Shown: positions 1 to 64,000 of the stretch, one piece after another
How positions within the stretch are numbered: position 1 is the first letter of the stretch
Layout: every line of letters starts with the position of its first letter
Notes under the pieces: generated by a model
What the model saw: the letters and a program-made list of their open reading frames with translations, nothing else
Databases searched by the model: none
What the model was told of the DNA's origin: nothing
DNA from: Sorangiineae bacterium NIC37A_2
GTDB lineage: Bacteria; Myxococcota_A; Polyangia; Polyangiales; Polyangiaceae
Direction: 5' to 3'
Assembly: GCA_002085155.1 (NCBI GenBank)
Contig: NASX01000008.1
Span: 1 to 64,000, forward strand
DNA: 64,000 nt
Position numbers and translations under genes: made by a program

Positions 1-48
1 CAGCGCCTTTTCGACCGGCGTAGATCGGGCTAGTTCTTTGTTGGGCCC

Positions 49-744
49 ATGCGTCTCTCCCCGGTGCTTCTCTCAGTCCTGCTTGCTGCCTGCGGCGAGA
101 GGGGCGCCCTGCCCTACTACCAGGGCACGACGGACGACGTGGGCCCGCTGCAGATTGGAGCCGCCTTCCGCGCCGACGGAGGCGCTGAAAATGGCTCCGC
201 GCCGCGCTCGAGCTCCTACCCGAAGGGACCTTATGGTGAGGAGAACCCAAGCCCCGGGGAAAAGCTCCCGAACCTACGTCTCTACGGCTTGCGTGGCGAA
301 GGACGCTTTCATGTCGGGCCGCGAGGTGCTCTCGGAGAGCTCACGGTCGCCGATCTTCGGCGCACCGATCGCACGCACCTGATCCTCCACGTGGGAGCGA
401 TTTGGTGCTCGGCCAGCCACCGTTCAGCGGAGGACCTCGGAGACTATGCGGGCCAGCTTGACGAAGCCGGCGCCTTGGTCGTCAGCGCGCTCATCGACGG
501 ACGCGCAGCGGGAGTTGAACCCACACGAGCCGAACTCGAAGAATGGCAACAGATCCTGGGAGTTTCGCTTCCGGTCCTCACAGGGGACGACGAACAGTTC
601 CGCCGAGTGCTCCCGGGCTATGAGCACGCTTACATCATCCGCCTCGATACGATGGTGGTCGAATGGCATGGCTCGGGCGCGAGCCCGGAGCAGTCGATCG
701 CGGCCGCTGTCGCCCGGGCCTTCCTCTCGATGAGCCTGGACTGA
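49..744 (+). CDS. Lipoprotein with a thioredoxin/TlpA-like fold
   Basis: The 231-residue product starts with a short hydrophobic signal ending in a lipobox (LLAAC, Cys15), so it is probably a membrane-anchored lipoprotein on the periplasmic side. Residues about 20-75 look like a flexible linker. From about residue 108 the pattern LILHVGAIWC, then an acidic helix and a strand around VVSALIDG, looks like a TlpA/AhpC thioredoxin fold. The expected CXXC is reduced to one Cys (Cys120 in WCSAS), so disulfide exchange by the usual two-Cys mechanism is unlikely. A peroxiredoxin-like or inactive role is possible. The fold is inferred from pattern; the exact function is not known. Confidence 0.75.
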   Translation: MRLSPVLLSVLLAACGERGALPYYQGTTDDVGPLQIGAAFRADGGAENGSAPRSSSYPKGPYGEENPSPGEKLPNLRLYGLRGEGRFHVGPRGALGELTVADLRRTDRTHLILHVGAIWCSASHRSAEDLGDYAGQLDEAGALVVSALIDGRAAGVEPTRAELEEWQQILGVSLPVLTGDDEQFRRVLPGYEHAYIIRLDTMVVEWHGSGASPEQSIAAAVARAFLSMSLD

Positions 745-758
745 GTGCACAGAGGCGC

Positions 759-829
759 GGGGCGTCCCCGTCGGAAGGGAGCATCTGCGCCTTTATTCCC
801 AGAAAAATTGGGAACTTCACGGACGCCCC
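759..829. repeat. Inverted repeat in intergenic region
   Basis: A 9-bp inverted repeat, GGGGCGTCC at 759-767 and GGACGCCCC at 821-829, flanks about 53 bases between the thioredoxin-like lipoprotein and the M3 peptidase. No T-run follows directly, so it is not a clear intrinsic terminator. It may be a processing hairpin or chance. Confidence 0.3.
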
Positions 830-922
830 CAGCCTCGGGGGAGGACAACAGCGTCCCCGGGCACTTTTTTGCCCTAGGTCCAAGTTGTCATTTGGGAAAA
901 AGCGATACAGCGTGAAGGGCGA

Positions 923-2944
<2,022 letters not shown>

Positions 2945-2967
2945 TCGGCTGAGGCTTTTTCGGCGTG

Positions 2968-4113
2968 ATGCGAAGAGTCACTCTAGCGCTCGCCTGCGCG
3001 GCGCTGTCCTGCTCAAGTCCGCAGGCGGGTGGGCGCCGCGCGGAGTCAGCCCGCGCGGAAGGAAGCTCGAGCGCGGAGCTGCCCGGCGAGGCATTTCCCT
3101 CGCCCCCTGAGCCGCTTCCGGCCCGGCCCCGCAGAAGCGCCCCGGAGCCCCAGGGGAAGAAGCTGACTGTCGTCGAGCGACCGGAGATCCTCGCGGCGAG
3201 CGTCATGCTCTTGCCTGAGGCTGCGCCCCGGCTCGAGCTGCGCCGGGTTCTCGAACAGTGGCTGAGCGCTGCGCCACCTCTCACGAACGCCTCACTCAAG
3301 CCGCTCCCTTGCCCTCCGGGAGGCATCTGCGTCACCACCGAACCCGCTCGCGTCGGGGGTGTGCTCCAATGGATCGAGCGGGGCGTCGAACCTGCTGACG
3401 AAACGCTCACGCGCGCCCTCGAGCGAGCGCGCGCGCAGATCAAAAACGACCTCGAAAACCCGACGAATATCGCCGAGCTCATTCTGACAGCGTCGAACTC
3501 AGACCCGCTCGGGACGGCCTATTTTAACGCGCGAGCTCTGCCGGCCTGGACCGAAGAGCTGAAGAAGCTTCTCGGCGCGTCCGCCGTTTGTGCGGTGGTA
3601 CCGAACGCGCGAAGTTTGCCGGCTTTGGCGATGCAAGCGGAGACGCGTCGCGCGCTGAGCGATGCAGAGCTAGGGCCCCCTGAGCTTTCTTTCGTTCGTC
3701 TTGCCGACGACAGCACGCCGATGGTTGCCTTTTCGGTGCGTGCCCGCAGCGGAGCCAGAGACGCGGCGCTGCTCAAGGAGATCGTCCTCGGTCGGCTCAA
3801 GATGGCCGGAGGGCGCAAGGAGTGGGGTCCCCTCTCGGCTGCGGCGGGAGCAGAGCGAAGCGCGAGTGCGGACAGTGTCGTCGCCATCGTGAAGGAGCTG
3901 CGCAGAGTGTCCCTCGAGGACGTCTCACCCTCTGAGCAGCAGGCTGCCCTCGGAGCCCTTCGACTCGGACGCGCGGATTTCGGGGCTTGTGAGGGCGAGC
4001 CGGAGACCTTACCGAAAGAAGCCGCTCTCGACATCGTCGTGCTCGGCCCCGCGGGTCTCGCCCGTACCCTCGAAGCTGCGGGACTCTCCGCGCGAACTGT
4101 CACTGTCCGTTAA
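2968..4113 (+). CDS. Hypothetical lipoprotein
   Basis: About 381 residues beginning with a basic N-terminus and a hydrophobic stretch containing Cys10 and Cys15, followed by a Ser/Pro/Glu-rich linker, which suggests a secreted lipoprotein. The remainder has alternating helical and strand stretches with no motif I recognise. A weak resemblance to the non-catalytic half of M16 peptidases (helical segment around residues 150-210) is possible but not supported by a zinc motif. An in-frame GTG lies directly before the ATG (2965). It probably shares a transcript with the M3 peptidase. No function is assigned. Confidence 0.7.
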   Translation: MRRVTLALACAALSCSSPQAGGRRAESARAEGSSSAELPGEAFPSPPEPLPARPRRSAPEPQGKKLTVVERPEILAASVMLLPEAAPRLELRRVLEQWLSAAPPLTNASLKPLPCPPGGICVTTEPARVGGVLQWIERGVEPADETLTRALERARAQIKNDLENPTNIAELILTASNSDPLGTAYFNARALPAWTEELKKLLGASAVCAVVPNARSLPALAMQAETRRALSDAELGPPELSFVRLADDSTPMVAFSVRARSGARDAALLKEIVLGRLKMAGGRKEWGPLSAAAGAERSASADSVVAIVKELRRVSLEDVSPSEQQAALGALRLGRADFGACEGEPETLPKEAALDIVVLGPAGLARTLEAAGLSARTVTVR

Positions 4114-4235
4114 GGGGTCGAATGCCGAGGCTGCGCTCGGCGGCAGGGTCCGAGGGGTCGCCTCTTGGCTCAGAGGGCCGCGCCGAGCGAGAGGGAGCGA
4201 TCGTCGCGAAAAACACGCGCAGAGCCTGCCTGCAC

Positions 4236-5279
4236 TCAAGGGCTCTTCGGCGGACCCAGACGCGCCAGAGGCTCCCTGGCCTCTCCGTGCTGAAACCCGC
4301 CGCTCAGACGAGCGCTCTTGCCCAGTGCCTCGAGGTACGCGCCTCTGCCCCGCTCCACACGTCCGATGACCGATGCAAACTTCGGCCGGAGATTCGCAGG
4401 GCCCGTCGCGAGCAGCGCGTAGTCCTCTCCGCCATCCACCGCCAACTGCAACGGATCGTGCCCGAGTTTCTCGCCGAGAGCTCGTACACTCCGAGGCACG
4501 AGCTCAAGGAGTCGCTCGCCTTCGATCACGATCCGAACGCGACTCTCTCGGCTCAGCGTCTGAGCGTCCCTCCGGAGCCCATCGGAGACGTCCATGCAGG
4601 CGCTTGCCCTGCCGCGGAGCCCGAGTCCTTCTCGAACCAAAGCGTTCGGTGTCCGAAAAGCGCGGAGCGCCAGAGCAGTTGCGCCGCTCCCCCTGCGCAC
4701 TCCAGAGCTCAGGAGGAGATACCCCAGCCGCGCCAGGCCCACGGCCCCCACGAGCCAGAGCTCGTCCCCCGCTCGCGCGCCGCTCCGCGTGAGGGCACCT
4801 GCGCTCGCCCGCTCCAGGCGCCCGAGGGCGGTCGTCACCACCGAGAAGCGCGGACCGTGGCTCAAGTTGCCTCCGATGATGGGGCAGCTGAGGGCGCGCG
4901 CTACGCGCGCCTGGCCTCGAGAGAAGCGCTCAAAGAACTCCGCGTCGGTCGTGGGCCCGAGGGTCACGTGACACAAGAGCGCTCGAGGCTTCGCGCCCAT
5001 CGCTGCCAAATCGCTCACACAACCGTGAATGGACTTATGGGCAATCTCCTCGGGGTTGATCCAGTCCGGGAGGAAGTGGGCCCCTTCTTCGCAAGAGTCT
5101 ACGGTCCAACAGTGAGCTTCGGGGGAAGGAGCCAAAATGGCTGTGTCGTCCCCGATGCCAGCCACAACGTCGCGCCCCCGCGCGCGACCGAGGGTCTTCT
5201 TCAGGATTTCGAGCGCCTCCGCCTCGCTCAGACGGGCTCGGGCGCTCCCCGGACGCGGGCGGCTCGTCGGCTGTTTCAT
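4236..5279 (-). CDS. thiL: Thiamine-monophosphate kinase ThiL
   Basis: ThiL phosphorylates thiamine monophosphate to thiamine diphosphate, the last step of cofactor B1 synthesis. The 347-residue protein has the AIR-synthase/ThiL fold: GIGDDTAIL near residue 42 (Mg-ATP site), CEEGAHF, HGCVSDLAAMGA, GGNLSHG in the position of the usual GGDTT, and CMDVSDGL. Its ATG overlaps the TGA of the upstream histidine kinase (ATGA), so translation is probably coupled. No TPP riboswitch is visible, consistent with an internal operon position. The length is normal for the family. Confidence 0.93.
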   Translation of the reverse strand: MKQPTSRPRPGSARARLSEAEALEILKKTLGRARGRDVVAGIGDDTAILAPSPEAHCWTVDSCEEGAHFLPDWINPEEIAHKSIHGCVSDLAAMGAKPRALLCHVTLGPTTDAEFFERFSRGQARVARALSCPIIGGNLSHGPRFSVVTTALGRLERASAGALTRSGARAGDELWLVGAVGLARLGYLLLSSGVRRGSGATALALRAFRTPNALVREGLGLRGRASACMDVSDGLRRDAQTLSRESRVRIVIEGERLLELVPRSVRALGEKLGHDPLQLAVDGGEDYALLATGPANLRPKFASVIGRVERGRGAYLEALGKSARLSGGFQHGEAREPLARLGPPKSP

Positions 5280-6673
5280 TTGCAGGGGAGACTGACCACA
5301 AACACTGTGCCGCGCGGCTCGTTGGACTCGATGTAGACCTGTCCGTCGTGAGCGTCGACGAGGCGCTTCACGATAGAAAGTCCGAGACCACTGCCGCCCA
5401 CCTCCCGAGTTGCACTGTTATCGACTTGGTAGAAGGCATCGAAGACCCGCTCCCTCTGGTCCTCAGGGATCCCGATTCCGGAATCCGCGACACGGATCTC
5501 GATGACACGCCGCTTCGGCGAGCCGAGCACTGCTCCGCTCGAGATGGTGCCCGGGCGCACGTCCTGTTCGACCAGGCGAACCTCGATCTCCACCGAGCCG
5601 TCGGCGGGCGTGAATTTGATCGCGTTTTCGGTCAAATTGAGGAGGATCTGGCGGAGCCGTTCCGCGTCGCCGTTATAGAGTGGGAGCTCGCCGTTCACGC
5701 TGGCAGCGAGACTGACGTTCTTCTTACGCGCGGTCGGGGCCAAGGTGGTGGCGACGTCACGCGCCAGCGCACCACAGTCGACGTTGCCCTTGCGAAGGCT
5801 CATGGTACCGCTCTCGAGCTTCGAGAGATCGAGCAAACTCTTGATCAGCTCGAGGAGCTGTTCACCCTTCTGGTGGATCGTGCCGAGGAACTCCCGTTGC
5901 TCTTCGTTCAGCTCTCCCGAAATCCCCTCGAGGAGCATCTCGCTGTAGCCGATGATCGAGGTGAGCGGGGTGCGCAGCTCGTGGGAAACCGTGGCGAGGA
6001 AGTTGCTCTTGAGGCGGTCGAGCTCACGCAGCCTGTCGTAGGCGGACTGGAGCTTCGTATTCTTGTCGGTGAGCTCCCGGAAGTTCTCGCGCACCGTCGC
6101 GAGATGCATGCTGCTCGCGAGGTGCGCCTTGAAGCCCGAGTAAGCGAGCACGTCGAGGGTGCGCTGAAAGAAGCGCAGCAAGTCTTTGCACTCCGGGAGG
6201 GTCTTCTCCGGGACTTCTTCGAGGGAGAGCTCCAAGGACTTGTCCTCTGGCAGCCGGATCACCTGACCAGAAAAGCCCTGCGTCGCCTCCTTCATGCGCA
6301 CCGGACCGAGCACGATGCGCCCGAGGGCTCGCCCGTCGTGATCGAGCTGGGACACGAGATATCCTGCCCCAAAGGCACACTCGACCCATGCGGGATCGTC
6401 GACTGTGACTCCCACCGAGAGCACCTCATGGATCGTGTCGCGAAGCCGCCGCCGTCCATCGGGAAAGCCTTCGAGCAGCGCATCGAGGGGCGGCGCAGAT
6501 TTCGGACCAGCAAGCAGTCCGCTATTGAGCGAATAGATGCGCGCGGGAACTCCCGTGAGCTCTTGGAAGGACGACAGCATCTCCGGCAGCGCGCGACGAT
6601 CAAGAAGATCTTCGAGACTGAACTGCTCGAGCATCGTGAGCTCTTCGAGCGTCTTCATGCGGCTATCGCCCAT
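5276..6673 (-). CDS. Sensor histidine kinase with N-terminal PocR-like domain
   Basis: The chosen start (MGDSRMKTLEEL) has a strong GGGGGAGGGG ribosome site and gives 465 residues; the frame stays open further upstream into the GTPase gene. Residues about 30-125 (FQELTGVPARIYSLN, then GAGYLVSQLDHDGRALGRIVLGPV) resemble the PocR ligand-sensing domain, but without its usual Cys pair. A coiled region follows. The kinase core has the H-box NFLATVSHELRTP (His231), the N-box LTENAIKFTP, DSGIGIP and GGSGLGLSIVKRL. There are no membrane segments, so it is cytoplasmic. No response regulator gene adjoins. It overlaps the GTPase gene by 11 bases and thiL by 4. Confidence 0.9.
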   Translation of the reverse strand: MGDSRMKTLEELTMLEQFSLEDLLDRRALPEMLSSFQELTGVPARIYSLNSGLLAGPKSAPPLDALLEGFPDGRRRLRDTIHEVLSVGVTVDDPAWVECAFGAGYLVSQLDHDGRALGRIVLGPVRMKEATQGFSGQVIRLPEDKSLELSLEEVPEKTLPECKDLLRFFQRTLDVLAYSGFKAHLASSMHLATVRENFRELTDKNTKLQSAYDRLRELDRLKSNFLATVSHELRTPLTSIIGYSEMLLEGISGELNEEQREFLGTIHQKGEQLLELIKSLLDLSKLESGTMSLRKGNVDCGALARDVATTLAPTARKKNVSLAASVNGELPLYNGDAERLRQILLNLTENAIKFTPADGSVEIEVRLVEQDVRPGTISSGAVLGSPKRRVIEIRVADSGIGIPEDQRERVFDAFYQVDNSATREVGGSGLGLSIVKRLVDAHDGQVYIESNEPRGTVFVVSLPCK

Positions 6674-7388
6674 GAACCCCTCCCCCGACAGAGTCTGCCA
6701 AGATATCGCGGAGAGGGCGAGGGTCACCGAGCTTTGCCGCGACATCCGCGACGAACTCGGGGCCGTCGAAGCCGAACTTTTCGCTGAGCCCATGGGTCGC
6801 TTCGAGCTGCTCCCATGTGCGATAAAGGAGCCCCACGAAGCAGGGGACGACGCCGACCCCCTTCGTCGCGATCGCGAGATAAACAGGCTCCCGCCCCATC
6901 TTGGCCATTTCGGCGATCTCCGCCTGGCTCCTGATGTTCGGTAGGTCCCGCTTGTTGAACTGGATCACAAGGGGCATCTTCTCGAGCTCGATGCCCTGTC
7001 CCTGAAGGTTTCGCTGCAGGTCGAGGAAGGACTCGGTGTTGTTGTCCGTCTCGCTCAGGCGCGAATCGGCGATAAAGGCGACCCCATCGGCTCCTTGGAC
7101 GACAAGCCTGCGCGTCGAGGTGTGAATGACCTGACCGGGCACGGTGAACACCTTGACCCGGACCGCGAGCCCGCTCTTGTCGTTGAAGGTGAGCGGGAGC
7201 AGGTCAAAGAAGAGCGTTCGATCGTCCTTCGTGTCGAGCGTCATCAGACGCCCCTTCGAATCGCCGGACGCGGCTTCGTGGAGGGACTGAAGGTTCGTCG
7301 TCTTCCCGCTCAGCGCGGCGCCGTAGTAGACAAGCTTGATCGTGAGTTGTTTTTTAGAAAAATCGAGTTGCACTCGAGCGTCTCCCAC
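6663..7388 (-). CDS. MglA-like small Ras-type GTPase
   Basis: A 241-residue GTPase of the MglA family, which in myxobacteria sets cell polarity and motility. Visible motifs are the P-loop GAALSGKT (residues 23-30), DRTLFFDLLPL, TVPGQ (82-86) and NKRD (145-148). As in MglA the G3 motif is TVPGQ rather than DxxGQ. It has about 45 residues beyond the usual MglA end (about 195), of unknown role. No MglB (roadblock) gene is next to it; instead it is the first gene of a unit with a histidine kinase and thiL. It is an MglA paralogue rather than clearly MglA itself. Confidence 0.9.
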   Translation of the reverse strand: MGDARVQLDFSKKQLTIKLVYYGAALSGKTTNLQSLHEAASGDSKGRLMTLDTKDDRTLFFDLLPLTFNDKSGLAVRVKVFTVPGQVIHTSTRRLVVQGADGVAFIADSRLSETDNNTESFLDLQRNLQGQGIELEKMPLVIQFNKRDLPNIRSQAEIAEMAKMGREPVYLAIATKGVGVVPCFVGLLYRTWEQLEATHGLSEKFGFDGPEFVADVAAKLGDPRPLRDILADSVGGGVHGR

Positions 7389-7538
7389 GCGCGGTCCGGG
7401 TGTCCCTCTGGGCCCGGAATTTCAACGTTAACATATCCCAGGCGGCTCGGAACCTGCTCGACAGCGCGACCACAGCCGGGAACCATCGAACAATGGCCCC
7501 CTGCCGGGTCCGAGTAAAAAGTGACAAGATGAACGCAA

Positions 7539-8483
7539 GTGTCCGCCTACACCCGGGATGAATTGGAAGGCTTTGTCCATCAAGTTCTGACTCTACAGTC
7601 AGAAGAGGACGGCCCGCTCAGAGCAACCTTAATCCGAACCGACCGCGATCCGGGCAATGCTCGAGGTGCAGTCCTCTCTCTCCACGGATTTTGCGACTAT
7701 TTCTTCCAGGTTCACGTCGCACGCCACTTCGAAGAGGCAGGGTTATCCTTCTACGCCCTCGACACACGGCGCGCGGGACGCTCGCTCATGGCGGGAAACC
7801 ACCCACATTTCTTCCGGAGCGCCGAAGACCCGTTCCCTGAGCTCACCTTTGCGATTGAAACCATCCGGCAGGAAGTCGCTGGGCCCATCACACTCCTCGC
7901 ACACTCGACGGGCTGCATCACCGCGGCGCTCTACGCAAAGCGCGGCCCTGCCCGGGATCAGATATCGCGGCTGGTCTTCAATAGCCCCTTCCTCGACTTT
8001 CCCGTCGAAGGCGCGCTTCGGCGAGCCCTCGAACCTTTGGCTTGGCTCGGCGCGCGCTTCCCCAGCCTCAAAGCTCCCACCGGCCTGGGGTCCACTTATG
8101 GAAAGACCCTCCACGTCTCGGAGAGCGGCGAGTGGAACTATGACCTCACGAGGAAACCCCTCCGGGGCTTTCCCCTCTTCGCCGGCTGGATCCGGGCTGT
8201 CCTCATCGCTCAGCGCGAGATCCAAGCCGGACTCGGCCTCAAGCAGCCGATCCTCTTGCTCCGCTCCGACAAGAGCTCCGATCCTCTCGGCCCCGTCAAC
8301 CGCCTCGCTCACACCTCAGACACAGTGCTCAAGGTCGAACATATGGCGCTCTACGGACCGCGGCTCGGGAACGCTGTCACGATCGAGGTCATCCCCGAAG
8401 CGAAACACGACGTGTTCTTGTCGCGAGAAGAACCCCGCGCGCTCGCTCTCGCTCGCGCGCTCTCTTTCGTCTCAGGCGCCTGA
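7539..8483 (+). CDS. Alpha/beta hydrolase (serine aminopeptidase S33/lysophospholipase-like)
   Basis: A 314-residue hydrolase starting at GTG, with no good ribosome site and no signal peptide. GAVLSLHGFCDYFFQ carries the oxyanion-hole HGF, the nucleophile elbow is AHSTGC (Ser in HSTG, with Ala in place of the first Gly of GXSXG), and a late His in EAKHDVFLS completes the likely triad. It resembles monoacylglycerol lipase or lysophospholipase relatives, so an ester or lipid substrate is likely but not proven. Its 3' end overlaps the convergent homoserine kinase gene by 12 bases. Confidence 0.88.
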   Translation: MSAYTRDELEGFVHQVLTLQSEEDGPLRATLIRTDRDPGNARGAVLSLHGFCDYFFQVHVARHFEEAGLSFYALDTRRAGRSLMAGNHPHFFRSAEDPFPELTFAIETIRQEVAGPITLLAHSTGCITAALYAKRGPARDQISRLVFNSPFLDFPVEGALRRALEPLAWLGARFPSLKAPTGLGSTYGKTLHVSESGEWNYDLTRKPLRGFPLFAGWIRAVLIAQREIQAGLGLKQPILLLRSDKSSDPLGPVNRLAHTSDTVLKVEHMALYGPRLGNAVTIEVIPEAKHDVFLSREEPRALALARALSFVSGA

Positions 8484-9461
8484 CCCGAGCCCTGTCTCGA
8501 AGGCTCGCCGGAGCTCTCCCGCTTCGATGGCCTGTTTCCGCTCCAAGAAGCGCCGGTAGTCTCGGAGCGGCTTCTCCCCTTCCGGAACGCGGAGGGAGAA
8601 GTCCGTGAGCCTTGTCACAGCAAACCGGGCACAAACAAGGCGCCCCTCGGTTTCAATCTCCTCGAGCTCCCGAGCCCCGAGGGCGCGCACGCTCGCGTAG
8701 CCGCGCACCATCGACGCCACAAGCGACTGGTCGAGGGAGTCGCCGTAACAGAAGGCGAGGATCGTCACGATCAGATCGTAGAGAAACGGCCCGCGGCAGG
8801 CGCTCTCAAAGTCGAGGAGCGCAAGCACACTCTCCCCGCTCACGAGCGTGTTGTCACGGAAAAGGTCGCCGTGGATGAGCCCGGTCGGTAGGTCCCGAGC
8901 GCGCTTTTTGTCGATCTCCGCAAGCAACTCATCGATCCGCTCCGCATCGGGAAGCAGGCTCGCTCGCCCACTGTCGTGCACGCGGCGGAGCCGCGTGCGA
9001 AGCGCATCGATCGTGAAGCGACCGTCGGGCACCAAAAGCCCAGAAAGCGGAGCCCGATGGACCCGGGCGAGGGCTGCGCCGACCGAGTGAGCAAGTCCCT
9101 GGGTCACGCGCTTCTGACAGACAACTTCACCCTCGACGTGCTCGTAGAGAGAAAAGGGTTGCTCGCGACCGTCGGGCCGCCCGTAGATCACACAGGGCTC
9201 TCCCCCGAGGGTGACAAGAGGTCGGGCCACGGGAACCCCGGCGCTTGACAGCGCGAGATTCAGACGAACCTCAAACTGTGCACCCGACAGGCCTTGTTCC
9301 TCGTAGAGACGACCGAAAAACCTCTGGCCGTCCTCTGTATCCAGGAAGAAATTCGAGTTTACGCTCCCTGCGGCGAGCGCCGTGACGCTCTTCAGGCGGA
9401 GACCATAAGCGCTCGCGAGGCGCTGGGCCTCGGACAGACGGAGCTCGGTCAAAAGGGCCAT
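8472..9461 (-). CDS. thrB: Homoserine kinase type II (APH fold)
   Basis: A 329-residue protein of the choline kinase/aminoglycoside phosphotransferase fold, as used by the ThrB2 type of homoserine kinase in threonine synthesis. The nucleotide-binding start (VNSNFFLDTEDGQRFFGRLYEE), the catalytic loop LIHGDLFRDN and the metal-binding ALLDFESACRGPFLYDL are clear. The gene is not linked to hom, which lies about 23 kb away in this window. Related APH-fold kinases act on other small substrates, so the substrate call is moderate. Confidence 0.82.
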   Translation of the reverse strand: MALLTELRLSEAQRLASAYGLRLKSVTALAAGSVNSNFFLDTEDGQRFFGRLYEEQGLSGAQFEVRLNLALSSAGVPVARPLVTLGGEPCVIYGRPDGREQPFSLYEHVEGEVVCQKRVTQGLAHSVGAALARVHRAPLSGLLVPDGRFTIDALRTRLRRVHDSGRASLLPDAERIDELLAEIDKKRARDLPTGLIHGDLFRDNTLVSGESVLALLDFESACRGPFLYDLIVTILAFCYGDSLDQSLVASMVRGYASVRALGARELEEIETEGRLVCARFAVTRLTDFSLRVPEGEKPLRDYRRFLERKQAIEAGELRRAFETGLGSGA

Positions 9462-9624
9462 AGGGTCCTCCCTATAGCGGAGCTCGCCTCGCTTGACTCG
9501 CCTCCGGGCACCCGTTTTTCGGGCCCCAAGGACGGGGCCGCAGCACGACGCGCCTCCTGAGTTGCGCTATAGACCCCCGCCGGGAGAAAGCGGAGCTCAG
9601 GCGCGCCTCCCCGAAAACCCCAGG

Positions 9625-11394
9625 ATGGAGCTTACAGGAGATACAACCAGCCTTTCCGCCAGCGCGCGAAGGGCCCTCGAGCGGGTCTCGAGGAGGAAAG
9701 TTCCCGCCGACGTGATCGTCAGTCCGGAGCTCGCCCGCTCCCTGGCGACAGCGTCCCAAGAGTCCGGACGCCAAGTCGGCGTCTTGGTTTCGCGCGTCGG
9801 GAACGTCGAGCACGTCATCATCGGAACTCCGACGGGTTTGATGCTCCCGGATGTTGGCCGTCTGCGCGCCGCAAAAGGTCGCTTCCGCGGCGTGCGCCTC
9901 ATCCATACCCACCTCTTCGGCGAAGGCCTGACTCACGACGACCTCACGGACCTGACACGGCTCCGGCTCGACCTCGTGTGCGCGCTGATCCTGAATCCCC
10001 GCGGAGAGCTCGCGCGCATCACCTGGGCGCACAACCGTCCCTCCGCGAAAAAGGACGACGGCGACTCCCTCGGTTACGAGCTGGTCGCGCCGATGCCCTG
10101 GGGTCGTCCCCAGCCACACTTCGGCGAGCTCATCTCGGCGCTCGAAGACGAATATTCCCGCCTCGAAAAGGGTCGCCCCATTGAGGCGAAAGACGGGCGC
10201 GCCATGCTCGTCCACGTCGGCGAAAAATCTCGCGGTCCCACCGCCCAAAGGCACGCGGAGTCGCGCATGCAGGAGCTCGCCGCGCTCGCTGAGACGGCGG
10301 GAGTCGAGGTCGTGCGCCGCGTGATCCAGATCCGTGAGCGCATCGATCCGAAGTTCGTGCTCGGCAAAGGCCGCCTCGAACAGCTCATCATGGAGGCGAT
10401 CGATCTCGACGTCGAAACTCTCATCTTCGACTGCAACTTGAGCCCCACGCAGGCGAGCTCCATCGCCCAAGAGACCGATCTCAAGATCATCGATCGCACT
10501 CAGCTCATCTTGGACATCTTCGCCCAGCGCGCAGAAAGTCGGGACGGAAAGCTGCAAGTCGAGCTCGCCCAGCTCAAGTACACGCTGCCCCGCCTCGGTC
10601 AGAAGGACGACGGGCTCTCCCGCCTCACCGGCGGCATCGGCGGACGTGGCCCCGGCGAAACGAAGCTCGAGATCGGACGTCGCCGAGCGCGCGAGCGCCT
10701 CGAGCGGCTCCAGAAACAGCTCGCCGAGCTCGAGAAACAGCGCGGGGAGCGCCGCCGCAAGCGCCAGAGCGAGGACATCCCCGTCGTCGCCATCGTGGGC
10801 TACACGAACGCGGGCAAGAGCACGCTCTTGAACACCCTGACGCAAGCCGGCGTCCTCGCTGAGAACAAGCTGTTCGCGACCCTCGACACACGCTCTCGAC
10901 GCCTCACGCTCCCAGAAGGGAACACGATTGTGCTGAGCGACACCGTCGGGTTCATCCGCGACATGCCCAAGGACCTCTTCGCGGCCTTCCGCGCTACCTT
11001 CGAAGAAGCCGCCGACGCCGATCTCATTCTCGAGCTCGTCGACGCATCCGACCCTGAAGAAGCGACCCACCGCAAAGAGACCGAACGTCTCATCAGCGAG
11101 CTCGGTATCGCCGACATCCCTCGCCTCACCGTCTACAACAAGTCCGACCAGCTCGGCCCCGAGACGATCCGCGCCCTCTCCGAGCAGCCGAACTCGCTCG
11201 TCATCTCCGCCCGAGATCGGGAGAGCCTGAGGCCGCTCATGACCGAGCTCTCCCATAGGTTCCCGACGACGGGCTGGAAGAGCCTCCAGACGGCGCCGGA
11301 AGAGGTCGAGGTGAGCTCCGAGGAGCGCTTCGTCCCCGAGGGCATGGTCTGGGACGAGGAGTTTGGCGAGTTCGTCCAGGCCCCCTCCGCCTGA
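9625..11394 (+). CDS. hflX: Ribosome-associated GTPase HflX with N-terminal extension
   Basis: HflX is a GTPase that splits stalled ribosomes. The start MELTGDTTSLS gives 589 residues, well above the usual 370-440. The core is typical: FVLGKGRLEQL and DCNLSPTQASSIAQET (HflX N-domain), GGIGGRGPGETKLE, the G1 motif GYTNAGKST (about residue 391), SDTVGFIRDMP and VYNKSDQL. About 200 residues precede the core and contain LIHTHLFGEGLTHDD (about 92-106), which resembles the JAMM/RadC metal motif. The frame stays open upstream, but the weak motif content there argues against an earlier start. It diverges from thrB. Confidence 0.93.
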   Translation: MELTGDTTSLSASARRALERVSRRKVPADVIVSPELARSLATASQESGRQVGVLVSRVGNVEHVIIGTPTGLMLPDVGRLRAAKGRFRGVRLIHTHLFGEGLTHDDLTDLTRLRLDLVCALILNPRGELARITWAHNRPSAKKDDGDSLGYELVAPMPWGRPQPHFGELISALEDEYSRLEKGRPIEAKDGRAMLVHVGEKSRGPTAQRHAESRMQELAALAETAGVEVVRRVIQIRERIDPKFVLGKGRLEQLIMEAIDLDVETLIFDCNLSPTQASSIAQETDLKIIDRTQLILDIFAQRAESRDGKLQVELAQLKYTLPRLGQKDDGLSRLTGGIGGRGPGETKLEIGRRRARERLERLQKQLAELEKQRGERRRKRQSEDIPVVAIVGYTNAGKSTLLNTLTQAGVLAENKLFATLDTRSRRLTLPEGNTIVLSDTVGFIRDMPKDLFAAFRATFEEAADADLILELVDASDPEEATHRKETERLISELGIADIPRLTVYNKSDQLGPETIRALSEQPNSLVISARDRESLRPLMTELSHRFPTTGWKSLQTAPEEVEVSSEERFVPEGMVWDEEFGEFVQAPSA

Positions 11395-11452
11395 GCCGCA
11401 CCGAGTCCTAAGAGCAGCGAGCCCGGCTTCTCGGGGCCAAGAAAAAGGGGCT

Positions 11453-13261
11453 TTAGACCTTCTCGCTGTCGCGGCGGGGACGCTTGTTCGCGTCGAGGAC
11501 CTTCTTGCGGACGCGAATGGCGGTCGGGGTGACCTCGACGAGCTCGTCGCGGTCGATCCACTCGAGGGCCGTATCGATCGTCAGGGCCCGCGGCGGCGTC
11601 AGGATCACGTTCTCGTCGCGGCCAGCGGCGCGAATGTTCGTGAGCTTTTTCTCCTTGGTCACGTTGACGTCGAGATCGTTCTCACGATTGTGCTCGCCGA
11701 CGATCATGCCCTCGTAGACCTCGGTACCTTCCCGGATGAACATCTGACCGCGGGGCTGAAGTCCGAAGAGAGCATAGGGAGTCGCTACACCAGCGCGGTC
11801 AGCGACCATCGCACCGCTCGCTCGACGCAGCATTGGGCCCGCGTAGGGTTCCCAGCCGGCGAAGAGCGTATTGAGAAGGCCAAGGCCGCGCGTCTCGGTG
11901 AGGAAGTCCGAGCGGAAGCCGATCAAGCCGCGGGAGGGAACGCGGAACTCGACGCGGACGCGCCCGGAGCCCATGTTCGTCATGTTCGTCATCTGGCCGC
12001 GGCGCTCACCGAGCCGCATCGTCACGGCACCGACGTACTCTTCCGGCACGTCGATCACGACGAGCTCCACGGGCTCCTCCCGGACGCCGCTATTGTCACG
12101 CACGACCACCTCAGGCATACCGAGGGAGAACTCGAAGCCCTCCCGGCGCATCGTCTCGGCGAGCACCGCGAGCATCAGCTCACCGCGGCCGTAGACGATG
12201 AAGGTATCGGGCTCGTCCGTCGTCTCGACGCGGAGCGCGAGGTTCCGCTTGGCTTCCTTCTCGAGACGCTCCTTGATGTGGCGCGAGGTGACCCATTTTC
12301 CAACTTTGCCGGCGAAGGGCGAGTTTGAGACCACAAAGCGAATCTTGATGGTCGGCTCTTCGACGGAGATGCGCGGAAGGGCTTCCGGCTGCGCGGGATC
12401 GGCCAGCGTATCGCCGATCTGAACCTCTTCGAGGCCCGCCACCGCCACAATGTCGCCGGCGACGGCTTCGTCCACCTTCACGCGAGCGGTGCCCTCGTAA
12501 CGGTACACAGCGCTCAGGCGCGCTTGCTTGGTCGACTCTTCACCGATGAAAGCGACGCTCGAGTTGACCCGGATCTTCCCGCGCCAGACGCGCCCGATCG
12601 CCAGACGGCCCACGTACTCGTCGTGCTCGATGTTGTGCACGAGGAACTGGAGCGGAGCGTCCACATCGAGCTTCGGGGGCTTCACGCGCTCGATGATGGT
12701 CTCGAAGAGCGGCGTGAGATCTTTTCCTTCTTCGTCGAGGCTGCGCTTGGCGACGCCCAGTTTTCCGATCGCGTAGATCGTCGCAAAATCTGCCTGTTCG
12801 TCCGTCGCGTCGAGCTCGCAGAAAAGACTGAAGGTCTCGGCCAAGACATCATCGGGGCGCGCGTCCTGGCGATCGATCTTGTTGATCACGACGATCACCG
12901 GGAGCCCGAGCTCAATTGCCTTGCCGAGCACGAAGCGGGTCTGGGGCAGAGGTCCTTCAGCGCTATCGACGAGCAAGAGCACGCCGTCGGCCATCTTCAG
13001 CGTTCGCTCGACCTCACCACCGAAATCCGCGTGGCCCGGGGTGTCGATGATGTTGATCGTGGTGTCTCGAAAGCGCACCGAGCAGTGCTTGGCGAGGATC
13101 GTGATGCCGCGCTCCCGCTCCAGGTCGTTCGAATCCATGATTCGATCGACGACCGCCTCGTTGACGCGGAACACACCCGTCTGCTTGAGCATGGCGTCGA
13201 CCAGCGTGGTTTTTCCGTGATCGACGTGGGCGATGATCGCAACGTTGCGCAGTTCGGACAT
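11453..13261 (-). CDS. typA: Translational GTPase TypA/BipA
   Basis: A 602-residue translation factor GTPase of the TypA/BipA family, which binds ribosomes and supports 50S assembly and stress growth. The N-terminus has AHVDHGKTTLVDAML (G1), RGITI (G2), DTPGHADFGGEVER (G3) and NKIDR (G4). Domains 2 and 3, the EF-G-like domain V (RRASGAMVADRAGVATPYAL) and the TypA-specific C-terminal domain follow, ending in a lysine-rich tail. Length matches the family. It is convergent with hflX, with 58 bases between the stops. Confidence 0.97.
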   Translation of the reverse strand: MSELRNVAIIAHVDHGKTTLVDAMLKQTGVFRVNEAVVDRIMDSNDLERERGITILAKHCSVRFRDTTINIIDTPGHADFGGEVERTLKMADGVLLLVDSAEGPLPQTRFVLGKAIELGLPVIVVINKIDRQDARPDDVLAETFSLFCELDATDEQADFATIYAIGKLGVAKRSLDEEGKDLTPLFETIIERVKPPKLDVDAPLQFLVHNIEHDEYVGRLAIGRVWRGKIRVNSSVAFIGEESTKQARLSAVYRYEGTARVKVDEAVAGDIVAVAGLEEVQIGDTLADPAQPEALPRISVEEPTIKIRFVVSNSPFAGKVGKWVTSRHIKERLEKEAKRNLALRVETTDEPDTFIVYGRGELMLAVLAETMRREGFEFSLGMPEVVVRDNSGVREEPVELVVIDVPEEYVGAVTMRLGERRGQMTNMTNMGSGRVRVEFRVPSRGLIGFRSDFLTETRGLGLLNTLFAGWEPYAGPMLRRASGAMVADRAGVATPYALFGLQPRGQMFIREGTEVYEGMIVGEHNRENDLDVNVTKEKKLTNIRAAGRDENVILTPPRALTIDTALEWIDRDELVEVTPTAIRVRKKVLDANKRPRRDSEKV

Positions 13262-13305
13262 GGGACGCGCCTGCTAGCTGCTCCGGGCGCGCCCCGCAAG
13301 GAGAC

Positions 13306-13857
13306 TCAGGGGAAACCCGGGAGATTCCAAAGTCCACTCAGCCTGTAGAGAACCCCGTCGGTCTTCGCGTGAATCTCCGCGGAGAGACGAAGGAAAGCGA
13401 CGTGAGCCTCAGGCAGAGCGCCCTGTCCCTCCCCCCAGTCGAGCTCGAAATCTCCCTGTTCTGCCACGAGAATTTGACTGCCGGAGCTGCCGATCTCGAG
13501 GGTCACGCGGGTCGCGGCTTTGAGCACGAGGCGCTCAAAGGAAAGACCATTTTGACCGCCTTCGTTGAGCAGAGGATAGCGGCGGCCGCGGCCGAGACGC
13601 GCCGTGGGCACAGCCTTGAGCGAGACGATCAGCGCTGCGTCCGGCGCGGCGGCCACGAGCTGGTCCACTGTGGTGCCGAGCGCTCGCGCGACCCGGAGGG
13701 CCACGGACAGCGTCGGATTGGCCTGACCGGCCTCCAAATGGGCGATGGTCGGGCGAGGCACCCCGGACGATTCGGCGAGCGCGGCCTGACTCCAGCCGAG
13801 CCGCTCACGCAGCCGCTTCAGGTTGCGCGCGATCAATGTCGACGCATCGTCCGTCAT
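13306..13857 (-). CDS. XRE-family regulator with cupin-like C-terminal domain
   Basis: A 183-residue protein. Residues about 10-65 form a lambda-repressor-type helix-turn-helix (LKRLRERLGWSQAALAESSG, then PRPTIAHLEAG). The remainder, about 75-180, has alternating strands typical of the cupin sensor domain found behind such helix-turn-helix units, for example in small-molecule-sensing repressors. It lies 44 bases upstream of typA in the same direction and could share its transcript. Ligand and targets are unknown. Confidence 0.87.
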   Translation of the reverse strand: MTDDASTLIARNLKRLRERLGWSQAALAESSGVPRPTIAHLEAGQANPTLSVALRVARALGTTVDQLVAAAPDAALIVSLKAVPTARLGRGRRYPLLNEGGQNGLSFERLVLKAATRVTLEIGSSGSQILVAEQGDFELDWGEGQGALPEAHVAFLRLSAEIHAKTDGVLYRLSGLWNLPGFP

Positions 13858-13913
13858 GACGACACATTGTACACGGGCGCCCCGGCCCCCGAAAGGCGCT
13901 CGCCTGGCTTTTG

Positions 13914-14486
13914 TTAGGGAGCGATCTCGACGCGCCCGATATCGACCACCTCGTCCCAGGCGGATTCGTGGCCTTCGTAGTGGACCTTGAGGCGTCCGGC
14001 GCTCTCCACTTCGAGCACTGTCGCTCGGTAGAACGAGCCCCGGAAGCGCACGCGCACCTTATCGCCGACCTTAAAACGGCTCAGGCGCGAGGCCACATCG
14101 CTCTTCTCCTCTTTGCTCTGGACCGCTCGCACGTGACGAGGCGGCGGCGGGAACACGCGTTCCCGAGCGAAACCCTTGATGCGATCGAGGGTCACATCCT
14201 CATCCCAGCGCGCCGGGTAGCCGTCGAAGTGCACACGGAAGCGGGCGTCGCCTCGAGCGCCAATGATATAGGCGGGATAGAGCTGCTTCTCGTCGCCCCA
14301 CTCGACGAGCACGTAATCGCCGACCCGATAAGGGCGCTGACAGGCGACCACAAACAAGAGGAGCCCGAGGGCGAAAAGGCGCAGCGCCCGGCTCAGGTGC
14401 GCCCGGCTCAGGAGCGCCAGAGAGAAGAAGCCTCCTGCTGGCTCAGAGCTCTTCAAGGGCGAAAGAGAGACGCGTTCGGTTGTCAC
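13914..14486 (-). CDS. Lipoprotein with two Tudor/chromo-barrel-like repeats
   Basis: A 190-residue protein starting at a GTG that overlaps the TGA of the CPBP protease gene (GTGA). A long N-region leads to a hydrophobic segment and the lipobox FVVAC. Two similar modules follow: YRVGDYVLVEWGDEKQLYPA with HFDGYPARWDEDV, and FKVGDKVRVRFRGSFYRATV with HYEGHESAWDEVV. Each looks like a small five-strand Tudor/agenet/chromo-barrel with the aromatic W and the DE pair. Such barrels usually bind peptides or nucleic acids inside cells; here they would face the periplasm or surface. Function unknown. Confidence 0.8.
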   Translation of the reverse strand: MTTERVSLSPLKSSEPAGGFFSLALLSRAHLSRALRLFALGLLLFVVACQRPYRVGDYVLVEWGDEKQLYPAYIIGARGDARFRVHFDGYPARWDEDVTLDRIKGFARERVFPPPPRHVRAVQSKEEKSDVASRLSRFKVGDKVRVRFRGSFYRATVLEVESAGRLKVHYEGHESAWDEVVDIGRVEIAP

Positions 14487-15331
14487 GAAGGACCTCCATC
14501 GAGCGCGCGCCGGGCGCGACTCTTCGGATCGCGCGCCATAAATAGAAGGAGGACAGCCAAGGTCAGGACAACGCCCATCGATATCCAGAGCTCAGGTTCG
14601 CCGCTCAAGCTGAAGTGCTCCGGCGGACCAAACAGCTCAAAGGTCCCGTCGAGGACAGCAAAGCCATTGAACCCGACGTGGAAGGCGAGGCTCGGAACGA
14701 GCGAGCCCGAAAGGCCCCGAAGAGCCGAGAGGACAGCCGCGACCACACCGAGGGCCGGCCAGAGTTTCGGCTCCAGGTGGCTCAAGAGAAACCCGACGCC
14801 GGAGATAGTGGCGGCGGCGAGCAAGGTTTTCCCGCCCTGCCGGAGGGAGCCAAAGATGGCCCCTCGGAAGAAGACCTCTTCGGCCAGGGGCACGAGCACC
14901 ACCAAAATCACCGCGAGCATCACGCCGTGGGTCACGCTGGTCGGACGCAGCATGGCCGCTCGCTCCGCAATCTCACTCGGAGGACTCGGCGAGATCGACT
15001 CCATGAGCATGGCGATGCGGCGCGCGGGAATCTGGCTGAGCGCCCCACACAAAAAACTCACGAACACCAGGAAGGCAGGCACCGGGCGGAAGGCGAGAGT
15101 GTTCGGACGGCCCGCTGGGCCGAGCAAGAGCGCGCTCGCGAGCAAGAAGGCGATCGCCGAGAGCCCACCGAGCATCACAAGGTCTTTGAGCGCGTCAGGT
15201 GATGTCGCCCCGATCAGCATCACCACCAGCGAAAACGCCAGCATGGTGCCGAGCATCCAGAGGCCCGCCTCGAGGAGCCCGAACCGGGGACCCTCCTCGT
15301 CGGCCGGTCTCAGGGAAGGGCGTTTCGACAT
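14483..15331 (-). CDS. CPBP-family intramembrane metalloprotease
   Basis: A 282-residue polytopic membrane protein with about seven or eight hydrophobic segments. It carries the CPBP (CAAX protease and bacteriocin-processing, Abi) motifs: EEVFFR with Glu151/Glu152 and Arg156, FLLSHLEP with His185, and HVGFN with His218/Asn222. It should cut substrates within the membrane, but its substrate cannot be read from sequence. Its ATG shares one base with the nadB stop (TAATG), and its own stop overlaps the next lipoprotein start, so the three genes are likely cotranscribed. Confidence 0.9.
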   Translation of the reverse strand: MSKRPSLRPADEEGPRFGLLEAGLWMLGTMLAFSLVVMLIGATSPDALKDLVMLGGLSAIAFLLASALLLGPAGRPNTLAFRPVPAFLVFVSFLCGALSQIPARRIAMLMESISPSPPSEIAERAAMLRPTSVTHGVMLAVILVVLVPLAEEVFFRGAIFGSLRQGGKTLLAAATISGVGFLLSHLEPKLWPALGVVAAVLSALRGLSGSLVPSLAFHVGFNGFAVLDGTFELFGPPEHFSLSGEPELWISMGVVLTLAVLLLFMARDPKSRARRALDGGPS

Positions 15332-16941
15332 TAAAGAGCGCTCCCTCGGAGCTTCGGTCGCGTCCCGATCTTCTGCACGGTGTCCCGCAGGTAGTCGGGG
15401 GAGAGGTCCGGGTGGTCGACGGTGAAGTGGAGTCCGCGGCTCTCCTTGCGCATCTGAGCTGCAGCGATCACGAGCGAGGCCACGAGCTGAATGTTGCGGA
15501 GCTCAAGGAGATCTCGGGTGATGAAGTGCTTCCAGTAGTATTCGAGGATCTCGCCTTCGAGCACGTTCACCCGGCGCTCGGCGCGGCGGAGGCGCGAGTC
15601 GCTGCGCACGATGCCGACGTAGTTCCACATGAGGCGTCGAAGCTCGTCCCAGTTCTGGGTCACGATCACGGCTTCGTTGCTCGGTCCAGCGTCCCCGGTC
15701 TCCCAGGGGGGCACGGAGGGCTCCGGACGACTGCGCAGCTCTTTGATCTGCTCGCGCAGCTTCTGGGCAGCGCGGTCAGCAAAGACGAGCCCTTCGAGGA
15801 GCGAGTTCGAAGCGAGACGGTTCGCGCCATGGAGGCCGGTACAGGCGGTCTCACCGATCACCCACAAGCCCGGGAGACTGCTCCGCCCCCACAGATCACT
15901 GGTCACGCCGCCGCACATGTAGTGCGCCGCGGGCACGACGGGGATCGGATCCCGCGTCATGTCGATGCCGTACGAGAGCGTGCGCTCGTAGATGTTCGGG
16001 AAGCGGTCCCGGATGTAGCTGGCCGGTTTGTGCGTGATGTCGAGCAGGACGAACTCGCTGCCGGTTCGCTTCATTTCGAAGTCGATAGCGCGCGCCACGA
16101 TGTCCCGGGGCGCCAGATCCGCGAGCTCGTGGTGCTTCGGCATGAAAGCTTCACCGGACGGCAGCCGGAGCACGGCCCCTTCCCCGCGGAGCGCTTCGCT
16201 GACGAGAAAACTCTTGGCGCGAGGCTCGTAGAGCACCGTCGGGTGGAACTGGAAGAACTCCATGTTCGCGACCTCGGCCCCTGCGCGGAACGCCATCGCC
16301 ACTCCGTCACCTGTTGCGACATCGGGATTCGAAGTGTAGAGATATACCTTCCCGGCGCCGCCCGTCGCGAGAATGGTCGCGCGGGCTCGGATCGTCTCGA
16401 CGCGCCCCGTGCGCTCATCGAGAACATACGCGCCCACACACTCGTCGGGCATACCGAAGCGGCTGTGCACGATGAGATCGACGCCCATACGCCACTCGCA
16501 CACCTCGATATTTTCGTGCTTGAGGACCGCTTCCGTCAGGGCCCGCTGGATTTCGGCGCCCGTCAGATCTGCGGCGTGCGCTACGCGCCGCTCGCTGTGC
16601 CCGCCTTCGCGGGCCAGATCGAGCTCTCCGTCCTCCCGACGCGAAAACTGTGCGCCCACGTCCATGAGCCATTTGAGGACACGGGGGCCCTCCGTCACAC
16701 AAAGGTCGACAGTCTCCGCGCGACAGAGCCCCGCGCCCGCCGTGTGAGTGTCTCGGATGTGCTTTTCGAAGCTATCGAGCGGATCGAGCACCGCTGCGAT
16801 GCCTCCTTGAGCCCGGGCACTCGCTGAATCCTCGAGGCTTCGCTTCGTCACCAAGAGGACGGTGCCGAACTCTGCTGCGCGAAGCGCAAAGGAGAGGCCG
16901 GCCACGCCACCGCCGAGGACAAGAAAATCAGGGGACGACAT
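15331..16941 (-). CDS. nadB: L-aspartate oxidase NadB
   Basis: NadB oxidises L-aspartate to iminoaspartate, the first step of de novo NAD synthesis. Starting at MSSPDFLVLGGGVAG gives 536 residues, the usual length; an upstream in-frame extension lacks conserved sequence. Visible are the FAD-binding GGGVAG (residues 10-15), ARAQGGIAAV, HATG-type ATILATGGAGKVY, EFFQFHPTVLYEP, SEALRGEGAVL and GLHGANRLASNSLLEGLVF, all typical of the fumarate reductase/NadB family. nadA and nadC are not in the window. It is the first gene of a three-gene unit and is divergent from etfB. Confidence 0.95.
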   Translation of the reverse strand: MSSPDFLVLGGGVAGLSFALRAAEFGTVLLVTKRSLEDSASARAQGGIAAVLDPLDSFEKHIRDTHTAGAGLCRAETVDLCVTEGPRVLKWLMDVGAQFSRREDGELDLAREGGHSERRVAHAADLTGAEIQRALTEAVLKHENIEVCEWRMGVDLIVHSRFGMPDECVGAYVLDERTGRVETIRARATILATGGAGKVYLYTSNPDVATGDGVAMAFRAGAEVANMEFFQFHPTVLYEPRAKSFLVSEALRGEGAVLRLPSGEAFMPKHHELADLAPRDIVARAIDFEMKRTGSEFVLLDITHKPASYIRDRFPNIYERTLSYGIDMTRDPIPVVPAAHYMCGGVTSDLWGRSSLPGLWVIGETACTGLHGANRLASNSLLEGLVFADRAAQKLREQIKELRSRPEPSVPPWETGDAGPSNEAVIVTQNWDELRRLMWNYVGIVRSDSRLRRAERRVNVLEGEILEYYWKHFITRDLLELRNIQLVASLVIAAAQMRKESRGLHFTVDHPDLSPDYLRDTVQKIGTRPKLRGSAL

Positions 16942-17075
16942 CTGGGGCACGGGCGGCTCAATACCAAGGCCCCGGGCCACTTGCACGGCCGCGGGGGCCC
17001 TCCTACGCTGGGAGAACAGTAGAGCGTGCATTTTTCACGAGCACGCTGCCCTGGCCCGCATCGAAGGAGATGAGC

Positions 17076-17903
17076 GTGAAGATCCTGGTTCCGATCAAGA
17101 GAGTGAGCGACCCCGATAACGCCAACAAGATCAAGGTTGCCCCCGGGGGGGCCGCCATCGACGCGGGCGGGCTCGAGTGGAAGATCAACCCGTTTGACGA
17201 GTACGCGCTCGAAACCGCGCTCCGTCTGACGGAAAACGGCGCCCAGCCGAAGCAGCGCGAGGGCGAGGTCGTCGTCGTATCCTTTGGCCCGAAGGAGGTC
17301 GAGCCGATCCTCCGCAGCGCCCTGGCCACCGGTGCCAGCCGGGCGATCCGCGTCGAAGCGGAGGACAGCCAGCTCGACGGCGGCGTGGTCGCCGCCGCTC
17401 TGAAGACCCTTGTCGAGGCTGAGAAGCCGGACTGGGTCATCCTCGGAAAGCAGGCGGTCGACGGCGACTCGAATCAGGTCGGGCAGATGCTCGCCGAGCT
17501 CCTCGACGCGCCCATGGCGACCTTCGCTGCCACAATCAAGGAAGAGGCGGATGGTCGGCTGCTCGTCGGTCGTGAGGTCGATGGTGGTCTTCATAAGGTC
17601 CGCCTGACCGGTCCCGGGGTCATCACCGTCGATCTCCGCGTCGTGGCGCCGGAGAGCGTCTATTCGAACAAGACAGACCCCTCCTTCAAGTACCAGGAGG
17701 GTGTCCGCTTCGCGCCCCTGCCCGCCATCATGCAGGCAAAGAAGAAGCCCCTCGACACCAAGACGCTCGCGGAGCTCACGGATAAGACCGCCGCGATGAA
17801 CTACACCAAGTTCGAGCTGCCCGCGGGACGCAAGGCCGGATCGAAGGTCGCAAGTGTCGCTGAGCTGGTCGCGAAGTTGACGAACGAGGCGAAGGTCCTC
17901 TGA
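17076..17903 (+). CDS. etfB: Electron transfer flavoprotein beta subunit
   Basis: EtfB pairs with EtfA to carry electrons from acyl-CoA and related dehydrogenases to the quinone pool. I choose GTG at 17076 (MKILVPIKRV): AAGGAG at 17064-17069 lies six bases before it but directly touches the alternative ATG at 17070, which is therefore poorly placed. The 275-residue protein has the family N-terminus, VVVSFGPKEVEPILRSALATGA and the AMP-site segment LGKQAVDGDSNQVGQMLAELL. It forms an operon with etfA, 23 bases downstream. Confidence 0.95.
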   Translation: MKILVPIKRVSDPDNANKIKVAPGGAAIDAGGLEWKINPFDEYALETALRLTENGAQPKQREGEVVVVSFGPKEVEPILRSALATGASRAIRVEAEDSQLDGGVVAAALKTLVEAEKPDWVILGKQAVDGDSNQVGQMLAELLDAPMATFAATIKEEADGRLLVGREVDGGLHKVRLTGPGVITVDLRVVAPESVYSNKTDPSFKYQEGVRFAPLPAIMQAKKKPLDTKTLAELTDKTAAMNYTKFELPAGRKAGSKVASVAELVAKLTNEAKVL

Positions 17904-17926
17904 GCCGACAGGGAGTAAAAGAGAAG

Positions 17927-18898
17927 ATGCAAAACGTATTGATTTTGGCGGAGCTCGGCGAAGGCAAAGAACTCAAGAACGCGACGTTGTCCGCGATCGA
18001 GTTCGGTTATTCGTGCCTCGCTACGGTCGGCGGTTCTCTCGACATCTTGGTGCTCGGAAGCGACACCAAAGACGCGGTCGCGACGCTCAAGAAGCACGGC
18101 GCAGGTAAGGTCATCGTCGTCGAAGATCCCGCCTTCGCTCACTACCTCGCGGAAGAATACGCGCCGACGGTCGCCAGCATCGCGAGCTCCTACGGCCTGC
18201 TCGTGGCGACCGCGACGACCTTCGGTAAGGACCTCTTGCCGCGCGTTGCCGCTCGCCTCGGCGCCGCTTACGCAACGGACGTCTCCGGAGTCGTCACTGA
18301 CGGCGGCGAGCTCAGCTTCCGTCGCCCGATGTTCGCCGGGAACGCCATCGGCTACACGACGCTCAAGACGGCCCAGAAGGTCGTTACGGTGCGCCAGAGC
18401 GAGGTCCAGGCGCACGAAGCCGGCGGCGGTGAGTCGTCCGTTGAGACCGCGCAGCGCGTCGCCCCGAGCGGCAACGCTCGCTCCCGCATCGAGCACGTGG
18501 CTCTCGAGACGGTTCAATCCGAGCGCCCGGACCTCGGCGACGCCAAGATCGTCGTCTCCGGCGGTCGTGCCCTCAAGGAGCGCTTCTTCGAGGTGCTCGA
18601 GCCTCTGGCCAATACGCTCGGCGCGGCGCTCGGTGCGAGCCGTGCAGCGGTCGATGCAGGGTATTGCCCGGGTGACTTCCAGGTGGGCCAGACGGGCAAG
18701 ATCGTCGCCCCGACCCTCTACTTCGCCATCGGTATCTCCGGAGCCATCCAGCACATCGCCGGCATGAAAAACTCCAAGGTCATCGTCGCGATCAACAAGG
18801 ATCCGGACGCGCCGATCTTCCAGGTCGCCGACTACGGTCTCGTGGCCGACCTGTTCACGGCCGTGCCCGAGCTCGTCACGGCCCTGAAGAATCGCTAA
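17927..18898 (+). CDS. etfA: Electron transfer flavoprotein alpha subunit
   Basis: A 323-residue FAD-binding subunit of the ETF heterodimer. The N-terminal domain matches EtfA (LILAELGEG, and the segment ending [12 protein letters not shown]). The C-terminal FAD domain has [42 protein letters not shown] and [17 protein letters not shown], then the usual [17 protein letters not shown] ending. A purine-rich site precedes the ATG. The acyl-CoA dehydrogenase partners are not nearby. Confidence 0.96.
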
Positions 18899-18934
18899 GG
18901 CCCCGGATTTCACACGAGGACGCGCCGACAGCGC

Positions 18935-18963
18935 TTGACAGTCTGTCTCGCCGCCCTCATTCT
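18935..18963 (+). promoter_or_regulatory. Probable sigma70-type promoter of tRNA-Pro
   Basis: TTGACA at 18935-18940 is an exact -35 consensus, followed after 17 bases by CATTCT as a weak -10. It lies about 45 bases before tRNA-Pro and behind etfA. Confidence 0.55.
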
Positions 18964-19007
18964 CCCCGCCCCCGACGCGCCCTCAAGGCGCTGCCGGGGG
19001 CCCATTT

Positions 19008-19081
19008 CGGGGCGTGGCGCAGTTTGGTAGCGCGCACGGTTCGGGTTCGTGAGGTCGGCAGTTCGAATCTGCCCGCCCCGA
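19008..19081 (+). tRNA. tRNA-Pro (anticodon CGG)
   Basis: A full cloverleaf is visible: acceptor CGGGGCG paired with CGCCCCG, D-stem GCGC/GCGC, anticodon stem CACGG/TCGTG with loop TTCGGGT, T-arm GGCAG-TTCGAAT-CTGCC and discriminator A. Anticodon CGG reads proline CCG. The 3' CCA is not encoded and would be added after transcription. Confidence 0.95.
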
Positions 19082-19083
19082 CA

Positions 19084-19116
19084 AAAGCCGAGGAAATTCC
19101 TCGGCTTTACTTTTTT
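19084..19116 (+). terminator. Intrinsic terminator after tRNA-Pro
   Basis: A near-perfect hairpin, AAAGCCGAGG against CCTCGGCTTT with a short AT loop, is followed two bases later by a run of six T. It directly follows the tRNA-Pro 3' end. Confidence 0.85.
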
Positions 19117-19193
19117 CTACGAGCGGCTGGACGGGATTTCAGGCCAAACCGTCCAAGAGGGGGAGACTTTTGCTCTTTTTTGGTTCGGATGTA

Positions 19194-19222
19194 CTGACAC
19201 GGTAACGAGTCCGAGGTATTGT
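19194..19222 (+). promoter_or_regulatory. Probable promoter of the REC-XRE regulator
   Basis: CTGACA at 19194-19199 and TATTGT at 19217-19222 are 17 bases apart. They lie about 110 bases before the GTG start of the regulator, which has AGGAG about ten bases upstream of the start. Confidence 0.45.
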
Positions 19223-19329
19223 GCTCTCACTGTAGAGAAACCAGGTGTAGGAAACCTGGACGCAGCCTTCTCTGATGAGAATTTCGGGCCCCCGAATCTC
19301 CTCAGAAAGGCGCAGAGGAGACACCCGCC

Positions 19330-19938
19330 GTGGCAATTGAAGTTCCGAACGTCAACATCCTTATCGTAGACGACGACCAAGACATCCTCGAGTACATGCA
19401 GACGCTCCTCGAAAAGGATGGTTTCGAGGTCAAGACGCAGAGCGACCCGACGCGGGTCGAAGATGAAGTTCGTCAGGGCTCATTTCACGTCATCATCCTG
19501 GACGTCATGATGCCCGAGCTCGACGGTATCGAGGTGCTGCGCCGGATTCGCGCGATCGACACGGATGTCGCTGTCGTGATGTTCACTGCACATCCGAACC
19601 TGGAAACCGCGGTGGCCTCGATGAAGCTCGACGCTGTCGACTACATCAAGAAGCCCTTCAACGTCGACGAATTCCGCGAAGTCCTCGCGCGCGTCATGAA
19701 GAAGAAGGGCCTCGCTCGCACACCCGAGGAGCAGCTCCACAAGATCATCGGCGACACCATCCGCGGACTCCGCAAGGACCAGGAGCTCACTCTGAAGCAG
19801 ATGAGCCGCCGCACCGGCCTCAGCATCTCCCTCCTGTCACAGATCGAGCGCGCCGAATCGAGCCCCTCGATCTCGAGCCTCTACAAGATCGCCGTCGCCC
19901 TCGACTCGAAGATCAACAGTCTCTTCGGCGACAACTAA
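19330..19938 (+). CDS. Response regulator with XRE-type helix-turn-helix output
   Basis: A 202-residue orphan regulator starting at GTG. Residues about 9-125 form a receiver domain with the acidic pocket VDDDQD, phosphoacceptor Asp58 in ILDVMMPELDG, Thr86 and Lys108 in IKKPF. After a short linker, residues about 145-200 form an XRE/Cro-type helix-turn-helix (TLKQMSRRTGLSISLLSQIERAESSPSIS-like register), ending soon after, without the cupin domain often found behind this HTH. No kinase is adjacent. REC fused to an XRE domain is less common than OmpR or NarL outputs. Target genes are unknown. Confidence 0.92.
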   Translation: MAIEVPNVNILIVDDDQDILEYMQTLLEKDGFEVKTQSDPTRVEDEVRQGSFHVIILDVMMPELDGIEVLRRIRAIDTDVAVVMFTAHPNLETAVASMKLDAVDYIKKPFNVDEFREVLARVMKKKGLARTPEEQLHKIIGDTIRGLRKDQELTLKQMSRRTGLSISLLSQIERAESSPSISSLYKIAVALDSKINSLFGDN

Positions 19939-20071
19939 ACTCCCCCCTCTCCTCTGCGCCGGCGCACCGTCCAATGAGAGCCCCCAGGCTCTCTCCGAAA
20001 GGCTCCGGCGGAATTGAAGCAGGACGAAAAAGGGCGGACCTCCCATCTCCGCCCCACCTGCCAATTCTCAC

Positions 20072-20100
20072 TTGACGGAAAGGGTCCAGCTCTCCATATT
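20072..20100 (+). promoter_or_regulatory. Probable promoter of tRNA-Met
   Basis: TTGACG at 20072-20077 and CATATT at 20095-20100 are 17 bases apart, ending 25 bases before the tRNA. The stretch from the regulator stop (19938) to this promoter shows no gene. Confidence 0.5.
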
Positions 20101-20125
20101 CCCGGGCCCGCGCGAGCGGGACCTC

Positions 20126-20202
20126 GCCAAAGTAGCTCAGCCGGTTAGAGCATACGCTTCATAAGCGTGGGGTCGCCAGTTCAAGTCTGGCCTTTGGCAC
20201 CA
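20126..20202 (+). tRNA. tRNA-Met (anticodon CAT, elongator type)
   Basis: Acceptor GCCAAAG pairs with CTTTGGC; the anticodon loop is TTCATAA; the T-arm GCCAG-TTCAAGT-CTGGC is intact; discriminator A and CCA are encoded. The first base pair is normal, so this is not an initiator tRNA. Bases around the anticodon (variable loop GGGGTC) resemble E. coli metT, favouring elongator Met over Ile2, which shares the CAT anticodon. Confidence 0.85.
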
Positions 20203-20329
20203 ACAACCATCCTGCTTCCCTCTTGGGCGCGAGCAGGAAAAGGGATTGAGGACCAGAGCCTCGCTGTCGAAGAGAGAAGTCGAAGGGAGCAGTGAGCGCC
20301 CTGTGTCTGCCCTCCCCGCTCCCCTTCCA

Positions 20330-22567
20330 CTAACTGAACCGCTCTGCGAAGAGGTAGGCGGCGGTGTCGCGGACGGCGGCTTCGGTGTAGCCGAAGCGCT
20401 GCATGAGGCCTGCGCGAGCTGTGTCGACGGCTTTGCGAAGGGCGGTATCCTTGGGCGGGGTTTCCTCTCGGAGCGCTTCGCAGATTTTTCCGAGCTCCTG
20501 ACGCTTCTCGGCGAAGACGGCGCTTCGGAGCTGGGCGAGGAGTGAGGCGAAGACGGGGGATGTGACGAGGGGCTGGCCCGGGTGTTCGAGGGCCCAGGCG
20601 GCGATGCGGCCCATGAGACGGCCGCGGAAATCTTCTTTCGGCTCTTCCGCGCCGAGCAGGCGCTCGACCTCGCCCATGCGGTTTTCGTCGGGCTCTTCGA
20701 GGGCGCCGGTGAGCGGATTGCGCAGCTTCTCGCCTTTGGCCTGGGCTCCCACGTGCTCGAAGTAGCGGCTGAGGAGCTCTTGGTAGCTCACGTCATCGAC
20801 AATGCCGCTCACCTGGCGCAGCTCGTCCTCCAGCTGGTCCAAGAGCCAGGATCGGAGGTCGCTGCGGGCGCGGCGCGTGTCGTGGTAGCCGGGGCCCTCT
20901 GCGTCGATGCGGAGGAACGAGTAGTCGTCGACCCGTTCGCAGAGCCTGTCGATCTGGTCGAGGACGGCGAAGGGCGAGAGGTAGCTGAAGCGGTGGTCCT
21001 GAGCGGCGTCGAAGAGCAGCGTCGTCATCTCACGGGGGCTCGCGCCAAAGCTGCCCTCGTATTCGCGGTGGGCACGGAACTCTTCGTGGAGCTCTTTGGT
21101 CGGAGGCAGCGGGTGCCGCACGCTGCGCTTTTTGTCGGGAGCCTGCTCGGGGGGAAGCGCGCGTCCCGCGTAGAGCTCCATCTTCTGCCAGGCGGAGAGC
21201 TCCTGGATGCCCGCGCGGTACTCCTCCTCGTAGGCCTGAGGATTCGGCCTCTTGAGCCGGGTCAAGACCGCAAAACGTGCGGCGAGCCCGAAGGTATGGG
21301 GCGCGATCGGAATGCGCATCTGTTTGCCGACGCGCGCGCTGTAGACGAGCTCCTCGTCCCTGTAGTCGAGGAGGTAGGGGACCGGGATCAGCTCGAAGCG
21401 GCCGCGGAAGCTCTCAAACTCCGGGTGCTCGCGGAAGGCCGCGAGGTGCAGCTCGTTGGCGCTGCCGAGCCAGGTCGAGTTCACGAGCAAGGTTTGACTC
21501 GAGAGAGCCACCTCCCCGGTCTCAATCACAGTCTGCAAATACTTGAAGGCGTCCAAGGGGCGCTTCAAGAGATCGGAGAGCTCGAGGAGCCCTCCGTGCG
21601 CGTCCACGAGCTCCCCGCTCACCTCGTAGAGGCTGAGCGAACGCAGGCTGAGCGGCAGCGCGCCGAGGTTTTGATCGGCGGTCACCTGGCGCTCTCGCGC
21701 ATCGACGCTGAGCTCGGGGCCGAGCGTCACAGCGCCGACCCGGTAGCGTCGGGAGATGAAAAAACGCTCGATGCGCACGTGCTTGAGCACGTGTTCGATG
21801 GAGCCGTTTCCTTCAAGGAGCAGCGCGTCGAAGATGCGCTTGCTCTTGTGGCAGAGGGTACCGTGCGTGAGGTAGCGGGAGAGCTGAGCGTTCGGCGGAA
21901 GCCACCCTTCGAGCAGCTTCTGGCGCTCAGGAGGCGGCAGGAGGAACAGAGGATGGTCACGGACTTCGACGCTCACCCGCGCTTCGATGTCGTCGTCCGA
22001 GAGGTGCGCGTAGCTCAAGAGCTGCCCCTCACTCGGGCGACCCCCAAAGCCGATCGCGCCGCGGCCCAGGGCCTTCTTCGGGAAGACCCAGGAGACGCGG
22101 TAGAGAGCCCCCTCGTCGGTCATCGAGTAGTGCTCGAGGCCGCGCATCAAACAGGCAGCGAGCGTGCTCTTGGCGGAGCCATTCGGGCCATGCAGGAGCA
22201 AGAGGCGGCTCGCGCGCCCGATCCGCACGAAGTTGTGCAAGGAGCGCACGAGCTCTCCCTGAACCTCTTCGTGGCCGATCAGGTTCTCGCGCACAGCGTC
22301 GGCGCCGAGAAACTCTTGGTCGAAAACGCGGTAGCGCGTCAAGGGGCCCGCGGGGCGCTCGATCGAATAGGACCCGAAGGAGCGGATCATATCGAGCAGG
22401 TACTGGCTCGCGTCCCGCGTGTGTTTCTCTGGATCGCTTTCGACAAGCTCGAGATACTCGGCGAAGCTGAGCACTCGCCTCTCCGCCTCAAAGGCGCGGC
22501 GGAGCCTCTGGTCGATCTCGCTGAGCGCCTGGTCTGCCTTCCTCATGATCTCAAGGGATGGTCGCAC
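20330..22567 (-). CDS. prkA: PrkA family serine protein kinase/AAA-like ATPase
   Basis: A 745-residue PrkA-type protein, longer than the common length of about 640. The N-terminal part carries SFAEYLELVESDPEKHTRDASQYL, then an AAA-like Walker A GPNGSAKST at 127-135 and a long helical middle region. The C-terminal region has PSYL-like elements around residue 540 (YLSPFAVLDQIDRLCERV) and the family segment YQELLSRYFEHVGAQ, matching the PrkA kinase-related C-domain. Start is GTG; an internal ATG lies seven codons later. The usual partners of PrkA (a DUF444/YeaH protein and SpoVR) are absent nearby. Substrates are unknown. Confidence 0.88.
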   Translation of the reverse strand: MRPSLEIMRKADQALSEIDQRLRRAFEAERRVLSFAEYLELVESDPEKHTRDASQYLLDMIRSFGSYSIERPAGPLTRYRVFDQEFLGADAVRENLIGHEEVQGELVRSLHNFVRIGRASRLLLLHGPNGSAKSTLAACLMRGLEHYSMTDEGALYRVSWVFPKKALGRGAIGFGGRPSEGQLLSYAHLSDDDIEARVSVEVRDHPLFLLPPPERQKLLEGWLPPNAQLSRYLTHGTLCHKSKRIFDALLLEGNGSIEHVLKHVRIERFFISRRYRVGAVTLGPELSVDARERQVTADQNLGALPLSLRSLSLYEVSGELVDAHGGLLELSDLLKRPLDAFKYLQTVIETGEVALSSQTLLVNSTWLGSANELHLAAFREHPEFESFRGRFELIPVPYLLDYRDEELVYSARVGKQMRIPIAPHTFGLAARFAVLTRLKRPNPQAYEEEYRAGIQELSAWQKMELYAGRALPPEQAPDKKRSVRHPLPPTKELHEEFRAHREYEGSFGASPREMTTLLFDAAQDHRFSYLSPFAVLDQIDRLCERVDDYSFLRIDAEGPGYHDTRRARSDLRSWLLDQLEDELRQVSGIVDDVSYQELLSRYFEHVGAQAKGEKLRNPLTGALEEPDENRMGEVERLLGAEEPKEDFRGRLMGRIAAWALEHPGQPLVTSPVFASLLAQLRSAVFAEKRQELGKICEALREETPPKDTALRKAVDTARAGLMQRFGYTEAAVRDTAAYLFAERFS

Positions 22568-22592
22568 ATCTCTACGCCGACCGCGAAAGCTG

Positions 22593-23087
22593 TCAGCTTC
22601 CCAGGACAGAGACGGCTAAATCTCGCTTTTCGATCAGACAGCGCTCCTCCGTGCACACACTGAAGGAGAGCTTGCCGGAGACAACATTGGGCCCGGGGGC
22701 GGTCAGCTTCACGACACCCTTGAGCTCTGCCTTCTTCTCCTCGAACTGCCCCTGCTCTTTGCGGAGCACCTCGGGCTCGGCAGAAAATGCGCCGGTGTCG
22801 AAGGTGAACTTGATAGGATATTCGGGGTTCACCTTGTAACCGGAGAGGGCCTCGAGGGTGACTATGAAGTCGAAGGGCCCCTCAGCGCTCTCGGGAGCGG
22901 AGGCCCGAAGCACAAACGCCTCCTCTTTCACCTCTGGCTGGGCCTGCTTGGGCTCGGCGGGTGCGGGCGCGGGGGCCTCTGGGGCAGGCTTGGGAGCGTC
23001 CAGCTTCGCTTCGACTTGAGCCGGTGGCGCCTCACGACAGCCAAGGGCACAGGAGAAAAGAAGAGCCAAACTGAGCCAATTGCGCAT
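22593..23087 (-). CDS. Lipoprotein with DsbD-alpha-like domain
   Basis: A 164-residue protein with a signal peptide ending in ALGC, so it is probably a lipoprotein. A Pro/Ala/Glu-rich linker spans about residues 20-55. The remaining about 105 residues form an all-strand domain whose two Cys in VCTEERCLIEKRDLAV resemble the N-terminal (alpha) domain of DsbD or related thiol reductase partners. The pattern is weak and the Cys spacing differs from canonical DsbD, so redox function is only a suggestion. It lies downstream of the kinase gene in the same direction, with 46 bases between. Confidence 0.65.
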   Translation of the reverse strand: MRNWLSLALLFSCALGCREAPPAQVEAKLDAPKPAPEAPAPAPAEPKQAQPEVKEEAFVLRASAPESAEGPFDFIVTLEALSGYKVNPEYPIKFTFDTGAFSAEPEVLRKEQGQFEEKKAELKGVVKLTAPGPNVVSGKLSFSVCTEERCLIEKRDLAVSVLGS

Positions 23088-23133
23088 TGTCAGAGGAGCT
23101 TAGCGCCGCCTCCGCGCCGCTCAAAGCGGAGCC

Positions 23134-24417
23134 TCAGAGGGCCCAGACCGCGACAACAATCAGCGCCACAACGACGACAAGCGCAACGATCCAGACCAGA
23201 TTGCTTCCGCCGCGCGGCTTGATCCCCAGAGCAGGCGCCTCTGGGGCGGCCTCAGGAAGATCGATCACCTTGGGACTTGAGGTGATCCGCGGGGGAACAG
23301 AGGCCGCGAGCGCGTCCGTGCCTCCGAAGAATGAATCCTCGGGCGACGGAGCCTCCGTCGCTTCCGCGGGGGCTTTGGCGAGGCCCTCGCGAATCGCGTC
23401 CGCTAGGTCCCCCTCGCGCATTGGGGCCCAAGCGAGGTGATCTCCTTCGAGGCCGTACGCGGCGCCGAGCGCGTCCGCAAAAGCGCCCATCGACTGGAAC
23501 CTGAGCGATGGAGCCCGACGCAGAGCTCGCTCGACCACCGCATCGAGGCGGCTCGGCACCGTCACGCCGATTTCCTTCGCGACGCTCGAAAGCAGAGGCG
23601 CTTCCTTCGTCAAAATGGCCATCAAGATCGCGCCGCCTGTGTTCCCGGTGAAAGGAACCCGACCTGTGACACACTCGAACACGATCGCGCCCATCGACCA
23701 GATGTCCGCGCGATGATCGAGAGTATCGAGCGCCTGCGCCTGTTCGGGAGACATATAGTAGGGCGAACCAATCGTCGTCCCGACCACGGTCAGCTTCTGC
23801 GCTCCTCGCGCGTTGTCCTTCACAGACCCAAAATCGAGCACCTTGACGATGTCGCCGTCGGGAGTCTGGCAGAGGTAGATATTGTCCGGCTTGAGATCGC
23901 GGTGGACGAACTTGCGCGCGTGGGCTTCATCGAGCGCGATCGCCACCTGACTCACCATGCGCACCAGACGAGCCGGCGGAATGGTCCGTTCGCGCTCGAG
24001 GGTCCCCCTGAGCTCCTCACCAAACAGGAACTCCATGACGAGGGCGTGGGAACCCTCGGCCGTTGGGCGGAAATCGTAAACCTGAGCGATGTGCTCGTGG
24101 GGAAGCTCTGCGCTGATCTCGAACTCCCGCCGGAAGCGCTCGACCTCGATCGGGTCCCGGCTCACGTTCTCGTGGAGGATCTTCACCGCCACGTTCCGCT
24201 TCTCGATCATGTCGAGAGCTTCGTAGACGCGCCCCATGCCGCCATCTGCGACGACCCGACGCAGATGGTAGCGTTCGAAGAGGAGCGTGCCCAGGCGCGG
24301 ATCGAGGACGCTCGAGTTCGGAGGCGCGTTGGTCGCGCTCATGAGCTCAGACCCGTCGACGGGGCAGAACCCAGCGTCATCCGGGTAAAGGCGACCGCAG
24401 ATGGGGCACGCCTTCAC
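23134..24417 (-). CDS. Serine/threonine protein kinase with N-terminal zinc ribbon and C-terminal membrane anchor
   Basis: A 427-residue Hanks-type kinase. Residues 4-18 form a CPICG...FCPVDG ribbon, common before kinases in myxobacteria. The kinase domain has VVADGGMGRVYEA (glycine loop), Lys79 in VAVKIL, HRDLKPDN (172-179), DFG (195-197) in the form DFGSVKD, and GSPYYMSPEQA. After about residue 305 the protein becomes variable, and about 407-427 is a single membrane helix at the very C-terminus. The kinase faces the cytoplasm. It is six bases downstream of the coiled-coil zinc-ribbon gene, so the two are cotranscribed. Confidence 0.93.
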   Translation of the reverse strand: MKACPICGRLYPDDAGFCPVDGSELMSATNAPPNSSVLDPRLGTLLFERYHLRRVVADGGMGRVYEALDMIEKRNVAVKILHENVSRDPIEVERFRREFEISAELPHEHIAQVYDFRPTAEGSHALVMEFLFGEELRGTLERERTIPPARLVRMVSQVAIALDEAHARKFVHRDLKPDNIYLCQTPDGDIVKVLDFGSVKDNARGAQKLTVVGTTIGSPYYMSPEQAQALDTLDHRADIWSMGAIVFECVTGRVPFTGNTGGAILMAILTKEAPLLSSVAKEIGVTVPSRLDAVVERALRRAPSLRFQSMGAFADALGAAYGLEGDHLAWAPMREGDLADAIREGLAKAPAEATEAPSPEDSFFGGTDALAASVPPRITSSPKVIDLPEAAPEAPALGIKPRGGSNLVWIVALVVVVALIVVAVWAL

Positions 24418-24423
24418 GCGAGG

Positions 24424-25185
24424 TTAGGCCTCCTCCGCCTGGCCCTTTGCGGCAGACGACGGAGCTTCCTTCGAACGATTGGGGAGGTAATAAAGGATGC
24501 GGTGACAGCTCGGGCAGGCGTGGAACTCCTGCTGACGAGTGATCTGCTGAAACAGCATCGGCGAGACGGCGATGTGGCACGCCACGCACGTTCCCTCCAC
24601 GACCTCGGCGAGCCCCGAGCCCCGTCGCGCGCGGACGGCGTCGTAACGACGGAGCGTCTGGCGATCGATGCCCTGGACGCTCTGTTCGCGCTCCTTCTGA
24701 CGCTCGCGGATCTCCTCCTCGAGCGCTTCAATCTTCGTCTTTTCGGCCTCGGCGGTCTCACCGAGCTCGGCGAGGACCGTGTCGCGCGCGGTCGTAGCTT
24801 TCTCGACATCGGCGCGGGCCTCTTCGATCAGCCCGGAGAGCTTCTCGATCTCCTTTTCGCGCTCGCGGTGGATGCGCCGGAGCTCTTCGAGCTCCCGGGT
24901 CGCGGCGTTCGCCTCTTTTTCGTTGCGAACGCGGGTGAGCTTCTCCCGCGCCTTGTCGACCTGAATCGCGACCTGGCGGAGCTCTTGGGTGAGCTCGCTT
25001 TTGGTGCGCTCCATTTCGCGAACGGCCGCTTCGAGGCCGGCAACCCGGTCCGACAGCTCGGTCTTTTGCTGGCGGCGGGCGGCGTTCTTTGCACGCTCCT
25101 GCTCGAGTTCTGCCTCGAGGCGAGCGAGCACACCGTCCAGAGCGGCGAGGTTTCTTAGAAGGGGGACTTGGTTCTCGATGCTCAC
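24424..25185 (-). CDS. Coiled-coil protein with C4 zinc ribbon (DUF164/CdsZ-like)
   Basis: A 253-residue protein starting at GTG, with AGGA seven bases upstream. A larger open frame continues upstream through tRNA-Ile and is not used. Residues about 10-185 are a continuous charged coiled coil (RQQKTELSDRVAGLEAAVRE and later heptads). The C-terminal region has a zinc ribbon with GTCVACHIAV and HACPSCHRILYY, giving two CXXC pairs. This arrangement matches the C4-type zinc ribbon domain family seen in many bacteria, of uncertain function, possibly linked to nucleic acid or flagellar assembly. It precedes the kinase gene. Confidence 0.88.
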   Translation of the reverse strand: MSIENQVPLLRNLAALDGVLARLEAELEQERAKNAARRQQKTELSDRVAGLEAAVREMERTKSELTQELRQVAIQVDKAREKLTRVRNEKEANAATRELEELRRIHREREKEIEKLSGLIEEARADVEKATTARDTVLAELGETAEAEKTKIEALEEEIRERQKEREQSVQGIDRQTLRRYDAVRARRGSGLAEVVEGTCVACHIAVSPMLFQQITRQQEFHACPSCHRILYYLPNRSKEAPSSAAKGQAEEA

Positions 25186-25209
25186 TGCGCGGTCCTGAGG
25201 TTTTTCAAG

Positions 25210-25283
25210 TGGGCCCACCTGGGTTCGAACCAGGAACAACCCGGTTATGAGCCGGGGGCTCTGACCGATTGAGCTATAGGCCC
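25210..25283 (-). tRNA. tRNA with anticodon CAT, probably Ile2
   Basis: On the minus strand the acceptor GGGCCTA pairs with TGGGCCC, the anticodon loop is CTCATAA, and the T-arm CCTGG-TTCGAAC-CCAGG is intact. Discriminator is A and CCA is not encoded. CAT is read as Met unless the first base is modified to lysidine. The acceptor resembles tRNA-Ile, and another CAT tRNA (20126-20202) looks like elongator Met, so Ile2 is more likely. tilS should be present elsewhere in the genome. Confidence 0.85.
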
Positions 25284-25365
25284 GGGCCGGGCGAGAACGG
25301 TACTCGAAGGGGGCGAGCAGGGCAAACGCTTGATTTTGAGTAGGATGTGCTAGACCGCCTTGACT

Positions 25366-28300
25366 ATGGACCGTCTGGTCGTCTCGGGCGCGACCCAGCA
25401 CAACCTCAAGAACGTCAGCGTCAGTCTACCGAGGAACGAGCTAGTAGTGATCACGGGCCCGAGCGGCTCGGGAAAGTCATCTCTGGCTTTCGACACGATC
25501 TACGCCGAGGGGCAGCGCCGCTACGTCGAGTCCCTTTCGGCTTACGCACGGCAGTTCCTCGACCAGCTCCCCAAACCCCGGGTCGAGAGCATCGAAGGCC
25601 TGAGCCCCGCCATTGCCATTGAGCAAAAGGCCCTCGGAAAGAGCCCTCGGTCCACCGTCGGTACCGTCACCGAGATCGCCGACTACCTCCGCCTGCTCTT
25701 TTCCCGGATCGGCGTCCCCCACTGTCCCATCTCCGGGGAGGTCATCCGCGCTTACACGGTCCAGGAAATCGTCGACAGCATCCTGAGCCGCGAAGAGGGC
25801 AGCCGTGTGGTCCTCTTGGCGCGCATCGTCCGCGGCCGGCCCGGCGACCTGAAGGACGAGCTCTCCCGCCTTCGCCGCGACGGTTACGTCCGCGCGCGCA
25901 TCGACGGGCAAAACGTGGATCTCGGCGAGGAGCCCGAAATCGACCCTGAAAAGCCCCACGATCTCGACGTGGTGGTCGACCGTGTTGCGGTCCGCGAGGG
26001 CATCAAGGGTCGCGTGACGGACTCGGTGGAGCTCTGTTTGAAGCTCGGCGAAGGCTCCGTCCTGATCGACGCGATGGACGGGTCCGAGCCGGTCGTGATG
26101 AGCGAACGCCTCGTCTCCTGGAAGTACGGGTTGACCCTACCTCCCCTCGAGCCGCGGCTCTTCTCGTTCAATAGCCCCCACGGCGCCTGTCCGGAGTGTA
26201 ACGGCCTTGGACGCAAGGCTTCCATCGACGCCGCGCGCGTCGTGCCCGATCCGACCCGAAGCCTGCGAGAGGGTGCGGTGACCGCCTTCGGACGTCGCGG
26301 CTCCGAAGCGAACGCCAAAGAAGTCCAAGCTGTAGTGGCCGCCCTGGGCGTCGATCCGGACAAGCCCTGGGAAGACCTGCCCAAGGCGAAGCGCGAGATC
26401 ATCCTGCACGGCGACGGCAAGAACTACGTCGGCATCATTCCGCGTCTCATGGAGATGCTCGACTCAGGAGCGATGCCCGAGGGCGACGAAGGCGAAGAGG
26501 CCGAAGAAGGCGCCGAGGGCTCGGTCGGTTATGACGATCTTAGCCGCTTCGTCTCGCTGCGTCCTTGTACAGCCTGTGACGGGACGCGCCTGCGCAAGGA
26601 AGCGCTCAGCGTTCGGCTCGCCGGCTTCAACATCGGCGAGCTCTGTAGGATGCCGCTCACGCGGCTGCGACAAGAGCTGCTCTCGCTCACCGCGGAAAAT
26701 AAGCTCCCTGCCCGCGACGCTGCTGTTGCAGCGCCGCTCCTGCCCGCTGTCACCGATCGGCTCGGCTTCTTGATCGACGTCGGGCTCGGCTACCTCTCCC
26801 TCGACCGCGCCGCGGCGACGCTCTCCGGCGGAGAAGGTCAGCGCATTCGTCTCGCGACCCAGATCGGCGCTTCGCTCGTCGGTGTGCTCTATGTGCTCGA
26901 TGAGCCCTCGGTCGGTCTCCACGCTCGCGACAACCGACGACTCATCGCCGCGATGCGGCGTCTCGTCGACAAGGGCAACAGCGTGCTCGTGGTGGAACAC
27001 GACCGCGATGCGATCTTGGCCGCGGATCACGTGGTCGACATGGGCCCGAGGGCTGGAGTCCATGGAGGCCAGATCGTCGCCCAAGGGACTCCCGCCGAGA
27101 TCATGGCCAATGAGGAGTCGATCACGGGACCTTACCTCTCCTACGAGAAACACCTTCCCCTGCCCGCCCGCAAGAAAGTCCAGTCGAAGCGCGCTCTGCG
27201 CATCGTCGGCGCCACCGGGCACAACCTCAAGAACGTCACCGTCTCAATCCCGCTCGGCGTCCTGACAGCGGTCACGGGCGTGAGCGGCTCCGGCAAGAGC
27301 AGCTTGATCGTCGACACGCTGCTCGCAGCAGCTCGCGCGCGACTCTACGGCGCCAGCGGCACGATCGGCCCCTGTGAGGGCATCGAGGGTCTCGAGCAAA
27401 TCGACAAAGTCATCAGCATCGACCAAGCGCCGATCGGTCGTACTCCACGCTCGAACCCCGCGACTTACACGGGCATCTTCTCGGACCTGCGCGAAGTGTT
27501 CGCGAGCCTGCCGGACGCCCGCGCCCGCGGTTACAAGCCGGGCCGCTTCTCCTTCAATGTGAAGGGCGGACGCTGCGAGGCCTGTATGGGCGACGGCGTG
27601 CTCAAGGTGGAGATGCACTTCCTACCGGACGTCTACGTCGCCTGCGACGCCTGTGGCGGGAGCCGCTACAACCGAGAGACCCTCGAGATCAAATACAAGG
27701 GTCTCTCGATCGCCGACGTCTTGAACCTGACCGTGGAAGACGCGCTCCCGATCTTCGAGCCCATCGGGCGCATCCACGAGCGCCTCCGCACCTTGAACCA
27801 GGTCGGCCTCGGCTACGTCACCCTCGGTCAGCCCGCGACCACGCTCTCCGGCGGCGAAGCCCAGCGCATCAAGCTCGCTCTCGAGCTCAGCCGTCGCGCC
27901 ACCGGCAACACCCTCTACGTGCTCGACGAGCCCACCACGGGCCTGCACTTCTCCGACATCGAACATCTCGCCCAGGCGCTGCTCGACCTTCGCGAAGCGG
28001 GGAACTCGATCCTCGTCATCGAACACAACCTCGAGCTCGTCGCTTGTGCTGACTGGGTCATCGACATGGGGCCGGAAGGTGGCGACGGAGGCGGCACAGT
28101 CGTCGCCCAGGGCACCCCCGAAGACGTAGCGGAGGTCGCTGAGAGCCACACAGGTCAGGCGCTCAAGGAGATCCTCCATGAGCTGAATCGCCGCGGCGTG
28201 ACCCGACCGACCCGGTCGCGCTCACCGTCCATTCCGCCGCGCCCCGGCAGCATTCCTCCCGCCGCTGGCGCGCGCGGTAGTCGCCCCCCCAGCATTCCTC

Positions 28301-28608
28301 CTGGACAAGGGAGCCGCCCCGCGCGCGCCCCGAGTGTCCCGCCGCCCGCCGGAGGTCGCGCACGCGCCCCGAGTGTGCCCCCTGCCCCTGGGCGCGGCAG
28401 CCGTCCGAGCGCTCCGCCGCCTGCTGGTGCTCGTGGCAGCCGTCCGAGCGCCCCGCCGCCCGCTGGTGCTCGCAGTAGCCGTGCCCAAAGCGCGCCTCAG
28501 GCCGCGGTGAGCCGCCCTCCGAGCTCCGCCGCCCGCCCCGCGCGAGCGCAGAGCGCCCCGCCGACTTCCGAGCGCCCCCCGAAGTCCAAGAAGGCCCCGG
28601 CATCGTGA
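25366..28608 (+). CDS. uvrA: Excinuclease ABC subunit UvrA with extended C-terminal tail
   Basis: UvrA is the damage-sensing ATPase of nucleotide excision repair. The ATG start ([14 protein letters not shown]) gives 1080 residues. The two ABC units show Walker A GPSGSGKS (31-38) and GVSGSGKS (638-645), signatures LSGGE (486-490 and 827-831), and the zinc modules [19 protein letters not shown] and [19 protein letters not shown] short acidic insert ([13 protein letters not shown]) precedes the second zinc module. After about residue 947 the protein ends in about 135 residues of Ser/Pro/Arg-rich sequence, which normal UvrA lacks. The gene is divergent from tRNA-Ile2. Confidence 0.96.
28396..28473 (+). 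repeat. Direct repeat in the uvrA tail (39 bp x 2)
   Basis: Two adjacent 39-base units (28396-28434 and 28435-28473), near-identical, each encode [13 protein letters not shown]. Less exact copies lie upstream. They sit in the low-complexity C-terminal tail of UvrA. Confidence 0.85.
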
Positions 28609-28642
28609 GACATTTTCCGAAACCGGACCCTCTTCTTTACGC

Positions 28643-28671
28643 TTGACAGCCTAGGGCCCCATCAGTACATC
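28643..28671 (+). promoter_or_regulatory. Probable promoter of tRNA-Gly
   Basis: TTGACA at 28643-28648 is an exact -35 sequence, followed after 17 bases by TACATC as a weak -10. It lies 45 bases before tRNA-Gly, just after uvrA. Confidence 0.5.
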
Positions 28672-28716
28672 TCACGCCCCTCGGACGAGGCAATCAGCCT
28701 CAACCGAGGACCACTT

Positions 28717-28791
28717 GCGGGAATAACTCAGCGGTAGAGTGCGACCTTGCCAAGGTCGAAGTCGTGAGTTCGAATCTCATTTCCCGCTCCA
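28717..28791 (+). tRNA. tRNA-Gly (anticodon GCC)
   Basis: Acceptor GCGGGAA pairs with TTCCCGC, anticodon loop TTGCCAA reads GGC/GGT glycine codons, and the T-arm GTGAG-TTCGAAT-CTCAT is intact except for one G-T pair. Discriminator T and CCA are encoded. Confidence 0.95.
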
Positions 28792-28808
28792 AACAGTGAG
28801 CAACGAAC

Positions 28809-28838
28809 AAGGGCTGAGCGAAACCGCTCGGCCCTTTT
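28809..28838 (+). terminator. Intrinsic terminator after tRNA-Gly
   Basis: A 12-bp stem, AAGGGCTGAGCG against CGCTCGGCCCTT with loop AAAC, ends in four T. It follows the tRNA by about 17 bases. Confidence 0.85.
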
Positions 28839-29007
28839 GCTTTCCGGCCCGTGGGCTCACCTCGGGGCTCCCGCCCCGTCTCCGCGGTCCCTCCACGGGT
28901 TCAACCGGGCTGCCGCCAGAGCACTCCCCAGCGCCGCCAAGTCGAAGTGGCGGCTCAAGGAGCCCCACGGGGCAGCCCCTTCTCTCAAACTCTCGCTCAG
29001 CGAAGCG

Positions 29008-30420
29008 TTACTTGCCGCCGCAGGTGTCAAACTTGCCGGCGAGGGCGAGGAGGCTGAGCGCCTTGAGCATGCGCGGGAAGTATTCGCCGTCGTGGTCACC
29101 TTCGCCTGCGGGGATCGCGACGAGCTCCGCTGCGAAGGACTCCACTGTTTCGGGGTCGAGGGTCATCGCGCCGACAGCAAAAGGACCGACGTTGATGGCG
29201 GTGTGATCTTCGGGGCTCGGCGCCTCGTCGTCCGTGGAGCCGTCCAGGTTGTACCACTGGACGGTGTTCTTGATGCCGACCGACTTCACCCAGTTCGTGA
29301 CCTTGTCGTTCCAGGCCTTCGCCTCAGTCTTTCCGTGCCAGAGATAGTCGACAGCGATGCGCCAAGGAGTGCGCGCGGCGTCGTCACCGTAGGAGGCGGA
29401 GCGAATGTAGGCGTTATGGCAGCCCGCGGTCGCGTCGCCTCCGCCTGCCGAGCCCCAGTTGCGCACGAGGCCGGTCTCCGGATGAGAAGCAGCGGCGAGC
29501 AGCGGGTAGCTGTCGTCAGCGGCTCGATTCCAGAAGTCAGCGTCCTCGGGGGTCACCTTCGCGAACTCGCGATAGTAGGCGGGAGCGAAATAGGAGTAGT
29601 TCACGCACCCTCCGCCCATCATATCGAACCAGCTCGAGTCGCCAGGCTGAAGGACGAGCTTGCCGTTATCCTCCATGAACATGTGCTCTTTGGTATCCTT
29701 GATGACCGGCTTGGCCTCTTCGAGATACTTGTTATCCCCCCAGCGACAGGACGCCTGGATCAGCGCCATCGCGACGTCGAGATCGCCGTCGGAGGCCGCG
29801 TTGTCAGGATAGTCGTTGTATTTCGTGTCCCAGTGGGCGTCGCAGCCGTAACGGAGCCAATGCATCAAGGCGCGCCCTTCGACGCGCATGCGCTTCGAGT
29901 AGGCCAAGAGTCCATCAAAAGCTTCCCGGTCATCGAAGGCGACGGTCAGGAGCATGCCGTAGCCAATACCTTCCGAGACCGTCGCGTCGAGCTTGGCGTT
30001 CTCCCAGCGAACGCGGTGCGCCCCGTCGCCACAATCTTCGAGGTGAATCTCCTTCCAGACCTCGTAAGCCTCCCGAGCGTCTTCGAGCCCCACACTCTCA
30101 GGACGGAAGCCCCAAGGCAGATCCTGAACAACACGGGCGCCACCGGTGCCCTCTGCCCCGCCGGTTCCGGGTGCCGCGCCCCCGGACCCACCGCCGCCGG
30201 CCCCCGGATCGACAGTGCTCCCGGCTCCCTCGCCATTCATGCCTCCGCTTCCTTGTCCGGGAGCAGAGCCCGACGCGCTCATCCCACTCCCCCCAGTGGG
30301 ACCCGTGACCCCAGCGCCTCCAGAAGCGCCCGGCTGCATCGGTCCGGAAGTTCCGTCGTTCGGGGAGCAGTTCGCGAGAATGACGACAGGAAAGGCGAGA
30401 AAAGGGAGAAAGCGCTTCAT
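29008..30420 (-). CDS. Glycoside hydrolase family 8 lipoprotein
   Basis: The ATG at 30420 gives 470 residues with a signal peptide and lipobox LANC (Cys18). Residues about 19-96 are a Gly/Ser/Pro-rich linker. From about residue 100 the GH8 (alpha/alpha)6 fold is recognisable: VSEGIGYGMLL with the catalytic acid Glu150, FDGLLAYSKRM, and ASDGDLDVAMAL with Asp211 and Asp213 near the active site. GH8 enzymes hydrolyse beta-1,4-glucan, xylan or chitosan, but the substrate cannot be fixed from sequence. It would act tethered to the cell surface or periplasm. A long array of 19-bp repeats lies about 200 bases upstream. Confidence 0.9.
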   Translation of the reverse strand: MKRFLPFLAFPVVILANCSPNDGTSGPMQPGASGGAGVTGPTGGSGMSASGSAPGQGSGGMNGEGAGSTVDPGAGGGGSGGAAPGTGGAEGTGGARVVQDLPWGFRPESVGLEDAREAYEVWKEIHLEDCGDGAHRVRWENAKLDATVSEGIGYGMLLTVAFDDREAFDGLLAYSKRMRVEGRALMHWLRYGCDAHWDTKYNDYPDNAASDGDLDVAMALIQASCRWGDNKYLEEAKPVIKDTKEHMFMEDNGKLVLQPGDSSWFDMMGGGCVNYSYFAPAYYREFAKVTPEDADFWNRAADDSYPLLAAASHPETGLVRNWGSAGGGDATAGCHNAYIRSASYGDDAARTPWRIAVDYLWHGKTEAKAWNDKVTNWVKSVGIKNTVQWYNLDGSTDDEAPSPEDHTAINVGPFAVGAMTLDPETVESFAAELVAIPAGEGDHDGEYFPRMLKALSLLALAGKFDTCGGK

Positions 30421-30859
30421 CGAAGGAACCAAGTTATTGAAGCCAGAGTGTAGCGACGGCCGGATGTTAGACCAACGCTCTCCGGCCCTCTGGTCGAAGA
30501 AAAACGCAGCGCTTCCGCGCCTGTCTCAGGACAACTTCTCCTCAGCCAGAAAAACTACAACGAGACGGGAGCCGAGTGTCGCGGAAAGCAGACTTTCACG
30601 AACCGCTCACGGACCTCCACCGCTCAGGTTCGATACTCACGCTCAGGTTCGATACTCACGCTCAGGTTCGATACTCACGCTCAGGTTCGATACTCACGCT
30701 CAGGTTCGATACTCACGCTCAGGTTCGATACTCCCTCGACGCCTTCAACGCCCCCATACTTCGCTCACGTGAAGACCTGCCGCGCTCCCGCACGCGGCGC
30801 AGGCCGCACACGCCTGACTTCCGGGGAGCACTCCCGCGCCTGCGCGCCCAGTTTCCCGC
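30421..30859. other. Gene-free stretch with tandem repeat
   Basis: About 440 bases between the SpoIIAA-like gene stop and the GH8 gene start, both on the minus strand. I see no supported gene. The main content is the 19-bp tandem repeat at 30622-30733. The short open frames through it come only from the repeat. Confidence 0.7.
30622..30733. repeat. 19-bp tandem direct repeat, about six copies
   Basis: Five exact copies of GCTCAGGTTCGATACTCAC follow one another without spacers (30622-30640, 30641-30659, 30660-30678, 30679-30697, 30698-30716), with a sixth copy matching for 17 bases at 30717-30733. The unit length is about two helical turns. It may be a cluster of regulator sites for the GH8 gene or a variable-number repeat. 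Confidence 0.95.
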
Positions 30860-31234
30860 TCATCCGCAAACCCAGCTCTTCGCCTTGAGCTGATGCTCGA
30901 AGGTGAAAAGCAGGATTTCTCCGGGCGCGAGCCATCCGAAGAGCACAATCGCCCGCGCGAGCCACTCGAGATCGGTCACAACAGCGATCTTCTTCCACTG
31001 GTCGCGGTGGGACAAGCCGTACTCGAAGCCCATCTTCAGGTCCTCCCAAATCGCGCCCTTCTCCTGTCCCACGAAGTCGTGGCCGACCTCGAGGTAAACT
31101 CGAACCTCACTGCCGTCATCGAAGGCCCTCCGCACCTTCGGCATCAGCACGTTCTCATAGTCCTCGCGGGTCAGCGTGCCTTTCAGACGAAAGGCGAGCA
31201 CGTCGGACGGGAAGTCGGGCAGTACCTCGATCAT
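30860..31234 (-). CDS. SpoIIAA/STAS-like domain protein
   Basis: A 124-residue cytoplasmic protein that looks like the SpoIIAA-like/SEC14-related family: an initial beta strand (VLAFRLKGTLTREDYE), a central helix region with VYLEVGHDFVG and WEDLKMGFEYGLSHRDQWKKIAVVTD, and a terminal helix. In this family such proteins are often small stand-alone domains of unknown role; there is no anti-sigma partner nearby. It is not a canonical phosphorylated anti-anti-sigma factor, since no conserved Ser-containing DSS motif is seen. Length is typical. Confidence 0.8.
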   Translation of the reverse strand: MIEVLPDFPSDVLAFRLKGTLTREDYENVLMPKVRRAFDDGSEVRVYLEVGHDFVGQEKGAIWEDLKMGFEYGLSHRDQWKKIAVVTDLEWLARAIVLFGWLAPGEILLFTFEHQLKAKSWVCG

Positions 31235-31347
31235 GCCTTACCTTAGCCGAAAAGCGGCCTTGCCGAAGCCGCCCATCGCGCGCGTTTCTTTTCCCTCATC
31301 AAGAGGGCGCGCAGTTCCTGCGGGGGGGGCGCCAGCTCAGAGAAAAA

Positions 31348-32202
31348 TCAGGGAGAGAGATCGATCTGCTCCGCAGGAGCCACCGACCCCAAGAACAAGT
31401 CTGCGACCTTCTGAAAACCTGAAGGAAGGTCCGTCACGAGGAGCTGAAGTGTGCCGGGCACATCTTTCGAATGCGCTGGGAACAATCGGCCGTTTCGAAT
31501 CCATTCCTGAAGTGCCTCGGCCGTGGCCGATGCGCTGTCGACGACAGGAATCGGTCGCCCCGCGAGACGAGCGGCGACGCGCTCAAAAACCTCCCGGAGA
31601 AGCGGGTAATGAGTGCAACCGAGAACGATGACTCCCGCGCCCCGTTCGATGAGCGGAGTGAGATAACGCTCGACCGCGAGCTCTGGCACCGTCCCGCTGA
31701 GCCAGCCCTCTTCGACCAAAGGAACGAGCAAGGGCGCCGGTTCCGCGATGACCTCGAGACGGGTCGAGAGACTCGAGACGGCCCGCGGATAAGCTCCCGA
31801 GCGGATCGTCCCCGCCGTACCCACCACGCCCACTCGGGGAGGCGGTCCCGAAGTGCGCTCCGCCTCGAGAAGAGCTGCCCGCACGCCCGCCTGAGCGCCC
31901 GGCTCGACGACGCCCATGACAGGAATGTCGAGCTCCGCCTCGAGGATTTCGAGGGCCACTGCGCTCACCGTATTGCAGGCGAGGACGAGAGCTTTGATGC
32001 CCCTTTGGGTCAGCTCGGAGGCCGCGCGGCGCGCATAACGGATGACCGTCTCAGCAGAGCGGGTTCCATAGGGGACGCGCGCAGTGTCTCCGAGATAGAG
32101 GATATTCTCCTCAGGAAACGCCTCACGCAGAGCCCGGACGACCGTTAGGCCGCCGAGCCCTGAATCGAACACGCCGATCGGCGCGTCGCTGTGCACGGTC
32201 AC
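31348..32202 (-). CDS. murI: Glutamate racemase MurI
   Basis: MurI makes D-glutamate for peptidoglycan. The 284-residue protein has the N-terminal GVFDSGLGGLTVVRAL, the two catalytic Cys in VLACNTVS (Cys76) and VLGCTHYPLL (Cys196), and the GTAGTIRSGAY region. Its GTG start overlaps the hom stop (GTGA), implying coupled translation with homoserine dehydrogenase. Length matches the family. Confidence 0.95.
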   Translation of the reverse strand: MTVHSDAPIGVFDSGLGGLTVVRALREAFPEENILYLGDTARVPYGTRSAETVIRYARRAASELTQRGIKALVLACNTVSAVALEILEAELDIPVMGVVEPGAQAGVRAALLEAERTSGPPPRVGVVGTAGTIRSGAYPRAVSSLSTRLEVIAEPAPLLVPLVEEGWLSGTVPELAVERYLTPLIERGAGVIVLGCTHYPLLREVFERVAARLAGRPIPVVDSASATAEALQEWIRNGRLFPAHSKDVPGTLQLLVTDLPSGFQKVADLFLGSVAPAEQIDLSP

Positions 32203-33521
32203 AGATCCTCAATGCGAATGAAACGACAGCTCTTGAGGAAGGGGGCGGACCGGACTTCCTCGAGAGCGCTCACGAGGTCGCCCTCGCGCGTCTCGTGGGT
32301 GATCATGAGAACCGACACGGGCTGACTGTCGCTCGTGTCCTCCTGGAACATCTCGGCGATGCTGATCCCGTGGCGCCCGAGCGCCGTCGCGATAGTGCCG
32401 AGGACACCCGGCGTGTCGTCGACGTCGAAGCGCAGGTAGTAGCGCGTGACGGTCTCGGCGAGGGGGAGCAGCTTGCGGGGACGCGCCACGATGGCGCGGG
32501 TCGAGAGGCCCCGCGCACCCTCTCGGCGGCTGCGAGACACGTCCACGAGATCGGCGACGACGCTCACCGCCGTCGGCAGGTCGCCGGCCCCGCGCCCCAC
32601 GAGGAGGCAGGGTCCGAGGGCTTTGCCTTGGATGAAGACGCAGTTCAAAACGCCGTCGATCGTCGCGACCACACTCGACTTCGGGACGAAGGTCGGGTGC
32701 GCCCGGAGCGAGATGGCGTCGCCCAGGTCGCGGCCGATCGCGAGGTGTTTGATGGCGTAGCCGAACCTCTCGGCGGCTGAGAAGTCGACGGCATCGAGGG
32801 CTGTGATGCCTTCGACGGAGATTTGGTCCGGCGTGAGGCGGGAGCCAAAAGCGAGCGTCGCGGCGACGATGAGCTTCTGGGCTGCATCGTGGCCCTCGAT
32901 GTCGAGGGTCGGGTCCGCCTCCGCATAACCGAGATCCTGAGCCTGCTTGAGGGCCGTCGCGAAGCTGAGCCCCTCCTGCTTCATCTTGGTCAGGATATAG
33001 TTCGAGGTGCCGTTCAGGATGCCGTGTAAGGACAGCACCTGGTCACCGGTGAGCGCTTCGCGCAGCGTGCGGATGATCGGGATGCCGCCGCCGACCGACG
33101 CTTCGAAGGCAAGATCGACGCGGCCACTCTGGGCCTTTTCGAGGAGGGCCGCGCCGTGCTGCGCGATGACGTACTTGTTGGCGCTGACGACAGCGAGTCC
33201 CTGGCTGAGCGCTCGCTCGATGTAAGAGCGCGCGGGCTCTTCGCCGCCCATGACCTCGACCACGACGTCGAGGTCGGGATCGCGAAAGACAGACTCAGCG
33301 TCGGTCGTGATGCGCAGGCCCTCCGCGGCGCGACTTCGCACTTTGTTCGGGTCACGGACGAGCACGTGAGCGATTTCGATGGGAGCTCCGACACGCTCCG
33401 TGATGGTGGCTTGGTTCGTCGAGAGCAGGTCCAAAACCCCGCCTCCGACGGTTCCGCAGCCGAGGAGCGCTACACGAATCGGCTTTCCTGGTAACGAAGG
33501 GCGATCGCTGTCGGAATTCAC
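32199..33521 (-). CDS. hom: Homoserine dehydrogenase with C-terminal ACT domain
   Basis: Hom reduces aspartate semialdehyde to homoserine on the way to threonine and methionine. The GTG at 33521 gives 440 residues, the usual length; the frame is open further upstream and overlaps the 3' end of the preceding lipoprotein gene, so I do not use that start. Rossmann site VALLGCGTVGGGV, SANKYVIA, EASVGGGIPII, GILNGTSNYIL and EADPTLDIEGHDAAQKL are all present. The last about 80 residues form an ACT domain, expected for threonine feedback. It precedes murI directly. Confidence 0.94.
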   Translation of the reverse strand: MNSDSDRPSLPGKPIRVALLGCGTVGGGVLDLLSTNQATITERVGAPIEIAHVLVRDPNKVRSRAAEGLRITTDAESVFRDPDLDVVVEVMGGEEPARSYIERALSQGLAVVSANKYVIAQHGAALLEKAQSGRVDLAFEASVGGGIPIIRTLREALTGDQVLSLHGILNGTSNYILTKMKQEGLSFATALKQAQDLGYAEADPTLDIEGHDAAQKLIVAATLAFGSRLTPDQISVEGITALDAVDFSAAERFGYAIKHLAIGRDLGDAISLRAHPTFVPKSSVVATIDGVLNCVFIQGKALGPCLLVGRGAGDLPTAVSVVADLVDVSRSRREGARGLSTRAIVARPRKLLPLAETVTRYYLRFDVDDTPGVLGTIATALGRHGISIAEMFQEDTSDSQPVSVLMITHETREGDLVSALEEVRSAPFLKSCRFIRIEDL

Positions 33522-33597
33522 GGCAAAGCGTCTAGCGGGGCGGCGCCGGGAGTCAACCGGCCGGGACCCGCTCCCAAAAGCCGGGGAAAGGAGTCGA

Positions 33598-35286
33598 CTA
33601 GGGGTCCTGGGCGACCAGGTCCGCTGTGGGTTCCGGCTCGAGGACAAGGGGAACCCCGGGCTGCTTGCGCGCCTGCTCATAGGCTCGCTCGAAGATCTCG
33701 GGCCGGACCCGCAAGCGCGCCACCACGAACCGGCGCGGCGCGTTCTGCATCTCCCCCTCCCAGGTCCGCATCTGGGGCGGTCCGGCGTTCGCCGCGAGCA
33801 GGATCGGAAACCCCGTCAGGGGGTCCATCTCATAAAGAAAAAATGAGTGATAGTGGTAACGCTCGTCGTCCCGGAGCCCGTTGATGAAGACGACATCTCC
33901 GAGGCGAAACACTTCGCGGCGCTTCGCGAGGGACGCGAAGAAGGCGGTCCGATTGCTGAGCCGCACCTGCTCTTCTTTCGGGACCCAATAAACATCGAAC
34001 CAGTGAGGATGTTTTGTCGCGAAGAGGGCGAGGCTCTCGACGCTGCGCGGATTTTCCATACCGAGGCTCGGGAAATAGAGAGCCCCCTTCACCCTCTTCC
34101 GTCCGGCTCCTCGGGGCGCCCAGCTTCCCCCTGTCGCCCAATCGAAGGCATCAGTGATGAAATCGACACACACCTCCGGCAGCCGCACGCGGCCCCGATT
34201 GTCGAAGACGTAGTACCGGTCACCGTTGTATTCGTAGGTCTCGGCGCCTTTTCGATAGGCCTCGGCGAAAGCGAGCCTGAGCTTTCCGTCTTCCTGGCCG
34301 TATTCGGTGCGCGGCTCGTCGAAGGGCAGACGGTGCTCGACGATGCTGTCGATGGCGTCCTTGAGGGGCAAAAAGGCCGCTCGGAGCGAGCGTTCGCCGC
34401 TCCTTCGGAGCTCGAGATCTTGTTTCTGCGCTGGAAGGACCTCCTCACAATCGAGACGGGTCCGTCCTTCTTCATCCACGCTCACGTGGGCCACGGTCGT
34501 GACCGGCTCACCGAGGGGAGCTCCCCCGTAGGTGAGCTCTACCCAGAGCCCGGACTTCGTTCGGCTCGTCACCCGCGCCGAGCGAAATCCGACTTCCTCT
34601 TGAAGTTTCGTGAAATCCGCGTGGAGCGCGGAAGGGAGCGGTCCCGAGAGGTCGTCGATGCGATCGAAGAGCAAGAGAGCCGCGTCCGTCTCCTCACCTT
34701 CTCGGCGATAGCGATCCTTCTGGCGCACGAGCTCGAACACCTCGTCTCCCCGGTGCACCCGGATCTTCGGCGCATCGAAGAGGTGATCGAAACGCAAGAT
34801 CTGACTCATGCGCGTGGCCACCGGCGGCACCATCGAAAACAGATAGCCCTGGGTGAGAAAGACCTGGCGCCGGAGCTCAAGTTCGCGCCTCGTTTCCCGA
34901 AGGATACGCAAGATCGTGGCCCCGGCATCGGAGCTCTGCTCGAGCTCGCGCCGGTAGACAAGGGCCCGCTCCGCCAAACCTTCGGGCTCGGGAGGCTCGA
35001 GGAAGTAGATAGGTACAGCCCGGGCGCGGCCGAGAATTTCAATGCGGAGCCCCTCGGACGCTGGATCCAACGGCGCCCCGACAGGACGGCTCGCCTCCGC
35101 CCGGAACGCCTCACAGGCAGGCCTGATAGGCTCTTGGAGCTCAACTGCGGGAATTTCCGCTGCCGCCTCCGTGAGAGTCTCGCTCTTGTGCACCCGGGCG
35201 TCGCTCTTGTCCTCGGGCGCCGGCGAGCGCCGGCACGCCAAATGGCCTCCTGCGAGCAGCAGAAGAGCAAAAAACATCGGGCGCAT
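33598..35286 (-). CDS. Lipoprotein with possible NlpC/P60-like cysteine hydrolase domain
   Basis: About 562 residues; the ATG at 35286 is used, with an in-frame GTG two codons upstream. A signal peptide ends in a lipobox (HLAC, Cys18). Residues about 30-350 are an unrecognised mixed region. The C-terminal part has VCVDFITDAFDWATGGSW (Cys373) and DVVFINGLRDDERYHYHSFF (His478/His480), then ILLAANAGPP. A Cys on a helix followed about 105 residues later by a His strand resembles the papain-like NlpC/P60 and DUF1287 folds. Peptidoglycan or amide hydrolysis is possible but unproven. It lies between lon and hom. Confidence 0.6.
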   Translation of the reverse strand: MRPMFFALLLLAGGHLACRRSPAPEDKSDARVHKSETLTEAAAEIPAVELQEPIRPACEAFRAEASRPVGAPLDPASEGLRIEILGRARAVPIYFLEPPEPEGLAERALVYRRELEQSSDAGATILRILRETRRELELRRQVFLTQGYLFSMVPPVATRMSQILRFDHLFDAPKIRVHRGDEVFELVRQKDRYRREGEETDAALLLFDRIDDLSGPLPSALHADFTKLQEEVGFRSARVTSRTKSGLWVELTYGGAPLGEPVTTVAHVSVDEEGRTRLDCEEVLPAQKQDLELRRSGERSLRAAFLPLKDAIDSIVEHRLPFDEPRTEYGQEDGKLRLAFAEAYRKGAETYEYNGDRYYVFDNRGRVRLPEVCVDFITDAFDWATGGSWAPRGAGRKRVKGALYFPSLGMENPRSVESLALFATKHPHWFDVYWVPKEEQVRLSNRTAFFASLAKRREVFRLGDVVFINGLRDDERYHYHSFFLYEMDPLTGFPILLAANAGPPQMRTWEGEMQNAPRRFVVARLRVRPEIFERAYEQARKQPGVPLVLEPEPTADLVAQDP

Positions 35287-35351
35287 TCCCACAACAATAA
35301 CCCATTTGGACTCGTTGTGCGAAGCGCCCGATGCCAGGGGCTGCGGAAGCT

Positions 35352-37793
35352 TTAGTTCGTTGTGTGCGCCGAACCTGCTTCTCGCTTCGCGACCTCGTCG
35401 AGATACGCCTGCGAAGGCTGCGGCACCGACTCGAGGGCGTTCGCGAGAACCTCGTCGAGTTTGTTCACGAACACGAACTCGAGCTCGTCGCGGATCTCCT
35501 TCGGCACCTCATCGAGGTCCGCGCGGTTCCGCTCAGGCAGGAGCACCCGCTTGATGCCCGCACGGTGCGCAGCGAGGGTCTTCTCCTTCACGCCACCGAT
35601 CGGAAGGACCCGACCGCGGAGCGAGATTTCGCCCGTCATTGCGACATCGTGGCGCACGCGGATACCCGTAAGGAGCGAGACGATCGCAGTGAACATCGTG
35701 ATGCCCGCGCTCGGCCCATCCTTCGGCATAGCGCCAGCGGGGATGTGGATGTGGATGTCGCTCTTTTCGAGGAAGTCCCTCGGGATCCCGTACTTCTCGG
35801 CGTTGGTCCGCACGCAAGAGAGAGCCGCATGGGCGCTCTCTTTCATGACGTCGCCGAGCTGACCGGTGAGCTGCATCTTGCCCGTGCCGAACATCTTCGT
35901 GACCTCGATGAAGAGGATCTCACCGCCGACACTCGTCCAAGCGAGCCCGGTCGCGACGCCCGTCTCTTCGGTGCGCTCCGCCACCTCACTCGTGAACTTG
36001 ATCGGTCCGAGGAACTCTCGAAGGTCGTCCTCCGTCTTCAGGACGCGCTTCGATTCGTCGCCCTCGGCCACCCGCACCGCGACCCCGCGGATCACGCTCG
36101 CGATGGTCCGCTCGAGAGAGCGCACGCCCGCTTCGCGCGTGTAGTGCTCGATGAGCTCTTCGATCGCCTCGTCGGTGATCGTGAGTTGGTCAGGCTTGAG
36201 CCCGTGCTCTTCGAGCTGCTTGGGGATCAGGTGTTGGCGAGCGATGGCGAGCTTCTCGCGCCGCGTGTAACCGGGGATCTCGAGGATCTCCATACGGTCA
36301 CGGAGGGGCGGCGGGATCGGGTCGGCAACGTTCGCGGTCGCCACGAACATCACGTTCGAGAGATCGTAGGGGATCTCCAGGTAGTGATCGGCGAACGTGT
36401 TGTTCTGTTCGGGGTCCAAGACCTCGAGCAGTGCCGCGCTCGGATCGCCACGGAAGTCGTGTCCGATCTTGTCGACCTCGTCCATCATGAACACGGGGTT
36501 CACGGTCCCGGCCTTCTTCATCCCTTGGATGATTTGGCCCGGGAGCGCACCCACGTAAGTCCGGCGGTGACCGCGGATGGCAGCTTCGTCATGAACGCCA
36601 CCGAGCGACACGCGCACGAACTTCCGCCCGAGCGCTCGCGCAATGCTGCGACCGAGCGAGGTCTTGCCTACACCGGGCGGGCCGAGCAAGCAGAGGATCG
36701 GACCCTTCTTGTCCTTCTTCAGCTTACGGACAGCGAGGTACTCGACGATGCGCTTCTTGACTTTGTCGAGGCCGTAGTGGTCCTCGTCGAGGACACTGCG
36801 GACCTCGAGGATCTCAAGGTTGTCCTCGGTGGATTCGGTCCACGGGATGTCAAGGATCCAGTCGAGGTAGGTCCGGACCACCGTGTACTCAGCGGAGCCA
36901 ACCTGCATCGAGCGAAGGCGCTTGAGCTGCTTCTTGGCGACGCTGTCTGCTTCGGCGGGGAGGTTCGCCTTGGCGAGACGCTCCTCGAGCCCGTCGAGAT
37001 CGCTCTGGTCACCTTCGTCTTCACCGAGCTCTTCCTTGATGGCTTTGAGCTGTTGGCGCAGCACGTACTCGCGCTGATTCTTGCCCATCTCCTCCTTGAT
37101 CTGGGAGTTGATTCGCTCGCGCATCTTCAGGATCTCGAGCTGACGCGTGAGCAGGCGCAAGACCTTCCGGATGCGCTCTTTGACGTCGACAGTCTCGATG
37201 AGCTGAGCCTTCTCCTCGACGGGTGCGTCGAGGTTCGCTGCAACGAGATCGGAGAGAGCGCCGGGAGCTTGGATCGAATCGATCAAGCTGCCCGCCTCCC
37301 GCGGCAACTCAGGCATCAGCTGGATGACCTGCTTGGCCACGTCGCGCAGGCTCATCGCGAGCGCCTCGGCCTCGACGTCGTCGACAGCGGGGGCGGCGAT
37401 GCGCTGCACCTTGGCGCGCATGTACGGCTTCGTCTGCGTGACCTCGGTCAAGCGGATGCGCGTCAGACCCTGGAGGATCAACGAGTAATTTCCCGAGGAG
37501 TGCTTCAGGGCTTTGAGCACGCGAGCCGCGCATCCCACAGGATGCAGATCGTTCAGATCGGGCTCGTCCGTCGACGGATCTCGCTGCGCGAAGATCGCGA
37601 TGACAGGGCTCTCGAGGTTATGCACGTCCTCGACGAGGGCCACGGATTTCTCACGGCCCACGTCGAACGGCGCAACATGCCCGGGGAAGAGCACGGCGTT
37701 GCGAATCGGCAAAACCGGCAGCTCGTCAGCGAACTGGATGTCGTCCTCGGAGGGGGGCGGCGGGGGGGCGGAGGATTGGTCTTGGTCGCTCAT
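35352..37793 (-). CDS. lon: ATP-dependent protease Lon
   Basis: Lon degrades damaged and regulatory proteins. The start MSDQDQSSAPPPPP gives 813 residues; the open frame extends upstream but without conserved sequence. The N-terminal LON domain begins at LPVLPIRNAVLFPGH; a coiled middle follows (KEEMGKNQREYVLRQQLKAIKEELG); the AAA module has Walker A GPPGVGKTS (about 366-374) and FMMDEVDKIG; the protease domain has KDGPSAGITM with catalytic Ser about 695 and the Lys in GGVKEKTLAAHRAG. It is a standard LonA. It diverges from fmt. Confidence 0.97.
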   Translation of the reverse strand: MSDQDQSSAPPPPPSEDDIQFADELPVLPIRNAVLFPGHVAPFDVGREKSVALVEDVHNLESPVIAIFAQRDPSTDEPDLNDLHPVGCAARVLKALKHSSGNYSLILQGLTRIRLTEVTQTKPYMRAKVQRIAAPAVDDVEAEALAMSLRDVAKQVIQLMPELPREAGSLIDSIQAPGALSDLVAANLDAPVEEKAQLIETVDVKERIRKVLRLLTRQLEILKMRERINSQIKEEMGKNQREYVLRQQLKAIKEELGEDEGDQSDLDGLEERLAKANLPAEADSVAKKQLKRLRSMQVGSAEYTVVRTYLDWILDIPWTESTEDNLEILEVRSVLDEDHYGLDKVKKRIVEYLAVRKLKKDKKGPILCLLGPPGVGKTSLGRSIARALGRKFVRVSLGGVHDEAAIRGHRRTYVGALPGQIIQGMKKAGTVNPVFMMDEVDKIGHDFRGDPSAALLEVLDPEQNNTFADHYLEIPYDLSNVMFVATANVADPIPPPLRDRMEILEIPGYTRREKLAIARQHLIPKQLEEHGLKPDQLTITDEAIEELIEHYTREAGVRSLERTIASVIRGVAVRVAEGDESKRVLKTEDDLREFLGPIKFTSEVAERTEETGVATGLAWTSVGGEILFIEVTKMFGTGKMQLTGQLGDVMKESAHAALSCVRTNAEKYGIPRDFLEKSDIHIHIPAGAMPKDGPSAGITMFTAIVSLLTGIRVRHDVAMTGEISLRGRVLPIGGVKEKTLAAHRAGIKRVLLPERNRADLDEVPKEIRDELEFVFVNKLDEVLANALESVPQPSQAYLDEVAKREAGSAHTTN

Positions 37794-37864
37794 GGGGTTA
37801 CTCAGGGCCTGGGTGGCAGGGCTGTCTCGGAAAGCCGCATGGCGAGCCGAGTCATTCCCCTCTC

Positions 37865-37892
37865 GTATAACCATGAACCGTCTGTCCACAAC
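37865..37892 (-). promoter_or_regulatory. Possible promoter of lon
   Basis: On the minus strand TTGTGG (37887-37892) and TATACG (37865-37870) are separated by 16 bases. They lie about 70 bases upstream of the lon start. A heat-shock sigma motif was not recognised. Confidence 0.35.
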
Positions 37893-37981
37893 CCGGCTCT
37901 GAAAGAAAGACGGTCCCCCGCGGGTCGACCCTGATTTTTTCGTGCGACTTCCGATAGAAAGGCTATGACCTCGTTTCACCC

Positions 37982-38947
37982 ATGGGCTCTCGAGCAAGCG
38001 CTCTGTTTTTCGGGACACCTGCCATCGCGGTCCCGTCCCTTCGCGCCCTCTGTCGTGTGTGTGAGGTGCGCGGCGTCATCTCCCAGCCGGACCGCCCAGC
38101 GGGCCGAGGATGGACCGCCTCCCCGACCCCGGTGAAGGCGGCGGCCCTGGAGCTGGGGTTACCTGTTTACCAGCCGCACAAGGTGCGCGACGGGGAGCTT
38201 GAACGTTATGTGCGACAAGCGGACGTCGACGTGTCCGTCGTCATCGCTTACGGAAGGATTCTGCCGAGCGCAGTTCTTTCGGCGCCTCGCCACGGCTCGG
38301 TGAACCTGCACGCCTCACTCCTGCCGGACCACCGAGGGGCGGCACCGATCCAGCGCGCAATCATGCGTGGTGATACGGTGACCGGCGTCTGTCTCATGCA
38401 GATGGACGAGGGTATGGATACGGGTCCCGTGCTCGCGCGACGAGAGATCCCGATTGAGGACGACGATGACGCGGGAACTCTCGCGGAAAAGATCGCCGAG
38501 CTCGCGGCCCAGGTGACCGAGGAATACGTCCCGAAAGCCGCGCGCGGCGAGCTTGCGCCCGTGCCTCAGGACCACTCGAGAGCGACCCACGCCCCGCCGA
38601 TCACTCGCGAGGACACGCGACTCGATTTCTCCCTCGAGCCCCGGGCCGTGCGAAACCGGGTCCGAGGCCTCTCGCCCCGGCCGGGTGCAGAAGTGTGGGC
38701 AGACCGCCGCGAACGTCCGCGAGCCCGGCTGCGCATCCTCTCGCTGGCTCTTTGCGATAAGCGGATGGAGGGGGCCCCGCCCGGGACCATATTGGTCGAG
38801 GGAGGCCGCGTATTCGTCGCGGCAGGCGGAGATTCCGCTCTCGAGCTCCTTTCGGCCCAGCCTGACGGCAAGCGCGTCCAGAGCGGGCGCGATCTCGCAA
38901 ACGGTCGTTGGCTGAGTACTGGAGATCGGCTTCTTTCGGATTCGTAA
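37982..38947 (+). CDS. fmt: Methionyl-tRNA formyltransferase
   Basis: Fmt formylates initiator Met-tRNA. The 321-residue protein has ALFFGTPAIAVPSLRAL, the catalytic segment NLHASLLPDHRGAAPIQRAI (HxSLLP-type) and CLMQMDEGMDTGPVL, followed by the C-terminal OB-fold domain. Starts at ATG with only a distant AAAGG site; an ATG 17 bases upstream is out of frame. def is not adjacent. The Hsp70 gene follows 24 bases later. Confidence 0.95.
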   Translation: MGSRASALFFGTPAIAVPSLRALCRVCEVRGVISQPDRPAGRGWTASPTPVKAAALELGLPVYQPHKVRDGELERYVRQADVDVSVVIAYGRILPSAVLSAPRHGSVNLHASLLPDHRGAAPIQRAIMRGDTVTGVCLMQMDEGMDTGPVLARREIPIEDDDDAGTLAEKIAELAAQVTEEYVPKAARGELAPVPQDHSRATHAPPITREDTRLDFSLEPRAVRNRVRGLSPRPGAEVWADRRERPRARLRILSLALCDKRMEGAPPGTILVEGGRVFVAAGGDSALELLSAQPDGKRVQSGRDLANGRWLSTGDRLLSDS

Positions 38948-38971
38948 GCGGGCCTGATAGGCTTCTCGACA

Positions 38972-41457
38972 ATGACGGCAGTTGGAATCGACCTGGGGAC
39001 CACGAACACTGTGGTGGCCGCCGTGCGCGATGGTCGTGGCGTGGCTCTCAAAGACAAAGCCGGCCACCCCTCTTGCCGAGCGTCGTCTACTTTCCGGAAA
39101 GTGGAAGTCCCATCGTAGGACGCGCGGCGCGCGAGGCGCGCAGTCGCCACCCTGCCGATACTGTCTTCTCGGTGAAGCGACTGCTCGGGCGCGCCTGGGA
39201 CAGCGAGCCCGTGCAGACAGCCCGCAGCCGTTTCCCCTTCGAACTCGTCGAAGGGCCGAGCAAGGCGACTCTCGTCCGCTGTCACGGTGTGAACTACACC
39301 CTCCCGGAGATCAGCGCGCTTGTGCTCGAAGCAGCGCGGGACATCGCGAGCCATCGCCTGGGCGAGCCCGTCACCGAAGCGGTCATCACCGTGCCCGCGA
39401 ACTTCAACGATCTCCAGCGGGCAGCGACCAAAGCCGCCGCAGGCGTCGCCGGCCTCGACGTGCTGCGCATCATCAACGAACCCACGGCGGCCGCCCTCGC
39501 CTACGGCTTCGGCAAACAAGGGCGCGAACGGGTCGCTGTTTACGATTTTGGCGGTGGAACCTTCGATGTCACCTTGCTCGACTTGAGCGAAAACGTGTTC
39601 GAGGTCCTCTCGACCAGCGGTAACACCTTCCTCGGCGGCGACGATATTGATGGGGCTGTCTTGGAACAGCTCGTGAACCACTTGAAGAAGCAGAGTGGCG
39701 TCGACGCAAGCGAGTTCCCCGAGACGCTCGAGCTCCTCCGCGCCGCGGCGGAAACCTTGAAGTGCGAGCTCTCGAATCGGAGCGTCGCTACAGCGCACAT
39801 TCCCGACATCTGGAACGGCTCCGAGAAGACGCCGATCTCCCTCGAGTTCACCCTGAAGCGCTCGGAGTTCGAACAGCTCGCCGAGCCCCACGTCGCGCGC
39901 ACCCTCAAGGTTTGTCAGGAGGCCCTCGACGTCGCCGGGCTCACGACAAAAGATCTCGATGAAGTGCTCCTGGTCGGTGGCTCGACGCGCATCCCGCTGG
40001 TCCGCCGCCGCATCTCGAGCTTCTTCGGCAAGATGCCCCAAGGGCGCATCAACCCCGACGAAGTGGTAGCGATCGGCGCGAGCATTCAGGCAATGGCGCT
40101 CAGCCCCGAGATGCAGCGCAATTTCGCAGGCGCCGATCTGCCGAGCCCCGCGATCACGCCGTCGACGCGTCCGCCGCGGGCGAGTGACCGCCCCGCTGGC
40201 CGCTCCAAGACGCTGATGGGCGTAGGAGACATCGACAAGCCGGAAGACGATCCCTTCCTGCCCGTCCCTGTCGCCAAGAGCACGAGCGCCGCTCCGCCCC
40301 AGTTCCCTAACCGCCCAGCCCCAAGCGGGCTCAGCCTCGATCTCGACGACCTCGCCGAAGAAACGCCGTCGACTTCACCCCCGGAAGAGTTCGATGTGCT
40401 GCCCTCGGGCCTGCTGGACATCCCCGAAGAGCTCCGCGCCGGAAGTGTTCCGCCCCCCGCGGCGGACGGCTCTGTGGTGTTTGACCTCGACGGCCTCGAG
40501 AGCGGCGCTGACCTGCCTTCCCCCGCCGAAACAGCGCCCTTGCCCGCAGTGCTCGCGCCCGACAAGAGCCGGGGCCTGAGCGCCCTGGAGCGCAAGAGCA
40601 TCCCCCTCGGCACCCCGAGCATTCCGCTCTCCGCATCCCCGAAGCCCATCATCGGCCTCCCCGCTTCGCCGAAGCCGACAGCATCTCCGAAACCGCTCAC
40701 TTCCGTGAAGCCGAGCGCCTCTCCAAAACCACTCATCAAAGACCCCGCGCTCGGCGAGGTCGCCCTCCCCTCGACTGTGCCGAGAGCCGGCGAAGGCGCT
40801 TTACCGTCCCCGCTGCTCTCTAGCGCCGCGAAGGTCGTCCGAACGCCTTCGAACGAAACCAAGGGCCGCGCCCCCGAGAGCTTACCCGATCTCACCCATG
40901 CCCTCCCGGAACTCGCCCCAGACGGCAGCACCCTGCCGACCGCGCGGAAAGACGGGGCGGGCGGCCGCGATCTGCTCCCGGTCTCCCTCAAGGAGGTCGA
41001 CCTCTTCGACGCCGACCTCACGAGCCTCGCCCCGGGCGCGACAGCCGCACCGCTCGCGGCCGAAGAGGGCACCCCCCTCATCACGTCCCAGAGACCTCCC
41101 CTGCTGCTCGACGTCACCCCGCTCTCCCTGGGCGTAGAGGTGGTCGGCGGTTTTACCAATCGACTCATCGAGCGCAACAGCCCCATCCCCTGTGAGAAGA
41201 CGAGCACCTTCGCGACCACCAGCGACGGCCAGACCCAGGTACGCGTCCGCGTCTGCCAAGGGGAAGAGGAAATCTTCGAGCAGAACACTGTGCTCGGTGA
41301 GGTGCTGCTTTCGGGGCTCACGCCGACGGAGCGCGGACGGACCAAGATCAACGTCACCTTCGCCCTCGATGAAAACGGGATGCTCCGCGTGCATGCGCGA
41401 GATCCCGCGACCGGAGCCGCCGCCAACGCTGTCTTGAAGTTGGTCGGCGTCTCTTGA
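38972..41457 (+). CDS. Hsp70-type chaperone, apparent -1 frameshift in N-terminus, large internal insert
   Basis: Reading from ATG 38972 gives VGIDLGTTNTVVAA, the Hsp70 phosphate-1 motif, but that frame stops soon after GHPSC. The rest of the gene, from LLPSVVYFPESGSP onward, lies in the -1 frame and is open to 41457. Adding one C to the CCCC at 39067-39070, or a -1 slip of a CCC codon, yields a continuous 828-residue protein. The nucleotide-binding domain runs to about residue 376 (IINEPTAAALAYGFG, YDFGGGTFDVTLLD, LVGGSTRIP). About 325 Pro/Ser/Ala-rich residues follow, then a beta substrate-binding-like domain (LDVTPLSLGVEVVGG, to 828) without an alpha lid. Confidence 0.85.
39067..39070 (+). 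other. Frameshift site in Hsp70 gene
   Basis: Four C fall on codons CAC CCC TCT of the ATG frame. Five C would give CAC CCC CTC TTG, joining GHP to LLPSVV exactly as the Hsp70 family pattern expects. The site may be a homopolymer sequencing error, a true mutation, or programmed slippage of CCC onto CCC. Confidence 0.8.
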
Positions 41458-41488
41458 ACTTCCCGTCTCCGTACCTCTCGGCGCGCCT

Positions 41489-42013
41489 ATGCTTCCCTTG
41501 ACCGAACAGACTCTCGAGCAGGAGCTCAAGGCTCTCAAGGAAAAGAGCTACTACGAGATCCTCGGCGTCTCCGACACGGCCAGCGGAGCCGAGATCCAGT
41601 CCGCCTTTCATGACTTTTCGCGCCGCTTTCACCCCGACGTCCACCGGGGACAGCCGGAGTCCTTCCGCGACAAAGCCCGGGCCATCTTCGAGCGGGGCGC
41701 GGAAGCTTACGGGGTGCTTCGGGTGCCCCGGCGGCGCTCGGACTACGATTTGACCCTGGCGCGCGGTCGCGTCCGCCTGGACGACCCCGAAAGCGAGGCT
41801 GTACGTCCCACCGCCCAGAAGTCCCTCGAAGACCTCTGCCAGACCAAAGGGGCCAAACTGCTCGCCCGCCAGGCCACCCGGGCCATTTCCGAGGGCAAGG
41901 TGCGAGAAGCTCGCGATTTAACCCGCCGCGCCCTGTGGGCCGAAGGGAAGAACCCGGAGCTCGCCGAGCGGCTCCAGGCCCTCGAGGAGCTTGTAAAAAT
42001 GGGCGCGGGCTGA
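41489..42013 (+). CDS. J-domain protein (DnaJ-like co-chaperone)
   Basis: A 174-residue protein. Residues about 18-75 form a J-domain: YYEILGVSDTASGAEIQSAF, the HPD motif (48-50) in RRFHPDVH, and the helix IFERGAEAYGVL. It lacks the Gly/Phe region and zinc domain of DnaJ. The C-terminal half is helical and contains a tetratricopeptide-like stretch (KLLARQATRAISEGKVREARDLTRRALWAEG). It starts 31 bases after the Hsp70 gene, so it is its likely partner and would stimulate its ATPase. Confidence 0.9.
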   Translation: MLPLTEQTLEQELKALKEKSYYEILGVSDTASGAEIQSAFHDFSRRFHPDVHRGQPESFRDKARAIFERGAEAYGVLRVPRRRSDYDLTLARGRVRLDDPESEAVRPTAQKSLEDLCQTKGAKLLARQATRAISEGKVREARDLTRRALWAEGKNPELAERLQALEELVKMGAG

Positions 42014-42204
42014 AGTTTCCACCCGGATCCAGATCCGCCACCCCTGGAAAAGCGACGGAACAATGGTAGAAGAAAGGGCCCTGGAAACGGGGATGGCTTT
42101 CGCGACGAAAAACTGCCAGATCGCCCCGCCCACCGAAACGTCTTACCCGAATCAGAGTCGGCCTCCGCCGACCCGCAGACTCACCGGAACCTCGGAGAGC
42201 ACAC

Positions 42205-43530
42205 GTGAAGATCTCTTGTCCCTCATGCTCAGCTAAGTATTCGATTGCAGACGATAAGGTCCAAAATCGTCTCGCGAAGATCCGTTGCCGGAAGTGCGGC
42301 ACGTCCATTGTCATCGATGGGACGCAGAACCCACCGAACGTCTACGCCGCAACCGAGGCAGGCGAAGCAGCAGGGCAAGCGCCTGCGGCTGCGACCGGGA
42401 CGGTCTTCAGTGTGGACTTCGGCGAAGGCGACCAGAGGCAGCTCACGGTGGCCGAGCTCGTGGATGCGTACAACGCAGGCCAGGTGAACGCGGAGACCTA
42501 TCTCTGGACAGAGGGTTACGCGGACTGGACGCCCCTTGGTCAAGTGGAAGAGGTCGTCAGCGCCATCAATAAGGCTGCTGTCGTCGACTCGAACGCCGCC
42601 GCGGCCATGTCGACGGCGCCTTTCGAAGATCCCTTCCCGCAGCCTCCCCAGCGCAGCGGCGCCGATCTGTTCGGGGGGATCTCAACGGCCGGCAGCGAGC
42701 GCGATTTCGCGACCAGCTCTGCGGCTCCGACCCCCGCTGCTGCAGCGAAAGCTTTCGCGAGCCCAGCGCAAGCGAGCGCTGGCGCCTCCGGCGCGCGCAA
42801 CGAAAGTTCGGTTCTCTTCTCGCTCAGCGCCCTGACCTCCGGCTCGACCTCGTCGCGTCCGAGCGTTCCCGCTCCGAGCGCACCGAACAACGACGACTCC
42901 GGGCTCATTGATTTGAAAGCCCTCACCGAAGCGGCTGCAGCCCAGGCGCGCCCCGCGCCCCACGTCGCAGCAGCCGTCGCTCCCGTCGCACCGTTCGCGG
43001 CACCGGCGCCGCTCGCAGCGCCCGTGATCGCTCCCCTCGGCCTGCCGGGAACCCCTGGCGCCTCTGTCCCTCCTGCCAAGAAGGGCAACACTGGCTACTA
43101 CATCATCGGTGGCTCGATCATCGTGGCAGCCGCGGCCGTGGCTGCGCTCGTCACCTTGCTCAACAAGGAGCCCCCGCCCCCGCCGATCCTGACCCAGGCT
43201 CCGGCCGTCGAAACCCCGGCCCCCGCCCCCGCTCCCGCAGCGCTCCCGGAGGCCCCGGAGACGACTCCCTCGTTGCCGCCGGCCACGGAGGAACCGAAGG
43301 CCGAGGAAGCGCCGAAGGCGGCGACCACCACCGCGAAGAAGCCCGCCACCACCACCAAGCCGGCCACGACGACGAGCAAGTCCACGACGACGACGAGCAA
43401 GTCCACGTCGAGCTCGAGCTCCACCGACAAACCGGCGGCGCCCGCGTCGAAGCCGGCCACCTCAAGTACCAACAAGTGCAATTGCAAGGCAGGCGACCTC
43501 ATGTGCGCCATGCGCTGCTCCAGCAAGTAA
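42205..43530 (+). CDS. Zinc-ribbon/GYF-domain membrane protein
   Basis: A 441-residue protein. Residues 1-40 form an MJ0042-type zinc ribbon (Cys5, Cys8, Cys28, Cys31). Residues about 70-125 resemble the GYF_2 fold (LTVAELVDAYNAGQVNAETYLW, TEGYADWTPLGQVEEV). A long Ala/Ser/Pro-rich linker leads to one membrane helix near 296-320 (YYIIGGSIIVAAAAVAALVTLL). A Pro/Thr/Lys-rich tail follows, and the protein ends in a Cys-rich CNCKAGDLMCAMRCSSK. If N-terminal in, the tail is periplasmic. The domain pair is common in myxobacteria; the function is unknown. It follows the J-protein by 191 bases. Confidence 0.82.
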   Translation: MKISCPSCSAKYSIADDKVQNRLAKIRCRKCGTSIVIDGTQNPPNVYAATEAGEAAGQAPAAATGTVFSVDFGEGDQRQLTVAELVDAYNAGQVNAETYLWTEGYADWTPLGQVEEVVSAINKAAVVDSNAAAAMSTAPFEDPFPQPPQRSGADLFGGISTAGSERDFATSSAAPTPAAAAKAFASPAQASAGASGARNESSVLFSLSALTSGSTSSRPSVPAPSAPNNDDSGLIDLKALTEAAAAQARPAPHVAAAVAPVAPFAAPAPLAAPVIAPLGLPGTPGASVPPAKKGNTGYYIIGGSIIVAAAAVAALVTLLNKEPPPPPILTQAPAVETPAPAPAPAALPEAPETTPSLPPATEEPKAEEAPKAATTTAKKPATTTKPATTTSKSTTTTSKSTSSSSSTDKPAAPASKPATSSTNKCNCKAGDLMCAMRCSSK

Positions 43531-43984
43531 GAACTCGAGCGCTCCCTTCCCGAGAGAGCGCTCACACCATCCTCACACTCGAACCCGAGCGCGCCTCCCC
43601 GGCGTCCTCGGGTTCGCTTCTTTGCGCGCTCCATCAAACGCTCTGTCCCGAGTGGATCCGAACAAGCGCCTCGCTCCCCCATCTGATCCTCTCGCTCGCG
43701 GTGAGATCCTACGGAAAGCCCTCCTCGCTCAGCGTTCTTTTTTGGCCCCGGTCCATCACATCCCCCGCGTCCGGCCGAGCCTTCCCCTGAACTCACCGCC
43801 TCCCGCTTCGCTCCCGGAAAAAAGGGGCGGCTCTCGGCGCGCCCGGCCGACCGATCGCCCGCGGCGTATTCACGGCCATGCCCGGGGTCTGGTCGCGGGC
43901 GGCTCCTGTCAGGACCGCCGGCGGTCCGTGCCGGAACAAGGCCGAACAAGCGCCCCGTCACCCGGGCGCGCCCCCCGAGGAGCG
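43531..43984. other. Gene-free stretch between convergent genes
   Basis: About 450 bases between the GYF-protein stop (plus strand) and the acyltransferase stop (minus strand). The 5' part has a hairpin terminator; no other gene is supported. A long open frame crosses it, but its reading frame only carries a recognisable protein from 45755 onward. Confidence 0.6.
43580..43616 (+). terminator. Probable terminator after the GYF-protein gene
   Basis: CGAACCCGAG (43580-43589) is complementary to CTCGGGTTCG (43607-43616) across a 17-base loop, followed by a mixed CTTCTTTG tail. Confidence 0.6.
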
Positions 43985-45094
43985 TCAGACGCCCGGGTAC
44001 ATGTAACGAAGCCCGGGCATCTTTTTCACAATCGGCCCCACCGCCGCGCAGAGCACGTAGATGCCGAGCGTACAGAGAGCCGAAAACCACACGGTCCCGA
44101 AGCCGCTCATGCGATGGAAGGTCGGCGAGAGCGCGTCGAGAGCCACAACATGCGCCAAGAAGACGAAGTAAGTATGGCGAGCGAGCGGCGCTGCTCGCTT
44201 GATCCAGCTCACCTTGGTCGACAGAAGCGCCGCCATCAGGAGCAATGCGCCCGCCGTATGCGCGACCATTCGGCTCTCTCCCCCCGTGAACGGCCGCAGC
44301 ACCTCGGCCTTCTCAAAGTAGAACCACTCGACCAAACAGAACCCGACGAAGGCGAACAAACCGTAAAAAGAGCGCGGCATGAACTCGGTTTCTTGATTCC
44401 GCTCGCGCACCTCCCGCGCCTTGTGAAACAGAACGATGGCCGGCGTCGCGCTGAGCACCAAGGGGACCTCCTCGATCCAGCGATCGAGCCTGTGCAAGTG
44501 CCACGACAGCTCCCAGGGGCGGTCGAGCGCAAAGAAGAAGACCCCGTCGAAGAGCCAGTACCAAAAGAGCGTGCTCACTCCGAACAGCGTCGCGAGCGCC
44601 GGGATCGACATCTTGAGCAAGAAGCGCGTGGCAAAGGAGGCGTAGGTCCCAGCAAAGGCCGCAAAGGGCAAGAACCAAAGGTGCCGCGCAGTGCCCGCGA
44701 ACGGTCCCCACCAAATCATCATGTCGTGCCAGCTCGCTCCGATCGAGAGGCCGTAACGAATGTAGAGCCCTCCGTAGAGAAGACTCCACAGCACGTAGGG
44801 CAACATGAGCCGCCGCAGGCGCACCTTGATCACCGTGCTCATCGATTCGAGGGGACGCGCGATGCGGCTCCTCACCGAAAAGAAGATGGCGAGCAGGATG
44901 TAGTAGCTGGTTCCGAAGCGGCCGAGCGCCGCAGCGCCGTAGCTTTGTCCTTGGACCTCGGTGACGTGGGTCCAGATGACGCCGAGCGTGGCGAGCAGGC
45001 GAGCGCTATCGAGCGCTTCATGCCGGATTCGACCGAGGGGGACGTGCCGAGCCTCGCCCGTATCGACGTTCATCTGCGGGCTGAGCACGAACAC
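43985..45094 (-). CDS. Acyltransferase 3 family membrane protein
   Basis: A polytopic protein of up to 369 residues with about ten hydrophobic segments. The order matches the acyltransferase 3 family, which transfers acyl groups to sugars of surface glycans: an early ARLLATLGVIWTHV (His in the first helix), RLRRLMLPYVLWSLL, and a late LARHTYFVFLAHVVAL. Start is uncertain between GTG 45094 and ATG 45073; neither has a good ribosome site. Substrate unknown. It lies 36 bases downstream of the AgmX-like lipoprotein gene, in the same direction. Confidence 0.85.
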   Translation of the reverse strand: MFVLSPQMNVDTGEARHVPLGRIRHEALDSARLLATLGVIWTHVTEVQGQSYGAAALGRFGTSYYILLAIFFSVRSRIARPLESMSTVIKVRLRRLMLPYVLWSLLYGGLYIRYGLSIGASWHDMMIWWGPFAGTARHLWFLPFAAFAGTYASFATRFLLKMSIPALATLFGVSTLFWYWLFDGVFFFALDRPWELSWHLHRLDRWIEEVPLVLSATPAIVLFHKAREVRERNQETEFMPRSFYGLFAFVGFCLVEWFYFEKAEVLRPFTGGESRMVAHTAGALLLMAALLSTKVSWIKRAAPLARHTYFVFLAHVVALDALSPTFHRMSGFGTVWFSALCTLGIYVLCAAVGPIVKKMPGLRYMYPGV

Positions 45095-45130
45095 AGGCGG
45101 AGAAGGAAGCGGCCGCGCGGAGGAAGCGGA

Positions 45131-45646
45131 TCAGTAATTGAACTCAAAGGTGCTCAGAGACTTGACCCTCTTCTTCCAGGTCACGCCCTGCACCTGAGAA
45201 CGAATACACTGCTCAGCCGCGTCATTTTTCGGCGTGAGCGAGAGATCCATACCGACAACCCTGCCCTCCCAGATGGCGACGCGCAGCGTGAAACGCTGGT
45301 TCCCTTTGAGCTTGCAGGGTGCGTAGAGCTCGGGATTCACGATAGGCTCGGCGAGGACCTCTTGCTCGATTTCGATACGATCGGTGCCCTGAGCCGCGTC
45401 GATCGCTTGCTGAACGGTCATGCCTTCGGTGAACTCGGGCTCCTTCGGAGCCGGTGCCGGTTCAGGCTGAGGTTCGCGCTCATCGGTCGCGGCAAATCCC
45501 GGACCGATTCCGGAACCCGCGGTGGGCTCGGAGGGCATCACGGTCGGAACCGGTTCTTCAGGGGGCGGAACGTCCTTCGGCGAACACCCAAGCAAAAGCG
45601 CGCCCAAGAGCACCATGGTATCGACGCAGAGCAGAGATTTTCGCAT
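45131..45646 (-). CDS. AgmX/GltJ C-terminal-domain-like lipoprotein
   Basis: A 171-residue protein with a signal and lipobox (LLLGC), and a Pro/Glu-rich linker to about residue 70. The C-terminal about 95 residues contain APCKLKGNQRFTLRVAIWEGRVVGM and EQCIRSQVQGVTW, a pattern seen in the TonB-like C-terminal domain of myxobacterial AgmX-type proteins, with two conserved Cys. The role is unknown; motility-related AgmX proteins carry such domains in a larger context. It starts at ATG. Confidence 0.65.
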   Translation of the reverse strand: MRKSLLCVDTMVLLGALLLGCSPKDVPPPEEPVPTVMPSEPTAGSGIGPGFAATDEREPQPEPAPAPKEPEFTEGMTVQQAIDAAQGTDRIEIEQEVLAEPIVNPELYAPCKLKGNQRFTLRVAIWEGRVVGMDLSLTPKNDAAEQCIRSQVQGVTWKKRVKSLSTFEFNY

Positions 45647-45754
45647 TTTCCCTCGCCCCAGCTCATAACCTCAACGCGCCGGGGCGAGCAAGGCGGAAAA
45701 ACCACCCCCGAGCCGCCAGACCCCCGAAGTCCCCGCGCCTTTCCGAATCACCCC

Positions 45755-46375
45755 ATGCCCGTCCGAAGAATCCCCCTGCTGCTTTCTTTGCTCCTCCTCG
45801 CGAGTTGCGGACGCCGCTCAGGCGCCGAACGTCGCGGAGAGGAAGCGAGCCCCCCCGCTCCCCGAGCCGAAGCGGAGGCTCCCGCTGGAATCGTACTGGT
45901 CGACGGGAACGACGTCCTGCGCCTCGGCAAGGCGGAGGGCGGCAAGGGCTTTGTCGTCAACGTATGGGCGAGCTGGTGCGGCCCCTGCAAGCGGGAGTTC
46001 CCGATGCTGATCGGCCTCCGAGAGGCCTACAAAAAAGCCGGCATTGCCATCCTCTTCGTCTCGGTCGACGAGGAAGCGACGAGGGACGCGGCGATCCGCT
46101 TCGCAGAAGAACAGGGTCTCTTGGATACGATCCTGGTGGCGAAACCTCCCCTCGAGAACCTGAAGGTAGCCCTGAACCCGCGCTGGGCAGGCATGCTCCC
46201 GGCGACCTTCCTCTACGACTCCCAGGGCAAGCTCCGGTACTACTTCGGGGGGCCCGTCTACGAAAACGAGCTGAGCCCCGTGGTGTTCGGTCTCGCCCGC
46301 GGCGAGCCGATCCAGGGAGAGGCGATCTTCGGCCTCGCCCCAGGCATGGATGGGCGCCCTCCGGCCGAACATTGA
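45755..46375 (+). CDS. TlpA-like thioredoxin lipoprotein
   Basis: A 206-residue lipoprotein starting MPVRRIPLLL, with lipobox LLASC (Cys18) and a charged linker. The thioredoxin fold has NVWASWCGPCKREFPML with both Cys (Cys75, Cys78), FVSVDEEATRD and LPATFLYDSQGKL, typical of TlpA/ResA-type periplasmic reductases that act in cytochrome maturation or redox repair. A very long open frame continues upstream through the acyltransferase region in antisense, but only this part has coding character. It is convergent with neither neighbour and precedes the TPR lipoprotein by 45 bases. Confidence 0.9.
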   Translation: MPVRRIPLLLSLLLLASCGRRSGAERRGEEASPPAPRAEAEAPAGIVLVDGNDVLRLGKAEGGKGFVVNVWASWCGPCKREFPMLIGLREAYKKAGIAILFVSVDEEATRDAAIRFAEEQGLLDTILVAKPPLENLKVALNPRWAGMLPATFLYDSQGKLRYYFGGPVYENELSPVVFGLARGEPIQGEAIFGLAPGMDGRPPAEH

Positions 46376-46420
46376 AGGGAAATTTTGCAGCCGAGGCCCA
46401 GCCCGCCTAAGGAAGGAGCC

Positions 46421-47230
46421 ATGCCCCCTTCCGTCTCTGCCCGTTTGCGTCGCCTCTGCCTGATCCTCGGGCTCAGCGCGGCGACCGTGGCCTGCGGCCC
46501 CAAGCAGGTGGGCGACCCCGTCAAGGTGAGCCGCAGTGAGTACGACCTCGCGACCGACCTTTGGACGCGGCAGCGCGAGCCACGGCAGGCCCTTGAGCAC
46601 GCCCTGCGCGCCGCGGAGCTCGACCGAGACAACGCCGACGCGGCGCACCTCGTCAGCCTCATCTACCTCGATTTCTGCCAAAACAGCCGCATCGGTGAGT
46701 GTCGCCTGAGCGACGCTGAGCACTACGCGCGCCGGGCCATCCGAGCTCAAGCGGACCTCCTCCCCGCCCAAAACACCCTGGCCGTGATTTTGGTGCACCA
46801 GAAGCGCTACGACGAAGCCATCGCCATCCTCAAGCCGATCACGACCAACATCCTCTATGGAACCCCTGAAATTGCTTGGGGAAATTTGGGATGGGCTTAC
46901 CTCGAAAAGGGGGATATCCAACGGGCGATCTCGGCCCTGAATCGAGCTGTCGCTGCCGAACCGCTCTTCTGCGTCGGCAATTATCGCCTCGGTTGCGCCT
47001 ATCGCCGCGCCGGACAGCTCGCTTCAGCGCGCGACTCCCTGGATCGCGCGCTCGAAACTCCCGCCCCCGGTTGCGCCGCGCTCCAAGACGCGTACTTCGA
47101 ACGAGCTCAGGTCCACCTGGAGCTCGGCGAGCGCGAACAGGCGCGCGCTGACTACGACCGCTGCATCAGCCTGGACCGACGCAGTCGGACCGGCGAGCGT
47201 TGCGCGACCCTGCTCAGCGCCCTCGACTGA
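46421..47230 (+). CDS. TPR lipoprotein, PilF/Tgl-like (type IV pilus secretin pilotin)
   Basis: A 269-residue lipoprotein: AGGAAGGAG precedes the ATG, and the signal ends ATVAC (Cys25). It has several TPR motifs: ALEHALRAAELDRDNADAAHLV, DAEHYARRAIRAQADLLPAQNTLA, then AWGNLGWAYLEKGDIQRAIS and RLGCAYRRAGQLASARDSL. The arrangement matches PilF/Tgl, the outer-membrane lipoprotein that assembles the PilQ secretin in myxobacteria. The next gene downstream is RodZ-like, as in the pilF-rodZ order of many proteobacteria. The start chosen uses the strong ribosome site. Confidence 0.85.
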   Translation: MPPSVSARLRRLCLILGLSAATVACGPKQVGDPVKVSRSEYDLATDLWTRQREPRQALEHALRAAELDRDNADAAHLVSLIYLDFCQNSRIGECRLSDAEHYARRAIRAQADLLPAQNTLAVILVHQKRYDEAIAILKPITTNILYGTPEIAWGNLGWAYLEKGDIQRAISALNRAVAAEPLFCVGNYRLGCAYRRAGQLASARDSLDRALETPAPGCAALQDAYFERAQVHLELGEREQARADYDRCISLDRRSRTGERCATLLSALD

Positions 47231-47289
47231 CGAGTGACCCCAAGAGAGGCCTCGATGGCGCCCGCTCCGGTACCCTCGAGGGACCCACC

Positions 47290-47319
47290 GGGGGCCTCCG
47301 GGCGCCCCTCGAGGCCCCC
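47290..47319 (+). repeat. GC-rich inverted repeat between TPR lipoprotein and RodZ-like genes
   Basis: GGGGGCCTC (47290-47298) and GAGGCCCCC (47311-47319) are perfect complements with a 12-base loop. No T-run follows, so it may act in RNA processing or as a partial transcription block. Confidence 0.5.
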
Positions 47320-47445
47320 CGCGCGAGGGGGGAGAGGGCCCTCGGTCGATGTCCTGTTTTGCCCCAGATCCCCTTGGTTTCTCGAGGGTTCCCGGTAGGC
47401 TCGCCCGGTCCTCGATCGAGTGGAGGCGGGGACATTCTCTTCGAA

Positions 47446-47889
47446 ATGGGCACCATGCAGTCTGTCGGACGATTCCTACGCGAGAAGCGCGAGGAAAAGC
47501 GAATGAGCGTCGCTGAGGTCGCTCGCGCCACTCGAGTGCCCGTCTCGAGCGTAGAGAGAATTGAAGGCGACCAGTTCGACGAGCTCCCTGCTGAGGTATT
47601 TGTTCGAGGGTTCCTGAAGTCCTACGCGCGCGCGGTCGGCGTCGATGAGGATGAGGTGTTGGCTCTTTATACAGCGAGCCGACGGAGCGCTTGGGTGACC
47701 CCGCTCCCGCTTCCGTCCGCAGAGCCGGTCAAGCGTCGCCAGGGAGTCGGCATGGCGGTCGCGTTCGTGCTCCTGCTCATCCTGTTCACCCTCGCGCTCA
47801 GCATCGTCCTCAAACCGCGCCGCGGTGACATGCCGCAGGAGCTCTCTGAGCTCGAGTCGCGCGGAGCTCGCACGACCATCCTGAGTTAG
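47446..47889 (+). CDS. RodZ-like helix-turn-helix membrane protein
   Basis: A 147-residue protein. The N-terminal about 70 residues form an HTH_25 domain (FLREKREEKRMSVAEVARATRV, RIEGDQFDELPAEVFVRGFLKSYARAVG) as in RodZ. One membrane helix (GMAVAFVLLLILFTLALSIVL, near 103-123) follows, with a short tail. It lacks the long periplasmic beta domain of E. coli RodZ. RodZ links MreB to cell shape; a role in shape or DNA-membrane binding is likely. The start could also be ATG 47455. It precedes recO by 17 bases. Confidence 0.85.
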   Translation: MGTMQSVGRFLREKREEKRMSVAEVARATRVPVSSVERIEGDQFDELPAEVFVRGFLKSYARAVGVDEDEVLALYTASRRSAWVTPLPLPSAEPVKRRQGVGMAVAFVLLLILFTLALSIVLKPRRGDMPQELSELESRGARTTILS

Positions 47890-47906
47890 TCGAAGAGGAG
47901 CCCCAA

Positions 47907-48608
47907 ATGGCGGCGCACATCACTCACGCTCACGCGATCCTCATCGGTCGCGTCGATTATGGTGAGGCGGATGTGATTGCCCAACTCTTCACCGATCGGC
48001 TCGGTCGCATCTCAGTGCTCGCGCGCGGCGCTCGCCGAAGTCAAAAGAGATTCGGCGGCGCGCTCGAACCGTTTCACACGCTGCGCGTCGGGCTGACCGC
48101 GCCCGCGCGCGGTGAGCTCTTTTCTCTCAAAGACGCGGCCATCCTGCGGCCGCGCCTCTCGATCACAACAAGCCTCGAACGCCTGGAAGCAGCCGCAGAA
48201 GGCCTGTCCTGGCTCAAGCGCTCGACCCTCCCGACGAACCCCGAACTGTCGCTCTTCGAGCGCGCAGAGACCTTTCTCGACGCTCTATCGGGCGACAGTC
48301 CCCGCTTCAAGAGCGAGCTCTCTACCTTCGGGTTCCATCTCCTCGACAGCCTCGGCTTCGGGCTCAACTTCAGCTCCTGCGTCTCCTGCGACAAGGAGTG
48401 CCCCGAAGGCAAAGCCGCCTGGGTCCACCCGGCCCGCGGAGGCATCATCTGCGTCGAGTGTGGCGGCGGACCGATCCGCCTGCCCGCGGACCTCAGGACC
48501 TGGCTGGCGCGGCGCGAAGACAGCCCCAATAGTCCGCTGAGCGAATCCGACGACGCGCTCCTCCTGCGCATCGCCGAGCGCGCCCTCGAAGCGCACATGG
48601 GGGTCTAG
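47907..48608 (+). CDS. recO: DNA repair protein RecO
   Basis: RecO helps RecR load RecA at gapped DNA. The 233-residue protein has the N-terminal OB fold (AHAILIGRVDYGEADVIAQLFT, RISVLARGARRSQKRFGGALEPFH) and the C-terminal helical part with a zinc site (SSCVSCDKEC and IICVECGGGP). GAGGAG precedes the ATG. The length is normal. It is part of a same-direction run with the RodZ-like gene. Confidence 0.93.
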   Translation: MAAHITHAHAILIGRVDYGEADVIAQLFTDRLGRISVLARGARRSQKRFGGALEPFHTLRVGLTAPARGELFSLKDAAILRPRLSITTSLERLEAAAEGLSWLKRSTLPTNPELSLFERAETFLDALSGDSPRFKSELSTFGFHLLDSLGFGLNFSSCVSCDKECPEGKAAWVHPARGGIICVECGGGPIRLPADLRTWLARREDSPNSPLSESDDALLLRIAERALEAHMGV

Positions 48609-48683
48609 AAGCGGCGAAGCCTCCCCCATTTTTGATTCGCGATTCTAGTTCTCGCGCGCCTCGTGATACGAGGCCCCATCCGA

Positions 48684-50264
48684 ATGTCGGCGCAACCGAA
48701 GGATCGAGCCAAACTCACCGAGCGCGCAGGGATCGTCGCGCTCGGTACCCTGCTCAGCCGCATCTTGGGGCTCGGGCGCGATCTGGTCGTCGCCGCCTGT
48801 TTCCCCCGCATCGCGACCGACGCGTTTATGGTCGCCTTCCAGATCCCAAACATTTTGCGCCAGCTGCTCGCGGAAGGAGCCGTGCAGAACGCTGTGCTTC
48901 CCGTGCTCTCCGCCACGATCGAGACCGAAGGGGAAGAGCGCGGAAAGGACTACTTCAAGAACATCCGCGGCCTCTCGCTCACCATCCTCCTCGTCGTCAC
49001 AGCGCTCGGCATCTGGTTCTCCCCAGAGATCGTCCTCCTGTTCGCGCCGGGCTTCGCAGATCGCCCCGAGCAGTTCGAACAGACCGTGACCCTGACGCGC
49101 TGGGTCTTTCCGTTCATCATCTTCGTCGGAACCACGGCGCTCACGAGCGCCGCCCTCAACGTCCACCAAAGGTTCACGGCGAGCGGCTTCTCCCCGAGTC
49201 TGCCCAACATCGCCTTCATCCTCGCGGCGCTCCTGCTCCCCGCCTGGCTGATCGAAATCGGACAGCCCCCGATCCTCTCGCTCGCCATCGGAGCGGTCGT
49301 CGGCGGCGCGCTCCAGCTCTTCGCACAATGGCCGAGCCTCCGCGCCATCGGATACGCGGGATTTCCGAGCCTTCGTTTCTCCGATCCGCGCGTCGGTGAG
49401 ACGGTCCGCCGCATGGCGCCCACCTTGATCGGGATCGGCGTTTATTACCTCGACGTGATTCTAGGTCGACGTATTCTCTCCGAGCTCGGAGAAGGCGCTG
49501 TCACCTATTTCGGATTCGCGCTCCGCCTCTGCGACTTCCCCCAAGGCATCTTCGTGATGGCGCTCCAGACGGCAACGCTCCCGAGCTTGGCTGCGCTCGC
49601 CGCTCGCGGACAGCACGAAGAGCTGAGCGAGACCTTCGGTTTCTCTGTGCGGCTCTCGCTCTTCGTCGGACTCGGGGCGGGAGCCCTGCTTGTCGGCATG
49701 GCAGAACCCCTGGTGCGCCTCCTCTTTGAGCGGGGCGAGTTCGGCGCGGAGGCGACGACCGAAACCGCACGGGCTCTGGCCGCTCAAGGAGCCGGCGTGA
49801 TGCTCGTCGCGATCGTGCGTCAGCTCACCTCGGTGTACTTCGCGCTCGGGGATACGCGCACGCCCGTCATCGTCGCCAGCATGGATCTGGTGGTCTTCGT
49901 CGTCTCGGCCATGCTGCTCTCTCGACACTATGGGCACGTCGGTGTGAGCGCCGCCGTCACCTGCGCGAGCTTCGCCCAAATGCTCCTGCTTTGGCTCTTG
50001 CTCGGGCGCCGCCTCACTCTCCACACGCACGCGGTGCTCGCGTCGGCAGCGCGCATGTTGCCGGGGGCCGCCTTGGCGCTCGGCCTCGGTCTCTTCGCTT
50101 CGGCCTATTTGCGCGAGCTGCCCCGGGGCCAGGCGAACCTCGGAGCCGCCGTTTCGGCTCTCGTTCTCGGGGTGCTTTACCTCGGCGCGGCGCGTTTGCT
50201 CGGCTGCCCGGAGTGGACGGAGCTCTCCGAACCCATCCAGCGCCGCCTGACAAGGAAACGCTAG
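48684..50264 (+). CDS. murJ: Lipid II flippase MurJ
   Basis: MurJ flips the peptidoglycan precursor lipid II. From the ATG at 48684 (seven codons inside the longest open frame) the protein has 526 residues with about 14 membrane segments. The first segment reads VALGTLLSRILGLGRDLVVAACF; FQIPNILRQLLAEGAVQNAVLPVL with its Arg is the conserved central motif. GAGG lies about ten bases before the ATG. It belongs to the MviN/MurJ family. It shares direction with recO and engB. Confidence 0.95.
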   Translation: MSAQPKDRAKLTERAGIVALGTLLSRILGLGRDLVVAACFPRIATDAFMVAFQIPNILRQLLAEGAVQNAVLPVLSATIETEGEERGKDYFKNIRGLSLTILLVVTALGIWFSPEIVLLFAPGFADRPEQFEQTVTLTRWVFPFIIFVGTTALTSAALNVHQRFTASGFSPSLPNIAFILAALLLPAWLIEIGQPPILSLAIGAVVGGALQLFAQWPSLRAIGYAGFPSLRFSDPRVGETVRRMAPTLIGIGVYYLDVILGRRILSELGEGAVTYFGFALRLCDFPQGIFVMALQTATLPSLAALAARGQHEELSETFGFSVRLSLFVGLGAGALLVGMAEPLVRLLFERGEFGAEATTETARALAAQGAGVMLVAIVRQLTSVYFALGDTRTPVIVASMDLVVFVVSAMLLSRHYGHVGVSAAVTCASFAQMLLLWLLLGRRLTLHTHAVLASAARMLPGAALALGLGLFASAYLRELPRGQANLGAAVSALVLGVLYLGAARLLGCPEWTELSEPIQRRLTRKR

Positions 50265-50340
50265 GCCCATCATAGTCCAACGATCTCGGGCGCCTTGTCC
50301 GCCTTTTGTGTAGGACCGAAGCTTTCTGTATAGACCCGGC

Positions 50341-51000
50341 GTGACCGCACCTTCTTCGCCTCAAGACCGCGTCGTCCTCGCGGAGTACGTCGCCTCAGCT
50401 GAGACGGAGAAACAATTTCCGCCTCCGACGCTCGCTGAGATTGCGTTCCTTGGGCGCAGCAACGTCGGCAAGAGCAGCCTGATGAATCGGCTCATGGAGC
50501 GGAGCGGTCTGGTCCGAACCAGCAACACGCCGGGCTGTACGCGCAAAGTGAGCTGGTTTCGCGCCCGAGCTCAGGACAGCGCCGAGCTTTTTTTGGTCGA
50601 CTTACCTGGATACGGCTACGCCCGACGCTCCAAGGCGGAGCGGAGTGAGTGGTCTCGGCTCATCGAAGACTACTTGACGACTCGTCCGAGCCTCCGCGTC
50701 GCGGCGATCTTGCTCGATGTCCGCCGCGATCCCGAAGAGGAGGAACGAGACCTGAGAGAGTTTTTGACAACCCAGTCCAGCGCGTCCCGGCCTCCGCTCT
50801 CGCTCCTCTTCGTCGCCACCAAACTCGACAAGATCCCGAAGAACGCTCAGAAGCCGCGGCTGACTGCCCTCAGCGAAAAACTCGGCCAACGCGTCTTCGG
50901 CTTCTCCGCCGAAACCGGGGAAGGACGCGTCCCGCTCTGGCGCGCGATCCGCACGGGCGCTGGCGTGGGCCCGCTTCCGTCCCCCTCCTCCGAGGCGTAA
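50341..51000 (+). CDS. engB: Ribosome biogenesis GTPase EngB/YsxC
   Basis: EngB assists large-subunit assembly. The 219-residue protein starts with GTG and has FLGRSNVGKSSLMNRLM (G1), TPGCTRKVSWF (G2), DLPGYGYARR (G3) and ATKLDKIPK (G4), ending in FSAETGEG (G5). It is divergent from none of its neighbours; a hypothetical gene converges on it from the other strand. Confidence 0.95.
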   Translation: MTAPSSPQDRVVLAEYVASAETEKQFPPPTLAEIAFLGRSNVGKSSLMNRLMERSGLVRTSNTPGCTRKVSWFRARAQDSAELFLVDLPGYGYARRSKAERSEWSRLIEDYLTTRPSLRVAAILLDVRRDPEEEERDLREFLTTQSSASRPPLSLLFVATKLDKIPKNAQKPRLTALSEKLGQRVFGFSAETGEGRVPLWRAIRTGAGVGPLPSPSSEA

Positions 51001-51048
51001 GTGACCTCGTCTCGGGCCTAGGCTCCCTCGAACTCCGGTCTGGTCCGC

Positions 51049-51759
51049 TTAGGGAACGTGCCCGCGCTCGTCAGCGCCGCGGAGGATCGTCTTACAATCG
51101 CTCCCCGAGATCGTGACCTGCTTCGAGCCGTGTTTGATGCGGTAAGCGGGTCCCACCCGACTCTTGAAATAGTCGAGCTGCACGCCGCCGTCCGGGTTCA
51201 CCTTCTTCTTCTCAGCGATCTTCCAGAGCGCGCTCATCTTACAGGTGGGCGGGGGGAGCTCCTCGGGACCGGAGCCCGTACAGGGAGTCGCGGGCGTGTC
51301 CGTCACGGCGCCGAGCCCTTCGATCGTAAGCCGCACGCTCTGTTTCCCACAGTACGTCCGCGTCGGGAGCGTACCCCCCTTGCGTGTCGGCTGGCGTCCG
51401 ATGCCGCGCGGATCTTGGAACGCGTAACGGACGTTATGTGACTCATCGGTGAGATCGAGCGTGCCGTCCTTTTCAAGACCGCGCACCGTCATCCCGACGA
51501 AAAGCGTCCGATCCGTGAGCGCTCGCGCTTGCGCTACGAGTTCAAAAGGCTTCACGCGCGTCGGAAACCCCACGATGCCCTCGGGGCTCGGCGGCGCCGG
51601 CTTCGGGATCTCCTGGGGCGTTGCCTCATGCATGGCCCAGAGCGAAAGAACGAGACAGGCCAGGAATGAAAAGAGCAGCACGCCCAGGCCGAGGAGCATG
51701 TCGCCGCGGCGCTCGGGAGCGAAAGGAGACGCTGGTACGGGGGCGGTGGAATTCCGCAT
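51049..51759 (-). CDS. Membrane-anchored hypothetical protein
   Basis: A 236-residue protein with the start MRNSTAPVPASP. A single membrane helix lies at about 22-43 (MLLGLGVLLFSFLACLVLSLWA), followed by a Pro-rich linker and a mostly strand-rich domain from about residue 60 with four Cys (TYCGKQ, TPCTGSG, PTCKM, DCKT), probably two disulfides. No family is recognised. It converges on engB and lies before tRNA-Val in the opposite direction. Confidence 0.65.
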   Translation of the reverse strand: MRNSTAPVPASPFAPERRGDMLLGLGVLLFSFLACLVLSLWAMHEATPQEIPKPAPPSPEGIVGFPTRVKPFELVAQARALTDRTLFVGMTVRGLEKDGTLDLTDESHNVRYAFQDPRGIGRQPTRKGGTLPTRTYCGKQSVRLTIEGLGAVTDTPATPCTGSGPEELPPPTCKMSALWKIAEKKKVNPDGGVQLDYFKSRVGPAYRIKHGSKQVTISGSDCKTILRGADERGHVP

Positions 51760-51834
51760 GGGGCTCGGCGTCCTAGACCGAAGCCGGCCTTCACGCAAAA
51801 AGCCCCCGCTCGCCCGCCCAGGTTCCCTTCCCCC

Positions 51835-51863
51835 TTGCAGGGACCAAATCGGACGGCTATAGG
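51835..51863 (+). promoter_or_regulatory. Probable promoter of tRNA-Val
   Basis: TTGCAG at 51835-51840 and TATAGG at 51858-51863 are 17 bases apart and end 26 bases before the tRNA. Confidence 0.5.
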
Positions 51864-51889
51864 CGCGAGCTCCAAGCGGAACCGACCTC

Positions 51890-51964
51890 GGACGCATAGC
51901 TCAGCGGTAGAGCACTGCCTTCACACGGCAGGGGTCGCAGGTTCAAATCCTGCTGCGTCCACCA
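51890..51964 (+). tRNA. tRNA-Val (anticodon CAC)
   Basis: Acceptor GGACGCA pairs with TGCGTCC, the anticodon loop TTCACAC reads GTG, and the T-arm GCAGG-TTCAAAT-CCTGC is intact. Discriminator A and CCA are encoded. Confidence 0.96.
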
Positions 51965-52031
51965 GGCCTTTTCCCCCGACCTCCGCGGTCCTCGAAAGTC
52001 CCCCGCCCGAGGCGGGACGAGAGCCTCGTTC

Positions 52032-54611
52032 TTACCGAATCTTCCCAGGCGCCGGAGGGCGCGCCGTTTTGCCGTCTTCGGGCCAGAGATGCTTCGGGTA
52101 TCGGCGCATGAGCTCCTTGCGCAGCGTCGGGTAATGGCGCTCCCAGAACCCGGCCAAATCGCTCGTCACCTGCACGGGGCGGTGGTTGGGAGCGAGCAGC
52201 TGGATCGCGAGCGGGAGGCGCCCCTGGCAGATGCGGGGCGTATCGACCATCGAGAAGAAGTTCTGAAGGCGCGCCTCGATCCAAGGAGGCTTCGCCTCCT
52301 CGTAATGCACTTTCAGGCGCAGCCCTCCGGAGAGCAGCACCTCCCGCGGCATGAGCCGATCGAGCTCTGACTTCAGCCTCACGAGGCGCGTGTTTTCGAC
52401 GAGCGTGTCGAGTTCAACCTCGAGCACCTCCGCCAAGCTCACCCGCGTCATTCCCGCCTCTTCGAGCGCTTCTCTCCCGAGCTCGGCCAAGTCGTCGCCC
52501 AGGCTCAGAAGCTCCTCCCGCGCGGGTTCACTGAGCAGGTCCGGAGCCAGCTTCTTGAGGAGCGCGAGGCGCACCCGCAGCCCTTCGAGTCGCGCCTCTG
52601 GGTCGTAGACCTTGGGCCCTTTTCCGCTCAGGACACGCACGAGCTCCCGCGCCGCTTCTGGTCCGGGGCGTGCCCGACCGAGCGACTCATCGAGAGTGAG
52701 CGCGCCGAGATAGAAACCACTTCGGACGTCGACGCGATCCGCCTGAGCGTTCCACTCGTAAGTCTCCCGCGCCTCCACCCGCGACGCGAGCTGATCCATG
52801 AGCTCGTCTTCGCGGACGACGTGAGCCAAGCGCACGACCGGCCGCGCTCGAGTCCCAGAACGGGCTCGCTCTGGCGCATCCCAGCTCGCCGCGACCAAGT
52901 AACGCCCCTCCGTCACGACACTCGATCCGTCGAGCTCAGCCACAAATCCGTCCACGCTGAGGAGCTCTCTCCCTTTTTCGCGCCTTTGACAGACCCGATC
53001 CGGGAACGCCGCGAGCAAACATCGGGTCAGAAGCGCCCCCTGGTCGACCCCCTCCCCGGCCGTGCTCCGTTTCGCGAGTCCTTCGAGCTGACGCGCAATC
53101 CGGTACAGCTGAGCGACGGTGTGGCGATCCAGTTCGTAGGAGCGGCAGCGCTCGGAATCAGCCCGGCTGCCGACATCCAGGACACGCTCGAGACGCTCGA
53201 GGAGATCGGAGGGGCCTGACTCCCGCGATCCGACCTCGCGCGCCCGCATCAGAGGGTCTCGCTCCGAGAGCAACGCCACGAGGAGCGCTGCGTGCGCGAG
53301 CCCTAAGGCCTCCGCTTCGACGAAGAAACGCGCGGCTCGCAGCGGAAGCGGCAACTCCAGCATGCGGCGCCCGACCGAGGTGAGCGCGCCGCCCGAATCC
53401 AAGGCGCCAATGAGCATGAGCTCTTCCTGAGCGCGCTGAAAGGCGGTCGCCCCCGGGTCCGTGAGCCAGCGCACATCTGTCGCCTCGAGCCCAAGCCCGC
53501 GCAGCGTGAGCGTAACCTCGGCCAGGTTCGTGCGGCGGATTTCCGGAGTGTCCGAGGCGGGACGGGCGAGATAATTCGCCTCCGTGAAGAGCCGGAAGAC
53601 GCGACCGGGCCCGGTGCGGCCCGCGCGCCCCGCCCGCTGGATGAGGCGCGCTTGACTGATCTCGACGGTGACCAGGCGCTCGACCCCGGCGAACGCATCG
53701 AAACGCTGCACCCGAGCGAGACCGCAGTCGATGACCGTCGTCACACCGGGAATAGTGACCGAGGTCTCGGCGATATTGGTCGCGAGCACCACACGCTTTC
53801 TCTCGCTGGGACGCGCCGGGCGGAGCACCTTGGTCTGCTCGTCGAGCGTCTGATCTCCGTGCAGCGTGAGGACCTCGACGGCGTTGAGTTCGCTCAGAGC
53901 CGAAGCTGTCTTTCTGATCTCATGAGCACCCGGCAGAAATACGAGGACATCCCCGCCATCGTCCGCGGCGAGCGCCGAGCGGAGCGCGCTCCGGACCTGG
54001 ATTTCGACAGGGCGGTCGTCCGGCCCATCTTGAAACTGAACAGCGACAGGATACGCGCGACCTTCGCTCCGCAGACGCGGCGCCGAAGGCCAATACTCCT
54101 CGAGCGCAGAAGCATCGAGAGTCGCGCTCATCGCGACCAAGAGGAGCGGCTCTTTTCTCCTCGTAGCGAGCCGCGAGCACAGGGCGAGCAAGAGGTCGAG
54201 GGTCGCACTCCGCTCGTGCACCTCATCAAACACCACCGCGCGCACCCCCAAAAGCTCCGGATCGGTCATCAAGCGGCGGAGCAGAATGCCTTCGGTGAGG
54301 TAAACGACTCGGGACGAGGACGAGGCCTTTTCGTCGAAGCGAACCCGATAGCCAATCTCTTGCCCCAGAGCGACGCCCTGTTCCTCAGCGACCCGCGCAG
54401 CACTGAGCTTCGCCGCGACGCGCCGCGGTTCGGTGACCAAGATCTGCCCTTCGGAGCGCTCGAGGACCTCGGCGAGCGCCACGGGAACCCGGGTCGTCTT
54501 TCCCGCGCCCGGCGGAGCTTCGATGATCAAAGCAGGGAAACCTTCGCGGCTGTCAGCCACGGCCAGCTCACGGACCTGCGGCAGGATCTCGTCGATCGGC
54601 AGTGCACTCAT
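52032..54611 (-). CDS. hrpB: ATP-dependent helicase HrpB
   Basis: A DEAH/RHA-type helicase of the HrpB family, cellular role in bacteria unclear. ATG 54611 (MSALPIDEILPQ) with GAGGT upstream gives 859 residues. Visible are APPGAGKTTR (motif I, about 32-41), VFDEVHERSATLDL (DEVH motif II), AMSATLD (III), LVFLPGA-type VLVFLPGAHEI, ATNIAETSVTIPGV (V) and QRAGRAGRTGPGRVF (VI), followed by the HrpB-specific C-terminal region. It starts 13 bases after the polA stop, in the same direction. Confidence 0.94.
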   Translation of the reverse strand: MSALPIDEILPQVRELAVADSREGFPALIIEAPPGAGKTTRVPVALAEVLERSEGQILVTEPRRVAAKLSAARVAEEQGVALGQEIGYRVRFDEKASSSSRVVYLTEGILLRRLMTDPELLGVRAVVFDEVHERSATLDLLLALCSRLATRRKEPLLLVAMSATLDASALEEYWPSAPRLRSEGRAYPVAVQFQDGPDDRPVEIQVRSALRSALAADDGGDVLVFLPGAHEIRKTASALSELNAVEVLTLHGDQTLDEQTKVLRPARPSERKRVVLATNIAETSVTIPGVTTVIDCGLARVQRFDAFAGVERLVTVEISQARLIQRAGRAGRTGPGRVFRLFTEANYLARPASDTPEIRRTNLAEVTLTLRGLGLEATDVRWLTDPGATAFQRAQEELMLIGALDSGGALTSVGRRMLELPLPLRAARFFVEAEALGLAHAALLVALLSERDPLMRAREVGSRESGPSDLLERLERVLDVGSRADSERCRSYELDRHTVAQLYRIARQLEGLAKRSTAGEGVDQGALLTRCLLAAFPDRVCQRREKGRELLSVDGFVAELDGSSVVTEGRYLVAASWDAPERARSGTRARPVVRLAHVVREDELMDQLASRVEARETYEWNAQADRVDVRSGFYLGALTLDESLGRARPGPEAARELVRVLSGKGPKVYDPEARLEGLRVRLALLKKLAPDLLSEPAREELLSLGDDLAELGREALEEAGMTRVSLAEVLEVELDTLVENTRLVRLKSELDRLMPREVLLSGGLRLKVHYEEAKPPWIEARLQNFFSMVDTPRICQGRLPLAIQLLAPNHRPVQVTSDLAGFWERHYPTLRKELMRRYPKHLWPEDGKTARPPAPGKIR

Positions 54612-54624
54612 CAGGGCACCTCGC

Positions 54625-57402
54625 TCAGTGAGCCATGGCCCAGTTCGGTCCGTCACCCACAGACACCTCAAGCGGCACGGAGAGCTCGATGGCGTGGCTC
54701 ATCCGCTCGGCGATGATGCGCTTCGCCTCTGGGACTTCGTCCTCCGGCACCTCGAAGACGAGCTCGTCGTGCACCGTGAGGACAAGGCGGGTTCCCGGAG
54801 TGATGTCGCTCCGCAAAGAGAGCATAGCGAGCTTCAAGATGTCCGCCGCAGAGCCCTGGATCGGCATGTTGGTGGCGATCCGCTCGGCGGCGAGACGCTT
54901 CTGGCGATTCGAGCTTCCGATGTCCGGCAAGATACGGCGACGCCCGAGCAAGCTCTGGACCGCTCCCCCTTCGCGCGCGATACGCAGAGTCTCGTCGAGG
55001 AAAGCCCTCACCCCCTGATAGCGCTCGAAGTACGCCGCGATGAACTCGGCGGCGACCTTTTGTTCGATCCCGAGAGCCTTGGCGAGACCGCTCTCTCCTT
55101 GCCCATAGATCACGCCGAAATTGACAGCCTTGGAGCGCGCGCGCATCTCCCGTGTCACGTCGGCCTCGCCGACCTGAAAGACCTCCATCGCAGTACGCGT
55201 GTGGATGTCTTGCCCTTCCCGGAAAGCCTCGAGCAGCTTCGGATCCTGGGACATGTGAGCCAAGACGCGGAGCTCGATCTGGGAATAGTCAGCGCTCACC
55301 AGGCGATAGCCGGGGGGCGCTACGAAGGCTGCGCGGATCTTACGGCCGAGCTCGCTCCGGATCGGGATATTTTGGAGGTTGGGGTCCGTCGAAGAAATAC
55401 GCCCCGTCGCCGCGACCGCCTGCTCCCAAGCGCCGTGCACGCGTCCGGTCTTTGGGTTCACGAGCGCAGGGAGCGTATCGATGTACGTTCCCTTGAGCTT
55501 CGCGATCTGGCGATGCTCCAAGATGACCTCGGGCAGCGGGTGTTCTTCGCTGAGCGCCTCGAGGGTTTGCGCATCCGTCGAGCGAGCCGTCTTCGTGCGG
55601 CGGAGCGGCTTCAGCTTGAGCTCATCGAACAGAATCGTCTCGAGTTGCCTCGGTGAACTCACGTTGAAAGGCTTACCCGCGAGCTCGATCGCCTTAGCTT
55701 CGAGCCTTTGGAGCTCAAGGTCACAATCGCCGCCGAGCGTCTTGAGCACCTCGACGTCAATGAGCACGCCGAGCCGTTCCATCTTCGCGAGTAGCGCGCT
55801 GAGAGGGCGCTCGAGATCCGCGAAGAGGTGCTCGAGCCCGAACTCCTTGAGGCGCGCCCGCTGGTCGCGGAGCGCTCCGAGCGTCACCTTGCCGCGCGCG
55901 CTGGCGTAACGAGACGCGGTGTCGACCATGAGCTCATCGAAGTCCCGACGCACCTTCCCTTCGCGACTCAAGGCCTGGAAATCGTCGAGACTCTGCTCCT
56001 GCTCGACGGCCAAACTCTCGAGAGAATGGCGACGCTCGGGATCGATCAAGTAGGCGGCGATCAAGGCGTCATGAGCGAGCTCGAGCCCCGGCAGGACGAG
56101 CTCCGCGTCTCCCGCGAGCACCAACTGACGCTTCAAGTCGAAGACCACAGCCCCCGAAAAATCGAGCGTGCCGAGACGCTCCCCCACCATTTTTAGCTCA
56201 AGCTGCGCGGGGGCGCCGAGGTAACGATGGCCGATCGGGACGTAGATCGAACGCGACTCCGCCGTGAACGCGAGTCCTATGACGGGACCTCGATGTGCCG
56301 ACGGAGAGAGCGTAAGAACCTCAAAGGCAAACGGCTCTTTCACTATCGCTGCGAGCTCCGTCTCGAGCGCCTTGAGCTCGGTGACAACCGTGACTGTGAA
56401 AGGCTCTTGCGCATGGGCCGCGGCTGGCGCGTCAGCCGTCGGCTGAGCGGCCCCGAGCTCCACAGGCGGAGTCTCCCCCTCGGATACCGCGAGCGCGGGT
56501 TCTTCCTTGAGATTGGCAAGCTGACGGGTGAAACCGAGTTCCTGATAGATGGAAATGAGCTTCTTCAGGTCCCGCTCGCGCCCGTGAAAAAGCTTGAGAT
56601 CGACGTTGTCCATGTCGAGCGGGCAATCCCTTTTCAGCTCGACGAGCCGCCGACTCAGGCGGGCGTTGTCTGCGTGCTCGACGAGGGCCGCTCGGAGCTT
56701 GTTTCCGCTCACGGTGGGCGCCGCCTGAAGCACCGCCTCGAGACTTCCGTGTTCGTGAAGGAGTTTCTGAGCGGTCTTGGGACCCACGCTCGGAACGCCC
56801 GGAATATTGTCGGAGGTATCACCGGTGAGAGCGAGCAAGTCCCCGAGCATGGCGGGCGGAACGCCGAACTTCTCTTCGACCTCCGCGGGCCCGTAGACCT
56901 TGTTCTGCATCGTGTCCCATAAGGTCACCGAAGGGGACGCGAGCTGCATCAGATCTTTGTCAGCGCCCACGATCACAACCGAGAGCCCTTTTTCCGTGGC
57001 CCAGGTGCAAACGGAGGCGATCAAGTCGTCGGCCTCGACGCCTTCCTGTTTGAAGACCGTCAGCCCCCAAGCCCGCACGATCGCCTCGGCCCTTTGCATC
57101 TGGATCCGCAAGTCCGGAGGAGCAGGCGGGCGCGTCGCCTTGTAGGCTGGGTAAATCTCGCGGCGGAACGTCTCTCGGCCGGAGTCCATCGCCACCGCTA
57201 ACAGCGCGGGCTCTCGGGTACGAAAGAGCCGTTCGAGCATGTTCACCAGACCGTGGACCGCGTGGGTCGGCTCACCGCTCGGCGAGCTGAGCGGGACAAC
57301 GGCATGGTAAGCGCGAAGGAGGTAGCTGCTCAGGTCGACCAAGTAGAGGGTCGAACTGGAGCCTGGGGGAGGCAGCGGCGTCGCCATGACGCGCTCGCTC
57401 AT
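54625..57402 (-). CDS. polA: DNA polymerase I with inactive proofreading domain
   Basis: PolA fills gaps and removes RNA primers. The 925-residue protein has an intact 5'-3' nuclease domain (YLVDLSSYLLRAYHAV, LLAVAMDSGRETFR, KEGVEADDLI-like QEGVEADDLIASV) in about 1-310. Residues about 330-500 correspond to the 3'-5' exonuclease, but the DxE of E. coli reads FAFEVLT and the second aspartate motif is also altered. The polymerase domain has DYSQIELRVLAH (near 705), KAVNFGVIYG and VHDELVFEV. The start is ATG 57402; MATPLPPPG five codons later is possible. It lies upstream of hrpB. Confidence 0.95.
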   Translation of the reverse strand: MSERVMATPLPPPGSSSTLYLVDLSSYLLRAYHAVVPLSSPSGEPTHAVHGLVNMLERLFRTREPALLAVAMDSGRETFRREIYPAYKATRPPAPPDLRIQMQRAEAIVRAWGLTVFKQEGVEADDLIASVCTWATEKGLSVVIVGADKDLMQLASPSVTLWDTMQNKVYGPAEVEEKFGVPPAMLGDLLALTGDTSDNIPGVPSVGPKTAQKLLHEHGSLEAVLQAAPTVSGNKLRAALVEHADNARLSRRLVELKRDCPLDMDNVDLKLFHGRERDLKKLISIYQELGFTRQLANLKEEPALAVSEGETPPVELGAAQPTADAPAAAHAQEPFTVTVVTELKALETELAAIVKEPFAFEVLTLSPSAHRGPVIGLAFTAESRSIYVPIGHRYLGAPAQLELKMVGERLGTLDFSGAVVFDLKRQLVLAGDAELVLPGLELAHDALIAAYLIDPERRHSLESLAVEQEQSLDDFQALSREGKVRRDFDELMVDTASRYASARGKVTLGALRDQRARLKEFGLEHLFADLERPLSALLAKMERLGVLIDVEVLKTLGGDCDLELQRLEAKAIELAGKPFNVSSPRQLETILFDELKLKPLRRTKTARSTDAQTLEALSEEHPLPEVILEHRQIAKLKGTYIDTLPALVNPKTGRVHGAWEQAVAATGRISSTDPNLQNIPIRSELGRKIRAAFVAPPGYRLVSADYSQIELRVLAHMSQDPKLLEAFREGQDIHTRTAMEVFQVGEADVTREMRARSKAVNFGVIYGQGESGLAKALGIEQKVAAEFIAAYFERYQGVRAFLDETLRIAREGGAVQSLLGRRRILPDIGSSNRQKRLAAERIATNMPIQGSAADILKLAMLSLRSDITPGTRLVLTVHDELVFEVPEDEVPEAKRIIAERMSHAIELSVPLEVSVGDGPNWAMAH

Positions 57403-57447
57403 AGCGGAAGCCGGGCCTCGGCCCCACCCCTTCGGGCGCCTCGGGCC

Positions 57448-58656
57448 TTATGCAGTTGCGCGGAGACGGCTCACGAGCAAGCGGAGCCGCAAACTCGAGA
57501 CATCGTCGAGGCCGAAGGCGGTGACGTCGAGGCGGTGACTGTTGCCAAGAGGCACCGAAGCCTCAACCTTGACCCAGAAAATGAGGCGCTCGCCCGCGTC
57601 GAACAGAGAAAGCTCCGCGAGCCCTCCCACCGCAAAGGCAGAAGGGACGATGAGATGTCCGCTCGTTTCGGTCTCGGGGATGAACTCCCCTTCGAGCTTT
57701 GAGGTGCTCCGGCGCACTTCAACGCGATAGCTCCCCCCCACCGGGCGCGCCGGAACCTCCCAAAGCGGAGCAGAGTGACTCTCGGGCGCAAGACTTGAGA
57801 GCGACGCCCCGAGGGGCACGCGGGCAGGACGTGCCGGAGTCCATTCACCGGGGCCGAGCGAAGCCAAGAGCTCGGGCAGGCGCGGAATGAAGCGCAAAAT
57901 CGCTTGTCGCTCTTGTGGACTAGACAGGACGGCGACAAGGAGCCGCTCGGTCACACAGGGATAACTGTCCACGAAAGCCGCAATCCGACGCGCTTGAGAC
58001 GCCATGCGCGCAAGTCCCAGAGGATCGCCATCTCCCACGTCTTCGAGAGCGACCCGATAGCGCTCGGGCAGTTGCCAGCGCGCGGCGACCACTCGTCCGA
58101 GCTCTCGCTGGAGGCTTTCGCCTGCCTCGCGATAGGCAGCAGCTGGCAAGTCGTCCGCGATGATCCCGCGCTGGATCCCGAGCTCGAGATTCGCGTAACC
58201 GACCGAGATCCCGTAGTCGCGGAGCAACCCCGAAAGGAACGCCTCCCCCGGCTTTGCGCCGCGCAGCGTCGCAAGCTCCTGAGTGATGAAGGCGGCCGTC
58301 AGGCTGCGGCGCCAGGCGACAAAGCGGAACTGATGCAGGGGGCCGTCTTGATTACAGCCCTCCGAAAGTGCCGCTGAGAGAGCGCTCTGGGCGACCTGAG
58401 ACGCACCGAGTCGTCCCACGGCCGCTTCCACTGAGTGCAAAGGGCCAATAGCCGGGCGGTAAACCGAGGAGTTTGCGAGCCCGAGCACCCGGATCGCGAG
58501 CGCCGCATCGGAGGAGACGAGCTTTGACACTTCTGCCAGCGAGAACTTCGGACTGTCGAGGAGCCGCTGAATGCGGAGCGCTACATCAGGGTAGGGCGGC
58601 ACCCTCACTGCTCGCTGGGCGATCAGAGAGCTCAGGTATTTCTCCGCCGAAATCAT
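57448..58656 (-). CDS. HDOD-domain protein with C-terminal beta-rich (PilZ-like) module
   Basis: From the ATG at 58656 the protein has 402 residues. Residues about 10-220 form an HDOD domain (VPPYPDVALRIQRLLDSPKFSLAEVSKLVSSDAALAIRVLGLAN), a signalling relative of HD phosphohydrolases that usually lacks the catalytic His-Asp pair. The last about 100 residues (SYRVEVRRSTSKLEGEFIPE onward) form a strand-rich module that could be PilZ-like, but its RxxxR and DxSxxG motifs are not clear. Regulatory role in motility or c-di-GMP signalling is only an inference. The ribosome site is weak. Confidence 0.8.
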   Translation of the reverse strand: MISAEKYLSSLIAQRAVRVPPYPDVALRIQRLLDSPKFSLAEVSKLVSSDAALAIRVLGLANSSVYRPAIGPLHSVEAAVGRLGASQVAQSALSAALSEGCNQDGPLHQFRFVAWRRSLTAAFITQELATLRGAKPGEAFLSGLLRDYGISVGYANLELGIQRGIIADDLPAAAYREAGESLQRELGRVVAARWQLPERYRVALEDVGDGDPLGLARMASQARRIAAFVDSYPCVTERLLVAVLSSPQERQAILRFIPRLPELLASLGPGEWTPARPARVPLGASLSSLAPESHSAPLWEVPARPVGGSYRVEVRRSTSKLEGEFIPETETSGHLIVPSAFAVGGLAELSLFDAGERLIFWVKVEASVPLGNSHRLDVTAFGLDDVSSLRLRLLVSRLRATA

Positions 58657-58855
58657 AGGGGACAGCGAATGGAACGGTCCGGAGGGGAGCTCCTTGAGCT
58701 CGGATGCGACGGTCCCGGGGTGCTGTCTGGCCCCCCAGTCGGGCGCCAAACTCCGGGAATTCCAGGGAATTCAGAGGCTTTACCTACATCAACCTGCAAC
58801 AAATTACATTTCGGTGACAACTTCGCAGGGGCACTTTGATAGGAAAATCCTAGCG

Positions 58856-60370
58856 ATGGCACACCTGGCCGAAGTGACCTTGGTCCTTGTTTATTTCAGC
58901 GTCTTATCCACGCTTTGCATCTTCGGAGTCCACCGCGCCTGGCTGGTGTACCTTTGCCTCAAGCACCGAAAGGACGTGGTGCGGGCAAGGATTTCCGAGA
59001 AGCGCTTCCGCGAAGCTGAGCTTCCCTTCGTGACCGTCCAGCTGCCCCTCTACAACGAGGCAACGGTCGCGGCTCGGCTGATCGAAGCCACCGGTCGCCT
59101 CGACTACCCCCACGACCGCTTCGAGATCCAGGTCCTCGACGACTCCACGGACGAGACCGAGGAGATCGCCATGCGCGCCGTTGAAGCGGTCCGTCGCTCC
59201 GGCGTCCAGATCCACTACCTCCGCCGCCCGAACCGCCACGGCTACAAGGCGGGCGCCCTCGACTTCGGTCTCTCTCAGGCGCGCGGCGAGTTCGTCGCCG
59301 TCTTCGACGCCGATTTCATTCCCCGCCCGAGCTTCTTGCGCGACATCGTGCACCACTTCACCGACCCGAAGATCGGCATGGTTCAGACCCGCTGGGATCA
59401 CCTGAACCGCAGCGAGAACCTGATGACCGAGGTCCAGGCGCTCATGCTCGACGGCCATCACCTGATCGAAAATCAGGCGCGCTTTGGTTCTGGCTGCTTC
59501 TTCAATTTCGCCGGCACCGGCGGCATGTGGCGCAAGTGCGCGATCGTCGACGCAGGCGGCTGGCAGCACGACACGCTCACCGAAGATCTCGACCTCTCTT
59601 ACCGCGCGCAGCTCGCCGGATATCGCTTCATCTACCGGCCCGACATCACGACGCCGTCCGAGCTCCCCGACACGATGACGGCTCTCCGCGCGCAGCAATA
59701 CCGCTGGGCCAAAGGCACTGTCCAAACCGCCCGCAAGCTGCTCCCGATCTTCCTGCGTGCCCCCGGACTCACGCTGCACCAGAAGATCGAGGGAGCTTTC
59801 CACATGCTCCCGCACTTTGCTTATCCGTTCATGATGCTCATGAGCGTGCTCATGCTCCCGGCGCTGATCCTCCTACCCGTCGCAGACGCCAAGACGCTCA
59901 TCCTCATCGACCTGCCGATCTCTGTAGGCGCGACCGGGTCCCTCGTGTTTTTCTACATGCTCGCTGAGCACTACCAAGGACGCTCTCCCTGGAACGCTCT
60001 GAAGAGGATGCCGATTCTCATTGGGCTCGGCGCAGGCCTCTCCCCTCACCTCACCCGCGCGGTCTTCTCCGGCATGACGCACATGGCCGGTGAATTCGTG
60101 CGCACCCCGAAGCGCGGGACCGGCATGACCCGCTATCGCGCCGGCGCCGATCTCCCCTTCGTCGAGCTCGTGCTCGGTACCGTGTGTGTTGCGAGCGCGG
60201 GCGTCGCTGTGCACCTCGGACACTACTTCGCCGCACCTTTCGCGCTGCTCTTCGCGTGGGGCTATTATTATGTCGCCGGCCTCCTCATCCGCGACCGTCT
60301 CCCGGTGCGCGCTCAAGTCAGCGAGCCTGTCACGAGCGAGGTCGAGGAGTCGCTGGCCAACGCAGCCTAA
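58856..60370 (+). CDS. Processive family 2 glycosyltransferase (cellulose/mannan synthase-like)
   Basis: A 504-residue membrane glycosyltransferase. One N-terminal helix precedes the GT2 domain with VTVQLPLYNE, VLDDSTDET, AVFDADFIPRP (DxD), TEDLDLSYRAQ and QQYRWAKG (QxxRW), the set seen in processive beta-glycan synthases such as cellulose or glucomannan synthases. At least four membrane helices follow. The substrate sugar cannot be read from sequence. The ATG at 58856 has AGGA eleven bases upstream; the open frame extends further upstream but with no conserved sequence. It is divergent from the HDOD gene. Confidence 0.9.
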   Translation: MAHLAEVTLVLVYFSVLSTLCIFGVHRAWLVYLCLKHRKDVVRARISEKRFREAELPFVTVQLPLYNEATVAARLIEATGRLDYPHDRFEIQVLDDSTDETEEIAMRAVEAVRRSGVQIHYLRRPNRHGYKAGALDFGLSQARGEFVAVFDADFIPRPSFLRDIVHHFTDPKIGMVQTRWDHLNRSENLMTEVQALMLDGHHLIENQARFGSGCFFNFAGTGGMWRKCAIVDAGGWQHDTLTEDLDLSYRAQLAGYRFIYRPDITTPSELPDTMTALRAQQYRWAKGTVQTARKLLPIFLRAPGLTLHQKIEGAFHMLPHFAYPFMMLMSVLMLPALILLPVADAKTLILIDLPISVGATGSLVFFYMLAEHYQGRSPWNALKRMPILIGLGAGLSPHLTRAVFSGMTHMAGEFVRTPKRGTGMTRYRAGADLPFVELVLGTVCVASAGVAVHLGHYFAAPFALLFAWGYYYVAGLLIRDRLPVRAQVSEPVTSEVEESLANAA

Positions 60371-60427
60371 AAAGCGCGCCTTTTGGGCGGGGGCTGAGGG
60401 CCCCAGGGGCGCTGGGCCGGAAAAATT

Positions 60428-60452
60428 GGGGAGCCTCAGGGCTCCCCTTCCT
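60428..60452 (+). terminator. Terminator after the glycosyltransferase gene
   Basis: GGGGAGCC pairs with GGCTCCCC across the four-base loop TCAG (60428-60447), then a TTCCTGCTTT tail. Confidence 0.6.
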
Positions 60453-60520
60453 GCTTTCGGATTGTGCCTGGGGCAAGCTAGGGTTACCTTAAGTAAGGAT
60501 GTTCACCAGGGGGTTCTGTC

Positions 60521-60829
60521 TTGGGTAGCCGCATCACGAAAGCCGACATCGTCCAAACGCTGTACGCAGAGCTCGGAGGATTCTCGAAGAAGGAGGCCGC
60601 CGATCTCGTCGACCTCGTATTTGAGACCATGAAAGAGACCCTGGGACGCGGTGAGAAGATCAAGATCTCCGGGTTCGGGAACTTCATCCTGCGTGACAAG
60701 CGTCCCCGCCAAGGACGAAACCCGCAGACCGGCACGCCCATCGTCATCACAGAACGGCGAGTGCTCTCCTTCAAGGCGAGCCAGCTCTTGAAGCAAACGC
60801 TGAACTCGGGTGCCGAAGGCGGCACATGA
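60521..60829 (+). CDS. ihfA: Integration host factor alpha subunit
   Basis: A 102-residue DNA-bending protein of the HU/IHF family. TTG at 60521 is the start: AGGGGG lies seven bases upstream and no in-frame ATG or GTG precedes it before a stop. The helices KADIVQTLYAELGGFSKKEAADLVDLVFETM, the arm IKISGFGNFILRDKRPRQGRNPQTG and the C-terminal helix match IHF alpha. The stop overlaps the merR start (ATGA). Confidence 0.93.
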   Translation: MGSRITKADIVQTLYAELGGFSKKEAADLVDLVFETMKETLGRGEKIKISGFGNFILRDKRPRQGRNPQTGTPIVITERRVLSFKASQLLKQTLNSGAEGGT

Positions 60830-61269
60830 CGCGTCCGAACCTCCCGCTCAAGCTCTACTACCGCATCGGCGAAGTCGCAGAGATCGTCGGCGTCGAGACG
60901 CATGTGCTCCGCTACTGGGAGACGGAGTTCCCGACCATCCGTCCTCAAAAATCGCCCAAGGGACAGAGAGTTTATTCTCGTCGCGATCTCGAGAAGCTCC
61001 TGCGCGTCAAAGAGCTCCTCTACAGCGAAGGCTACACGGTCCATGGTGCGCGCAAGCGGCTCCGCGAGCTGATGAAGGAGCGCGATCCGAAGGCGAATAG
61101 CGAGACGCCCGCGCCGCCGGAAGTGGCCGCTTCAATGGCACCCGCCGAGTCTGCATCGGCGCCGACGTCCCTCCCGGTCCTCGATGACCGATTCCAAGTC
61201 CGGTCGGTGCTCTTGAACCTCCGGCGCCAAATTCAGGACGAGCTCAGCGCGCTCACCGCTCGAGCGTGA
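60826..61269 (+). CDS. MerR-family transcriptional regulator
   Basis: A 147-residue regulator: an N-terminal MerR helix-turn-helix (YYRIGEVAEIVGVETHVLRYWE, QKSPKGQRVYSRRDLEKLLRVKELL) and a short helical tail without sensor Cys. The ihfA-merR pair is common in proteobacteria. It overlaps ihfA by four bases. Confidence 0.92.
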   Translation: MTRPNLPLKLYYRIGEVAEIVGVETHVLRYWETEFPTIRPQKSPKGQRVYSRRDLEKLLRVKELLYSEGYTVHGARKRLRELMKERDPKANSETPAPPEVAASMAPAESASAPTSLPVLDDRFQVRSVLLNLRRQIQDELSALTARA

Positions 61270-61415
61270 CTTTGTCTGTCGTTTTTTGTCCGGGCGCGCC
61301 GGCTCGCGGACGAACAATGACAAGCTCTGCTTGACGCGCGACCGAATCCCCGCGAGATCGAGCCTTCGAAAGACCGCTTCCGAAAGGGGAGGCGGTAAAC
61401 GAGGAAAACGAACAA

Positions 61416-61874
61416 ATGGCAGAAGGTCTCAATCGCGTCATTCTTCTTGGTAACCTGGGCGCTGACCCCGAGCTCCGCTCCACGAGCGGTGGCACCGCGG
61501 TGCTCAAGCTCCGGCTCGCAACTTCCGAGAGCTATCTCGATCGGAACAAACAACGGCAGGAGCGGACGGAATGGCACCGAGTTGTCATCTGGGGTCGTAG
61601 GGCCGAAGCGCTCGGGAAGATCCTGACCAAGGGGGACCGAATCCTCATCGAGGGGAGCCTTCGCACGTCTTCCTACGACGACAAGGATGGCAACAAGCGC
61701 TACACGACGGAGGTCATCGCCTCAAACGTCGTCCTCGGCGGAGGGTCGGGAGGACGCGGTGGCTCGCGCGGTGGGGCGTCCGGCGGCGACGACTTCGGAC
61801 CTTCCAGCGGCGGCGGTGGCTTCGATGACGCCGATTACGGGGGAAGCCCCGACGATGACGACATCCCCTTCTGA
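61416..61874 (+). CDS. ssb: Single-stranded DNA-binding protein
   Basis: A 152-residue SSB: OB fold ([44 protein letters not shown]), a Gly/Ser-rich linker and the acidic tip DDDDIPF that recruits partner proteins. The gene ends within the start region of the next gene, which begins in another frame at 61855. Confidence 0.96.
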
Positions 61875-62856
61875 TGGCTCCCTGGCCCAGGTGGGCCCTA
61901 GCTGGACCCTCGTAGTGGGCAATGATGGCGCCCTCGCCGAGCCTTTGATCCGTGAGCTCCACGGACAGGGTCGCGAGGTCGCCGTCGTTGGCACGTCCGG
62001 CTTCGGGCTCGCTCAGGAGTTCGGCGGCAGCGCGCGCGCTGTCGACTTCGGACTCTCGGGAGCGAAGTACAAAAAGCTCCTCGAGAACGTCGCGCAGCTG
62101 ATCACAGCGGTCGAGCCCGATCGCTCGCGGTTCCGGGAGCCTGCCGCGAGTCATCACGTGAGGGCGGCCGCAGAGTCGCTCGAGTTCATCAAAGCAGGCG
62201 GCGCGCCGCGCGGCGCGACATTCCTCTCCTCGTTCTTGGTGTTCGGAACTGCCCACGGAACCGTTGGCGAAGGCGATTTCAACGTAGGCCAGGGCTTCGG
62301 CTCGCTCTTCGAAGAATCGCTGGCCCTCGCCGAGCAAATCATCCGTCGAGCCCGAGCCCACACGTCCGCTCTCGGCATCTTGCGCATCGCGCCGCTCGTC
62401 GGCACCGAGGAGCGTAAGGTCCTCGACCAGGGCTCGCTCCTCGCCGAGATCGTGAGCGCCGTTCGAGCCGGAACTCTGCACGCGGAGACTGTCTGGTCCG
62501 ACAAGCCGTTCCTCTTCGAGACCGTGGACCGGGCGAGCCGCGCCCTCGCGCGCATGAGCGAAATTCGTTTCGACGGAGTCAAACACCTCTTGCGCTCGGC
62601 CCCGCCGACGGACCGTGAGGTCTTTGAGTGGATCGAAGCGACGCTCGATCCAGAGCGTCCGAAGGCGCCGCGGCTCCTCGGACTGCTCCGGCGCGCGATC
62701 CAGAGCACTCTGACGAGCCCAGAGCGCAGGGCGTTCGGGTGGCACCTGCGCTTCGCCGGGACGAGCGAACCGCTGATCAGCGAGGCGGTCGAGCCCGCTT
62801 GGACCGATGTGCTCTCGGCTCTCGTACAGGCCCCTGAGGTCGCCCCGTCCCCATGA
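61855..62856 (+). CDS. SDR-like NAD(P)-binding protein, active site degenerate
   Basis: From the ATG at 61855 (GGGGGAAG upstream) the product has 333 residues. It looks like an extended short-chain dehydrogenase/epimerase: [20 protein letters not shown], then FLSSFLVFG and [13 protein letters not shown]. The third Gly of the GxxGxxG motif is Ala and the usual YxxxK is FGSLFEES, so oxidoreductase catalysis is doubtful. It overlaps ssb by 20 bases and the SGNH gene by four (ATGA), forming a tight group. Confidence 0.75.
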
Positions 62857-64000
62857 GAGCGTTCTCTGGCTGGCTTCCTCTCTCGCTCGCTCTGGTGCTG
62901 GGATGTTCCCCTCCTCCGCCGAGTTCTCCCGCGCCCGCGAAATATCCGGGCGAGATGGGGAGCACTCCGGACACGTCTGCCGGGGAAAAGGAGGCTCACG
63001 ACGGGACCTCGGCCCACGCGGAGTCAGCTGAAGGCGCGCGGAGCGAGGCTATCGACGCCGCCGAAGATGATCGTCGCCTGCCTCACTTGTCACGCTTCTT
63101 CGCGGCTCTCCATGAGCTCGCCCGCGGACAGCGAAGCTCGCATGTGAGAATTTTGTGGCTCGGCGACTCCCACACCGCCGGTGACTTCTTGACCGATCAA
63201 GTGCGCCGCGACCTAACGCGCATCGTACCGAGCGGCGGTCCCGGCTTCGTAACTCTCGGCCAGAAAGGCCAGAGACACGGCGCCCTCACTTTCGAGCGCT
63301 CCGGCTCCTGGAAACGTCAGCCCCGTGATCCCGCGACGCAAATCCCGCTCTCCGATGACACGCTCGGCTACGGCGGGGTCCGCACCTTGCCTCAGAGTGG
63401 CGCTGGAGCCCGCGTCACGCCCAAGAGCGCGCGAGTGAAGCAAGCAGAGCTCGCTTATCGGCTGCGGCCTGGTGACTCCCTGGAGGTGCGTTTTGGGGAC
63501 AGCTATCGCCGCCTGACCGCAAGTGGCCAGTTTCCTCGCATCGAACGGACCAGTTTTTCGCTCCCCCCCTCGGACGAACGCTCGCCTTTTGTCGTGCGCC
63601 ATTTGGGCGGCAGCCCTGAGCTCTTCGGTCTCGACCTGACAACTCGTGAGCCCGGTCTCATCTTGGACACCGTCGGCATCAACGGGGCCCGCATGAGGAC
63701 CCCTCTTGCCTGGAGCCAGGAGACCTTCGTGAACGAGGTGCGGCTCAGACAGCCGGACCTCGTCGTTGTCATGTACGGGACGAACGAGGTCTTCGATCGC
63801 CGCGACCCGAAGGTCTATGAAGAAGATGCTCTCGAGCTGCTCACTCGCGTGCGCGCGGGGGCGCCCGAAGTCGACTGCTGGATCATTGGTCCCCCCGACG
63901 CTAGGACCGCCGCGGGCGAGAGCCAGCCGCGCGTAGTCCTCATCACCGAGGCTCAGGCGCGCGCCGCCGAGCGAGCGGGCTGCGCCTTCACGAGTCTCTT
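62853..64000 (+). CDS. SGNH/GDSL hydrolase-like lipoprotein (partial, cut by window end)
   Basis: The ATG overlaps the stop of the SDR gene. The first residues (FSGWLPLSLALVLGC) end in a lipobox with Cys18, so it is a lipoprotein. A linker rich in Ser, Pro and acidic residues spans about 20-80. The SGNH fold begins with LWLGDSHTAGD (block I Ser), continues through a long strand-rich insert, and has VVMYGTNEVFDR (block III, GTNE) and WIIGPPDA. It is open to the window end; the C-terminal Asp-His block lies beyond. Such enzymes deacetylate or de-esterify surface glycans. Function not proven. Confidence 0.75.
   Translation, partial: MRAFSGWLPLSLALVLGCSPPPPSSPAPAKYPGEMGSTPDTSAGEKEAHDGTSAHAESAEGARSEAIDAAEDDRRLPHLSRFFAALHELARGQRSSHVRILWLGDSHTAGDFLTDQVRRDLTRIVPSGGPGFVTLGQKGQRHGALTFERSGSWKRQPRDPATQIPLSDDTLGYGGVRTLPQSGAGARVTPKSARVKQAELAYRLRPGDSLEVRFGDSYRRLTASGQFPRIERTSFSLPPSDERSPFVVRHLGGSPELFGLDLTTREPGLILDTVGINGARMRTPLAWSQETFVNEVRLRQPDLVVVMYGTNEVFDRRDPKVYEEDALELLTRVRAGAPEVDCWIIGPPDARTAAGESQPRVVLITEAQARAAERAGCAFTSL

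Follow-up and report, generated by a model that had tools for sequence, protein, structure and literature searches.

Introduction

Plasmid iterons are direct repeats, present in several copies, with a unit of about 20 bp. Minisatellites are defined as tandem repeats with a unit of 10–100 bp (PMC6868369), and variable segments with repeats shorter than 30 bp in bacterial genomes have been attributed to replication slippage (PMC2884548).

In this study, we are discussing a perfect 19-bp tandem array in a stretch of 64,000 nucleotides from Sorangiineae bacterium NIC37A_2 (contig NASX01000008.1, positions 1 to 64,000; "the window"), which is very probably an ordinary intergenic minisatellite that expanded by replication slippage and probably has no dedicated function.

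The array and its genomic setting

The array and the genes next to it are the following (coordinates of the window):

30621..30733, no strand assigned: perfect tandem array of the 19-bp unit CGCTCAGGTTCGATACTCA, 5.9 copies (Tandem Repeats Finder and sequence)
29008..30432, minus strand: GH8 glycosidase gene (PF01270, 150 bits)
30860..31234, minus strand: SpoIIAA-like gene (PF11964)
31348..32202, minus strand: glutamate racemase-like (MurI) gene (PF01177)

Tandem Repeats Finder reports 100% matches and no indels, confirming the original prediction of a 19-bp tandem repeat with five exact copies and a partial one, joined without spacers; of the predicted coordinates, 30622–30733, the end stands, while the start lies one base earlier. 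The 113-bp array, which does not touch a contig end, is composed of five full copies plus 18 of the 19 bases of a sixth, with identity at all 19 unit positions. Allowing up to three mismatches, the unit matches six sites in the window versus 0.02 on average in 100 dinucleotide-preserving shuffles, and a simple independent-base estimate puts the chance of such a run anywhere in the genome at about 4e-45. The array is far beyond chance, and its head-to-tail copies of a unit within 10–100 bp are those of a minisatellite.

The array is located upstream of the GH8 gene, whose start is 188–200 bp away; the stop codon of the SpoIIAA-like gene is about 126 bp away. The gap between both genes amounts to 427 bases (30433–30859) if the GH8 open reading frame begins at its TTG, or to 439 bases if it begins at the ATG four codons downstream. 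The predicted placement upstream of a GH8 gene, in a gap put at 440 bases, agrees with the PF01270 assignment. The GH8 product is probably a secreted polysaccharide hydrolase, and its N-terminus, judged by eye, appears lipoprotein-like.

Distribution of the unit and of the locus

In the own 5.0-Mb assembly, the unit at up to three mismatches is present in the six array copies and at three other sites, each with three mismatches, compared with one match for a reversed-pattern control; beyond these, the recurrence elsewhere in the genome that had been considered is not seen. Each of the three is a solitary match within an open frame (390, 516 and 314 codons), and none, therefore, marks a second array. 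Adjacent units (31-base pattern of 1.6 units, up to three mismatches) were detected in one of 108 family genomes, namely its own, and in none of the 107 others; the array is missing from both other genomes of the genus, with the species represented by one genome in this comparison. Two exact units retrieved no record from genome_contigs and one exact unit no viral contig, both being collections that may omit very near genomes. The phage collection gave no match, and the plasmid collection one weak match at chance level, outside the array.

The surrounding 5.1 kb of DNA were compared with the other two genomes of the genus (G001 and G002). G001 retains the genes for MurI and homoserine dehydrogenase (window 31520–33486, 70% identity), with an FAD-linked oxidase gene on the other strand following MurI; neither SpoIIAA, GH8 nor the array is present beside them, and the 20-kb stretch concerned (L048) is devoid of exact arrays with a period of at least 8. 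In G002, the tRNA-Gly region is the sole match. Even between members of the genus, therefore, the array segment is not the same. In both congeners, the SpoIIAA-like protein has no more than weak relatives (27–30% identity). A tRNA-Gly gene is found at 28717–28791, between UvrA and GH8; it adjoins the segment missing from the matching place in G001 and could mark an insertion site.

As a pattern method found no GH8 relatives in genome_contigs, the GH8 comparison rests on a search of 59 genomes, 12 of which matched, own genome included. Nineteen loci from this search (L011–L029; a subset of the listed GH8 matches, some of them weak) have no perfect array with three or more copies; one of them, L016, has two arrays of a 15-bp unit with 2.6 and 2.3 copies. 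Conservation of the array near GH8 genes in relatives is found neither at these 19 loci nor in any of the 107 other family genomes; together with the lack of a further occurrence in the own genome, this is the outcome that the original prediction had named as refuting it.

Other tandem arrays as background

For background, we sampled 636,180 bases from the own genome, window included (12.7% of the genome; 572 kb outside the window). The stretches are non-random, having been selected in part for GH8 paralogues or weak unit matches and in part by contig number, and the resulting rate is rough. The sample contains 33 perfect arrays (at least two copies, period 10–120), six of these with at least three copies. 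Three arrays, the 19-bp array included, combine about three or more copies with a period not divisible by three; the other two are:

L059 (G000:C40), 16648–16743: perfect array of a 13-bp unit, 7.4 copies, overlapping the stop codon of a phosphofructokinase-family gene
L076, 15884–15961: perfect array of a 26-bp unit, 3.0 copies, overlapping the 3' end of a prephenate dehydrogenase gene

Two such arrays are present in 95,397 bases of G001 (13 bp, 3.5 copies; 16 bp, 5.6 copies), and one site with a 16-bp unit in two overlapping rows was found in 200,000 bases of G021, which belongs to another genus of the family. By eye, the units of these arrays are unrelated to each other and to the 19-bp unit. 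The presence in the genus of several short, perfect arrays that are unrelated to each other calls for caution against a regulatory reading of any one of them. The arrays at L076 15884–15961, L104 9775–9863 and L091 58–158 (units of 26, 16 and 16 bp) lie at gene 3' ends or immediately beyond them; for L091, this is a judgement by eye based on a stop codon close by.

Alternative explanations

An array of operator sites, through which a DNA-binding protein bound to the copies would control GH8, is an unlikely explanation, even if it is the least improbable of the alternatives. It would accord with the position upstream of GH8, where 188–200 bp are left for a promoter, and six identical copies might allow titration or cooperative binding. 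However, neither an array nor a close match of the unit is present at any other promoter, and the site was found neither at other targets nor upstream of the related genes at the 19 GH8-search loci. There is no inverted-repeat pair within the array (arms of at least 7), no sigma-70-type promoter, the only type covered by the search, in 30380–31300, and no classical transcription regulator among eight Pfam-scanned neighbouring proteins, one of which has a C4 zinc ribbon. The copies are also out of helical phase. The original prediction had taken the unit length as near two helical turns, so that a protein could bind each copy on the same face; yet, at 10.5 bp per turn, 19 bp correspond to 1.81 turns, two bases short of two turns. 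With a rotation of about 69 degrees per copy, the copies do not share a face, and the six wind almost once round the helix. Literature searches on helical phasing and on myxobacterial repeats brought up nothing of direct relevance to the locus. It is more doubtful still that the array tunes GH8 expression in a lineage-specific manner, with slippage altering the copy number of a putative protein-binding unit and, thereby, switching the hydrolase stepwise.

That the array belongs to a plus-strand open reading frame encoding a 19-residue peptide repeat is very improbable. None of the three plus-strand frames is interrupted within the array, which results in open reading frames of 208 and 105 amino acids, but this is expected of a unit that contains no stops and has a length not divisible by three. 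Neither matches a Pfam family at its cut-off, their third-position GC of 0.55 (the part outside GH8) and 0.68 (105-amino-acid frame) compares with 0.70–0.82 in neighbouring genes, and the 208-amino-acid frame overlaps GH8 in antisense. We give equally little weight to an assembly artefact, whether in the number of copies or in the presence of the array. While the genome is in 150 contigs and repeat number can be misjudged in short-read assembly (PMC6868369), the array is contig-internal and, at 113 bp, could be spanned by reads of usual length; the doubt attaches to the copy number alone. An RNA element or a terminator in the SpoIIAA–GH8 gap is the most remote of the readings. In its favour, the genes on either side of the array share one orientation, but the transcribed strand folds worse than shuffles (z = +2.02; other strand, z = -0.71), Rfam has no match at the array, and the single terminator-like site (30508–30521), with about one expected by chance, lies outside it. 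The motif GGTTCGA in the unit bears a resemblance to tRNA sequence; ARAGORN and Rfam detect no tRNA there.

Origin and significance of the array

For the minisatellite that we favour, a plausible course of events would begin with the tandem duplication of one 19-bp stretch. Strand slippage, or unequal recombination, may then have multiplied the duplicate to about six identical copies, at a place, over 180 bp upstream of the GH8 gene, where changes in length would do no harm. The identical copies, the confinement of the unit to one site and the unrelated arrays elsewhere fit a recent slippage expansion, and support comes also from the location of the array in a segment that G001 lacks at the syntenic position. 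The slippage mechanism, recency, neutrality and between-strain variability are what we infer from these features. The possibility of a variable-number repeat, raised in the original prediction, fits the array, with one genome of the species compared; the perfect identity of the copies would also fit strong selection on every base. By itself, the array matters little, but it could find use as a marker for typing the species.

Comparison with known repeat systems

CRISPR arrays resemble the array in the regularity of their repeats; here, the copies abut without spacers, and a CRISPR array was rejected. Like plasmid iterons, it repeats a unit of about 20 bp directly several times, but, in contrast to these, it was not found in plasmid or phage collections; plasmid-type iterons were likewise rejected, there being no gene for a Rep (replication initiator) protein among the eight Pfam-scanned neighbours. 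The minisatellites or VNTR loci used for MLVA typing vary between strains, whereas the present array is known from one genome of its species; with them it shares a perfect short tandem array, a unit of 10–100 bp, an intergenic position and a unit found at one locus.
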